DNA from: Taeniopygia guttata
Lineage: Eukaryota > Chordata > Aves > Passeriformes > Estrildidae
Assembly: GCF_048771995.1 (NCBI RefSeq)
Contig: NC_133026.1
Span: forward strand, 149,753,001-149,817,000
Direction: 5' to 3'
DNA: 64,000 bases
Position numbers and translations under genes: made by a program. How positions within the stretch are numbered: position 1 is the stretch's first letter; every line of letters starts with the position of its first letter. Positions 1 to 64,000 of the stretch are shown here, in pieces. The notes under the pieces were generated by a model. That model had not been told where the DNA came from. It was given only the letters and a program-made list of their open reading frames with translations, and did not search any database.

Positions 1-118
1 TGGATGGGGTTTGGAACACCCTGAGATAGTGGAAAGTGTCCCTGTCCTTGGCAGGGGTGGAATGAGGTGATCTTGGAGGTTCCTTCCAACTCAAAACATT
101 CTGGAATTCTGTCATCAG
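1..118 (+). mobile_element. CR1 LINE 3' end, cut by window edge
   Basis: The text TGGAAAGTGTCCCTGTCCTT followed by GATCTTGGAGGTTCCTTCC and a TTCTG tail is the sense 3' end of a CR1. Confidence 0.85.
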
Positions 119-982
119 CACAGACTTCATCAAGTACTGCCCTGACACCACCGCCCAAACCTAGGATGGATTTTAAGGCTGTTATTTAAGGTAAAAACCT
201 GAAGTTTGGTTTTTTTCCTGCTGTCGAAGTTATCAGTGAATTTGGGCCCTCCACTGGATTTGTAATTTTCCAAGTGTGTAAAACAGGTTTTGTAATCCTG
301 GTCGCAAAGAGAGATTATCCCTTTACTCTCTTGGGCAAATATGTTCTGGGTGAGGAAGGGTTTCACACCATTCCAGTGACACTCAGAGTATTCTCAGTCC
401 CTGAAATTCCCACAGCAGAAGAGCACAGAGAGTGGAGATCCTGCAACAAGGGAAATATCTGAGTTTATTTAGTTGAATAATCAAATCAGGTAAGGGCAAA
501 ATAGACCAAAGTAAGGTCAGATGAGAAACTCTCCTGATATTTCAGTCGATTAAAATGAAGCTGGAAAAAGACATTTCTTCTTGCACTAACCCAGCACAGA
601 CCTCAGAGTCCCAAATGAGTAAATTCAAGTTCTTTTTTCAGCTTTCTAACCTTTTTCTTACATTTTTTTCTTTCTTTCTGTTCTTTTTTTTTTAATTTTA
701 GTCAGTTTTTAAGTGCTGTTTTTCAGAAAGAAGAAGCCAAAAAGCTCATTTTGAAGATGTCAAGATTCAATTCCCTTAGAAAAATACAAAACACTTTATG
801 CCTCTAAGTGGTTCTGTAAGATTGATAAATACTGATTTTTTACATTATTTCAATTTTTTTGAATGTAGTATTGTCTGAGCATGTGTAGGAGGGATAGAAT
901 CAACGCATCAACTCCGTATCAGAAAGATGAAGGCTTTCAGTGAGCTTGGGAATTCCTGGTTTTGCAGGATATAAATTCATGG
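119..982. other. No gene seen
   Basis: AT-rich unique sequence with T-rich runs near 660-700. No repeat or gene recognised. Confidence 0.5.
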
Positions 983-1290
983 GATCAGAAAATGGTTTGG
1001 GTTGGAAGTGACCGGAAAGATCATCTAATTCCACCCCCTGCCACGGGCAGGGACACCTTCCACTGGACCAGGTTGCTCCAAGCCCTGTCCAAATGGTCTT
1101 GGACACTTCCAGGGATGGGGCAGCCACAGCTTCTCTGGGAATTCCATTACAAAGCTTCCCCAACCTCACAGAGAAGAATTTCTTCCCAATGCTCCATCTA
1201 AAGCTAAATTCCTTCATCTTAAGGCCATTCCCTTGTCCTGTCACACCATGCCCTTGTAAAATTCCCACTCCAGCTGCCTTCCAGACATAT
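983..1290 (-). mobile_element. CR1 LINE fragment
   Basis: Antisense 3' end beginning AATGGTTTGGGTTGGAAG and running through GGGATGGGGCAGCCACAGC into the AGAATTTCTTCC segment; about 300 bp. Confidence 0.9.
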
Positions 1291-1861
1291 GAATTAACGA
1301 GCTGAAAGTTGATAAATATCCAAGATGAAACGACTGAAAACTACACACACTGCAGGCTCACTTTAATTTAACAGGATCCTAAAAATCCCTAAATTTATCT
1401 TAAAAGTAAGGAAAATGGCCATGTATTCCAAAAAAATCACCACAAACTGTGTCAAGAATCGAGCTGGACGTACAGAGCAACTCTCCTTTCAATTCTTAAT
1501 GATTAAAAATCAGCTGTAAAAATAGAAAAAACTGCCTTCAACTCATCCTTGGTACAAATAAGTGTTGCAAATTCCTGGGACAAATTCCTGCTCCATGATG
1601 GGCTCGAGCACCCCGGAGCAGTTCGGATGTGATAAGTGGAGCCATTAGAGCCCATTGTGTCAATAATGGAAATTTCACAGCCTTCCTAATTACGTGGAAA
1701 AAGGAGATCCAGGGGAGCAGTTGGGCTGTGCACACACACAGGGCCTGCCTGGAAAGTCAATAAATATGATTTACGGCACTGAATGGTGCAATCGCTTTGA
1801 TTAAAAAAGGAAATGAAAGACAAAAAAAAGGCTAAAAACAAAGGAAAAAAAGAAACAACGC

Positions 1862-1965
1862 AACCTGGTCTAGTGGAAGGTGGCCCTGCCCTTTGCAGGG
1901 GGGTGGAACTGGATAATCTTTAAGATCCCTTCCAACCCAAATCATTTTATGAGTCTATAAAATAA
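1862..1965 (+). mobile_element. CR1 LINE 3' end
   Basis: Last 100 bp of the element, from CTGGTCTAGTGGAAGG to CCAACCCAAATCATTTTATG. Confidence 0.85.
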
Positions 1966-2157
1966 TTTGTATGTGCAGTCTTGGCTCCATCTTGGCTTCT
2001 TCTTTCAGCTGTCCTGAATAAACAAATAAAGGAGCCCATCAGTGTAGTCACAATAAAGAAAGAAGAACATAAAAATTACCAAGTAAAAATTATCAAGAAT
2101 TGATGATCTTTTTCTCAGTTCTGTAAGTGCTTGGCCTCACACACCTTCTGCACCATT

Positions 2158-2450
2158 TATGGAATCATGGAATTATTACAGCTGGAAAAGACCTCTGAGG
2201 TCATCCAGTCCAACCATCAGCATGGCCAGAGCCACCACTAATCCCTGTCCCCAAGTGCCACATTCACAAGGCTTTTGAGCACTTCTAGGGATGGTGATTC
2301 CAGAGTGTTCCAATTCTTCCAGTGAAGAATTTTTTCCTGATATCTAAACCACTCCTGGTGAAACCTGAAGTGGTTTCCTCTGTGAATACCTCTGCATTTT
2401 GGGTCTTGCCCCAGAAAACATAGGGATGGTTCCCACTCTGATTTTGAAGG
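2158..2450 (-). mobile_element. CR1 LINE fragment, older subfamily
   Basis: Opens AATCATGGAATTATTACAGC and has the AAGACCTCTGAGGTCATCCA text typical of a different CR1 subfamily from the first two copies. Confidence 0.8.
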
Positions 2451-3002
2451 GGATTTCAGTAGTTTGAGGCAGTTAATCTATCACTGGACTGCACCTATTC
2501 CAGGTGACTCCCTACTCTGAGAGCCAGGAGCAGTAATAAGGTAGTTTTTCATTAATTAATGAGTGTAGGTCCTATGACTCTCTAGTGATTTTCATCTGGA
2601 ACTGTCAGAAGGTAAGGAAACAATAATGATTGCAGTCAAACCTGGAAGACTCTGGGACAAAATTGGAAACCTTATGAGTTTACCTGGCGTAGGCAGTCAT
2701 TTTCCAGTCTCATCTCCCTTTCCCACCTCCCATCCTCATCCAGTCCATGTTCCTCCAGTGCAGTTTTGGCCATCAGTCCTCCTCCCTTCTCCACACAATC
2801 TCTCTTTGCTCATTCTCTCAGACCTCCCTCACTGAAGCAACCCCTGATCTTGTGTTCTGTGGGAATGGGCCATGTGGATGATGACAAGGACAGATTTTTC
2901 CCTCTTTAGCGTTTTTCCTGGTTTGAATTCCCACAGTGTACAGTGGAGTTCTGCCCCCCTCTGCTGGAAGAGCTCAGCACCTCCAGCTGAGCTCAGTACC
3001 CT

Positions 3003-3165
3003 CAAATTTCCTGAATTGGAAGGGACCCAAAAGGATCAGCGAATCCAGTTCCTGGCCCTGCAGAGAACACCCCAAAAATCCCATCAAGTGCCCGAGAGCA
3101 TTGTTCAAATGCTTCTTGAACTCTGGCAGGGTTGGTGCAGCTCTTGCTGTTTTGTTCTGCAAGGA
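3003..3165 (-). mobile_element. CR1 LINE fragment, third subfamily
   Basis: Carries the antisense TTCCTGGCCCTGCAGAGAAC and TTCTTGAACTCTGGCAGG text of the CR1 group whose sense form reads as at 35500-35925. Confidence 0.75.
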
Positions 3166-4244
3166 TCAGGTTGTTCATGGCACTTTCGGCCATGTCCATA
3201 GACCATGAAAAGCCTAAACCGGTTCACCTGTAGCTTCTCTACACTGTCACAGGTTGGGGTGACACTGGAAGAACTTTTGTCACTGGTCTGTCCCCTCAAT
3301 GCTTTTTTTCCCTGCAATTTTCACTGATTCTGGCAGCAAAAGCAGAGTTAAATGGTGGAACCAAGTCGCACCTTCAAAAGTTTCCTTCTCAATCTTGCCA
3401 AGAGTTTGTGGTTGAAGAGTTGCAAAGAGCTGGAGATTCCAAGGTCAGCAGCTCTCCTTGAGGCATCTTTGGCCTTCAGATCGTCTTTGCCTCTCCAACC
3501 TGAGCTCAAAAGGGATCTCTGGGAGGTCCATTGGGCATTTATTCCCTGTTGTAAACAGAATTACTCCTTTTGTTTCTCCAGCTGACCCACTCAAGTGCAC
3601 ATTGCCAGTTGCAACCCACCTTGGACCGTTTTACTTCGTTGGAGAAAGACCAGGGATGGAGCAGGGAATGGGGCTAAATCCATCTGAGTGCAAAGATTTT
3701 CTGGACAAGGATTTGCAGAGGCAGAGTCTTTTAGCTGAACATCTTTGGGGCCAATCAATCTATTGCTAAAAATAAACATTTTGTTTCAAAACACTTTGAG
3801 CTCCTTTCCCTGCTGTGTTCCCTGACTACAGCCTGGATAACCCCAGGATGTTTTAGAGGTAATGAACCCAAGGAATTGAGAATGCATCAGATAACAAAGC
3901 CCCAGCTCCTGGATCTCTGCTGGGTGTGGGTGCTTATCACCCACAAAGGCTCTCTGGTTGTCAAAGGGAGCTGATTGAGGTTTAATTTCTTTACCTAGTC
4001 CTGTCTTGCCTCAGGTCTTCTGTGAACGGCCCCTTCTCCCAACCTTATGGGCTACATCTGACTCAGTTTTGGGGTCTGAACAACTCAGTGCATTTCATTT
4101 TTATGCCAACCACATGCTTTTGCTGAGAAGAATTATTTTTATAAGCCAGATAACCCCAATAACCCCAAATTTTCAGTGGGCAGTAGATACTTGAGTCACC
4201 CATGAACCAAGGAAGAAAGACCAGAAAATGAGGCAGGAAGCGAT
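3166..4244. other. No gene seen
   Basis: Unique sequence downstream of the presumed ARC 3' end. Open frames here are short and unlike any protein I recognise. Confidence 0.4.
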
Positions 4245-4264
4245 TGAAGCAGATATTTCAAAGT

Positions 4265-4270
4265 TTTATT
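4265..4270 (-). terminator. ARC: Candidate ARC polyadenylation signal
   Basis: The minus strand reads ATACAATAAAACTTTGAAA, a canonical AATAAA with TGTA just upstream. A T/GT-rich stretch lies 25-50 nt downstream (toward 4215). The 400 bp before it look like ordinary 3' UTR without repeats. Assignment to ARC rests on strand and on the absence of any other minus-strand gene. Confidence 0.5.
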
Positions 4271-5116
4271 GTATAAATCTACAAAAGGCTTTGCTACAAT
4301 AGCAAATAGAGTGTAGCACTATTCTATCCACAGGCTCTAGTGGCTTGGGGTGATCTTGTAACTCCAACATGACACATGAGGAATAAACTGCCTGATCCAG
4401 TCAGATCCAGGGCAGGTGATGTCGGCTTACAAAGACCTTTTGGCTTCAACCCCTACAGCCTGCAGCGATTCAACGTGTTTGCCTTTTGCACAAGGTTGCT
4501 TGAATTAATAATATCTCTAGTAAAAATAAAAACTCTAAAGTTGTTTCATCAGTAAATGCAAAATCACCTAGGGAGGAAAAAAATGCAGTGGTTGAAATCT
4601 GCTAAAATTCTAGAGGTACAACACATCCACGCTTCTCATTCACGTGACTCTGCCCCAGGAAAATAAACTACCAGTCCTTCCTGGAGAGGCTGGTAATAAA
4701 AACCAGGGTGCTACAAGTAAAGCTCCAATTTGCTGGGAGCAGCAATTGAAATCAAATCAGTCCAGGAGATTCAGTTCTGCACACTCCAAAAAGCCAGCTG
4801 AAAATGTAAAAAACTCAGGACCAAATGTAGCACAGACAGGCTAATTCCCTAAAAGAGCAGGAAAAATAAAATGCCTATTGAGGCAGTCTAGTCCCTTGGA
4901 AGAGACTGTGGAAATTAAGCACCTCAAAATCAAATATAATTTAGACCTTAAGATAATGCCTGGGAATCTGCCTTTACATGGTTTTATGGAATTTTCCAGT
5001 CCTGGACATTTTTGCTGAGCCTTGTTGGAATGTGCCTTAGGTCCCTCTGGCTTAATTCAAATGAAACAAAACACCACAGAATTTAAGTAATGTGGATATT
5101 TTTTTTTTTTGCTCAA

Positions 5117-5163
5117 CACACACACACCCCCACACCCACACCCACACCCACACCCACACACAG
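5117..5163. repeat. (CA)n/(CCCACA)n microsatellite
   Basis: A run of ACACAC passing into CCCACA hexamers, preceded by a T run. It lies inside the presumed ARC 3' region. Confidence 0.95.
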
Positions 5164-7050
5164 GACAGTTGGCTCTGGAAGAGAGAGGAACCAACTAGAC
5201 CTCTTCGGCTGAGAGATGAACCAAAACTGTCTTGTCCAGCTCACTCGAGCTCTTTTTGGGCTCCCTGGGTCTGGATGGAAACAGTCACTCCAAAGCCAGC
5301 ACAAGAACCCCAGTTCTTGCAGTAACTCTGGCCCATGCAGACCCAGAGAGCGCCTGCTGTCTCACGAGGCTCCTTGCTGGCAAGACAGCTGGCCCAGATG
5401 TGCAGGCTCCAACAGTTCAGACAAGCATCTGGACGGTGGGATGCTTCTCCAAACTCCGGGAGCCCTTTGAGGTTTGGAACTGATACCCGCATGAAAGGAC
5501 TCAGGAGAGGTGAGTTACAGCACGGCCAGCGGGGAGGGTTCGTAGCCAAGGCAGGATCAGCCCCTCGGCAAAGTTAATCAGGAAAGTTTTTTTCAGTGAA
5601 GATCACTTTCTAGTGAAGATTTCTTCAGGTGAGTCCCAGCAGCCCCAGACTGCAGAGGTGCAGAATTCTCTCCACAGACAGTCAGTATCCCTGCTGTACC
5701 CAAAGCCTGGACTTGGTTCTTCTGTTCCAGCCTCTCTTTCCATTCTCAGCACTTTCCTCTGTGCTTGGAGTACCTGGACCAGCTCAGGCTTTTCTCTGTC
5801 CTGCTGGAAGCAGCTTCCCAGCTTCATTCTGGCTCTCAGCACCTTGAATGTTTGCATTGCACTGCATGGGAGGCTCTTTGGTGCATGATTTGCCCTCTGT
5901 CTTCCTGCAGCACTTTCTTCTCCCCCGGGAAAGCTCCTGGACACAGAGAAGGAATCTCAGCAACAGCCGCAAGGGATTGCTGGAAAAGGAAAAAAAAAAA
6001 TGCACCATGATTAGATTTTTGAAGTGGGTAGAAAGTGGGGATTCTAAGGAGCTGGGATTAAATTTTGCTGTGCCTGCAGACTGGAGGACCCACCAGCTGT
6101 TGGGGTCTAAGGATTTGCCCATGGTCCAGCCAAGGGAAAGCCACAATGTGCAGTCCCTGGAGCATCAATTATTGGGGCTGGTGCTTGGTTTCTGACACCA
6201 AAGAGCTGAAATTTCACCTCTCTTGTGGTGCCAGGCTGCTGCAACCCCTGGGACTGAGGTTTCAAGACCAGCACAGGTGTTTGCACCTGGGCTGTTCAAT
6301 ATCTCAGGGCACTGGGGAGATAAAGGAAGGCCCACAAGGTAATATGGGATGTAATTACCTGTGCCAGTGTTTCCTTCAGGTGGTGGATCTGGCTGTTGGT
6401 GGCTGAGGGTCCTGAGAGCAGGTCTGATGTTGAGGCCTTTGTTTTGCAGCTTTTTCTGTGGCTTTCCTCCCAAATGCTGCATGCTGCGAAGTGATTCCTT
6501 CTCAGAGGAGGATCTGAGTGAGTCACTGGAAGCAAGAGGAGACAAAGCTTGTAATGCACGGCCAGCTCATCCTCAGCAGTGACTCCCACTCCCCCGTCAC
6601 TCAGCCCGGGTCATTAGTGAGAAATGCTCCTTTCCCTGCACACGGAGCTGTTGACAAACTGGGAACAAGTGAGAGGAGAGCTCCCACCATTCCCGAGACC
6701 AGCTCCCAGCAAGGATGCAGAGCAGACCTGCAGCTCCTCCGGGCTGTGCAAGGACCTGAAATGTGCTGCCTCAGGTGGGGACTCAAGCCCAGAGGCTCTC
6801 CATGAAGGACAAGGCAGGTCCTGGGGCTGGGCTAATTAAGAAGCTTCCCATTCTTTTGCCACATTAATCAGAAAGGATTAATATAGGATATCAGGGATAC
6901 TGCCCTCTTTGGAAACTTTTCCCTTTCCTGTATTTCCCTCGGGCTGTCTCTCCCTTCCCCTTTCTCCCAACTCCAATGATTCATATCCCATTTCATCTGA
7001 GTTTTTATCCCAGGGCAAGTTTTCTACAGGACATTCTACGACCAGTTTAG

Positions 7051-7158
7051 TGTGGATATTCTCAGTTCAGTCAGAGAGAAACAGAGAAAGATTTTTCCCA
7101 GGCTCAGCCTGCAGAAATCTTCATCTGTTTCTCTCTGACTGAACTGAGAATATCCACA
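7051..7158. repeat. 108-bp near-perfect hairpin (inverted repeat) in ARC 3' region
   Basis: The arms 7051-7094 and 7115-7158 are reverse complements over 44 bp with only two mismatches; the outer 35 bp are perfect. A 20-bp loop separates them. The arm starts TGTGGATATTCTCAGTTCAG. A GTTTAG direct repeat lies immediately outside both ends (7045-7050 and 7159-7164). This could be a small foldback insertion with a target-site duplication, or a quasi-palindrome made by template switching. If transcribed with ARC it would form a stable stem. Confidence 0.9.
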
Positions 7159-7191
7159 GTTTAGCTCTGAGGAGAGAATGCCAGAGAGCTG

Positions 7192-7198
7192 CCTTACC
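7192..7198 (-). other. ARC: Candidate splice donor in ARC 3' UTR
   Basis: On the minus strand the sequence GCTGAAG is followed by GTAAGGCAG, a near-consensus 5' splice site with the intron starting at 7197. It would put the nearby hairpin just inside an intron. The matching acceptors were not identified. Confidence 0.3.
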
Positions 7199-8740
7199 TT
7201 CAGCCTCTTGGAAGGAGTCACAGCAAAGGCCTCCTGAGCCACCAGGGCCACATGTCACCACTGTGGCAGTGCCGGGAGCATCCCAGGGTCACTCCTGCTG
7301 CTGCATCCCTGCTGTTTATTTGGTCTGGTGGTGGATGCAGATGATGCCCAAGATGTGTCCAGCCTCAGGAAGCTTTGGAGAGCCAAACTTCAGGAATGTC
7401 CTTCTTCTCTCAGTCCTGTCATCAAACACTGGCCAAAGGTGAGTGCTGAGCGTTTCCTGTCTCAAACATGGAAGAAGCCACAAAGTCCAAGTCCATCTCC
7501 ATCTGTGGCGAGATGTTGCAGGAATTTCTCTGTGAGCAGACAGCACTCTGTCCTCAGGTGCTCCAGGACAGGGGTGCCAGGCTTTCCAGGAGCATTTGGA
7601 GTCTGTCTGTGTGAGCAGAAAGTCCTTGCAGCCATGCACAGGCTAAAACTGGGCTGGGGCACACAGATCCTCTCTTCACTTCTTTTGGCTTTTACATGGC
7701 AAAAGCTCCTGTTGTCTCCACACATCAGCATGGACTCGATTTGCTGCTCTGGGGATATTTTGCTCTGAATTTAGGGTGTGTTTGTTTGTTTCATTCAAAG
7801 AATAAGGATTTATTTCCCTTCCCTCCCCCCCAGTCTCTCTCAATAGAGCTCTGGTGTCTCCTCTCTCTACCTTGAACACCCTTTCTTCTCTGAAAGGAAG
7901 AAAGCTGCTCCTACAATAAATGAGCTCAGCATTTAATTAGAAAATCTGTTTCCTGCTGAATTCACAGGATAATGTGCAGAGAAAGGATGAAATCTGCCTC
8001 TGCACTGCAGTGGCCTTGAACTAGAGTGAGCAGAAACTAAGACAAGAAGTAAACCAGTAAGAGCCTCTTGAGAGGAAACACATTAAAGCAGGTATTAGGT
8101 GCAGTGAAATGAGTACCACAGAAAATAATCCAGATCCTTAAAGCTTTCAGTTCCTGAAATAACAGGTTTTTTTTTTTCTTCTTATAACAAAAAATAATCC
8201 AAAAAATTGCTTTAATCCTTTGGAGCAAGTAAGAGCAGGAGATTGCCAAGTGAACAGAAACCCAGAGGTTAATCAAAAACAGGCAAGGGTCAAAAAGAAA
8301 GCTGTCTCCTCAGGACAGGGCCTCCCTCAGAGGAGGGAGGAGAGAAGGAAAAAGAGAGATCCAGATGGGTAGGAACCCTCCAGCAACTGCTGCACTCGTA
8401 TAAAGTCCTTGAGAGCTGCCAGTGCCGCTTCACAAGTTGGGAATTGTCTCTAGTTTCTTGTCAGGGAATTCTCATAAAATTGGCTGTTCCCCGCAGTGGT
8501 GCCAGCAGGGTCCCCAGCACCACTGCTTGGCACGGCCTGGGTGAGGGGGGCAGCCCCATCCTGGGGCGCCTCTCCCACACCACCTCCCTCCCCCCAGGAG
8601 CAAAGCCAACCCCTCTGCTCTGGGCTGTTGGACTGAGCACTCCTCAGGTCTCGTCTCAGCCAGAACTTCCCTCCAAGGAGAAGCTTCCTAAATTAGCCCC
8701 CTTCTCCCTTCCACGGAACCCAGACCCCCCTCGGGGGAGC

Positions 8741-9955
8741 TCATATGACAGTGGCTGGGGGGCTGGGGGGCTCTGGTTGAGTCCCGTTGCTCGGCACGGG
8801 ACTGGCGGTGGTTGAGGGGGGCACGGTCTCCACGGAGTCTCCTGGCTGAACCTCAGGGGTCCTCTGTGGGCTGGGCTCCTCAGAGTGCTCCATGTTGCCT
8901 TGGGCTTCCTTCCCCCTCTGGATCAGCTGCTCTAAGGTCTTGGGCAGGGGGTAGCTCAGGAAACGCTTCAGTTTGGGCTGGAGGGTGCCTACCACGTACT
9001 GGATGATCTCCTCCTCATCTGCATCCACATAGAGGGTCTGGTACAGGTCTCTCTTGCGCCAGAGGAACTGATCCAGGGGCTCCCCCTCTTTCTGGGGCAA
9101 ATCCAGCTCCCTTTTGATCGCATCCCTAGTCAGAGTTCCCTCGCTGTACTGCAGGAACTCCTTCTTGAATTCGACCCAGTTTTTGACGGAGTCCTGCTTG
9201 TACTCCCACCACTTTTTAGCTGGGCCGTTCATGTGGTTTTGGATCTGAGACAGCCAATACTCCTCTGTTCCACCCACCTGCTTTAAGTATTCCTCCAAGT
9301 GGCTCAAGAACTCCCGGGGATCCTCAAACACCTGGGTCTCCACCGGGGAGGCTGGAGCGTCCTCTGACACGGAGACCCACTGGTAGGAATCGTGGCCCTG
9401 GGGGATGCTGGGCACCTCTCCGGGAGGAGGGGTCAGGGCATACATCTGGCTCATGTCCAGGGCATAATCATAAATCTCCCCCTCACTTGGCCTTATCTCT
9501 GGGCCTCCCACCCCGACAGACACCGTCTGCTTGCCCTGCTCCCCAGGGCAGTATTTGCCTCCCATGGACTCCAGGCGGTCAGCCCACTTTTCCAGGCGGA
9601 AAAAGACCTCCTTCCAAACATTCATCTCCCTCTTGACCCACCTCTCCAGGTGGGCAATGGTCTCCTGGCACCTGATCAGGCAGGCCTTGATGGACTTCTT
9701 CCATCTCTGGTTTTCAGTTGGGACGTGGTCCTCTAAGTTGTTCTCCAACTTCCCCACGGATTTCTGCAATCCCTTCAGCTCCCGCTCCACCTGCTTGGAG
9801 ACCTCTGTCAGGAGGTGCCGGTGGGTCCTCCGGACATGCTCCAGCATTTCTGCCCTGCACTTCCCTATCTGCAGGATCACATTGGGCTTGTTGGCCACCC
9901 CACGGTGCCCCTGGAAGGAGTGGACGCCCGCGCTGGTGACGTTGTCCAGCTGCAT
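8741..9955 (-). CDS. ARC: ARC, activity-regulated cytoskeleton-associated protein (404 aa, complete)
   Basis: ARC is a neuronal immediate-early protein of dendrites and postsynaptic sites. It drives AMPA-receptor endocytosis and homeostatic plasticity, and it can assemble Gag-like shells carrying RNA; this is established for mammals. The frame is open from the first in-frame ATG (9955, G at -3) to TGA at 8741. The N-terminal basic, helical domain covers about residues 20-135 and opens with the near-invariant KPNVILQIGKCRAEMLEHVR. The oligomerisation motif reads MNVWKEV (111-117). A variable Pro-rich linker spans about 136-206. The Gag capsid-like N-lobe is about 207-278 (EDPREFLSHLEEYL, NHMNGPAKKWWEYK), and the C-lobe is about 279-355 (LDLPQKEGEPLDQFLWRKRD, YVDADEEEIIQYVVGTLQPK). 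No zinc knuckle is seen, as expected for ARC. Human ARC is 396 aa. Oddities are ACLIRC where mammals have ACLCRC, and a tail running past TQPE to end in ATVI. The coding region is a single exon, as in other tetrapods. Confidence 0.97.
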   Translation of the reverse strand: MQLDNVTSAGVHSFQGHRGVANKPNVILQIGKCRAEMLEHVRRTHRHLLTEVSKQVERELKGLQKSVGKLENNLEDHVPTENQRWKKSIKACLIRCQETIAHLERWVKREMNVWKEVFFRLEKWADRLESMGGKYCPGEQGKQTVSVGVGGPEIRPSEGEIYDYALDMSQMYALTPPPGEVPSIPQGHDSYQWVSVSEDAPASPVETQVFEDPREFLSHLEEYLKQVGGTEEYWLSQIQNHMNGPAKKWWEYKQDSVKNWVEFKKEFLQYSEGTLTRDAIKRELDLPQKEGEPLDQFLWRKRDLYQTLYVDADEEEIIQYVVGTLQPKLKRFLSYPLPKTLEQLIQRGKEAQGNMEHSEEPSPQRTPEVQPGDSVETVPPSTTASPVPSNGTQPEPPSPPATVI

Positions 9956-10457
9956 GGCTCCGACCGTGCGAGTGGCAAACACGGAAAGAACTGGGTTATA
10001 AGCCCTGGCACTAAAGCTGGATCCCAAAAGCCCCCACCACAACACTGCCTGAAAGACACACAGAGACTTCTAAACCCCACTCCAAGGACTTTTGGACACA
10101 AACACAACCCAGTCAGATATCACCGCAGAGCGAGCCGGTCGGTCCACGTGGATCCCAGAGAGAGTTGTAGGCAAATTTCTCCCGGTGCCAAGCTGGAAAC
10201 GCCGGTCTCACGTGTTCAGGGGCGTCCCAGAGAGAACCAGGATCCTCCAGGAACAGGGAGAGGAGTTGGATAGGATGTCCAATCCCGCCGGGAATCTGGA
10301 GCGCCGCAAAGTCCCCGCCGGAGAGAATCACAGAGATGCACAAAGAAGCTGGAAGCTGCAGCAAAAATCCGGGTGATTTCTCCTCGGGCAAACTAGGTGA
10401 GTCAAAACCCGCTTTCACTGGAGATGCAAAGAGCTGCTTCTCCTCCCCTGTCTGATC
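9956..10457 (-). other. ARC: Predicted ARC 5' UTR
   Basis: This is the stretch between a start site placed about 25-30 bp below the TATA box and the ARC ATG. It is CpG-rich and contains no ATG on the transcribed strand in any frame, although several would be expected by chance in about 500 nt. An AP-1 consensus TGAGTCA lies at 10398-10404. The start site is inferred from TATA spacing only, and an unrecognised leader intron cannot be excluded. Confidence 0.6.
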
Positions 10458-10482
10458 TGCCACTAGTCCCGGCTCCTCCATC

Positions 10483-10491
10483 TACTTATAC
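10483..10491 (-). promoter_or_regulatory. ARC: ARC TATA box
   Basis: On the minus strand this reads GTATAAGTA, in a GC-rich setting about 530 bp above the ARC start codon. Mammalian ARC is also driven by a TATA-containing, strongly inducible promoter. Its position implies a start site near 10455-10460. Confidence 0.7.
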
Positions 10492-10552
10492 TCCGCGCAG
10501 CTCAACATGTGGGTGGTGCCCAGCCTCCTCTGGCACCCTCAGCGCAGCGTTC

Positions 10553-10557
10553 ATTGG
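10553..10557 (-). promoter_or_regulatory. ARC: ARC CCAAT box
   Basis: ATTGG on the plus strand gives CCAAT on the minus strand, about 65 bp upstream of the TATA box. That is the usual spacing for an NF-Y site. It is supported by motif and position only. Confidence 0.5.
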
Positions 10558-10937
10558 AGGAAAAGCGAGGCCGGTGTCTGTGGCAACCCAGATTTTGGCA
10601 GCATCCCCTCGCTCGCCACCCCCTCGCTCACGCCCCCAGACTCGACGCGAGAAGCGCTGGAAAGGTGCTGGAGACAGTTGGAGGGATGGATGAGTAATCG
10701 CACCTTCCGCCTCTCGCAGCGCAGGAAAAACACTTATTCCTTCCACAACTCTTTACTCAGCAAGGACATCATTAACATGCGTCCCCTGGCAGGGCTCGGG
10801 GAGGGCGGGGTGAGGAGGAATTCGGTGTGTCAGACGCCCACGGTGCCCCCGCACACCCCCTGAGCTCTCACACACACGCAGGGTGAGCTCACTCCTCATG
10901 CAAATGCCTCTGGGGATGGTGGTAAAGCAGCAGCAGG

Positions 10938-10961
10938 AAAAAAAAAAAAAAAAAAAAAAAA
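10938..10961. repeat. Poly-A run and polypurine tract
   Basis: A 24-base A run continues into a purine-only-like stretch to about 11010, about 0.5 kb upstream of the ARC start site. Confidence 0.9.
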
Positions 10962-11297
10962 GGGAGAGAAGAGAAAGGAAAAGCAAAGAGGAGGGGGGAA
11001 GCAGAGGGGGAAACACTCAAAGGAGCCACTTCAGCACAAATTGGAACGCTCTGGACTTTCTCAGGCTTTGGTAGGTGGGAGTCATCCCCGCGGCTTAATT
11101 GCACCAGACCAACCACTATCTTGGGAATATGGGTGAGGGAGGGGGACGACATCCTGGTTTTTACACCGAATTAAATCCGCCCATCAAAAGCCTGTTCTGT
11201 ACTTAGCTTTGAATCAGATGCTTAATCAGTGAGCCAGCCCACCAGTGCAGATGAAGCTACATTTGTTCTTCGCTCTTGACAAGGCAGGAAAAGCCAA

Positions 11298-11307
11298 CCA
11301 TAAAAGG
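11298..11307. promoter_or_regulatory. CArG box (SRF site) upstream of ARC
   Basis: The sequence CCATAAAAGG fits the SRF consensus CC(A/T)6GG exactly. It lies about 0.85 kb upstream of the predicted ARC start site. SRF sites drive mammalian ARC from proximal elements and from a distal synaptic-activity element. Chance occurrence is possible, and no adjacent MEF2 or CRE consensus is seen. Confidence 0.4.
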
Positions 11308-11309
11308 AG

Positions 11310-12514
11310 TCTCCGGGTCTTACATAAGCCAGAGATAAAGGATTCCCTAATCCAAGAGAGTTTCCCCGCCGGAACACCCTCAGAGAGGTGCTGAGGACAT
11401 CTGGGCCTTCTTGTCCCTTTCCAGTGACAGTGGCCGGAGGCAGGGGGATGCTGATCCATCAGGATAATCTAAAAAGGGGGTTTGAGCCTGTTGGCAGCAG
11501 GGTGGTGATGGGAGGGGGGGTGCCCTGCCTGTGCTCAGGGATGGTGGGCAGTGTGCCTGCAAGGCTGAGGATGGGTCCTCACTCCCAAAGCTCCTGGCTC
11601 GGTGTTTCCTGGTGGGAATTCAGCCATCCCAGAGGAGCAAAAAGAGGAGGAGGCAGAGCGTGTTTCAGTGAAGTCCTGCTGGAAGGAGGCCCTGGTGAGC
11701 CCAGGTATTTGGTTAAAGCAGAATCACAAACTGGTGGTGGTTAAGTTGAAGGGCGTGAGGGGCAGGGGTCAGGATTCCCTTTTTCCCCCTCAAATCTATG
11801 TGGCATCTGTTCCCTAGCAGGTGGTGGTTCTCAGGGAACAAGAGGGTTACTTAGGGCAGCAGCAGCTCACCTTGAAGGGCTGCATGGCTTGGTTGAAAGG
11901 AGGGAGGGTCAGTGAGTGGGGAAGGGGACAAAACCTTGAGGATGTAACACAGAATTCCTAATCCAGCAGCCTCTGCCAATGCCACTTCTTCTGACTGCCC
12001 CCTGCCTTGCTTACTTCTCCAATTTCACCCAGTTTTCCTCAGATTTTGGGGCAGCTGTGTTTGTGTTCAGAAAAAGTCAAACGTCAGTCACCTGAGGGGT
12101 TGGGACAGATCTGGAGCCTTTCATGCTGCGGTTTCAGTGCCCCAGAATCTGCCTCAAACCTGCTCTTCCAGGAAGAGATAACATGGATTGGGAGAGATCT
12201 GCAACCTTTGTACCTCTGGATTGGTGCAAAGATATTCCCCGGAGAGCTTTTCACCCAGAAACCGCAGAAATGACCCATAGGATGGGGACAATATAAAGTG
12301 GCATTAACTCTGCAGGATGACCTGCATTCAGCCTCTCCTTGTCCCATCAAATGCCAGAGTCTGGGATGAAATGGCTCCTAAACCTGCCCTGATAAATGAG
12401 TCCCTTTCCGGGCCCTGCTGCCTCTCTTTGCTCCTCCCTTTCGTTTTCAGTTGGGGAGGAATCCTGGATCTGAGCGGCCTCGTTTGACACTCAGCGCAGG
12501 ATCTCAGGATTATT
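11310..12514. other. ARC upstream flank, no gene seen
   Basis: Repeat-free sequence of moderate GC. It may hold ARC regulatory sites, but I recognise none beyond the CArG box at its edge. Confidence 0.4.
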
Positions 12515-13060
12515 AAGGATGAAGGAGACTCAGGAGGTTTCTAGCTCAACCTCCTACTCCGAGCTGAGTCAGCTGCTGGGTCAGCTGAGCTGGTTTCAGA
12601 TACCGAAAACCCCAGGGATGGCGATTGCTCAGAGGGAAAACCTTTCTCCTTGTACCCAAACTGAATTTGGAATTTGGACCTGCTGCCTCTTGTCCTCTAA
12701 CCAGCCACCAGAAATCCTGGTTTTATCTCCTTGATAACCCCCCACAGGGACAGAACACTTCTGTTAGGTCCCCCAAATCCATTACTTCTCCAGCATCTAA
12801 TCCCACACCAGGCACCAGTTCTGACCGTCCCAATGGTCTGAACTCATTCCCTGTGATCAGTGTCTTGCATTAAGAGGCCCAGACCCGATTGCAGCAGCTA
12901 AATATGATCTAAAATGCTCTGACTGGAGGGGGATAATCACTTCCACGATCTCCTGGCTGTATTTATGCTCCCACAATCCAGGATAATTATTCTGCTACCA
13001 GGACACGCTGCTGTATCATTTTCAGCCTGCTGAGCACTCCCAGGTCCAGTTCTCCCAGTC
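12515..13060 (-). mobile_element. Ancient, decayed CR1 LINE
   Basis: Weak but ordered matches to antisense CR1 text: TTTCTAGCTCAACCTCCTAC, then GCTGCCTCTTGTCCT, then the CTGCTGAGCACTCCCAGGTC segment. It is much more diverged than other copies here. Confidence 0.55.
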
Positions 13061-16000
13061 AGTTGCTGACAGGGACTCTTTTTCCCCCAGAAATTCCAGA
13101 ATTAGCCCTTTCTGAACATCACCACGATTCTCTTGGCTCTTCTCTCCAGCTTTTCCAGGTCTCTGGGTTAATCTCATTCAGCCTCCTTTCACAGAGCTCT
13201 CCCCCTAATCACTCTCCTCCTAATTCTGTGGAGGTGGTGGGGGAGGTGGGAGAAGTGAGGACAAATGGGGGTTTTCCTTCTGGACCTGCTGGGGAATGAG
13301 TTGCTGATTAAGACATGTGTGATAAGCATTTTCTTTGTATTTCTAATTAAAGCGAGGTGCGTGGGAAGAGGAGGAGGAGAGAGGGGAGCCGGAAGCCAAG
13401 GGAGGAGGGAAATGTGGAGCGAGGTGATGGAGAGAGGCAATTTGAGGCAGACAGGCAGATCCCGGGCACGGAGAGGCAGCCAGGTATGGAAGGACAGGAT
13501 CCACGGATTGGGACAGGATGGGGAGGAGGCAGAAGTCTTCTGGGTGGCCACAGGGTGTCCAAGATAAGAGAGGGGCAAGAAGAGCAGAAAGGAAAGTGGG
13601 AAGTGAGGATGAGGGCAAACAGTTTCCTCCAGAAGAACTCAGCTGAAGCAAGGGAAGCAGAGAAAATAGCAAAAAGCCACATCTCATAGCTCAGCAGGGA
13701 TGGTGTCAACGTGGGTTGTCTCCCTAGAGCTTCCTGGAGAGTTTTACAGAACCGTAGGTTAGGATCAGATCCAAAAAAAAAATGAGGAGAGAGAAAGGGG
13801 AAAGCCAACAGACCAATTAAAGGCAGCAAAAGGAGCATGTGGCAGTGAGCAGCAGCTGAGCCTTCCCCTGAGGGGAGAGGGACCAGAATAAAGGGACACC
13901 AGTCACTGGCACCTTCCCCGGTGCTGTCACTGTCTGCTGAGGACACGGTGCACCCAGAGCCTGGTGGCACTCACCCCTTGGCATCAGTTCAGGCTGTGGG
14001 CTCTCTCTGCACCTCGCCTGAGAGCAAATGTGTTTGGTTTGGGGTTTTTTTGGGGGGGTTGCCAGGCCTTCGCCACCTCATCTGGAGGAGTGTTCTGCTC
14101 AGAGGCACCTTATGGCAAGAGATGTCACTGCTTGGAGAGCAGCCTGAGCTGTGGGCCAGATGAACCTGGTGGGTGAGGGAGAAGGGAGAGATTCCGAGGG
14201 AAACTTGGGGAAGTTTCTGGTGCAGCTGATTTAGTGCTGCACACTAAATTTAGTGCTGCACACCGCTCTGAAGAGCTCTGGCGGGTGCTGAAGTGCCCTC
14301 CTGTGCTGCCAGGGTCTCTCCCCAGTTGTGCACTGAGATGTGCATTTTGTTCCTCCTCGGAATCTCTGTCTGGAGGAGCCTTTCCTTCACCCAGGACTCT
14401 TTGAAGCACCTGAAATTAGAAGCCTGAAGCCATGTGGGCAATTCATCCCATATTCTTGCAGGAACTAATATCTTCTAGTGGTGAACAAGGGATTTTCTGC
14501 ATTATCCTGTATTCCCTATGCTAGAATTTTCCCTTTCCCTTCCATAATTGCTTCCTCTTTCTAGAAGAAAGAAGAAGAAAATAAGAAACCACATTTTGCC
14601 CCCATCTACCTCCATATCTTTTCAATCCCTATTGATTCTCCCACAGCTCACCAGACAAAGCTGCCCAGTCATTTGTTTGGTAGCAAAACCCTCGGAAGGA
14701 AATAAAATTAAGAAGAAACTAAGGTGTTGAGCTTTTAAACTGGCAAGGAAAGAAAGAGGAAAAAGAATAGCTCATTTAATTTGCACCATACGTTTCTATT
14801 CATCCGTCTCCAGCCCTGGAACACTTTATTGCACCGGAGCTGGCACTCACAACGCAGAGTTTTGCTTTTAAAACATGGCTCACACGTCAGTAGGTCCTTT
14901 GTTCCTGGCCACCCATTGTCCCCCAGGCCCACGTCACTTACTGGGAGGGTGTGGAAGCAATTGGGAATCTCAGGGTATCCTGCTATCAATATTACCCCAT
15001 AATGATGATTGTTATTAGTGCTGCTCCTTCTGGTGCAGAATTCTCTCCGTTATTCCTTTTCATCTGGAAAGCCCTACTTTGAGAGGAAGATAAAGTGCTT
15101 TGTTTTCCAACTAAAAATATCTCCCGTGTTTTGCAATTCTCCCCTCTTCTTATTTAATGAGATGTTTGTTATTTTGGTTTTCTTGCTGGGCAGAGGAAAT
15201 GTTAATGAATCTCTCCTTGTTCTGCTTTTTGCCTCCTCAAGCCTGCCTGAGGCTAAAGCAAGGAAATCGAAGGAGATATCAGCATTTTTCACACCTTGGC
15301 GTTGGCTGTTATGACCCTCCCGAGGTCAACACAAATAGAAAGAGATCTCCAAATGAACTTCATTTTCCTTCCCCTGCACAGCCCTGAGGAGCTGAAAAAA
15401 CACATTTGTCGCTGTGTCAAAGGGCCTGGTTCACAACTGGTTTGTGACATTTCTTCTGCCACATTTTACAGCTGAGTTTGACCCACTTTGGGCCTCACAC
15501 TTGACTCCTCGCCCACCTGCTCCCCTTCAGGGTGTCCCTCTAAGTGTTCCAGTAAAAGTTTCTGATTTTAATGGTTTTTTTTTTTTTTTTTACTCCTCCT
15601 CAGCAGCAAACACTGCAAGTCACAGCCAAAAAAAGGGAGAGCGGTGGGGTGGCTGTGAGGAGCAGACCTGGTTCCTCTTGGCTGAGGAGCTCTGCTCCTC
15701 ATCCTCTGCCACCATCCCACAGACATCTGCAGATTGTTTGTGGCCCATGGAGCCAGTCCACTCCTCCCCTGCATCCCATTTCAGTCTGGGCTTCACAATG
15801 ACACCCCCAAGGCCGTGTGAGAGGAGTGGTGGTGCTGGAGCATTGGGATGTCACAGCCACACAGGGAAAATGAGGCATGGTCCTTGCTGGTGGCATCAAA
15901 TCCTGCCCTGGATGATGATTCCTGACCAAAGGGATCTGTTCAGCCACAGGTTTTTGGCTGTACCAGCTGCTCAGGTGATGAGGAGTGCTCCAGACCTTTC

Positions 16001-17644
16001 CTGCTCCTGCTTATCCTGCTGTTCCCATGGGTGAATCCATGTTGAGCCTCTCTTTCACTTTTATTAGTGCCTACATGGATTTTTCTCCTGCCCTAGAGCA
16101 CATGGGAAGGACTTTAGGGGTGGTGGGAGCCTCGTTTTCCATCACTGAAGTCAGACTGGCTCATGGGAAGATTTCCATCTTCAGACTCGCTGCTATGGGC
16201 TGTGGGGAGGATGGAGAAATGGGATTGTCCTGTGGCCATAAGAGAAAATCCTGCCTTGTGGTGGTGAGCAGCCAGAGCTGATTCATTCCATGGAGAATGC
16301 ACCACAGCCCCTCTTCCACATCAAATGACAGAGTCCTGCCTTTCCTGTGAGTTGCAGCACCTCTGCTTCCATGAGGGAATGCGCCTGAGGAATATAAGGA
16401 ATGCTCCGGGGAGGTTTTGCATGTGGTACTTCGAGCGTCCTCCAAGGTACCACCCAGACATTTTCCTCCCTGCCTGAACCACTGACCAGTTACTGCCTTG
16501 CTGAATGGATGGATGGTTTTTCTCTCTTCGGGAACATCTAACCCCTCACCCCCTAAATGCTTTATTTTCCCTCATTTGGGCTGAAATCCCAAAGCATTTC
16601 CAAACCTGTCCAGGATTTGGCCACAGAGGTGTCTGAGGACAACACATCGGATAAAGCCAAATTTAAAGCCATGTTCTGCCTAATTTGGCATCAGGGTTTC
16701 AACCCAAGTGCCCTCAGTGATGGGACATTCCTAAAAATGAAGGGAAAACCTCAGTGCTTTATTACCACTCATTTTTGTGGGCATGGTTTGTGGCTATCTC
16801 TGAACAGGGATGTGTGTGTGTCTGTCTGCACTGGGCTCCACTGGGGCATTCCAAGGGACACTAAGGGGACACGGAGTCTTTCCATGATCACAGCAGGACA
16901 CAAGGCTGCTGTTCCCAGCCCAATCCATGTCCCCAGAGCTCTGTCACCTCCCTGCCCTCACAGCCATCAAAGACACAAACCAGGCCACTGATCTCCTCTT
17001 TTTAGCGGTTCTATCACCAAGCTGTGACTCAATTTACTTTTTTTCCTCCACCTCTCCATATTGCTTCTCCTTCTTCTAAGCTGTTTTTGTCCCCACCAAG
17101 CACTGCTGTTAACAAAAGATTTCCTCTAAACATCCTCGCGAATCTCACCTATCCACAGGGAGCCACGGCTGGAATCAGTGCAGAAATTGTCCCCTTGTCC
17201 CAAGAAAACAACAGAGCACCTGCCTCATGTGGCAAAGAGGCTCCTGCATCGCTAGGAACAGCAGGGGTGATGCGAGGTCACTTCTGAAATAAACGGAGCC
17301 TCATTCAGCTCATCCTCATCCCAACCCAATTCCACCAGCTTTCCCATTTCCTTTATTTAAGTACTTGTAAATGAGAGATGGGTAATTAGGGCCAGCAGGG
17401 AAGCTTGAGGGGAAACGGAATAACGTGAGAAACAAGCAGCAGACTGCCACTAATTTCTTCCTTCCAAATCTAGCAGGCCCCAGACGTCACTAAAACCTTA
17501 TTAAAACAGGGGTGGGAGGAGCTGGGGAGTGAGTTGCTGTGGAAAGATTTTCAGGAGTTCCTTGCTCCAAAAACCACTCACAACTCCTCAGCACATCACT
17601 TCCCCAGCACTGAACACAACTCCTTGGTGGTCTCAGGCTGGAGG
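13061..17644. other. Non-coding, no gene seen
   Basis: Contains a purine-rich block (13350-13480), a 19-bp tandem duplication at 14229-14264 (unit ATTTAGTGCTGCACACTAA) and a T run at 15572-15591. Longer open frames at 13347-13970 and 15414-16034 are low-complexity and not protein-like. Confidence 0.5.
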
Positions 17645-17885
17645 TCATAGAATCCTAGAAAAGTTTGGGTGGGAAGGGACCTCTGAAGAGCATCCCACCC
17701 CTTTCCCCCTTTTCCATGAGCACCTTCCGTTAGTCCCGATTGCTCCGAGCCCCATCCAACCTTGAACACTTCCAGGGATGGGATAGCCACAGGACGAGAA
17801 GCATAAATCTGGGACAGGAGTGATCCTGACACCAATCTGTTCCTTGTCCCCACAAGATCACAGGAATTTATTCTATCTCCCTTCT
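17645..17885 (-). mobile_element. CR1 LINE fragment
   Basis: Begins CATAGAATCCTAGAAAAGTT and runs to the GGGATGGGATAGCCAC segment. Confidence 0.85.
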
Positions 17886-17987
17886 CCTCAGGTCGTTTTT
17901 CAAGAGGAAATATCTATTAAAAAAAAACCAAACAAAGCTGCTGATGGAAATTTTTATCCCCATAGATCTGTTGGATCTTAGCAAGAC

Positions 17988-18110
17988 CGAAAGGGGAAGG
18001 GAATAATAAAGAAAACAACGGGGGGAAAAGGGAGGGGAAAAAAGAGAGGAAAAAAAAAAAGGGAGGGAAAATAAAAGGAAAGAAAATACAGGAAAAAAGG
18101 AAAAAAAATC
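17988..18110 (+). repeat. Polypurine tract
   Basis: About 120 bp almost entirely A and G (GGGGAAAAGGGAGGGGAAAA pattern), capable of triplex formation in principle. Confidence 0.85.
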
Positions 18111-18159
18111 TAACAGTACAGTGACAGCTGGAGTTATTGAGCCTGATTTTAGTGACAGA

Positions 18160-18790
18160 TCCCTAAGGATTGCAGAATTTTTTGTTCGCGTCCCTCAGAC
18201 ATGACGTGGGCCGGGATGATCCCGCTGTAGGACGATCGGGATGGGATGGGCAGCACTTCCCTGCTGCTGGGCTCCTGCTCCCAGCCTGGCGGATGATGGG
18301 GAGGCGCTGGCAGCTCGCTCCCAGCACAACGGGATCGAGCTCTCCATGGATCCCCGCAGGAATGCTGCGACAGAGAAAGGGAAGGATTTTGGGGAGGGAG
18401 GATGCAGGGTCATTCATCCAACCCTGCCAACACTCCCCTGCCCTGTCTCCCCTCTCACACAGAGCTCTGACCTTCCCGGAGGAGCCTCAGCCCCCGCTGC
18501 GGGGGAGGATGCGCTACCCTGGATCTCCCACCTCGCTCCCCCACTTTTCTTTTTTCTTTTTTTTTTTTGCTTTCCAGCATTTCCAGCAGCCAGGTTTGGC
18601 TGCGGGGAGGGAGGGGAGGGCGAGGCGAAGCGGCAGCTCCGCGTTAATGGGAGAGGAGAGAAGCCGAGGGTAGAGCATCCATCCCCGCAGGTACCTGGAG
18701 AGCCGTGAGCCATCCCGGGATGAGACACCGGCGGTGGGCGGGAGTGCGGAGGAGAAGGGGGGAGTGGGAGAGGGGCAGACAAATGGATGA
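18160..18790. promoter_or_regulatory. GC-rich patch, possible regulatory element
   Basis: GC- and CpG-enriched relative to its neighbours, free of CR1, and followed by a (GT)n run at 18795-18815. It includes several CGGG- and GCGG-rich stretches. No exon or protein is recognised, so an unannotated promoter or enhancer is only a suggestion. Confidence 0.25.
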
Positions 18791-19089
18791 GTAGTGTGTG
18801 TGTGTGTGTTTGTGTTCCGGGGGATCTGCCACACGCTCCTGCCTTTCTTCCACCTGCCTGCCATCAGGGAAGGGAGGCAGATGCCGGGTGAGCTTTCCAG
18901 GGGGTGAAGATGAGCCACGGTAGCACCCCCAAGGCATTGCTAAAATGGGGATGCTGTGGGCATGGTTCCCCAAATGTGGTGCCTGCTCTGGGGGGGTTAG
19001 AGCCAGGTTTTCTCATCTTTTGGAGATGCATCAGGGAGGGGATGAGAGCCCCTGCAGTGCTGCTTTGCTTGGAGGCAGGAAGGCTCTCT

Positions 19090-19205
19090 GGAGGAATCAT
19101 ACAATCCTCGAATCGTAGGATTTGGGTGGAATGGGCATAAAAATAAACCCATTCCAACCCCCTGCCATGGGCAGGGACACCTTCCTCCGGACCAGGCTGC
19201 TGAGA
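19090..19205 (-). mobile_element. CR1 LINE fragment
   Basis: Short antisense 3' end with CCATTCCAACCCCCTGCCAT and an extra A-rich insertion. Confidence 0.8.
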
Positions 19206-19493
19206 ACAATGTTTAGAGAGTTTGTGAGGGAGGAGAAACCCTAAGATTTGGAGTTTTATGGCCTCTACAATGTACACAGGCAGATCCTTCCTTCCCATCC
19301 ACTGCTGGTTCTCCAAAATCCTTCAACTCCCTCCCCAAGTTTTGTGAGGGTGACACAATCTCGCCAGGGTACCCCCAGGTTTCTGTCAGTGGTCGTGCAG
19401 GAAGTGTACTGAACATGAAATCTCTACCCAAACTTCGAGTTTAAGTGGGGATGAGGAGGTGGAGGTTGCATTAAAATTGTGTTTATCACTTAC

Positions 19494-19860
19494 GTGGAAT
19501 CATGGAATTGTTACTGTTGGAAAATACCTCTAAGGTCACTGGCACAGGGTGTCCAGAGAAGCTGTGGCTGCCCAATCCCTGGAAGTGTCCAAGGCCAGGT
19601 TGGATGGAGCTTGGAGAAGCCTGGGATGGTGGAAGGTGTCCCTGACCATGGCAGGGGGAGGAACTGGATGATTTTGGAGGTCCCTTCCAGCCCAGACCAT
19701 TCCGTGATCAGCAGTGATCAAATTCAATGATCGCCAAGTCCAGCTGTGACCCCAGCAGCACCACTGTGTTCACCACTAAACCGTGCCCTCAAATCATTAA
19801 AAATTTGTCTGATTTTGTCCAAAACAGATGTGGGATAGGGTTCCCTTCCCAGGAATTTTG
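19494..19860 (-). mobile_element. Older CR1 LINE split by a younger one
   Basis: Antisense text GGAATCATGGAATTGTTACT up to 19540 resumes after 19705 with CCAAGTCCAGCTGTGACC and CACCACTAAACCGTGCCC. The two halves join into one CR1 subfamily order. Confidence 0.75.
19541..19705 (+). mobile_element. CR1 LINE inserted inside another CR1
   Basis: Sense 3' end from TCCAGAGAAGCTGTGGCTGC to CCCAGACCATTCCGTGATC, in opposite orientation to its host CR1. Confidence 0.85.
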
Positions 19861-20094
19861 GGAAACCATGTTCAGAACATGTCTGTTTTAACTGGGACGT
19901 GAATTGTGGTTTCTTCACGGCTGAAGAGTTCTCACCCCACCCCCACCATCAGCAACTACCTGACTTCTGCAAGAGCTTTGCATTTTGGATAATAATAACC
20001 ATCCATTGGACCAGACCAAGGTATCAACCTGACTGTCTTCAATCTCAGAATACACACCCCAGGCTGTGCATCCCATATGTCACAGGAAAGCCAA

Positions 20095-20275
20095 CACCAG
20101 AGAATTGTGTAGGTGGGAGAACGGCTCTAAGACCATGAGGCCCAACCATTAAACCAGCACTGCCAATGTCCCCAGGTGCCACATCTACACATCTGTTAAA
20201 TCTCTCCGGGGGTGGGGACACCATGACTGTCACAGGCAGCCTGCTCCAACACCCATCCCCCTGACTGTGCACATT
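20095..20275 (-). mobile_element. CR1 LINE fragment, older subfamily
   Basis: Contains CCAACCATTAAACCAGCACT and GGTGCCACATCTACACATCT, the interior text of the same subfamily as the split element at 19494. Confidence 0.75.
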
Positions 20276-22224
20276 TGGTCCCACAGAGCACACACAGATC
20301 CCACCAGGAGTGACCAAGCCTTGCTCTGACCCAGAAGTGTTCACCAAAGGCACAGAGGTCCTGACATAGAAGGGATCTGAACTCACCACACCCAGGCTGA
20401 CCACCCCTAAGGGCACCTTATTTCCTTTCTCAGCCCCAAAACCAGAGGGTTTTCCCTCAGGCTGTTGGGTCTGGATGAATTTGTGGTTTGCATTGAAGTC
20501 TTGTGGGTTTAGGGGAGACCCCTGAAGCTCAAAAAGCAATTACCCAAGAGCTTCCAGGTAGGGTCCTGCCTGATTTCTGAAAGAACACCCCCTTCTCTTT
20601 AATTTGGGCACTGAATGACCAGCACAGAACTTTCTTCCTCCTCTTCTCTCCTCAAGTACTTGTACAAGATTGCCTGTGACATTTAGAGCAGCTAAAATTA
20701 TCTAAATTAAATATCTCCACTGGTTTCCCTTTGTTCTCATTTCCTTTCTAGTTCTTTCCTTCCAGAGAGCTGGAACATGTTCTTTAGACACTCTTTAAAG
20801 ACAAAAGGGAAAAAAAAACCCTCCCTACCCCAAACACCCAACAACTAAATCTCATATAGCTTCAGCTCAGCTTTATTTAGAAACACAGTTGAAATAAATG
20901 TTGTGAAGAATATTTTATTTTGCTCCAGGATTCATCCATAGGAGACAGGAGAGTGCCCAATAAAGTAATTCTGGATTGGAGGTGTGGGAGAAAGGGATAA
21001 AGGGTTGTGCACTGATTTTTGGGGGATACTTGGTGCCATGAGATAAAACACGGCGTTGTTGTCCTCTGTGATGTCCCCCATCTTGCCCACATGTTCATGG
21101 TGATAACACCTGGCCCTGTCGACTGACCTTTCATCTTTACAAATTCCCTGCCAATCTGTTCTGGGAGAGAAAATTCCTTCCCAGCATGAAATTTGGCAGC
21201 TGCTTCATCCCTGTGCCTGAGGCATGAATCACCAGAGTTAAGTAACAAACCCGTTTATACATCGAGATGCAATCACTGTCCAAGCAATCATCCTGTGCTT
21301 TTCCATGTGAAGCCCATTATTTGTAGATTCTGTTTATATTCATCTTTAAACCCCCCCCCCCCAATCTTTTCTTCCATTATTTTTTTTCTCCTGTACCTTC
21401 TGGATGTTTTGGAAGACAATGAAAAACTTCAGAAGGAGGCTGGGATGTTAAGAAGAGGCAGAAAATATCTCCCAGCGCCCAAGAATGGTTGTTTACTATT
21501 AATTTTAGGGGTTTCTGGGAAATCTCTCAGGGAACCTCACCAAAGAATGTTTGGCAAGAACAATTGGTTCCCTAATGAAGTTCAGGGCCACCTGGTTTGT
21601 GTATTAATATCTTATAAATATATTAACAATCCCTACGCACTTTAAAACACCTGTTATTTTTACAAATAATTTCTTGGTGCTGCTGTTCCGTCTTTTTAGC
21701 ACCTATTTCATTCCTCTGGTCTACTGACAGTTATTAAATGAGTGATTCCCAAATGTGTTTGGTTCATTCTGCTGAAAATGGAGTTTAGCTGGGTTGAGAT
21801 AAGCAGTGGGTGATCCATATTGGAAGGAAGATGTGGGGAAGGCGCAGGCACTGAGAGTTTGTGGGGGCAGAGCAGGATCTGCCAATGTTATTAAGGCTGG
21901 GGAAAGCAGCAGGACTTGAGCTGAGCTGCAGGATTGCAATATTCAGGAATTGGCACAAAGCAAATTTAGGACAAGGCTTGTGCCTCTCACTCCAAGACTC
22001 TCAGACGAGGTTTCTCCTGCTGCCTGGTCACCTGTGTCCTTGCAGGACACAACCATGGACATGGACATTGCTCTCTTTTTCCACACAGAGCTCAGGTGCC
22101 CTCATCCAGCCCAGAAAGTTCTGCCTTAAATACATTCCTTCCTCTGAAACTACGACTGGTGAACGCAGACCTCTGCTTTTCCAAATTTGCTCTTCCATTC
22201 TGAGTGAAATGCATCCAAGATGCT
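20276..22224. other. No gene seen
   Basis: Unique sequence with a 12-base C run at 21351-21362. Open frames are under 165 codons and unconvincing. Confidence 0.5.
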
Positions 22225-22385
22225 GTCCAGAGAAGCTGTGTCTGCCCATCCCTGGAAGTGTTCAAGGCCAGGTTGGGCAGGGCTTGGAGCAAGCTGGGAT
22301 AGTGGAAGATCCCATGGCAGGGAGATGGGAATGAGATGATTTTTAAGGTCCCTTCCAACCCAAACCATTGGAGGGTTCTAAGATC
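22225..22385 (+). mobile_element. CR1 LINE 3' end
   Basis: Sense copy, TCCAGAGAAGCTGTGTCTGC to CCTTCCAACCCAAACCATTG, followed 60 bp later by an A run. Confidence 0.88.
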
Positions 22386-23719
22386 TCTCAGGTCTCTCAC
22401 TTTGAGAACATCCACTACAAAACACCGAAACATTGGTTTTCTCAAAAAAAAAAAAAAAGAAAAAAAGGCTTTCAACTTGGGGAGGACCTAAATTCCAGGT
22501 CTGGGTTTTGTTGTTTGTGGGTACTTTACCACAGGGCAGATTGTGAATATTCACCCAGGCCCAGATTATTTCTGCATTCCTCCATCCAAGGTCTGTGTTT
22601 ACAGCACAGGGATACTGCACCTCAGGGCAGCAGAGCTGTTATTCATAGCTTGAATTCCTAACTTTAAAAATAAAATTAAAAAACCCCTAGTGCCACCCCC
22701 CTGAGTGATGGACTGACAATCTCAGCATCTTTCAGACATCAGAAGGGAGATGGAATGGCTGTGTGACGGGCAGAGTTTGGCAGCTGGGCTTCATTAACTC
22801 TGTTTTTCAAAGCTGCATTTGTGTCTCCAGAATAACAATGATGTTATCCCAGGCCTCATCTTCCATCCCCTCACAGCCATTGTGATGGGAAGCACCCCCA
22901 GTGCCCTTTGGGCCATTATCTCTTTCTTTGCCTAAAATATTAAATTGCTATCAAAGTGGAGTTTTGCAAATATGGTTTGTTGCTTATTGGAGCCTTACAT
23001 TTCAGAGGTGCTGCTGCTGTTGCATATTTTGTACAATTTTATTTTCAAGCAGTCCATTTTTCCCCTAATGGGCTCACTTGGGGGTCTGTTCAACCAGAGG
23101 GGAAAATGGAGCTGAGCAAACTTCCTGCTGAGAGACCTTTACAAACCTCAAGAAACCTTTCTCAGAAACAGGAGTTCCATGTTCCTAATGAGATAATTTT
23201 CATAAAAGTCTGGGGAAAGAGCAGAAAGAGAAAATAGTGACAGCAAAATAAGCAAAATAGAGATAATCACTAAAAATGATTTTCAGGTAAACCGAGAGCC
23301 CTCTTGGTGTAATGAGACAGAAAAATTTTCAAGAAGCCTAAAGGAAGAACATGTGTTTTTTATGACACATCAGAGCCAAGTCAGGGAGTGAAAAGCAATC
23401 ACATCCCAACCCTGCAGCTGGATGTCACTCCCCTGGTGCAGAGCTGGGGAAAGAGTGAGGAAATGGGACAAAACGCCATCAGGGGCAGAGTTTGGTGCCA
23501 GGATGTCAGCAGGAAAAACTGGCATGGGTGACAAATTGGATGTGCTGTGTTAGGTGAAAAAGGTCACCTCTCTGTGTCTCCTTCTGGGTGATGGCCTTGC
23601 CCAAACTAAAAAAGAGTGAATTACACAAGAGGTGGTGAATCCAGACTGGAACATAAAGGCCAGCATGGCTCTGGATGGGGACAGGGAGGTTGGGATCATA
23701 TGGTGGTAACTCTCAGCAA
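22386..23719. other. No gene seen
   Basis: AT-rich unique sequence; A run at 22445-22466. Nothing recognised. Confidence 0.5.
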
Positions 23720-24310
23720 ATCATGGAATCACAGAATGACTTGGAAATGGGTTGGAAAGGACCTTAAGGATCATCCAGTTCCAACCCTCCTGCCTGGGCA
23801 GGGACACCTTCCATTATCCCAGGTTGCTCCAAGCCCTGTCCAACCTGGCCTTGGACACTTCCAGGGATGGGGTAGCCACAACCTCTGCCAGGGCCTCACC
23901 ACTCTCACAGGAAGAATTTCTTCCTAATCTCTAATCTAAATCTACTCTTCTTCATTTTAGAGCCATTCTCCCTTTTCCTGTCACTCCAGGACCTTGTAAG
24001 TTGTCTCTCACCATTTTTTGTGGGCTCCCATCAGGTACTGGGAGGCCGCAATTAGGTCACCCCAGAGTCTCCACTTCTCCAGGCTAAACATTCCAAATTC
24101 TCTCATTTTTTTTTCCTCACAGCAGAGCTGCTCCATCCCTCTCATCATCGTGGTGCCTCCTCTGGATTCCTCCGACAGCTCCATGTCCTTCCTGTGCTGT
24201 GACCCCAGTTCTGGATGCGTAATTCCAGATGGGATCCCTCCAGGCTGGAGCAGAGGGACAAAATCCCCTTCCTCACTTGCTGCCTGCAGTTCTTTGGACA
24301 AGCGGCTTTC
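23720..24310 (-). mobile_element. CR1 LINE, about 590 bp
   Basis: One of the longest copies here. It runs from AATCATGGAATCACAGAATG through CACTTCCAGGGATGGGGTAG to CCTTCCTGTGCTGTGACCCC. Confidence 0.9.
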
Positions 24311-26004
24311 CAGATGTAATTTCACAACCTTTGAAAGCTGCTTCTGCCTGATGGCAGATGGATATTTGAGAAAGCACAGGCTGGAGTGGCAGGAAAACTG
24401 GGGACAGAGGGATGGCCTGTCATCTGTTTGTCATGGCCAGAGCCTGCGACACCCGCGTGGGAGCGGTGATTAAACACTTGGCTGGTGGCATGAAATGACA
24501 CCTCCAGCACGGCTCTGCACAACATGCCAGCGAGGTTTCACAGCCTGACACCATCCTCGTGCCTCCAGAAGCCAGAGCAGGAAGACAAGGAGGTGCCAGA
24601 GGAGATGTACAGAAGAACATCCAGCTCAATACCCAGCCTGCAACATTTTCCGTGAGTTAGTGCCTAAAAAAGCAAAACCAGCAGGGTGTTATATCACCAG
24701 ATGCTCTCCTGATCTCCAGAGATTTGTGGCTCAAGCCCTGCATGAACTAAAGTAGCAAGTTCCATATTTTCATGCTCTTTGCGGAGTTTTTTTTTCTCCA
24801 TAAATCTTCCCGGTCATCTTTTAAACATTTTTACGGTTTGAAGATCTATAATAATAGCAGGGATCTGCACAGATAACCAGACCCTGTGTGAGGAAATACT
24901 TTCTTTTTCTTTGTTCCAAGTTTGGAACTTGCTCTTTTCCAATGATAACCTTTAATTCCTGCATCAGAAGAATCAATAAATCATCAACCCCTAATGATTC
25001 CTCTCTAAATCTTAAAATACCCTTTCTTTGTGTAGATCCTCTAATATCCTTCCCTTTACTCTTCCTTTTTGTTGATTGGATAAACAAGGTTTACACAGCG
25101 ATTCCTTCTGCAGAAGGCACTTTATTGAGGGCTTTTTTTTCACATCCTCCATGGGATGAAGGCACCAAAAAACACCCTGAAGAGTAATCAAGATGTGAAT
25201 GACACAGGAGTTTTTTGTCAGGGGGAATGGTGCAGGGAAGAGAGGACAACAGGAGATATCCCAATATTTCACTCCTCTTTCCACTTCATTCTCTCCCCAC
25301 AGAGCTCCAGCCCTGAGGTCTAAACTGAGCTGGAACATCATCTTTAATTTCTTTGTCTTCAATAAGGAAAAATCTGATCTTCCAACTTCTTCCATGTGAC
25401 TTGTCAAACTGGCACCACAAGTCTGACTTCTGATGACTTTGCCCACAGACTTTCAGTTCTGGTGTTTCACCAGCTGAAAAACCCAAGTTCCCAGTGAGTC
25501 AGCTCCCCAAACTTCTAATTTAACTGCAATGTAGCACTTCCATCAAGGCTTGTTCTTTATCAGATCCTTCACTTCATCCTTTCCACCAACACCACTGAGC
25601 ATTTGCAAAGCGGCAGCGCAGCTCAGCTTTCCACAGGAATTCTGTACCCAGCTGAAACTTCAGTATTTCCAGCAAGGCAGAGTGGGCTGTCAAATACCAC
25701 AGTTTCCATGTTGGGATCATTTCTTCCTGTCTGAGGAAAGCTGGTGGGAAGCCACTTTCCTTGACAAGGAAAAAGCTGCTGAAGCAAAAGTGGGACAGCT
25801 GGAAAGGCAGAGCCAAGTCCAAGTGAGACAGGCATCCACATCTTCCCTTTCCTAGGGAGAACCTGCAGATGGATCCTTGTCACCCTCTGAGAGCCATCAG
25901 GACAGGGATGGTGGCAGCTCTGTGCAGTGACAGATTAGTTCAGCCTCTGAGACAACTCTGGAGCCTCCAACTTCAGAGGATGTGGAGTGAATCCAAAGGA
26001 GGCA
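24311..26004. other. No gene seen
   Basis: Unique sequence without repeats or convincing exons. Confidence 0.5.
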
Positions 26005-26430
26005 GTTGAGTTCCAAGGGCTGGAGCCCCTCTGCTCTGGACCCAGGCTAGAAGAGCTGGAAATGTCCAGCCTGGAGAAGAGAAGGCTCCAGGGAGAGCTC
26101 AGAGCCCCTTCCAGTGCCTGAAGGGGCTCCAGAAGAGCTGGAGAGGGACTTGGGACAAGGGATGGAGGGAGAGGACACAGAGAATGGCTTTAAATTGACA
26201 CAGGGTAGGGTTGGACTGAATATTAGGAAGAAATTCTTGTCTGTGAAGCTGGTGAGGCCCTGGCACAGGTTTTCCAGAGAAGCTGTGGCTTCTCCGTCCC
26301 TGGAGATGTCCATGGCCAGGTTGGATAAGGATTGGAGCAACCTGGTCTAGCAGAATGTGTCCGGGCTCATGGCAGGAGGTTGAACTGGTCCTTTCAAATC
26401 CTTTCTATCCCAAACTATTCCATGTCTCCA
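26005..26430 (+). mobile_element. CR1 LINE fragment
   Basis: Sense copy, GTCCAGCCTGGAGAAGAGAA to TATCCCAAACTATTCC. It lies about 190 bp before the tRNA-Phe duplication. Confidence 0.9.
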
Positions 26431-26619
26431 TAAAGACCAGTTTGTCTGGGTGCTACCACTACAAATGTGGCTGTAAGAATAATTCCAGGCTTGGGTATTT
26501 ATCCACCACAGCCATTCTCATTTGAAGACTTTTGATAATTGTTGACTTTTTTGGGGTCTGCTAGTTGATGTTTGGGACAGGTGTTTATATATCAAAAAGA
26601 GTCAAACGTCCACTGAGCC

Positions 26620-27160
26620 AGTTTGAGAAAGCTGAAACCTCATCGTGTTCCAACAGGTTTTGGGAAAATCTGAGCCTCAGCAGAGCTGAAGTAGCTCAGC
26701 TGGGAGAGCATTAGACTGAAGATCTAAAGGTCCCTGGTTCAATCCCGGGCTTCAGCAGAGTTTTCCTGCACTTTTGTGTGCCCAGGGATGGGCTCTCCAG
26801 TAGAGAAGAGACCTGGACATCCAGGACAGAGTCCAGCCAAGGGCCAGCAGCACTGGGAGGGACTGGAAGGGACAGGAGCATCTCTGCTGTGGGGAAAGGA
26901 GGAGAAACTGGGCCCAGTGGCCTTGAGAGAGTCTGGAGTTCCCCTTCTCAGACCCGGAGGTGGTCGGGGGCAAGGGGCTGTAGGTCCTGCTTGAGCAGGG
27001 CTTTGGAGCAGGGACCTCCTTGAAGTCCCTTTGGTCCTCAACCAGCCTGAGCCTGTGAAAGAGGGACAGGGTTTTACAATTTAAGTATTTTAGCAAAAAT
27101 CGTGATAGAAAGGGATTTTTTTTCCTTCCACTGCCTGTTCCCAATCCTGTGGCCTGCCCT
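26620..27160 (+). repeat. Left arm of inverted duplication carrying tRNA-Phe
   Basis: About 540 bp match 41560-42095 in reverse complement at very high identity. Shadow translations of the two arms agree at 98 of 100 residues. The arm holds about 65 bp upstream of the tRNA, the tRNA itself and about 400 bp downstream. The downstream part includes a piece of internal CR1 sequence (from about 26780). Homology ends at about 26620 and 27160. Confidence 0.9.
26685..26757 (+). tRNA. tRNA-Phe (GAA), copy 1
   Basis: This 73-nt gene folds into a full cloverleaf. The acceptor stem is GCTGAAG paired with CTTCAGC, and the discriminator is A. The anticodon loop CTGAAGA has GAA at 26718-26720. The A box is TAGCTCAGCTGG and the B box GGTTCAATCC. 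A TTTT polymerase III terminator follows at 26761-26764. It differs from the other three copies by A instead of G at position 26. It lies in the left arm of the inverted duplication. Confidence 0.97.
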
Positions 27161-27375
27161 GAGAAGAAGCAGAAAGGTTGATCCACCTTTGGTATATGGC
27201 CAAGCAGGAAATCAAAACCGGGTTTAGGGAGTAGGAAGAACTCCGGAAAGTGATTTTTAGAATCAATCACAACTGACCTTGAAGCAACCTCTCTCCCCAA
27301 AATTTGTATTTTCCAGGCTGAAGGGTTCCAGTGTGTTTACCTGTTGTTTATAGGGAAACAAATCTTGATATCAGG

Positions 27376-27448
27376 GCTGAAGTAGCTCAGCTGGGAGAGC
27401 GTTAGACTGAAGATCTAAAGGTCCCTGGTTCAATCCCGGGCTTCAGCA
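27376..27448 (+). tRNA. tRNA-Phe (GAA), copy 2
   Basis: The 73-nt sequence is identical to copies 3 and 4. The anticodon GAA is at 27409-27411, and a TTTT terminator lies at 27452-27455. Unlike the other three it lacks the shared flanking segment: homology stops just outside the gene, apart from the short trailer CAGAGTTTT. It is probably an older, independent copy in the cluster. Confidence 0.97.
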
Positions 27449-27469
27449 GAGTTTTAGCAGTTGGAATCA

Positions 27470-27650
27470 ATGATGCATCCCTGGAAGTGTCCAGGAAATG
27501 ACTGGACATGGCACACAGTGCTCTTGCTTGGTTGACAAGGATCAAAGCTTGGACTCTGTCTTGGAAACCTTCCACAATCCTAATGGTTCTGTGATTTTAT
27601 CCTTGTGTGTCCTTCCAGCTCAGGGTACTCTATGAGTCTCTGATGAAGTT
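27470..27650 (+). mobile_element. CR1 LINE 3' end, second subfamily
   Basis: GCATCCCTGGAAGTGTCCAG and GACTGGACATGGCACACAGT to AATGGTTCTGTGATTTTATC, then a second decayed tail. It starts about 20 bp after tRNA-Phe copy 2. Confidence 0.75.
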
Positions 27651-28734
27651 TTCTACTCTTTCCTGACCATTTCCTATTTTTACCCTGACCCTTGTCAAAT
27701 GATGGTGTTCAATGTGCAGACACCCCACCAAACTGAGTAACTCAGCCTTGTGTTTGCTCCTTTGTCCCTTTCTAATTCCTGTTCCATGGAGCCCTTCAGA
27801 CAAACACCAGAGACAGGACACGAAATGCCAGCTGTCAAAAAAGACCAGTGAGAAACAGCAAAACCTTGACCTTCTCAAGACCAACCCCAATGCTCATCCA
27901 ATCTCTTCTTCATAGCAGGACAGGGACTCTTCTTTCCCCTTTTCCTTCTGGTGGTGCTCAAAAGCTGTGGACGTCAGGTCATCTGTTGTCCAGAAATTCC
28001 AGAAAATACTTGCTTGACCAGGATGTGTTTAAAATAACTTTTGTATAAACAAAAATCCCCTGTTTAAGCCTTGAAGAGATATCAGGGGTCCTGCTGGGCA
28101 AATGCCTCTGCCGAGAGCCGCTACTCAAATACAACACCACAAACACAACACCACGAATGCAACACCACAAATACAACACCACAAATGCAGCAGCTGCTCA
28201 CCCAGGCTGGACCTTTGCAGACCTGATGCCCTCAGGCAGGATCATCTGGCTCAGGGATGCACCAGCTGGAAATTAGCCTTTACTCCAGCCGTCTTTGCCT
28301 GGATCTAAATTAGGCAGGAGCCTCCTGGTCCCCAAATTGGATCAAAGTAGGTCAGAACTCCCTGCATGGTCCATGTGTGGGATTAAATGATATCAAATTT
28401 TGTGCTTGTCTGGGGCCTCGTTTTGTTATGAAAGGAGAGCTCAGGTGTTATGAACATCCCAAATATTGCCCTCAGGTTTAAGAACAGCTCACACACCGTG
28501 GCTGTGCTGAGGGGCTCCGACCTCATTAACCCCCTGGGGAAAGGCAGCTCTGAGCTCCCAGGAGAGAGGCAAATCCCATACCAGAGACACCAACTTGATG
28601 GTGACCCAAATGGCTTAAATGTGACAACCTGTGTGCCCCCAGACACAGTTCCTGGCATTGAAGGAGCCAGGAACCACTCCCAGGAAGTGGTTTGGACATA
28701 ATAGGTCTATTTTTGAAGAAATGCTGAGAGATGT
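27651..28734. other. No gene seen
   Basis: Contains only the 14-bp minisatellite at 28127; no exon recognised. Confidence 0.5.
28127..28189. repeat. 14-bp minisatellite
   Basis: Four and a half copies of AAATACAACACCAC. Bases 1 to 5 vary between units and the ACAACACCAC or GCAACACCAC core is kept. Confidence 0.95.
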
Positions 28735-29112
28735 GATTGCTCAGACAGGGGAAGAGAAGGTTTGGAGATTTAGAGCCCCTTCCAGTGCCTGAAGGGGCTC
28801 CAGGAGAGCTGAGAGGGACCTGGGACGGGGAATGGAGAGACAGGACACAGGGAATGGCTTCCCACTGCCAGAGGGCAGGGATAGATGGGATATTGGGAAG
28901 GAAGTGTTCCATGTGGTGGTGGTGGTAAGACTCTGGCACCTATTTCCCAGAGAATCTTTGGCTGCCCCATGCCTGGAAATGTTTGGCCAAGCTGGATGAG
29001 CACCTTGAACAACTTGATCTAGTGGAAGGTGTTGGTGGAAGGGGTTGGAACCACAGGATTTTAAGGTCCCTCCCTACCCAAACCATTCCATGAATCTGTG
29101 ATTCCGCAACCT
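28735..29112 (+). mobile_element. CR1 LINE fragment
   Basis: Sense copy with CCCCTTCCAGTGCCTGAAGG, an internal short (GTG)n expansion near 28913, and a 3' tail CATGAATCTGTGATTCC. Confidence 0.88.
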
Positions 29113-30206
29113 CTGCTGGGGCAGAGAGAGGAGGAGGTTTGAACCCTGCCGGGTGGGTTTAGTCTCAACAAACAGGGCAGACTGGTTTCATTTCCTCTGG
29201 CCACTGTAACACCCGGTGCAGGGGGCCTGTTCCCCCTCCTCACAGGATCTCTGCTCTCAGCCAGCACCAGGGGATGCCCAGTCAGAGCTGGCACCTTTGT
29301 GCCTGTGGAGGTGACATCTGGGCTTGTTCACCTCGGGGGTAACTCCAATGAAATCAGTCTCAAGCCTAACCCACAGCTGTGGGAAAGCAAAGGAAAGGCC
29401 CCCACTGGTGTCAGCGCTTAGGATTTGTGTCCCAAAAATCCCAGAGACCACAACGCAGCTATGAGAGGAGATGGGAGAAGTTTTTTCCTTCTGGGCTGAA
29501 ACAGCTTTGACTCAAACCTCAGTGCCAGAAGTTGCCAAGTTTCCCTGGATTTGGCTCAGAGAAGGGTTAAAACCTGCCGGTGCTCCCGGGGATGCTGCGA
29601 GGGAAGGAGCGGGATGAATAACCGCGGTGGGCGGCAGGAGCGCGGGGGTGGCTGCCCTGCCAGCACCTTCTGCAGCCCCCTCGCACTCAGCTCCCTCCTC
29701 TCACCCCCACTCAGGCCCCTGCAGGGCCCCCACACCATCAATCAGCACATCCCAAAATCCATCTTTCCCTGAGTACCTGCTCCAACCCGCAGCTCTCCCC
29801 CACTAACAGCTCTGCCCTTCAGCTCTGATCTTCTGCCTTTTATTCTGGTGATTTCTGCCTCTTTCTCTTAATGCTTTCAGTCCTGGTTTGCTTCTCGCCA
29901 TCCTCGTGAACTTCCCTCTCCACCTTTGCTACCAAGAGCTCCGGCAGGGATCGATCCGCACGCAGGGATCGATCCTCACGCACCCTCCCTGACCTCACTG
30001 CATCTCTCTGCTGGTGAGATGAGAAGCCTGAGTGGAAAGACCAGACAGATAAATACATTGGAAACTCTCAGCAGGAGGTTAAAATCTTTTACTTCAGGAA
30101 AAAAAAAATAAAGGCTCACATAAACCCCAGGAAATTTGGGTTTTGCTGATTGTTTTTGTGACCGTTTGCATTCCCACAGAGTGATTTTGCTTTTGCTTTC
30201 TTTTTC
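29113..30206. other. No gene seen; GC-rich patch near 29.6 kb
   Basis: About 29560-29720 is GC- and CpG-enriched. An 18-bp tandem repeat with ATCGAT sites lies at 29945. No protein-like frame. Confidence 0.4.
29945..29980. repeat. 18-bp tandem duplication with ATCGAT palindromes
   Basis: Two units of CAGGGATCGATCCGCACG, the second with T for G at one site. Each holds the palindrome GGATCGATCC, which includes ATCGAT, a CUX/ONECUT-type motif. Confidence 0.9.
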
Positions 30207-30330
30207 ATTGAATCATAGAATGGTTTGGGTTGCAAGGGACCGGAAATATCACATTATTCCAGCCCTCTGTCACAGTCAGGGGCACCTTCCCATCTACCAG
30301 GTTGCTCAGAGCTACTTTAATACATGGGTT
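30207..30330 (-). mobile_element. CR1 LINE fragment
   Basis: Antisense: TTGAATCATAGAATGGTTTG to TACCAGGTTGCTCAGAGC. Confidence 0.85.
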
Positions 30331-31104
30331 AATTGCATGCCTGCTTTGTCCCTTGTTCTGCCAATGGCTGGCACAGGAAAAGGCAATTCCCTTATCCGTG
30401 TCTCAGTTTCAGAAAACTGAGCAAAGTTCTCCAGAATCCTTGGGAAATCTGGGATATGCCAGAGGGATCTCACCGTGGCAGAGGCAGCACATGCGGACAA
30501 GAAAAGACACTGCCAGCCCTGCAGATTAATTTTCTAAATTACATGGCAGCTACAAGATGAGGGAAAAGAGAGGATTATTATTTGCATGCCTTGGGAGCAA
30601 TAATCCTGAGATTACTGCTGCAGGCACAAAGGCATTAAGGGAGCTCTCGGAGCTGTGCTGGGAACACGGGAGGGAACTCCCACTTTTGGGGGATGCAGCC
30701 CACCCCTGCTCGCACCAGGAGAAGGATCCAGCAGTGGGAGGCAGGAGCTGCCATCCAGACCCTCTGACAGCAGGTTAAGCTCAGCTTTGCCCTCTCTCAT
30801 CCCCTCTGAGCAGCTCAGGTTGGCCCCAGTGTTTTGGTGGCTGAAGGCTGAGTCAAGGTCTGAGGCACCAAATATTCTGAATGACTCCAGAGGGATCCTG
30901 GGAATACACAGACTGGGAATGCTCCAGACCCTTCCCCATCTCTGTTCCCTTCCCTGGACACTCTCCAGCCCCTCATTGTCATTCTTGTCATGAGGAACCC
31001 AGTAAAAACAAGGTTTTTGCTGCTGAGAAGTTTTGCCCCAGGGAGCCTCAGGAAGAATTCCGTGACCTAGGAGCTGACCCTGAACCCTCTAGAGTAGAGT
31101 CCCT

Positions 31105-31315
31105 ATGAGGGTGATGAGACCCTGGCACAGGTTTTCCAGAGAAGCTGTGGCTGCTCCATCCCTGGAAGTGTCCAAGGCCATGTTGGACAGAGCTTGGAGC
31201 AACCTGGGACAGTGGAAGGTGTCCCTGCCCATGGCAGGGGTTTGGAACTGGATGGTCTTTGAGGTCCCTTCCAACCCAGACCATTCCAGGATTCTATGAT
31301 CTATTCTATGTGAAC
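31105..31315 (+). mobile_element. CR1 LINE 3' end
   Basis: Sense copy, well preserved: TGAGACCCTGGCACAGGTTT to CATTCCAGGATTCTATGATC. Confidence 0.92.
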
Positions 31316-31420
31316 ATCAGAATGGTTCTTTCACTCAGGTCATCCAACAAAACCCCAGAAAAATTTGAGTTAGGATTTCTGTCACTGTCTAAAGTCTGTC
31401 TTAAATGGGCATGTGCTGTG

Positions 31421-31590
31421 CAAAAAACCACCCCAAAATTAAAACAAAGCAAAACAAAATAAAAAAACCCCACAAAAACCCAAACAAACAAACAAACAAA
31501 AAACCCAAACAAACAAAAAAAAACCCCACCAAAAACCAAAAACCAAACCAAACCAAAAAAACCCAAACAATCCCCCCCCAAAAAAAGCCC
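31421..31590 (+). repeat. A/C-rich low-complexity tract
   Basis: About 170 bp made of AAAC, AAACC and CAAA variants with an 8-base C run, almost free of G and T. Confidence 0.9.
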
Positions 31591-33547
31591 AGAAAAGACA
31601 AACATTCAAAGGCAGAAACTGTCCAGGACTTGCTCTGAATACCAAGCATTAAAACTGGAGAATAAAAAATACTTTTTGGACCCAGCTCGGTTCCTCATAG
31701 GTACTGAAGTAAACAGACAGTCAAAATGCCTTTAAAGGGTCTTGGCTTTACCATGCGTGGCTGATTAATTAAATACAATTTAGGTCATTAATGGGGCCGT
31801 TAACTTTTGGGGGTTTGGGTTCTTCTTTCTCTTAGGTTTGAATAGCAAAACCTAATTTTATTTGTGACTGAAGGATGCAAGTGGAGGAAAAGGAGAGAAT
31901 GTAAAGCACTGCTCATTCCAAGGGGAAATAGGTTATTTAAATATGCAAATTGTGCTCAGAAAAACAGAGAGAAATAGGATTGTGGAGCTTCTTGCTGTCA
32001 CTTATTAGATATAGAGATTTTTTTTATTCCCCTGCCCAGGGTGGGATTCAGGCTGGGACAGGAGTAAAAACTCTTCTGGCAACTTCTGGGAGCATCCAGG
32101 ATGTGACAGCTTGGGGAGAGTTTGAAATTCCATGCAGAAAGGTGGGTGGATTTCAGTTTGGTTCCTAGCAAGTATCTACAGCACAGAAAACATCCTTGGC
32201 AAAACTCCGCAAATTCGGGGAAGTATTTAATGGAAAAAATATGAGGATCCAGAAGAGAAGTGATTTTAATAACCTTACAGCATGTAAGGCTTTAAACTAC
32301 GCCTAGATCAGCTTTTTAACCTCCTTGACCTGTTCACATGGGTTGGAAACGTCTCTTTTGCTTTGGAAATTCAATTTTGCCTTCTAATCCCTCATTGCAA
32401 GCAGTTGGAAATGTTCAGGAGAAAGCTTGACCTGTTGTATTGGTATTTTTTTTTCCATGGGGAAAAAATACAGCAGATTTGGGTACACTTCAAGTCCCAG
32501 ACAAGCAGCAAAAAGATAAAATTATGAATTAAAAGACGGTAGGAGGAAATGAAAAAATGTCTTCATAATGAGCCATATCCCCGTCTGTGGTCAGAAGATG
32601 CTGGGCAGGTATCCCATCCCCCAGGAATTTCGGTGGAGTTGATTCCACGTTCCCATTTCTTCCACCCTGACACGGGGAAACTCCTCGAGTCGTTTCTCAT
32701 CAGAGCCTCTGCCTCCGGTATTTTCATGCCAGCCTGGTTCCGTGGGTGATTCTCTGCTCCAGTTTTCAAGCAGAAGATCTCACAAATTGATGGAGGAGGC
32801 TTTGGCACCTCCACAGGACGAGCGAGAGAAGGAGAATTTTAAGGAGGAGGAGGAGGAGAAGTGAAACGGGCTTTGGAAAAACATAAAATCTGCATAGAAA
32901 ATGGCAGCAGCTTTTTTGTTCCTTGGGCTGAGCTCCATCAGCTGCTGGTTTTGAAGTCACTCCTCTAAAGAAGGGTGGCCATGGGTGTGCTGAGGGAAGT
33001 TGGGTTTGCAGCCACGTGAAAGCTTCCAAAAGCAGAGCTCAGATTTTCCCTTGGCTCCAGATTTGCCCTGCAAGCTCCCTACTCTTGCAGCCAATCCTTT
33101 AAATAAAAACCAAGAGCAGATGTACATAAAACCAGGTGTAGAAGCCTTGAAAAATCCACTGAGGGTACTTTTTTTTTTTCTTTCAGCCCAAGGATTTTTA
33201 GCTCTTAAGGGCTCAGATTATCACCTCTAACTTTAAACTTGGAGCTGAATTTTCTAAGCTGAGCTGCTTTTATATTTTTCTTTTTGGTTTTTTCTCCAGC
33301 CTCTCAATATAAACAGTAGATGCAAAACTTAGTACCTTTGCAGTTTTGGTTCTTCTCTGGGGAAAAACTTGTTAGCTCAGGGTTTGGAGTAGTGGGGTCA
33401 GATTTCCCTAAAAAACCAGAATAACACCTCTCAGCTGCCTGATAATTTTGGGGTAAAGGTGAGGGAGCTGCACAGAACCTCGGCCCAAGTTTATGGATGG
33501 CCTGTGGTCATCCAGCAAAATGTCCAGGCCTTGGATAGCTCTGCATA
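31591..33547. other. No gene seen
   Basis: AT-rich unique sequence, without repeats or recognisable exons. Confidence 0.45.
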
Positions 33548-33640
33548 TTTCACAAAATCACAGAATATTTTGAGTTGAAAGGGACTTACAAAGATCAAGT
33601 CCAACCCTTCAGTGAATTCCCTGTACAGGGATTGTTGTCC
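33548..33640 (-). mobile_element. CR1 LINE remnant, third subfamily
   Basis: CACAAAATCACAGAATATTT and AGATCAAGTCCAACCCTTCA. Confidence 0.7.
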
Positions 33641-33884
33641 CAGGTCTCCTTAGTGTCTGCCTTGGAAAGGCCAATATAAAAAAATAGAAATAATGTAGAA
33701 AATAGCAATAGTATAGAAAATATTTTTCCTGCCAGCTCTGTAAAGGTTCCTACTATGGAAACACAATGACACAAGATGCTGGAGCCCGGAGCTTGATGCA
33801 AGGACCTTCCTAAAAATTATTTTACAGAGGAGCAGGACCTGACAACAAGAGAAAATATGTCCAGAAATATGATTTGTCAGCTTG

Positions 33885-34030
33885 TGCACAGGTTGATGGA
33901 GAATCCAAAGGAGTAGAAGGGGTTCTGAGTGACCTGGTCAAGTGGAAGTTGCCTCTTTCCACGGGGTGTTGGAGCTGGATGATCTTTAAGGTATTTTCTA
34001 ACCCAAAGTCTGATTCTGTGATTGTATGAA
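33885..34030 (+). mobile_element. CR1 LINE 3' end, diverged
   Basis: GACCTGGTCAAGTGGAAGTT to AAAGTCTGATTCTGTGATTG. Confidence 0.75.
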
Positions 34031-35499
34031 TCAGGGGCCAGAGAGACTTTTGAGAGCCTCAGCTCAGCTGAGGGAAGTGAGCCATGACTTCTCACATGGG
34101 TCAAACATCCCCTCTTGGAGGAGATGGAATATATAAACTAATAAAAAATAAAAAAAAGAAAGCAATTAGATAGGAGATGTCAGGAGAAGGAGCCAAATCC
34201 CCACAAACACCTGCAAGTGTGCCTACAGCCATCTGCAGCACAGATAAATCTGTATCAACCCTCCAGCAGGGCTGAGGAATTTGTCCCATTCCAGGGCTGG
34301 CAGCTGTCAAGATAAATTGTTAAAAGTCAGTCTCACACACTGCAGCAAATTAAACAGTGTTTGAAAATGTGAGAGAAAGACTTCCTGAGGAATATGCAAG
34401 AAATTCATTAATCCAAATGAGCCAAACTTTCTGGACTAAATTGTTAGAGATGTTAGGACACCTCTTTGAACCCTTTGTCCCCCTCACCACCTGCCCAGCT
34501 TTCGTGCACCCAGATCAGGTTCAGAAAGCTCCACAGAACACAGCCATGGCATTTCACAGGATCCTCCTCTCTCACCTCCTCCAGGGACAGCTGGTTTTCC
34601 CTTCCAGGTGAACTTTTCCCTCCCGGCTCCTCCTGGCAGGTGGGTGGGAGGCACAGACAGAGCACGGCAGGGCTCTGGAATGTGTTACGAGTTATTCCCA
34701 CTCCTGTTCGAAGGGCTCTGCTGTCACTCCCAGGAGACAACAGATCCCTTCCGTGTCCATCCTCCCTGGCTAACCTCTGCCATGACAGGCGAAATATTCC
34801 AAGTTTTTCTTATCTCCAGTAGCCTCTCCCTTTCCAGATAGATCCCAAAGTCTCTCCTGGCCATTTGAAAAGTTCTGTATCAAAGGTGACCCAGGATTCT
34901 GAATCACCTGATTTCCCACACAGTTTCCTTGTTATTTACCTCATCTTGCAGTGTTCTGAGACAATCTGTTGTCTCCTTTCTAATCACTCCCTCCTCCCCA
35001 TTTCCGCCCCACTTGGAGGTGAATCCACCTGAAAGTCCCAGGAGTTTCTCAGGAACAGCCTGCCAAGCACAGCTCCGTGACGCCGATGCTGGCATTGTGA
35101 GGGCTGTGTTTTCCTGGATAGCATGACTGTTCCTAATTCTTGCAAATAAAAGGAATTAGAGAAGCAGAGGACTTGAGAGGTGTATGAGTAATCCAGCATC
35201 ATCCCCGGGGACACGTGCTGGGATAACACAACAAAACAACCCAGGAACACAGAGTATTTTCACCTGCAAGCTGACTCTTCCCATTCTTCAGGAAGGGAAG
35301 GGAAGGGAACTGTCAGAGCTGCAGAGAGGGAAACTGAGGCACAGGGATAGGCAGAGATTCAGCTGGTTTGGTGGAGAGCCTAAGGCAAGGCTCTTCATTA
35401 TCTGTTTGGGTTGCAGCTGCCTGAATTATGCATTAAAACTCAATTTATTTGCATAAGAGGAAGACAAGACTGTGAACACCATCTGGGGAAGCCGTGTGA
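34031..35499. other. No gene seen
   Basis: Unique sequence; a short (GGGAA)n run near 35294-35308. Confidence 0.5.
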
Positions 35500-35925
35500 G
35501 GAGCACCTGAGGGCTCTTGGTTTGTTCGGCTGGAGAAGAGGAGAATGAGGGGAGACCCCATCACAGTCTAAAACTTCGTCCTGAGAGGAAGAGGAGGGGT
35601 GGGCACTGATCTCTGCCCTGTGGTGACCAGTGACTGGACTCGAGGGAATGGCCTGAAGCTGTGTCAGGGGAGGTTTAGGTTGGATTTCAGGACAAAGTTC
35701 TTCCCCCAGAGGGTGTTTGGGTACTGGAACAGCTCCCCAGGGCAGTGGTCACAAAACCAGCCTGACAGAGGTCAGGGGGTGCTTGGACAACACTCTTGGG
35801 CACAAGGTGGGATTGTTGGGGTGTCCTGTGCAGTGCCAGGAGTTGGACTTGATGATCCTTGGGGGTCTGTTCCAAGTCAGGTTATTCCATGGATCTGTGA
35901 TTCTGTGGTTCTGTGACTCTGACCC
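35500..35925 (+). mobile_element. CR1 LINE, third subfamily
   Basis: Sense: GGCTGGAGAAGAGGAGAATG, CCCAGAGGGTGTTTGGGTAC, then GATCTGTGATTCTGTGGTTC tail; about 425 bp. Confidence 0.88.
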
Positions 35926-36839
35926 AGAGCAGTCACGTGCTCCAGCGCAATTTGGACCGGTCCATGATTATCCCCAACTTGGCTCTTCCTCACCTCACCA
36001 CTCCCACCCTCATCAACACCCAACACCGCAGTGAAGCCTCTCCCATTTCTGGCAGCTCCATAACCAAGTGTTGTCTTTACCTCTTCTTTGGGCTGCTCTG
36101 GAACCTGATTTGGGGCCATCTTGACCAGGGACAAGCACCAAAATCACCCCACCACCCAAGGACGCTCTCACAGCGCAGCGCACGGAGCTGGGATCCGTTC
36201 CACCCACCGACTTCCCCACCTCCGAAGTCTGCAGCTCGGCAAGGGGAAGGAACATTCCATAGAAGGGAAGCAATCTCTGCCAGGCGCTGCAGAAATGGGA
36301 CACAGATGGTGCCTGGAACGAGAGCAGAAGTTTATTTGGGGGCTTTGGGTGTGATGCCGCGCTGCAGATCCTGCAGCAGATGACAGGCACCGGGATTTCA
36401 GAGAGGGTGAGGAGTTCAGTTTGAAGGAGTCTCTTTATGCTATTACAGCTATTTTTTTGACTCAAAAAAAAAGGAAAAAAAAATAGAAAGAGGAGAACTT
36501 TACCTTGATAATATTTTAAAAGTAGGAGTGTTTAAATTAGCTTTTATTCATTTGTAGGTCGGGTTCTTCTGACACCCTAATCTTTATCCCAGCTCTTTGT
36601 TGGCTGGTTGGTCAGCCAGGATGATTGTGCAGATTGGCCAGGTGGACACTGCTGGTGGAAAAACCTGAGGATGACATTGGCCTGGCTTTTCCTTGCCCTA
36701 CACATAAAATTTATCTTTGTCCTCTACTTGCTGAAGAGTTGGAGGAGATTTCTGGCAATCTTCTAGCACAAGTCTCTGCTACAGCAGGGCCAACCAGAGC
36801 CAGTCACCAGGGCCACAGTTAGGTGGCATTTTAAAATTT

Positions 36840-36885
36840 CTCAGAATGGAAACTCCACAACCTCTCAGGGCAACCAATCCTTCTC
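36840..36885 (-). mobile_element. CR1 LINE scrap
   Basis: GGAAACTCCACAACCTCTCA matches a short antisense piece of an old CR1. Confidence 0.4.
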
Positions 36886-36924
36886 ATCCTCTCCTGATAA
36901 GAAAGAGGCTCCAGTCCTTTGTTT

Positions 36925-37305
36925 ATGTTCAACTGGGGCTGTTCAGCCCCGAGAGGAGACACAGCTGAGAGGGGAGCTCATCCCTGTGTGTCCCTGTCTG
37001 CAGGGAGGGCTCCGAGCAGGGCCCAGGCTCTGCTCTGGGGGGCCCAGCAATGGCACCAGAGCAACAGGCAGGAACTGATCCCAGGAAGTTCCACCTGGAC
37101 ATGAGGCAGAACTTCTTCCCTGTGCAGTGACCAAGCCCTGAGCAGAGATCAGAGAGGGCATGGAGTCTCCCTCACTGGAGATATTCCAGAACCCTCTGGA
37201 CACAATCCATGTGCTCTGGGATGACCCTGCTTGAGCAGGGAGGTTGGACAAGATGACCCCACTGTGGTCCCTTCCAGCCTGACCCATTCTGTGATTCTTT
37301 GATCG
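36925..37305 (+). mobile_element. CR1 LINE, fourth subfamily
   Basis: Sense: CTGTTCAGCCCCGAGAGGAG, GACCCTGCTTGAGCAGGGAG, then CATTCTGTGATTCTTTGATC. Its 3' end abuts tRNA segment copy 3. Confidence 0.88.
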
Positions 37306-37311
37306 CCTTCC

Positions 37312-37520
37312 TGGCCCTTGGATGGATCTCTCCTAGATGTCCAGGTCTCTCTTGTATTGGAGAGCCCATCCCTGGGCACGCAAAAGTGCAGGAAAACTCT
37401 GCTGAAGCCCGGGATTGAACCAGGGACCTTTAGATCTTCAGTCTAACGCTCTCCCAGCTGAGCTACTTCAGCTCTGCTGAGGCTCAGGTTTTCCCAAAAT
37501 CTGTTGAAATACAATGGCCT
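37312..37520 (-). repeat. Third, shorter copy of the tRNA-Phe segment
   Basis: About 210 bp share homology with both duplication arms, from the CR1-like stretch through the tRNA to the upstream text near CCCAAAATCTGTTG. It is visibly more diverged than the two long arms. It ends abruptly at the CR1 3' end at 37305. Confidence 0.85.
37400..37472 (-). tRNA. tRNA-Phe (GAA), copy 3
   Basis: The minus-strand gene has intact internal A and B boxes and all stems paired. Its terminator is TTTT (AAAA at 37393-37396 on the plus strand). Its flanks match copies 1 and 4 over about 210 bp in total. It sits directly next to the 3' end of a plus-strand CR1 copy. Confidence 0.97.
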
Positions 37521-37619
37521 TTCAGCCTTTTCAGGCAGCCTTTGGTTGACTTTATCTTGGGAATCAAAGAATTGTTTCAGGGAACAGGATAGAGACAGAC
37601 TGAGATCAAAAGTAATGAC

Positions 37620-37765
37620 TCAAGACACATGGAAGTGTTCAAGGCCAGGTTGGATGGTGCTTGGAGAAACCTGGGACAGTGGAAAGTGTCCCTGCCCATG
37701 CCAGGGGATTGGAAAGAGATGATCTTTAAGGTCCTTCCCAGCCTGAAACATTCTGGCATTCTGTG
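37620..37765 (+). mobile_element. CR1 LINE 3' end
   Basis: ACATGGAAGTGTTCAAGGCC to CATTCTGGCATTCTGTGATA. Confidence 0.88.
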
Positions 37766-39514
37766 ATAAAACACGGCTAAATCTGGAATTAAACAGCAGC
37801 CCTGATCTGGGAACCAGCCAGGAGCAGTAGCAGTGAACAGAATTTCCTGACACCTTTTCACAGAGCCCACGGAAGGATCTGGAATTATCCATGGAGCCTG
37901 GCTAATCTTTTCACATCAATCTGTCTCTCTCCACCTAAGAAACGGGAACCAGGCATCTTCATGCAGTGATACGGGAGATGTTTGCCCAGCCCACCAACTT
38001 ATCCTGAAAATTATTCTCTCCCAGGACAATCTCCCATCTTTCACCAGCTTCAAATTCACATCTTCCCAAAATACATATATGGAATGCGCAGCAAGTTTTC
38101 CATGTCTGTTAAAAATCTGGTAGCAAAAGGTGTCAGAAATATATTTAATCTGGGTTTGAATGTTCAGCTTGTCAGCAGCTGATACTTCCTCACTGAGATT
38201 TATTAGATAACAGCTCCTGATATCTCAGGCTCCCAAACTAGGCTACAGAATCTCTTGAAATATCCAGACATCAGGATCATTCCCCAAGGGTTTTTTTTTT
38301 CTCCAAAAACACTTCCAGCACTGGATCCCAATGGTGATCCCACCCATGGCCACTGAGGAACTGGTCATGAGTGGCTGAGGGTCTCAGCATCTTTTTGCTT
38401 GGCAGGTGGAGAATTTTCAGACTGCTGAGCAGTGCTGCAGAATTTCTGCTTCTTGACTTACAAATTGTCTCCTCTATGTGACCTAAAACATTCCAAATTC
38501 AGCGTTTGAAAGCTCTATGGGGCCAAAAAAAAAAAAAAAAAGGTGCACGTAACAAATCCGGGAAGATTTGTTATGAAGACCACAGCCAACAGGCAACATT
38601 GCCCCAAAAGCAATTCCAAAAACCAATTCCATTTTGTGTCTGGTAGAGCTGCTGATATGAGAGGGATCGACAGTGTTGTCCAGGAATTAATTGGAGCCAT
38701 GGGATGGTAATTAGGCCTCAGCCCTGAAGTGGGAATGAGCCATCCTTGTCTCTCCTGTTGTGTCTCTCTCATCTAGACCAGGACCTCAGGATCCATAAGA
38801 AGAAGGAAGCTGGGCATTGACACCAGAAACTTTTTCCTATTGTCCATGAAAGAGGATGAGGAAAAAAATCTTGCACTGCATCCTCTGCAAGATCATCCCC
38901 AAACCAAGGCTGTGTGTTCAGAGCAGGTTATTTTTACCTGAAGAAGATTTTTAAATGAGCAATGTCTTCAGCTCAGTGAGTGTGGATCTTACAAGTACAT
39001 CTTGGATCAGAATTTAGGAACAGAACACTCTTCCTGGTATTTTTTTCCACACTTGGATGCTGAAGGAAAGTGAGAATTGCACAGATGATTTCTTAGCTGA
39101 TTAGTTTGAAGTCTATCCTAAGTGTTTACTCACATGTAAAGCTTTGCTTTGAAGGGCTTTTAATGTCTGGATTGTGGACTTGCTTCAGGCTTAATTTTTC
39201 TTCAAAGATTCTGTCTTTGAAAGCAAATCAAAACAGACCAATGCCTATTTTAAAACATAAGAGCCTCTAATTTTGTGAAATAGTTTTGTTCTTCCCTGAG
39301 GAGCTGTGAGCTGTTTGGCATTACCAGCAGAGATGATTTTCAAATTCCTGGAAGGCCAGGTGGGCACATCCATGTGACAGGGAGCAAAGACCACAAGAGA
39401 AGATCTGGCATGATATTTTTTCTGTAAAACACAGCAATCTTGAAAAGGCTCCTGGGGTGGGATTCATCTCACCTACTTCTCTGAGGCCAAAAGGCAAATC
39501 TTTACAATTTACCC
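37766..39514. other. No gene seen
   Basis: Unique AT-rich sequence; A run at 38525-38540. Confidence 0.5.
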
Positions 39515-39625
39515 AATCATAGAATTTTTGGGGGTTTTGAAAGGACCTTTAGGATCATTTAATTCATGCCAAGAGCAGCCAGGTTTTGTCTCTTTATGGG
39601 GTTTTCCAGAATCTATATTAAAGAT
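39515..39625 (-). mobile_element. CR1 LINE remnant
   Basis: AATCATAGAATTTTTGGGGG and AAAGGACCTTTAGGATCATT; diverged. Confidence 0.65.
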
Positions 39626-39818
39626 AGGCTGGGTCCTATCAGAAGTTTTTCTCCAAATTAGTTGCAACAAATAACCCACAGCACTTTAAGCTCTTCACAA
39701 ATCTGATCCATTTTCAGCTGTTTCTGAATTTTTGGGAGGGAGAGATCAATGCATTTGGATCTAGGTGTATCTGGCTGGATGGAGCCAGAGAAGATGAAAG
39801 CCTTCCCAAGGCCAGTGG

Positions 39819-39925
39819 TGCCACCTAATGGGAAAATTCCCAGGGAATCCACGTCTCGGAAGTTCAGTCCTTAAGTGGAGTGTTGCTAGGTGACGTAGAA
39901 ATGGAAATGAGGAGCTCTGACGTCA
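39819..39925. promoter_or_regulatory. Candidate regulatory cluster: CTCF-like, X-box-like, CRE
   Basis: TGCCACCTAATGG at 39819-39831 fits the reverse CTCF core, with one imperfect position. GTTGCTAGG at 39882-39890 is an RFX X-box half site, and TGACGTAG follows directly at 39891-39898. TGACGTCA at 39918-39925 is the perfect CREB palindrome. An E2F-like TTGGCGC lies at about 40075. No transcript or exon is visible, so function is inference. Confidence 0.35.
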
Positions 39926-40299
39926 ATCCCTCTTTTCTGCTGCCTTTACGACCATTCCTCCGTCAATCCACTCCCTTTTCCCAAGCAGGAGATTGCCCTG
40001 GGAAATTTGTTCTATTTCCTGTTCAAATCCAGTCTCAGCAATCCCTGGAGCTCCTGAAGTGTTTTTGTCCTTCTTGGCGCTCGGTCTGTCTGAGGAGAGG
40101 AAATGATCCCAGATTTTGGGATTATGGAGAGCCAAGCAGGAAACGAGATGGAATGAGGGGCTGCCACCAGGACTCTGGGGGTTTTCTTAGTTGCAGATTT
40201 TGCAAATGAGGGGCGAGACAAGTTCTCTCTGCATTGCAACACCCACGCTCAGATCCATCTGGATCCACGCTGTGGCTCTGCAAAAGAAGGGATAATAGC

Positions 40300-41059
40300 T
40301 CAAATATCTCAAAAGTTCTCACCTGGCAACCCCCTGCAGCCACTTCAAGTCATGGATAACCATGAGAGTGGTAGGAATGAGCAGCCAAGCCTCTCCTGGT
40401 CTCCAGGGGTTGTCGTATTCCCTGACTGTGCTGTCTGCCCAGCACTCAGCTCTATTTTTCCATGACAGTATCACTCACCGCCGCATCCCTGCCACCTTTA
40501 TTTTTCAGAGTTGTGTTACAGGGGGTAGAGCAGGTCTTTCTCAGGTCTCATCTCAGCTCTACCCTTGATGAATCACGAGTTTTAATCTGTCTCAGCCAGG
40601 TTTTCTCTTTTTCCTTTTCTCTGAAGTTCAAAAGTTATTTCAAGATTCTTTTTTTTTTTTTTTTTTTTTTTTACTGCGATAAAGATGTTTTCAAGGGCTC
40701 ATAAGAAGAAAATTATGAAATGTGATGCCAAAGCATTGTTTCTGCTGTTCTGGGGAGGGGGCAACAGTGAAGGGAGAGGAGTATCCAGCCCCTCTTTCAG
40801 TGCCTCACTGACACAAAATACCACCACTGGAGGCAAGAAGGGAGCTCACAGATCCCCTGTGAAATTCCATGGCTGGAGAAGGGATTAACATTTAAGGCAA
40901 AGGCAAGAAATCTTTAATTAAGCCGACTCAAATCATTAATTCTAGCAAGGAGCTGAGCTCTGCTGGTAGTGATGACTCTGCAGCTGTGGCTGGTGCTGCT
41001 CAAAGCCTGGAATGCTGCCTGGCAGAGGTGGTCAGGCCCCAGTGATTGGCCTCAAAGGG
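40300..41059. other. No gene seen; T run
   Basis: Unique sequence apart from a 24-base T run at 40649-40672. Confidence 0.5.
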
Positions 41060-41520
41060 TCATAAAATCATGGAATGGTTTGGGTTGGGAGGGGCCTTCA
41101 AGATCATTGAGTTCCAGCAACCCCACCATGGGCAGGGACACATTCCACTATCCCATGGTGCTCCCAGCTCTGTCCAACCTGGCCTTGGACACTTCCAGGG
41201 ATCCAGGGGCAGCACAGCTACTCTGGGCAACCTTTACCAAGGCCTCTCCACCTTTACAGGGGACGATTTATTCCTAATATCCCATCTAACGCTGCCCTCT
41301 GTCAATTTGGAGCCATTCCCTCTTGTCCTGACATTCCAGGCCCCTTTCCAAAGTTCCTCTCCAGCTCTCTTGGAGACCCTTTAGACACTGGAAGGGGCTC
41401 TGAGGTCTCCCTGGAGCCTTCTGTTCTTCAGGCTGAGTAAACCAAGTCTTTCCTCATAAGAAAGGAACTCTATCTCTCGAATAATCTTTGTGGTTTCCTC
41501 TGGCTCACTCCAGACTAAGC
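41060..41520 (-). mobile_element. CR1 LINE fragment, about 460 bp
   Basis: AAATCATGGAATGGTTTGGG to GAATAATCTTTGTGGTTTCC, extending up to the right duplication arm. Confidence 0.9.
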
Positions 41521-41559
41521 AGCCCCCACATCCTTGACTCAATATTACCACCAATTTAC

Positions 41560-42095
41560 AGGGTAGTCCATGCCACAGGACTGGGAACAGGCAGTGGAAG
41601 GAACAAAAATCCCTTTCTATCACGATTTTTGCTAAAATACTTGAATTGTAAAAACCCTGTCCCTCTTTCACAGGCTCAGGCTGGTTGAGGTCCAAAGGGA
41701 CTTCAAGGAGGTCCCTGCTCCAAAGCCCTGCTCAAGCAGGACCTACAGCCCCTTGCCCCCGACCACCTCCAGGTCTGAGAAGGGGAACTCCAGACTCTCT
41801 CAAGGCCACTGGGCCCAGTTTCTCCTCCTTTCCCCACAGCAGAGATGCTCCTGTCCCCTCCAGTCCCTCCCAGTGCTGCTGGCCCTTAGCTGGACTCTCT
41901 CCTGGGTGTCCAGGTCTCTTCTCTACTGGAGAGCCCATCCCTGGGCACACAAAAGTGCAGGAAAACTCTGCTGAAGCCCGGGATTGAACCAGGGACCTTT
42001 AGATCTTCAGTCTAACGCTCTCCCAGCTGAGCTACTTCAGCTCTGCTGAGGCTTAGATTTTCCCAAAACCTGTTGGAACATGATGAGATTTCAAA
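41560..42095 (-). repeat. Right arm of inverted duplication carrying tRNA-Phe
   Basis: This is the reverse-complement partner of 26620-27160, with arms about 14.4 kb apart. Identity is high enough to suggest either a recent duplication or ongoing gene conversion. The outer boundary near 41560 abuts a minus-strand CR1 (41060-41520). Confidence 0.9.
41969..42041 (-). tRNA. tRNA-Phe (GAA), copy 4
   Basis: The minus-strand gene is identical to copies 2 and 3, with a terminator at 41962-41965 (AAAA on the plus strand). It lies in the right arm of the inverted duplication, facing copy 1. G20, the GAA anticodon and A73, which are tRNA-Phe identity elements, are present. Confidence 0.97.
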
Positions 42096-42134
42096 CTTTC
42101 ACCACTCAAAGCAGTTTGCCCAACACTCCTCCAA

Positions 42135-42300
42135 GAAGAATCAAGGAATGGTTTGGGTTGGAAGGAGCCTTTAAGATCACCTCATTTCAGTCCTCCACTG
42201 TCCCAGGTTGATCCAAATTCCATCCAAACCTGTCCTTGGACACTTCCAGGGACGGGGTAGCTGCAGCTTCTCTGGGAAATCCATTCCGGTGTTGGAATGG
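42135..42300 (-). mobile_element. CR1 LINE fragment
   Basis: GAATCAAGGAATGGTTTGGG to CAGCTTCTCTGGGAAATCCA, about 40 bp beyond the right duplication arm. Confidence 0.88.
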
Positions 42301-43254
42301 TGTGACTGACAGCACAACAAAGCAATAAAGAACAAATGTCAGGAAAACCAAGTCAAGAGCAGCCTCTCCCCAAAAATAAGAGCTTTCCCTGTTGGACCAT
42401 CAGCTGGAAAGCTGACTTGGAAAAGAGACTTGAAAACCTTTCAGTTCTCTTGGACTATTATGTCATACATTGCACCAAAATGTGCAATTGTTTAACTACA
42501 CTTAAATCATTCTAAACTACATAAATTGTTTCCAATGATCCCTCTTCTTTCCAAATGCTGGCACTTTTTTATTTCAGAGCACTGCCATCCTGCTATCTTC
42601 TATATAATTATGTTACATTTGCAGTACATTGCTGCCTCTCCAATAAGTGCTCCCCAGTATGCATCCAGTAACACCTCATTTTCCCTCTCTTAAATTGTCT
42701 TAAAAAGAAATCCATTTAGAAATGATTGGGGAGTAAGTTTGTGCTTAAATGTAAATGTAAAAAATAAGAGAGTTTTCTGCATTTAAATGTTCTAAATGTT
42801 ATTTTTTAACAACTTGACTTATAATCAAAGTCCCCAAAACTGCAAAGAAAAAGGAATATGTTGTTTGGTTGTGCCACTGCTTGGAAATCCAGCTCCATTT
42901 CTTGAGCATTCCCAGGCTTTCCTTGTTCCAGGGATTTCAGAGGGAACCTGGAGAGGGTCCTCATTCAAAGCACTCCAAAATCCGTGTGTAGAGTGAGGAT
43001 AAATCTGGGAATGTAGGCAATGGACACCTTCCAAGAAGTGACACTCTCTGGTTTCCCTCAGCTCAGAAGGAAAGCAGAGAAATGACAAAGTTTCCCAAAG
43101 TTTGCACCAGGATCCTGCAAGGCTTGAGAACCTATGGAGGTGGAGAAAAAATCTGGAGCATCTTTAGCTCCCTCCAGAGCAACTTCCTGCAGCTGAAGGT
43201 CATCAGTTCCCTCACGTGCTTCATTCCAATGCAAGAAGCATCAAACAGTAGAAA
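42301..43254. other. No gene seen
   Basis: AT-rich unique sequence. Confidence 0.5.
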
Positions 43255-43780
43255 CAAACATGGAATGGTTTGGGTTGGAAAGGACCTCAAAGATCATCTC
43301 ATTCCCACCACCTGCCATGGGCAGGGACACCTCCCACTACTCCAGGTTGCTCCAAGTTCTGTCCAGCCTGAGGGATGAGGCAGCCACAGCTTCTCTGGGC
43401 ACCCTGTGCCAGGGCCTCCCCACCCTCACAGTCAAGAATTTCTTCCTAATATCCAATCCAAACCTACTCTCAGTCTGAAAACATGTCCTGTCCATCCATG
43501 CTCTAGCAAATATTCCCTCTCCACATTCCTTGTCAGCTTCTTCAGGTACTGGAAGGCCACAATTAAGTCACCCCAAGCCTTTTTTTCCAGGCCAAACAAT
43601 CACAGTTCCCTCGGCCTTCCCTCACAGCAGAGCTGTTCCATCCCTCTGACCTCCTTGGTGCCTCCTCTGGACTCACTCCAACATCTCCATGTCCTTCCTG
43701 TGCTGGGAACCCAGAGCTGGATGCAGCACTCAAGAATCCCTCCTGCCCTTAGATGTGGCTGCTTCAAGAGTGGGATCAAA
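43255..43780 (-). mobile_element. CR1 LINE, about 525 bp
   Basis: CATGGAATGGTTTGGGTTGG through AGAATTTCTTCCTAATATCC to GGAACCCAGAGCTGGATGCA, a well-ordered antisense copy. Confidence 0.9.
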
Positions 43781-44454
43781 GCTTTATGCAGCTTTACGTC
43801 TGGGTGAATTATTCAGCTTGATTATTTGTCCATAAAAAAACCAGGTAATCTCTAACAAGGAGGAAAAACCTGGATATGAGAGATGGAAAAGAATTATGGC
43901 ACATGGCAATTAAGTGTGTGGAGGATGGAGGTTCTGTGTTTTCATGGATATCACAGCTCTGAATCCAATCCTGGTGTGCAGCTCTGTCTCAGCACTGGGA
44001 ATTGCTTTTCCAGCCTCGGGGAACCCCTCCAGGTACTCACCCCTTTCAAATATAGGTGTGTGCTGCAGCTTCCCATGATTTCTCCTCAAAAATTCCACTA
44101 TTGCACATGGCCAAGCCCCAGCTGTGGATTTGGCAGCTCCAGCCATGCACAATCAGCTTTCCTGGGTAGACACACATTCCCTGCCAAGATCTGAGACTGC
44201 CAGCTGGAGGTGCTCCATAGGACCTGTCGGGAAAAGGGAAGCATGAGCTTCCAAATCTGTTTGGAAGCCAGGTAGGTCACACCAGGCTGTTGGGAGGTCT
44301 CCATTTAGGATCCAGGTCTGAAAATCTCTTCTGGCTAAGCCAAACTACTCCTATAAAAAGTTTGCTGCTGGTGACACGTGAGGATATAAATTGGATCTTG
44401 CTCTTGGAGTTAGGCGAGATGAGGTTCAAGTCCTCCGCCTGTCTGAGAAGAACT

Positions 44455-44825
44455 TTCAGAACCTGCTCACCAGGTATCCTGGAGACCCTACTGTGGCCTT
44501 CCAGTACCTCAAAGGGGATACAGGAAAGCTGGAAAGGGACTTTTTGCAATGGCAAAGAGTGACAGGGCAAGGGGGGATGGCTTTAAGATGAGAGAGTGTA
44601 GATTTAGATGGAATATTACGAAGAAATTCTTCCCTGTGAAGGTGGTGAGGCCCTGGCACAGGCTGCTGCTGTGGCTGCCCCATGCTTGGAAGTGTTCAAG
44701 GCCAGGTTGGACAGGGCTTGGAGCAACTTGGGACAGTGGAAGGTGTCCCTGCCCATGGCAGGAGAGTTAAAACAGGTTGATCTTTAAGGCCCCTTCCAAG
44801 CAAAACCATTTTATGCCATTCCCAG
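44455..44825 (+). mobile_element. CR1 LINE fragment
   Basis: Sense copy, GGAAGTGTTCAAGGCCAGGT to CCTTCCAAGCAAAACCATTT. Confidence 0.88.
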
Positions 44826-45142
44826 AGAACACAGAACAGGATCAAGTCCTGTGAACAACACAAGCCTGGTGGGGCAAAACCCCTGAGTGGATCCATCTCC
44901 ATTTTGACATCTGAAATATGGGAATAATTCGACTTTTCTTTGACTTGGGTGTTAGAAGGGCACTGCTTTGAGTCCAGAAACATCCACAAGCCATAAACAA
45001 GATAATGGCATCAATAACCCAGCCCCAATCCATGCAATTGATTCTCCACGGATAATGCATCCAGCAGGAAATGGACCCAAGTGACACCGAGTTTGATGGG
45101 AAGATTGACAGCTCTGAGGCATAGAAATATTGACCTAAAGGG

Positions 45143-45194
45143 ACTTTTGGTAGCTTGTCTGGGTCCTGACTTTTGGTAGCTTATCTGGGTCCTG
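45143..45194. repeat. 26-bp tandem duplication
   Basis: Two adjacent units starting ACTTTTGGTAGCTTGTCTGG, differing at one base. Confidence 0.95.
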
Positions 45195-45450
45195 TGTGGC
45201 AGGAATGACATTGGATCAAACATCCAGCCAGGATTTGGAGGCAGGGAAGGCTCATTTTCCCCCTTCCCCACATATTTGTCAAGTTAACAGGTGCCAATAA
45301 TGCCTCTGGACAGTCTGGATGTAAAACAATAGTGATATCCCTTCCATGCCCAAAACAACATTTTCCTTCCCCCTGTCCCCTTTTCCATTTTCCAGCTTCT
45401 CCTACAGGCACCAAACTTTCACCCTTCATCAGGAGAGGAGGAAAAAAAAC

Positions 45451-45484
<34 letters not shown>

Positions 45485-46427
45485 CCAGCCACAAAATGCT
45501 GCACTCTGGCTTTCAAACCCGTTGTCCCCCAGGTGGGAAATGACAGCCAGCAGAGCCGGTGCACAGAAAATAGCAGAGCGACTCCCACTCTCCAAAGGCA
45601 GCCCAGGGATGAGTCAGAGATAACTAAAAGCATCTCTCTCCCCGTGGGGCCGGGGCTCTGCCTGGCCCACCTGCCTTCCCCCGCTGAGGAGGGGGCTGAT
45701 GCAGCCCCCCGGGCACTGCCTGTGAGTCAGGAGACCCAGAAATGTCCCCAGGGAGGGAGGTAAAGCCACCTGCGAGCTGCTGCTCATCTGACATTTAAAG
45801 GGTGTTGTATCCCAGCCTGGTGTTAGAGGGGTGAAGCCTCCATCAGTCTCCTCGCGGCTCTGGGAAGTCTGTGGTGCTGAAAATCTGAGCTACGTGGGGT
45901 TTTCGGGAGGGTGGTCAGACCTCCTGACACATCAACAGCTTTTCCTGATGAAAAAATTCCTTCGAGATCAATGAACAGCCCAAGAGCTGCATGAGGGGGA
46001 GATTCCAGGGATTTAGCCACAGGTTTGTGTCCCTGAAGATGATTATGCTAACTGGCATAATTAAATCTGTGAATAATCTTTATCTCTCACAATTGCTGCC
46101 TGGATTATTTTATGGCTTCTTTACTCCTCTGTCTCTGGCTGAGAGCTGCCCCCACTGAAATGTCCTAGAGCTGGTGGAAAAGGGTGGGTTTTGTATTTCT
46201 TAGGATTTCAAAGCCTCATCCCTTCCCTAAAAAATGGAAAACGCTTGAACTGAGGGTTTCCACTTAAAGGAAGACAAGTCTAACTACAAGGTTATGAAGC
46301 AAAGGGCTTCTTTTTTATTTAATATATCGGAAATTGAAGAGGGAAAAAATGTTTGGCCCTCAGTGAACTTTTAAATTATTTCAGCACCAAACCCTATATT
46401 TCTGTTAGTAAAGGAATTTAATCTAGT
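45195..46427. other. No gene seen; A run and GC patch
   Basis: A 31-base A run at 45452-45482, then a moderately GC-rich stretch to about 45770. No exon recognised. Confidence 0.45.
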
Positions 46428-46670
46428 TGGATAATAATGGAACAGTTTAGTTTGGAAGGGACCTGGAAGATCATCCCGTCCCAACTCCTCTGCCATAGGC
46501 AGAGACATTTTCCACCATCCCAGGCTGCTCCAAGCTCCATCCAGCCTGGCCTGGAACCCTGCCAGGGATGGGGCAGCCACAGCTTCCCTGGGAATTCCAT
46601 ACCAAGGACTCACTGCCCCCATAGGGAGGAATTTCTTCTTAATATCTAATCTAATCTAGCCTCCTTTAGC
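46428..46670 (-). mobile_element. CR1 LINE fragment
   Basis: AATGGAACAGTTTAGTTTGG to CTTAATATCTAATCTAATCT. Confidence 0.88.
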
Positions 46671-47407
46671 ATTTTTTTTCCCCAAGTTAAGGGTGAAGAT
46701 CTGTGATAATCCAAATAAGGCTTCTCCTGATGGTTAACAAGATAGAGGGAAGATAAACCAACCTCTAAAAACTCCCAACAGTTGACAAATTGTGCATTTA
46801 TTAGGCCTTAGATTTATTCCAAACATATAACTATGCTCATCAAGCAACAGCCAGAGGGAAAAGGGGAAAAAAATGGAAAAAAAAAAAAGATGTTGTTGGA
46901 AAGTTTTGAAGACAACAAACTCTGTGTTTGCTGAGTCTTCCCCCATCTGCTGCATTTCACTCTGTTCTCACAGCCTTGAGTAACAGACCCCAACTAATTG
47001 CACAGTTTTGCCTGCAAATCCACAGCCTGGTTATTTTTAACCACCCTTTTTTTCTCTTCTCCAGAATCTCTCCAGGAGGCAGAAAGGCCATAATTTTCCC
47101 ACCTTCCTAATGCAAGCAGAAGTGGGTGGCAGGGGGTTGTTGTGTCCATTAGGACAGGACAGGGAATGTGGACAGCAGCTGTTGGCATCTCTCAGGGGTG
47201 GTGAAGCCTAAGAGTGAAACCTGAATATTTCTGGGGGGTTCCAGGCCACACCCTCACCAAGGTAGTGTTTTTGGAGCTGACCCACCACACGTAGGGATGA
47301 TTTTGTGGATTCTGGGATATTGTCCTTTCCTTCTGGGTCATGTGGGCAGTGAGAGTCCATCCTCGCCCTTCACTTGGTTCCAGCAACACAAAAATAACAG
47401 CAAAGGG

Positions 47408-47550
47408 CTCAGAATTGTTTGGATTGGAAAGGACCTGAAAGATCCTCTCATTCCAACCCCCTGCCAAGGGCAGGGACACCTTCCAGTAAACCAGCTTGCT
47501 CCAAACCCTTTCCAGCCTGGCCTTGAACACTTCCAGGGATGTGGAATCCA
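47408..47550 (-). mobile_element. CR1 LINE fragment
   Basis: CTCAGAATTGTTTGGATTGG to CACTTCCAGGGATGTGGAAT. Confidence 0.88.
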
Positions 47551-48169
47551 ATCTCCTGATGATTAAACCTCTGAGGAGGGGCCTGGGGTTTCATCTTTAC
47601 TCCCTAAGATGGAAGGGTACAAGCTGGCAACTGATAACACATAGGGATTTAAAAAAGCCCAAACTTCTGTTAATTAAATGTCTGACTTTGAGAAATGCCA
47701 GCCAAGTATTGTATGTAGAGAGGGCTATAGATACCCAGGCTTAGAGGCAGATACACAATCTTAAAATAAAATTATTCTTTCCACGAAATAGCACAAATAT
47801 CTGTAAAACTGTGGCCAGCCTTGCCAATAAATTATATTTTCCCATCAGCAGTGGGAGTCTCTATTGCTGGCAGGATTCTGTCATGCAGGACACACCAGGA
47901 TGTCTCCGTTATCTCACTGACAACGTGAAAACAAATTGGGATAAAACCCCCACGCGGCTTCTGGGCTTCCCCCAGGAGGAGACACAGCCCACACGTTGGG
48001 TGGGTGGGTGTTGGCAATGTAGGTCATGGCAAAAATCTTTGTTTTGTGAGGGCCACCTTCCTGCTAGGTGAGTGACAAGCGTCCCCCTCCGCAGCCCCAG
48101 CAAGTCTGGCAGACACCACCACTGCCACTGCCTGATGACACCCAGGATTTCAGGACAAGAAAGAAGAGT

Positions 48170-48415
48170 TGAGCCTGTAAAACTCAGAGCTGGGTGAGAA
48201 TTTAGAGCAAGGTGGGCAGTTCACACCTTTTTCAGCTGGTTCTGGGGCAAGAACATTGCAGGGTCGGGATGTGGAGGAGTCACCATCCCTGGAGGTGTTG
48301 AAGAAATGCCTGGATGTGGCACTTAGCGCCATGTGATGGGTGACAGGCATCAGTCAAAGGTTGGGCTTGAGGATCTTCGAGGTCTTTTCCAATCTAAAAA
48401 CCCTGTGATTTCCAG
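48170..48415 (+). mobile_element. CR1 LINE 3' end, second subfamily
   Basis: CACCATCCCTGGAGGTGTTG and GCCTGGATGTGGCACTTAGC to AACCCTGTGATT. Confidence 0.8.
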
Positions 48416-48539
48416 CATGCAAACAGCCTGAACCTTTCTCATATGTGCAATAAAAAAGGCTCTAATGCTGGAGGAATCCTAAAAGCTTCACTCATCTGAT
48501 TCCTTCAGAGGGATTGAGCACTGTTCCAATCAGGAAAAG

Positions 48540-48970
48540 CTGTGAGAGTTTGGGTTATTTAGCATGGAAAATAGAAGGATCTGGGAAAAACTTATTGAAG
48601 CCTTTCAACTCCTTAAAACCTATGAACTCCTTAAAGGGAGTTTAATAAGACAGACGGAAACAGATTTGTTTGTAGGGTGTGTAGGGACAGGACAAGGGGT
48701 GATGGTTTTAAACTGAAAGAGGGGAGATTTGGACTGGCTCTAAGGAAGAAATCTTTTGTGATGGGAGTGGTTAAGAACCAGATGAGGTTATCCAGAGAAA
48801 TTTCCATCTCAGGAAACATTTCAAGGTCAGCTTGGATGAGGCTCTGAGCAGCATGATGTGGTTGAAGAAGTCCCTGACCATTGCAGGAGGTTGGACTAGA
48901 AGACCACTAGAAGACCAGAAGTTCATTTAAAGTTCATTTCCAATCCAAACCATTCCATGATTCTGTTGTA
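48540..48970 (+). mobile_element. CR1 LINE fragment, diverged
   Basis: GGGACAGGACAAGGGGTGAT to CCAAACCATTCCATGATTCT, with small internal duplications near 48615 and 48900. Confidence 0.8.
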
Positions 48971-49439
48971 AGGGGGTCTGAATGTGACCAGTTGGGATGG
49001 AGTTCACTGAAATGAGATGAGGTGGATCCCAACACAAATTCCTCCACACAGTCCATCCTGAATTGCATTACACTGCCAAGAGAGCAGCCAAGACAAAGTC
49101 CTCCCTAAATATAATAAAGTGTCCCCACTCCCCATTTCTTTCACAGGACCAGACATTTTTGCTCTGAAGATATTTTTGTTGCTGCAAACTGAGCTGAGCT
49201 AAACCCTGCCTGGCCTAAAAACTTCCAGCCGGATATCACACACCCCCACAGGTCCAAACTGCTTAAAACTCCTGCGCAGACAGTGAAGTCTGCAATGTCC
49301 CATCATTCTGATGGGTTTGATAGCTTGGCTATAAAGTTAAGGATGTGAAATTCATGATGTGATCCTTCACCCATGAACATCTTTGCTTCTCTTATTCACC
49401 ACAGTCCAGCCCAGACACTGTGCTGGACACTCAACTTTA

Positions 49440-49640
49440 AAACAAAATAGTAAATAATAAAATCCCTGAAAATGAGTTCATTACTGAATAAGAAACTCTC
49501 TAAATTTATAGATGATAATACAACCAACAAAACCAACAATAATAAAAAAGCAATAAAAACATTATTAATAATAAAATCAATAAAATGTAAAAATATAATA
49601 ATAATAAATAATAAAATAATTTAAAAATAATAAAATATCT
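49440..49640. repeat. AT-rich (AATAAT)n-like tract
   Basis: About 200 bp dominated by AATAAT, AATAAA and ATAATA units. Confidence 0.9.
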
Positions 49641-49914
49641 TTGTTGATGGCACCTTGAATCCCACTTCTGCTTTTGTTCCTACGTTTTTCCCATCTGTCC
49701 ACCCAACCCAGGTCCTGACCTCTCCTAGCTGTTTTTCTTTCCTTATGGAACTCTGTGTCCCATCCCAAGGACCACCCAAGTATGGAGTTGGTGGGAATCC
49801 TCATGCACAAGGAGACGTGGTGTGCCTTAGCCCAACCACAATGCATAAATTCTTGTCAATGGTTTGGGTGTCCAGCTCCAAGTGCTTCTGGGAATAACTG
49901 AAAGACACCTTCAC

Positions 49915-50165
49915 CCCACTTTCTCAGGGTGCCCAGCTCTATTCAGACTGGAAGAGGAGAGATTTAAACCAGATTTTGGGTGGAAGTTCTGTACTCAGAG
50001 TTCTTTACTCATCACAGGTTGCCCAATGAAGCTGTGACTGCCCCTTCCATGGAAGTGTCCAAGGCCAAGTTGGATGGGGCTTGGATCAACCTGCTTGGAA
50101 TGAGATGGTCTTGAAGGTGCCTTCCAGCCCAAACCATTCCATGGTTCTGTTCTGTGATTCCATGA
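49915..50165 (+). mobile_element. CR1 LINE 3' end
   Basis: CATGGAAGTGTCCAAGGCCA to CATTCCATGGTTCTGTTCTG. Confidence 0.85.
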
Positions 50166-52437
50166 TAAATAACGGCCTTCCTTTTCTATAAACTTACCTG
50201 GAAAAGTCCAGACACATTTCAGGACACCAAAATCATGGAGAAATGTTCCTGTCTGTGAAGAAGCCCTCTCTATCCAGAGGACCCAGTACAAACCTACCAG
50301 AAAACAATAATAGCCATTATTTCCTTAAGGGACACATTCCAGGGGTATAAAAAGGAAGAATTCCATGGATTTCAAAGGCAACTTGAAGATTTGTTTTTTG
50401 TAGGGTTGGTTTGGGAAAAGGGCAGTGAGTCCATTCTGTTTAATTCAATAAATCAATAATTCAGATGACAGCATCTTTATTAAAGCTGGAATTTGGGATA
50501 ATTTGCATTTAGAAGCGACCCCAAATCCCCCTTTTTGTGGCTTCAGCTCATTTGACACAGAGAGAGCGAAGGCCACATTTAATCCATGTTCTTGTGTAGA
50601 AATCAGAGACCTTCTGGAATTTACTAAAAACAGAGCTTTGATTGAAGATTTTCCTCTCTAATTACAATTTAACATGGTAAGAAATTTAACTAAGGCATAT
50701 TTAAATGGTAATTAAGTTTTTAAATTGATAATATAGTATCTCTGAAAGTCCCAATATTATGTGCCAGACACATTAATGTGAGGTCACAGCTCTGAGGAGC
50801 ATTTGGTCAGCCCTGAGTCGCTCTTGCCACTAGAAGTTTCCATTAAACCTAAATTCTCATGTTAAAAACAGATGAGAAATGCCTGTTTTGAAAATCAAAA
50901 TTATTCCAGAGTTTGTCTTAGTTTCACAAATTAGTTGGTCTCAGACAGACAAACAAAAAACAGCAGGAAGCAGAAAATGTGTGGGAGATGCAGACTCTCA
51001 TTTAAAAAAATATTTTGATTTTCTGATTGGAAATGGCATTTATTCCATCAGAAGTACTTTTGAACATAAATCAAAATCTGGGCACTGAAGTGAAACATTC
51101 CCTTCTAGTGAAAGTATTATCAACTTTCCAGTTTACCAGAGGAAAATAATGTTTGATCAGACTTTATGCAAAATAGGCTACTGGGCTTTTTCTTTCTGCT
51201 GCAGGCCACAGGAAAAGAATAAATGCATTTTCCACAAGGTCTCCTATTAAGGGGGTAATTTCTTAGTTGGAAAATGTGTTTATGAGAAATGAAGATGCAG
51301 GATCTGAAGGGACTTCATGATACTTTTATAAATGCTCTGATAAAGTTTCCCACTTCCAGAAATCATTTGGAAGCCAGTTTCTCCCTGGAACATCAATATT
51401 CAGAGTAGCTAGAAATTAATTTCAGTATTCCACACACAATCCTTAATAAATTGGTCAGCCAGTGTTAAAGCTGCAGAAAATATCATAGCAAGTCAACAAG
51501 TTACGAAGACAAAATTTTAAAACAACACTGGATTGCCCCACTTTTCCAGCAAAGTTCCTCAATACGTGCATCACTTCCAAATTGTGCCCCGCCGAGACAA
51601 AATTCCCACTTGAGATTTATGGAGTGGACTTGGAGGTGCTGGAGGAACTGGGATTTTCTGCCTTCTAAAAGGGGATTTACAGGCGTGTGCACACCTCTAT
51701 TTCTGCCTTGCTGCTAAGTAGAGCACGAGCCATCCCTGCACCACATGAGGGGGAAAACACATCCACGGCTCTCAGGGAAAGTGGGGAATGTCAGAGTCTC
51801 GGCTGAGGAGATGAGAGAGGTGCTGTTTGTATATAAAAACTCCTGTGAAAGTCTCTAAGAATAGTTATCCACTGCAGAAATGGAAACCAGATTCCTAAGG
51901 GCTGCCCAGGTTGGTCTCCATGAGCCTGAGAGCAGACTTCTGGGGGAAGAATATATTTTATTTTTCCCTTTCCCTACCTTGGGTAAGGTGATTTTATAGC
52001 CAAAAAAGGGCAACTTCTTCTCTGTGCTGCAGATCAAGAAATCAAATTTGTGAACTACCAAACAATGGAAAAATAATATTTTTGTACTCAGTGATGCCTG
52101 GAACATTTAACTTCACCTTGAGGGTTTTATTTGATACTGAGATGGTCTTTTGGTTCAGCCTTAATAAATAACAAGTGAGATGTGACTCTATTTTCCAGGG
52201 CAGTTTAAGTCTGAATGGAGCCTGAATTTATGAAGATGCTTGTCTCTTCTTTCTTGTTTACACAGCTTCCCTTGTTCCTGGAAAAATCAGTCTGAGATGA
52301 TTTTAAGAATTCTATTCAAAGAGACTGAAATTCCTGGGAAATCTACACCACCATTAGACTCATCTCAGCATTAGGAAGTTTCTTCACAACTTTCTTCTGG
52401 AGGGAACACTTGTGGCTTCTTGTGGTACCTTCCACTG
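50166..52437. other. CR1-free AT-rich stretch, no gene seen
   Basis: About 2.3 kb of AT-rich unique sequence without repeats. No exon recognised. Confidence 0.5.
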
Positions 52438-52945
52438 TCACTGAATCATGGAATTGTTTGGACTGGAAGGGACCTGAAAGATCATGGAATTCCAACCCTC
52501 TGCCATGAACAGGGACACCTTCCACTGTCCCAGGTTGCTCCAAGCCCTGTCCAAAGTGGTCTTGAACACTTCAGGGATCCAGGTACAGCCACAGCTTCTC
52601 TGGAAAACCTCCTTCCCAATATCCCATCTAACTCCATCTTCTGTCAATTTAACGCCATTCCCTGTGTCCTGTCCCTCCATCCTTTGTCCCAAGTCCCTCT
52701 CCAGCTCTCCTGGAGCCTCTTTAGGCACTGGAAGGGGCTCTGAGCTCTCCCTGGATCCTTCTCTTCTCCAGCCTGGACATTCCCAGTTCTCTCAGCCTGG
52801 CTGCAGAGCAGAGGGGCTCCAGCCCTTGGAGCATCTCTGAGGCCTCTCCTGGATTTGCTCCAGCAGCTCCAGGTCCTTCTTATGTCAGGGCTCCCAGAGA
52901 TGGAGACAATGTTCCAGGTGGGGTCCCTCAACCTTCTGATCACAT
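52438..52945 (-). mobile_element. CR1 LINE, about 500 bp
   Basis: TGAATCATGGAATTGTTTGG through CAGGCACTGGAAGGGGCTCT-like text to CCAGGTGGGGTCCCTCAACC. Confidence 0.9.
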
Positions 52946-53347
52946 ATCATAGGTCTGGAAATAAACCCATCTCTTCCATTTTTCCCATTCCAGGGTTCAG
53001 TAATTCTCATTCAGTGAAGAGAACCTTGGAACCATGAATGCCACAGTCCCTCTACATCCAAATTCAGGTTCCAAAACCTGTTCCAAAGTTGAGCAAGGGT
53101 TGTCTTACGCAGACAAACTCTCTGGTGTTAAGGATTAGGGCAGCGAGCCAAGATAAAAGTTCAGCCCTTGGCCAAATCCTGAAGGGAGCTGAGAGAGGAC
53201 AGCACTTAAAAGCTTTACAATAAATCTGATTTATGTGTCTGTCTTTATTTGCCAGCAAAGTTAGGAGGAACTTCAGGTGAAGACTGGAAATTTTGGAAAT
53301 TTGAAAAAATGGCCATGTAGGGAAAGATATAACAGGGTTCAAAGTAG

Positions 53348-53515
53348 AATCAGAGAATCAAAGAATCAGAGAATGGTTTGGTTTGGAAAGGACTTGAAAG
53401 ATCATCCAGCTCCAACCTCTGCCATGGGCAAGGACATCTTCCACTATCCCAGGTTGCTCCAAGCCACATCCAATCCCTTGAATACTTCCAGGGATGGAGC
53501 TACAAATACTCCTGC
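53348..53515 (-). mobile_element. CR1 LINE fragment
   Basis: AATCAGAGAATCAAAGAATC, a visible short tail repeat, then TGGTTTGGTTTGGAAAGGAC. Confidence 0.9.
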
Positions 53516-54574
53516 AACCTGTAGTTCAACTCTCTTTCCAAAGCTTAGAATAAATCCACATTTCTTGTGTCCAGTGGGATGGTCACCACAAGTGGAGCTG
53601 ACCTTCCTAGGCCACAAACTTACCAGCAACAACGTTCTGGACATTTGTTCCGGCCAGTATCCTCAGTTTAGTCAGAACAGAGACCATCCAGGGCTAAAAA
53701 AACCCCCAGAGAAGCAAAATACGAGGTGTCTAGCAGCGAAGTCACTGCCAATGCACAATTCAATTTTGAGGACTGCACTAAAACACCAAAAGCTGCTGCC
53801 TGTAATACTCAAAGAGCTGTTGTTTTAACATTCCACTTGCGTCAGTGTCTGGCACCTTTTAAGATGACAGCTTATTTGTAACTTATTCAACCTGATGCCT
53901 CCTGAGCAATGAAATGTGCCCCTGGGACGTTCTTTTTTCCTTTTCCTCTCCGTCTCACATTTTACATCCCTCATACATTTCAACAAGTTCATAATAACTT
54001 TGCTTTGCCTCACTACTCTGATTGCTCCCATCTCCGGGTTATTTACCAAGCAGAGTTGCTGCTGCAGAAAGGACAAACAGATTAAAGAATTCAGCACTTT
54101 GCTGTGCCAGTAAGAAAATTGCATCTCCGTCTGCACATGGAGATGAAACGGGGCTGGAAGTGGCACAGCAGTCAACCTTTGCTCTGCCTTCTGCATCGTG
54201 GGGAGAAGGAAGCAGAAAATAACCCCTTTCTCCTGAATTTTCAGAGAACATTGCGGTGTTCTGGCTGCAGAGAACACATCACGGAAATAACGGTGTATTT
54301 TTATCTTTTAAACTTTATTGGGCATGATGGGGGAGCCACTGTTTGAGAACACTGCCTAAACACATATTTGGGATGACAAAATTTGACATAAATTTCTTTA
54401 TGTAGAAGGAGAAGGGCTGTAACACCTGCTGGCACCAAAAATTCTCCCATCATTTGTGAACCCCAGGTTTTGTAGTGAAAATCCATCGGCTGAGTGTTGC
54501 AACATTCCCAGTGCACCTGGATTAGTGAATACCATGATGGCAGTAAATATCCAATAGATTTAACCTACAAACAT
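53516..54574. other. No gene seen
   Basis: Unique sequence. Frames at 53825-54277 are unlike known proteins. Confidence 0.45.
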
Positions 54575-54670
54575 TTATAGAATCATGGAAGGGTTTTGGG
54601 TTGGAAGGCATCTTCAAGATCATCTCATTCCAACCTTCTGCCATGGGCAGGGACACTTTCCTAGACTGGG
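54575..54670 (-). mobile_element. CR1 LINE fragment, short
   Basis: TATAGAATCATGGAAGGGTT to CCATGGGCAGGGACACTTTC. Confidence 0.88.
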
Positions 54671-54864
54671 TTAATCTTCTTAAATTTTTACCAACCGAGG
54701 CCACAGGTGTTGCAATGAAATATTGGAGAATTTCAGCAGCATGGAAGTTGATATTCCAACTTCTTAGAAAAATTTAAAGAGTTTTAGAAGCTGGTTTGGG
54801 ATTTAATTCCTCTCAACACATTTTTAAAAACTGGAGACCTTCCAAAGGAATGAGGGCCTGTGGA

Positions 54865-54925
54865 CATTTCATCAAGTCCTTGTGGGCTCCTTCTAACTCA
54901 GTATAATTCTGTGATTCCATGTGAT
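54865..54925 (+). mobile_element. CR1 LINE tail remnant
   Basis: About 60 bp: TGGGCTCCTTCTAACTCAGT followed by ATTCTGTGATTCCATGTGAT. Confidence 0.6.
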
Positions 54926-55319
54926 AAATGCTGGACTGTAAAGTCTGATCCTCACAAGCAAAATCCCTGTTCACCAAAATAGAATTCAAAGTTAAAAATA
55001 CCTCTCCAGCACCAGATGACTTTGTTCCCTGGAAAGTAGGGCTCGTCAAAGAAACCTGTTCTCTGTTCAAGGAGATTTCATGTCTGGGTGATAAAGAAAT
55101 TCATGATGATAAAACCTACTTTAGTTCCACTGGATTATAACCAGGTACCTTCAGGATTGAAGCTGCTGCCAAATAAAGGAACAAAAAGACACATCTTGCA
55201 TCAATTAAAACCCGTCTCAGTCCAGCAAATTCTAATTTGAATGGGGGGGGAAGGATTTGCAGTGATTTTTATCTTCATTGCAATCACCTTCGGAGAAGAT
55301 TCTGAGCGAAGACTGTTCA

Positions 55320-55590
55320 ATATTTTTATCACAAGGGATAATGGGTTGAAAGACAGTAGGGTTTAGATGGGATTTGGGGAAGAAATTCCTTACTCTGAAG
55401 ATGGTGAGGCCCTGGCAAAGGTTTGCCAGAGAGGCCGTGGCTGCCCCATCCCTGGAAGTGTCCAAAGCCAGGGTGGACAGAAATTAGAGCAACCTGGGAT
55501 AGTGGAAGGTGTCCCTGCCCATGGCAGGGGGGTGGAATTGGGTGATATAAGGACCCTTGCAACCCAAAATTCTCCCTGATTCCATGATCC
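55320..55590 (+). mobile_element. CR1 LINE fragment
   Basis: GGTGAGGCCCTGGCAAAGGT to CCCTGATTCCATGATCCTGT. Confidence 0.9.
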
Positions 55591-56339
55591 TGTATTAATT
55601 TTAAGGTGCAAAATCACATCAGTCCATTCAAGTGGATAAGGAGCAGTTTTCTTGTAGAGTTTTGCAGCATTTAACACAATATCTGAGATAGCAAGGAGGG
55701 AAAACTTTATAATTTTGAGTTATGCAAGAGAAAGTTGTATGAATTATTGTGTTGGAAATTGAATTTAGCTGAATTTAGCCTTGAAACAAGACAGTTATTT
55801 CCAAGAAGTGGAAATAATTATATTCACTTGGAGTTTAGAAGTGGCATAATGTACTGAGTATTCCCTGGAATCTCTGAGATAGCAGAGTTTGCTGATAATC
55901 AGAATTTACCATTTGTTGGTCCTTTTGAAAGACATCTTTTAAATGAGGAAAAAAGCAAAAATCATCCACATTTCCATGAAACTGGAAGCTCCGAGCTCCC
56001 AGAGGTTGTTCAGTAAATCTGACACTCCTGTACACTTCATTACTAGCTGGCAATTAGCAAGCCCATTAAATGCTGGTTAATGAGAATACTAATTGCACTG
56101 AGCAGCTGCAGGTGGTTCCCAGCACTCCCAGTTCTGGGGCAGATCCTGCATCTCACTGCCCAAGGCTGGGAAATATCCATCTTCCAAAATCCCCAGCTCT
56201 GGAACAGCCCTAGCAGAGCCACCTGCTCCAGAGCTGGAGAGGGCACAGCAGATAAAACACCCAGCTCTGGATAAATCCAGAAAAGGACCAACATGATGCA
56301 AGGAAAACTGTTCTTGGCTTTGAGAAACACAGCTCTGGG
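55591..56339. other. No gene seen
   Basis: Unique AT-rich sequence. Confidence 0.5.
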
Positions 56340-56890
56340 CTTGATGAAGGGTCGTGGAATGAACTGGGGTAGTGGTGAGGCACCACCAGTGCTGGGGTCA
56401 GTTTGGGGGCCTCATGACAAGAAGAACATTGAGGGGCTGGAGTGTGTCCAGAGAAGGTAACAGAGCTGGGAAGGATTTGGAGCATCAGGAACAGCTGAGG
56501 GAGCTCGGAAAGGGGCTCAGCCTGCAGAAAATGAGGCTCAGGGGGCATCTTCTGCATCTCTACAATTCCCTGAAAAGAAATTGTGGTGGGATGAGGGTCA
56601 ACCTCTTCTCCTAGGCAATGAGAGCTGGGAAAAGAGGAAACAGCCTCAAGTTGCACCAGGTGAGGCTCAGGTTGGATATTTGGAAAAATTTCTCCACTGA
56701 AGGAGTGACAAAACATTGGAACAGGCTGCCCAGGGAAAGGTTGGAGTCACCATCCTGGGAAAGTGTTCAAACATCCAGGCTGACCTGGCACTTTGTGGTG
56801 TGGTTTAGTGGACATGGTGAAAATTCAGCTAGAGGTTGGACTTGATCTTGGAGGTCTTTTCCAAACTCAGTGATCCTCTGAACCTGAAGG
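56340..56890 (+). mobile_element. CR1 LINE, second subfamily, about 550 bp
   Basis: GGGGCTGGAGTGTGTCCAGA, GAACAGGCTGCCCAGGGAAA, GGTTGGACTTGATCTTGGAG. One of the longest copies here. Confidence 0.9.
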
Positions 56891-59800
56891 AAATTTAAAA
56901 TAACATCTTTCATTCAAAGGTTCTGTAATTTTCATGTGTTTTTTTGTGGCAAAAGGAGCACAATGGGAGCAGCAAGGTTGATTCTGGGAGGGAGGAAATT
57001 AGAGTCCTGTGGCAGAGCAGGCCCTGGTGTTCCTTTAAGAGGGGAACTCAGCTATGGAGTGGCTGGATTGCAAAGGGGTTTTCTTCCCAAAACCTTTATA
57101 CCTGTGGCTTGCAGAAATGAAATATCATCCCGATTCCCCCTGTGTGACAAATTCCTGTCACTGTGGCAGCATTGGGAGCCCAAAGTACAGATAAACCACT
57201 GCAGCTTTTGATGTTAATTCCAACAGAACCTTCCAGCATTGAAAGTTCAGCATCATTAATAATACAAAAACCTTTGAGTGCAGCACTCCACCCCCAGCCC
57301 TGCACTCCACACAATCAACTTACTTTACTTTTATCTAATTACAAAGCATTACTCACGAGAATGACGGATTATATTACTCACTATTATACAATTTCTGTGT
57401 TCTCCAGTCCTAACAAAAAGAAAGTACAGAAAAAGAAGTTATTTGATGAAAAAAAAAATACTCCCCTTAATAACAAATGATTTAATTTTAAGAAAGAATT
57501 TTGATGCCAAGACACAACTTTTGCTGAATTTGCCAGTTTGATTCAAACTTTTCCCATGTTTGAAATCTAATAAATGCCATATGAAGTAATTCTGTAGTGA
57601 GCTTCAAATTTGTCACTCTCATGACTAATTCCTTTTAATTAGACTTAACAACATATAAGAAAAAAAAATGTCATCATTTAAAGTGAAGTCAGTGATGTAT
57701 TGATTGGATAAGGACTTAACAGCATAAGTAGTTTCTTAGAAAATGATTCAAGTGAGCATATTTTTAATTTCAAGCCATTTATTTTCTTTCTCCTGGGTCC
57801 CATTGTACATAACAGCAATATCTTTCCTGATTTTCCCTACATCCCACGCTCAAGGTGCATAATGCTTTATGGAATTCTGCTCATAAACATGGTCATTTCA
57901 AGCATATGAATTAAAATTATTAAATATTCTGATAAAATAAGGCCTTTTGAAGACATCCAGAAGAGAAACAGCCCCCATATCCAAATTATTTGACCACACT
58001 TGATACATGGCTGTAACAGCAAAGACAAAAACAATGGAAATTTATCCCCAGATATTTGATGAAATAAAATGTGAAAAGGCAGATTGTTGGCATCACCTTC
58101 CAGCCATACATCCATGACATCACTCGGGATCATCCTGCACCACTTCACAAAATTTGAACAAGTTTGCAAGATTTCTTTTTGCTTGTATGGAAATGTCTGA
58201 AAAAACTCCTCTTTGGGAGTTGAGATGAATCTTCGTGGAGCTCTCTCCAGTTCAGAATTTCACTCTTTTTTTATGAGAGTTGCCTTCAGCCTAAATGAAT
58301 TGCCCAAAATTGTGTCATCTTAACCCAGATATTTTTAAAGCATCACTGGAGGTTATTTCTTAGCATCACCATGGTCATGGAAATATCTACAATGATGAAG
58401 GGTTAATATTGTACTTTTATCCGTGTTTGCTTTCTCTGGAATTTCCTCCTCTTGTTCTGCTTTTTATACAGAATGAAATGAAATTTTCACTGAATTATCA
58501 TTTAAGATGGCCTGAGTAAAACAACAGATCCTGAAAAATCTGTCCAGATTCTAAGCCATTTTTCATCTCCTACAGTGCACGTGTCCTTCCCAGGCAGAGC
58601 AGCCTTGAGGGATGGCTGCTGAGTCTGGGATCGTTCAAGTAATTCCCAATATTTCTTTGCAGGCAGTTACTCCACCCTCAGCAGTTTGGATTTTCAGAGA
58701 ACTCTTTTGGGAAGAGGGGTAGGAAATTAAACTAGTTTGGGAATTCAGTATTATATTTCTTCTCCTTTCCTTATTCCGAAAGTGCTGCAAAACAATTAAC
58801 TTAGTCTTATTCATTAGTCTTATGCTGATGAACATCATCGTTGACATCTGAGTGACCTCCTGAATTAGGAAAGAAGTGCTCTTACCCTTATGTCCATTGA
58901 CAAGGGTTGATTTATAGTAATTAAATAGTTGCTTGATAGAAAGAAATAGTTGATCTACAGCAATTAATGAAGAATCCAGGAGAGCAGGGATAGACCTGAG
59001 ACCTGGGGCAGGACAGGAATTCCTGGAGTTCCTCTTGGGCAGAAACCTGGAATTTCTCAGCAGCAGTTCCACAACATGATAGCTCACAATGCACAAATAA
59101 TGAGGAATTATTAAACCTGTAGGATTTATTATGGAATAAATACCAGAAAAGCCTTAGGAATATCAGAAATACTGAGACTACCAAAGCAGAGGGATGTTCT
59201 GAGTACCAGTCCCTGACCAGGGGAAGGAAGACCATCTAACTTTAGCTGATCATCTTCTTGTGTTTTCCTGTGTTTTTTGGGAGCTGAGGGGAAGTATTAT
59301 TAAGCCTGTAAGATTTTCCAGTATCAAACACACATTTTATTGCACCCAGCCCATTCCCTTTTTTCCTTCTCTTTTGTCATACAGTGGCAGTATCCTATGG
59401 AAACACTTGGTAAGGATGCTCTAGGAAGATAAAAACATTGACTGTTTGAGCTTTGGAATCATCTTAAGGATTTGTGTATTTAGTTCTGAAGTATCTTGTG
59501 CCCATCTTGTCCCCCCATGGGACAAAATCGGACTGTGACACCCACGACTTTTAAAAGACTTCAGTGCCTTCTATAAAAACTCCTTTGGAGCAATTTTAGC
59601 ACAGATTTGCCAATGTAATTTGTGCCTCCCATACAGGGTTTTCCAAGAGAAATACAAGGTTAGATGAATTGGTTAATCCATAAAGCTGATCAGATGGATT
59701 TCTTGCCATTCCACACAGAATTTCTAGTGATAATTACCATGTTCATGGTTCTTGCACTGACAAAGGTGAAGAAAGAAAAAAAGTGAGGTTTTTTTCACCA

Positions 59801-61369
59801 AAAAACCCCAACAAACGAAAACCCAAAACTTGCTGGTTTACTTCTAGCATGACTTACAGAGTTTACACATCTGCTGCCTCCAAGAAAAAAAAAAAAAAGG
59901 CAGAATTTTACTCATGTGGTCGAGTAAAGACAACATAATATTCCAAAGCAAATAGGGAGGTTGGCTCAAGTCAAGCCCTGCTCAGGCTCAGTGCCAGCAG
60001 ACCACTCCAACTCATTGAAGTTGTAAAAATGTGCCTGATCAATGGATTGGGATTGTATGGTGAACCTTGAATTAATACATATTGATTCTGACTACAGAAA
60101 CTTCTGACAAGAAATTGAGTTTGGCTGGTTTAAAGCTCGGTTGCTGTCTGAGGCACTGGACATATCTTTTTCACATTAATCCATCCTTTTCTCTCTCTTC
60201 TCTTTGCTTCCCAAGGATATGAACACTGATTAGATCTGGGAGTTTCTTGCACTGGGGGTCAAAAGGTGATGGCTCTGCAGATGTTGTTTTCAAGAGGCCT
60301 TGCTTGCACATATTAATATGCACAAAAAGTCTGAATATTAATGCACACTTTTGAGTTGCAAAACATCTTTGGGTTCCCTAAAAGTGGCTGAATTGGCTGG
60401 TTTTTATGCCTGCACAGTTCCCATGCCCAGGCAGGATCAGGAACCTGTATTTAGGTCCAAACAGCCAACAAGTCTTCATTCAACTTTTACACAACCATTT
60501 GTTCCCTCAGTACAGAAGAATTTCCAGGAATAATCTTATACTTAGCCTCTACAGCCCCAGGAAAAGCACAATGGGTCCTACTCCTAGCAACAGGCCTTGA
60601 TCCCTCCTTTGTTCCCTCCAAGTGCCCTTTTATGAACAAATCCACTCTGGGAATGCTCAAATATGAACAGAAGCACCAGGGGAAAGATAGGGAGAGGTTG
60701 CTTCTTAGCACAAATGCCAACATAACCATCCAAGAGTTCCTTCTCCTGGAGAATCCGTGTGCGGAAAGTGTCCTTTGGTGACCTCCAGGAGGATTTAAAG
60801 CTCGTTGTAAACACATCAGGGACGAGAGGAGGTGAGGTGAGCCAGAGAAACGAAAATATCATCTTTTAAAGCTGGAATTTGTGCTGAGGGGTGACAAAGC
60901 ACCATCAGCAAGGAGAGTCTGTCTCCACAGTGGTCTGTTACAGATCTCTGTGGAGACTTTGGCATTAAATCCATCCTATGCTTCAACCTTGTCTTTTTCC
61001 TCAGACACCTCAGAGATATCCAACACCGTCAAATGATGGTTCTGATTATCAGCATCCCACATTTGTTTCAAGTAGCAGCAAAGAAAGTTTTCCTGGACAT
61101 CCATTTACAACTCATCTGTTCTGGCAGTAAAACAAAACCTTGGCAAAAAAAACCAACAAAAACCCTCAGGAATGAATGAATTTATTTCATCCCTCCATGC
61201 ATGTCCTCTTTTTCTCTGTGGTGAATTGATCAAGATTTCTGGAGGTTAAAAGACTGGAAATAGTTCTTAAATAATGTTAAAAGACTGGAAATAGTTCTTA
61301 AATAATGAACTGCCTCGTAAAGACAGTGCTCTGCTGAAGGCCAGTGGTCAGAACATGAAAATCCAGTCT
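56891..61369. other. CR1-free AT-rich stretch, no gene seen
   Basis: About 4.5 kb without recognisable CR1, the longest clear gap outside the ARC area. It is AT-rich and includes a 31-bp tandem duplication at 61245. No exon recognised; conserved non-coding elements cannot be judged from one sequence. Confidence 0.5.
61245..61306. repeat. 31-bp exact tandem duplication
   Basis: Two identical adjacent units starting GTTAAAAGACTGGAAATAGT, implying a recent event. Confidence 0.97.
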
Positions 61370-61475
61370 GATAACTTGGTCTAGTGGGGGGATCCCTGCC
61401 CATGGTGGGGGTGTTGGAATTAGATCATCTTTAAGGTCCCTTTCAGCCAAGCCTTTCCATGATTATATGATCTGT
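61370..61475 (+). mobile_element. CR1 LINE 3' end
   Basis: ACTTGGTCTAGTGGGGGGAT to CCATGATTATATGATC; tail-to-tail with the next CR1. Confidence 0.85.
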
Positions 61476-61509
61476 GCTCCTTCTAATTAATCGTGTCCTC
61501 TTTGTTTCC

Positions 61510-61745
61510 ATAGAATCACAGGATAGTTTGGATTGGGTGGGAATTTAAAGCTCATCTTGTTCCACCCCTCTGCCGTGGGCAGGGACACGTCCCACTATCC
61601 CAGGTTGTTCCAAGCCTCATCCAACCTGGCCTGGGACATTTCCAGGGATGGGGCAGCCACAGCTTCTCTGGGCAACCTGTGCCAGGGTTCCACCACCCTC
61701 ACAGGGAAGAATTCCTTCCCAATATCCAATATAAATATTCAAATT
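61510..61745 (-). mobile_element. CR1 LINE fragment
   Basis: CATAGAATCACAGGATAGTT through GGGATGGGGCAGCCACAGCT to TTCCCAATATCCAATATAAA. Confidence 0.9.
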
Positions 61746-63404
61746 GTCTGGACATCCAAGGGTTTCCTTAGTCACATGGTGAAATTTCTGCTTTCTCCCA
61801 GCTGAGCTTGCAGTTGTACTTGAATTTCTTTTTCTCAGCTGTAGCTCTGTAGTTATGTTTATTCATGTCAATTCTGATTTTTCTTCTCTATTTTCCTACT
61901 TTCTATCCCCCAGTCCTTGGTTTCCTAAGCAATATAACTGGAAAATATCTCATGAGAGAGTGAGTTTATTGATGGCAGACACTAAATCCACGTGAGAAGG
62001 AAATGCCACAACCTGAATAACAGCCAAAAAAAATGAACCAAACACAGAATCACATCCAAAAAACTGGAAAATAATTATTTAAAAGGATATATCCAACAAA
62101 ATCTTCAAACAAACCACCCCTACCATCCAACAAACAAGACCGATTATCCAAACTGCAATTCATTAGCAGAGGGAAGAGGAAATATCCAGAAGTTTCATTC
62201 CTGGCATTGGGAGGCTGGGCAGGATGTAACCCCAGTGAAGAGAAATATGAGTTTTTATGTGGAAAAAGACAGCAGGAGATGAGGAAGCAGATCCTCTGAT
62301 GGATTTCCTGATTGCCTAGAACCCCTCAGAATGTAATAATTGGTATTTTTATTGTTTTAATGGTTCTCATTTACAGAGCTGATGGGATACTTCGCATCCA
62401 GTCCAGGTTTCTTTGGATTCATTCTGTTTTTCTTTTAACTTTAGCTTATCTCTAATCCCCACCATCAATACCAATATATACAAGACCTCTCTCTACAATC
62501 TGGTCATTGACAAAAAAAAAGCCGAATAATGAACTTTAGGCAGCATTAAGGAATCTCAGTGATTCTCCAGTGAAATTCCTCTCTCCTGAAACCTCAAGGT
62601 CAGTGACTGAAGGCTAACTGATACTTCAAGAGATGCTTTTCCAACCTGATTTCCTCAGAAAATGGAGTTTTTTGCACACGTGAGCAAAGAGAGGAATTTC
62701 CATTTGCTCAGTTGTCACCTGCATATATCATGGAGGCAAAATTTCAAAATTATATTGATTTCCTCCACTGTAAAAGTTGTTTTTGAGTGAGCACCACTCT
62801 TATTAGAGATCAGTGACCATCACAATCCTTTGTGTCTCCTCAAAACTGAACTAGAAATCACTGCAGTGGTGCTTATTGGCCAAAATAAAATTAAAAAACA
62901 GCTGGAACACTGCAAGGAAAATTAAAAATCATTAACATTGTCCATTTATTTATATATAATGAATCAAAGATAATCAATATGTCCAAGCATTTACAAATGA
63001 GGAAAAGAAGTCAGAAAAAGCATATGGAAAAAGGAAGGTTCTAATCCTGGTTTTAATGATAGGCAGCAAGGATGCAGAACTTTTTTGTGATTTTTTTCCA
63101 AGGTTATGGACAGTCAATGGAGGAAGCAGCAACTCTCCTGAAATTTCCCAACAACCAATAAAAAGCAGATTTTTTTTTCACTTCTGGATCTCATTTTCCA
63201 TTGCAAATGTATTTATCTGAATGAATTATAGCTCCAGCCAACATGTTCTCATAAAACACCAAAATGTGGTTTGATATTTGGAAGAAATGGGTACCTTTAG
63301 CAGCTTCTCAAACAGCAAAGAGAAGGAAAAAACTCTTTTCTCTTCCCCTCGTTTCCATTTCTGTGGAGGTCTGAGCTAAAGAATCCAGGAACTTCATGCT
63401 GAGA
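61746..63404. other. No gene seen
   Basis: AT-rich unique sequence without recognisable repeats. Confidence 0.5.
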
Positions 63405-63462
63405 AGAAAAGATCTTGGAGATCTTTCCAAACCTAAACAACTCCATGATTCTGTGATTCTCT
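63405..63462 (+). mobile_element. CR1 LINE tail remnant
   Basis: GATCTTGGAGATCTTTCCAA then CTCCATGATTCTGTGATTCT. Confidence 0.7.
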
Positions 63463-63864
63463 ACCCCAGCAGATCCCTTAGCTCAGCTGCCCAGTTTAAC
63501 CCTGTTAATCCCAGTTTACCCTATTTCTTACAGTTGAAAATTTGCAGCATGGATAGTCCATGTAAATATTCCACCCAAAAGGCTCTGTCAGATGAGCTCT
63601 TATAAAATTAAAAATGCCAGTTATGTATTTTTCAGCATCAACATTGCAGTGGCATTGCTGGAGCAGGTCTGAAAGATGAAGTTTCCTCAGAGGGGAAAAA
63701 AAGAAAAATCAAAATTATGCTGCTTTCCTTTTTGACCTTTTCAAGTGAAGATGAAGACCTCAACAATCAGGAGGACAAAGGCAGCACCTCCAGATTGTGT
63801 TTTTGATCACCCCCAAACTTTTGTGAGGTGTGTGTCAAGTGGCTCAAACCAGATTTAACAAGAT

Positions 63865-64000
63865 GTAGAATCCTAAAATGGTTGGAAGAAACCTTAAAGA
63901 TCATCCAGTTCCAAACCCCTGCCATGGGTAGGGAGACCTTCCACTGTCCCAGGCTGCTCCAAGCCCTGTCCAACCTGGCCTTGGACACTTCCAGGAATGG
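63865..64000 (-). mobile_element. CR1 LINE fragment, cut by window edge
   Basis: TAGAATCCTAAAATGGTTGG to CCTTGGACACTTCCAGGAAT; continues past the window. Confidence 0.88.

Follow-up and report, generated by a model that had tools for sequence, protein, structure and literature searches.

A near-perfect palindrome flanked by direct repeats downstream of ARC in Taeniopygia guttata: inserted element or template switch

Introduction

How does a palindrome of 108 bases come to lie between two copies of the same short word, downstream of the ARC gene? The question is raised by a hairpin in Taeniopygia guttata, located in a 64,000-nucleotide stretch of contig NC_133026.1 (assembly GCF_048771995.1, positions 149,753,001 to 149,817,000, forward strand); this whole stretch is referred to below as the window, and all coordinates are counted from its first base. 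We asked whether the hairpin exceeds chance, whether its arms and its flanking repeats are better explained by insertion or by copying within the locus, and whether a role in the ARC transcript is probable.

Results

Structure of the hairpin

The two arms are complementary over 44 bp with 2 mismatches and are separated by a spacer of 20 bases (Table 1), exactly as the initial annotation had described them. The "20-bp loop" of that description holds as the length of the spacer, but not as a loop, since the spacer is itself mostly paired and closes on a tip, CAGGC-TCA-GCCTG, which consists of a 5-bp stem and a 3-base loop. Taken whole, the element forms a near-complete palindrome, with 53 + 52 bases about this 3-base tip, in which the outer 35 bp are perfect (35 of 35; 7051-7085 pairs with 7124-7158). 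When the two halves of the palindrome were aligned, 48 of 53 columns were identical; the differing columns (36, 37, 45, 47 and 48, one of the five being a 1-base gap) all fell within the inner 18 of the 53. The hairpin (7051-7158, 108 bases) starts with TGTGG and ends with CCACA, and no reading frame of at least 120 codons overlaps it. The G+C content of the left half, 41%, is ordinary for the locality; among 54-bp stretches with starts at 5000-8999, 15% have a value as low.

Table 1. Coordinates of the hairpin, its flanking repeats and other features of the window
Feature	Position	Strand	Basis or remark
Left direct repeat CAGTTTAG	7043..7050	+	GTTTAG at 7045-7050, flush with the arm
Left arm	7051..7094	+	Outer 35 bp perfectly complementary to 7124-7158
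Spacer between the 44-bp arms	7095..7114	.	Mostly paired; tip at 7099-7111
17-base exact match to dispersed repeat copy 56514-56530	7101..7117	+	blastn; may be chance
Right arm	7115..7158	+	
Right direct repeat CAGTTTAG	7157..7164	+	GTTTAG at 7159-7164, flush; CA common to the arm
Possible splice donor AAG/GTAAGG	7192..7200	-	Approximate donor score
AATAAA	7315..7320	-	Ahead of donor and hairpin on the ARC strand
AATAAA	7809..7814	-	Downstream of the ARC stop, ahead of the putative donor at 7197
ARC coding region	8741..9955	-	Reading frame; start is the MQLDN methionine, counted from the translation
tRNA-Phe (GAA)	26685-26757	+	Rfam
tRNA-Phe (GAA)	27376-27448	+	Rfam
tRNA-Phe (GAA)	37400-37472	-	Rfam
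tRNA-Phe (GAA)	41969-42041	-	Rfam

The hairpin is far beyond chance. The longest other exact inverted arm in the window (gap of at most 300) was 14 bp, compared with 35 bp in the hairpin, and 20 Markov simulations of the window yielded best exact arms of 11-14 bp under the same gap limit. When 7030-7180 was folded as RNA, the plus strand gave -89.8 kcal/mol (z -12.7) and the minus strand, which is the ARC strand, -84.9 kcal/mol (z -11.9); on either strand, 0 of 200 shuffles were as good. The earlier contention that a stem so long and clean rarely arises by chance was borne out by both the simulations and the shuffles.

The flanking direct repeats

GTTTAG directly abuts the region of maximal complementarity at both ends, as had been claimed, although the stretch shared by the two sides is really 8 bp, CAGTTTAG, rather than 6 bp; the CA of the right copy doubles as right-arm sequence. 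Among 1,701,360 sampled position pairs of the window at a spacing of 80-159, a flush direct repeat of 6 bp was present in 910 (0.05%), one of 7 bp in 286 and one of 8 bp in 86 (0.005%). Allowing 3 bases of slack on each side, which gives the fair figure if a slightly displaced repeat would also have been accepted, a 6-bp repeat accompanied 1.9% and an 8-bp repeat 0.18% of 200,000 random placements. That the flanking repeat arose by coincidence is unlikely but not impossible.

Possible insertion of a preformed palindrome

We give about even credence to the reading that a preformed palindrome was inserted at a staggered cut, in the manner of a MITE. A ready-made palindrome of ~108 bp, TGTGG...CCACA, would have entered a site downstream of ARC in a single event; the target would have been cut with a stagger of ~6 bp, and gap filling would have yielded the two copies of GTTTAG. 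The donor would be a short, non-autonomous terminal-inverted-repeat element (MITE-like or foldback), with its transposase or integrase presumably supplied from another locus, and the empty site before insertion would have been a single CAGTTTAG joined to CTCTGAGG. Such an insert probably has no selected role at the locus and, if transcribed, would simply fold.

Insertion at a staggered cut directly predicts flush repeats, whereas one template switch within the locus predicts no direct repeat at the hairpin ends. It also predicts that the flanks hold no arm-like sequence, and this was borne out: in four arm-flank comparisons, the observed score was equalled by 173, 283, 410 and 413 of ~2,000 random window stretches, respectively, so that there is no sign of the arms having come from adjacent sequence, and their derivation from the flanks was rejected. 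Pairing between the two flanks beyond the repeats was likewise attributed to chance (1,700 of ~2,000 random stretches were as good). The central placing of the arm differences, we infer, fits elements whose ends matter most.

Several observations tell against insertion. The G+C content of the left half does not stand out from its surroundings; the 2-base overlap that lengthens the repeat to 8 bp is not explained by a 6-bp duplication and would arise by chance about 1 time in 16; no second copy was found within 64 kb, though a stretch of that length is too short for one to be expected; and the ends, taken with the repeat length, fit none of mariner, hAT and piggyBac. Of the origins put forward in the initial annotation, a tiny foldback element flanked by a target-site duplication still fits best.

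Template switching as the main rival

The other origin proposed for the hairpin, a template switch during replication or repair with snap-back copying, is the main rival and a realistic one, which we consider less probable than insertion; both weights were judged rather than computed. In its one-step form, a growing strand carrying the imperfect inverted repeat AAGATTT...CAGGC-TCA-GCCTG...AAATCTT would fold back, make a perfect copy of 35 bases of its own upstream sequence and then rejoin the original template. An imperfect inner repeat that primes perfect outer copying would leave a perfect outer 35 bp with the differences inside, as seen, and the probability that all the differing columns fall in the inner 18 of 53 by chance is 3.5% if they represent three independent events and 0.3% if they represent five. 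The tip, with its 5-bp stem and 3-base loop, also speaks for such a fold-back. Novel human microRNA hairpins, MIR633 among them, have been reported to originate from template switching (PMC8794818, in part), and fold-back of a palindromic 3' flap has been proposed for small inverted triplications (PMC13334657, in part). The one-step form, however, leaves the flush GTTTAG to coincidence (0.05% to 1.9%, depending on the slack).

A two-switch form would repair this weakness, in that the strand would leave after GTTTAG, copy a donor elsewhere and slip back 6 bases by way of CA microhomology; the slipped return on CA accounts for the flanking repeat, and the CA by which the right repeat overlaps the arm would serve naturally as microhomology. 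This form requires a donor that is unseen, none having been found in the 64-kb window.

If all 5 differing columns postdate the palindrome, K between the arms is 0.10, which, if rates of 4e-9 to 1.5e-9 are assumed, corresponds to an age of 13 to 34 million years. Since the inner differences could have been there from the start, we do not rely on this estimate.

The ARC setting and a possible role in its transcript

ARC is encoded on the minus strand; the hairpin is downstream of its stop, ~1.58 kb from the end of the reading frame. Pfam matches in the frame (8741-9952) were Arc_MA (E 5.4e-60), Arc_C (5e-48) and capsid (4.7e-45). When donors on the ARC strand were scored with approximate weights, the best within 4800-8745 was the one whose GT begins at 7197, at 7.4 bits compared with 4.9 for the runner-up. 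The putative donor on which the suggestion of an ARC intron around the hairpin rests is indeed the top-scoring candidate, but two minus-strand AATAAA (beginning at 7814 and 7320) precede both donor and hairpin, so that the ARC transcript may end short of the hairpin; two minus-strand ATTAAA (8216 and 7937) also lie ahead of the putative donor. The AATAAA pair bears on the position of the ARC 3' end. ARC mRNA is reported to carry two conserved 3' UTR introns (PMC5934489, in part); the words "chicken" and "vertebrates" each occur 0 times in PMC5934489.

These data bear on the proposal that the hairpin is a functional, transcribed part of ARC, its stem lying in a 3' intron and being microRNA-like, siRNA-like or edited; we consider this improbable. 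The stability of the ARC-strand fold, the good putative donor immediately ahead of the hairpin and the conserved 3' UTR introns noted above all favour it, and the two AATAAA ahead of the donor count against it. A search of 6950-7250 against Rfam returned 18 matches at E <= 10, none of which reached its gathering score, the best being MIR173 at 40.1 bits compared with 70; several of the sub-threshold matches were to plant and animal microRNA families, on both strands, and we take them as a response to stem shape. Ordinary animal pre-miRNA stems are shorter and less perfect than this one. We found nothing beyond the fold in support of a microRNA or editing role, the earlier pre-miRNA-like idea included.

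Rfam gathering scores were reached in the window by four tRNAs only, all tRNA-Phe (Table 1). The bodies of three of the four are identical, and the copy at 26685-26757 differs at one base. With 400 bp of flank on each side, this copy and that at 41969-42041 have 525 bp in common, the tRNA included, at 97% and in opposite orientation, a likeness that suggests an inverted segmental duplication.

An artefact of assembly or amplification was also considered. Some sequencing libraries contain inverted chimeras, but a chimera is not expected to give flush direct repeats, and it should join exact copies, whereas the arms carry five differences near the centre; we hold an artefact to be most improbable.

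Searches for other copies

A 15-mer from the arm end, searched with up to 3 mismatches, had 4 matches in the 64-kb window, namely 2 in the hairpin and 2 with 3 mismatches each, a number within chance expectation (mean 2.4), and a 21-mer from the inner arm, under the same limit, matched only the two hairpin arms. With the hairpin as blastn query and 7001-7200 masked, the window gave 5 matches of 11 to 17 bases and no second copy; with 5401-8700 as query and E <= 1e-3, it gave only the self match and the hairpin's own arms.

The longest of the short matches identifies 7101-7117, over 17 bases, with 56514-56530 (E 3.5e-4 within the window), and this 17-mer was found nowhere else in the window within 3 mismatches. 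The region 56201-56900 has 12 other window matches at E <= 0.01, the strongest near 31.0, 35.5, 43.5 and 2.2 kb, and so holds a dispersed repeat, which we take to be a diverged CR1-like one. A CR1 origin of the hairpin tip was rejected, and the match is noted as a curiosity: it ends abruptly, and insertions do not normally consist of an internal piece of 17 bases.

No exact match to a 24-base arm sequence was found among viral contigs or among bacterial and archaeal genomes, which is the expected outcome with animal DNA, and no relatives of ARC were found in the viral contigs; these collections may omit records of the window's own genome, and relatives are not expected in them. Of arm pieces of 13-15 bases looked for in the literature, only 13-base ones occurred, in papers whose titles are unlinked to the locus (mouse skin; psoriasis-like dermatitis treated with a plant oil; a locust peptide), and literature on MITEs, palindromes and bird DNA transposons did not yield a recognised description of the element, which is no proof of its being unpublished.

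Comparison with element classes

In structure, the hairpin resembles a MITE of any superfamily, being short and non-coding with terminal inverted repeats, and the GTTTAG flush on both sides is a putative target-site duplication. Candidate superfamilies were compared in turn. For a Tc1/mariner MITE of the galluhop type, TA is present inside both repeats (7048-7049 and 7162-7163), but the resulting ends, GTGTGG and AACTGTGG, are asymmetric. Elements of the hAT type have an 8-bp duplication and symmetric ends; the 8-bp CAGTTTAG is present, but the insert it would delimit (7051-7156, TGTGGATA...TATCCA) has ends that are 2 bases out of register. A piggyBac MITE was rejected, as piggyBac duplicates TTAA and TTAA is at neither end. 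Retroviral-type integrase leaves TG...CA ends and a duplication of 4-6 bp, and the TGTGG...CCACA ends with the flush 6-bp repeat, a putative duplication, agree with this pattern. Identity with a long terminal repeat was nevertheless rejected: such a repeat carries a polyadenylation signal and is not palindromic, whereas the whole insert is palindromic and AATAAA is absent from both strands of 7051-7158. We file the hairpin under no superfamily.

Discussion

The hairpin is a good specimen of an ordinary kind, and known systems resemble it from both directions. Made1 is a human MITE of mariner origin with a TA duplication. Like the ARC hairpin, it is a short, near-perfect palindrome, in which two 37-bp terminal repeats surround 6 bp, and it forms a stable RNA hairpin; it differs in that it forms a family of multiple copies, among which there are many potential mir-548 paralogs (PMC1784062, in part), only one copy of the ARC hairpin being known. 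The ARC hairpin, for its part, has a flanking repeat of 6 to 8 bp and no known small RNA. The galluhop MITEs of the mariner group are non-autonomous inverted-repeat elements of birds, as the ARC hairpin would be if inserted, but they measure ~500-600 bp and have TA duplications and imperfect terminal repeats; their copies number 5 to 10,158 per genome, all forms pooled (PMC5556988, in part). Template-switch hairpins of the MIR633 type resemble it in having, at one locus, a reverse-complement repeat that is nearly perfect, but were inferred from reconstructed ancestral histories (PMC8794818, in part), whereas the ARC hairpin is read from one sequence. By our reasoning, a one-step switch does not predict the flush direct repeats.

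A more specific form of the insertion reading is that the hairpin is one member of a family of tiny full palindromes, fairly young and so far undescribed, with TGTGG...CCACA ends and 6-bp duplications, and that an integrase-like enzyme, not any DNA transposase known from birds, would move them. We regard this as highly doubtful; if it were true, the copy past ARC would be a ready-made double-stranded RNA stem beside an activity-induced gene.

Should the hairpin be a mobile element, the palindrome would point to a small foldback family, in which every copy would be flanked by a different 6-bp repeat; should it be a one-off, it records snap-back copying with unusual legibility. In both cases, and although the fold does not demonstrate that the hairpin downstream of ARC is put to use, it is a clean, raw hairpin of the sort from which small-RNA genes can arise.
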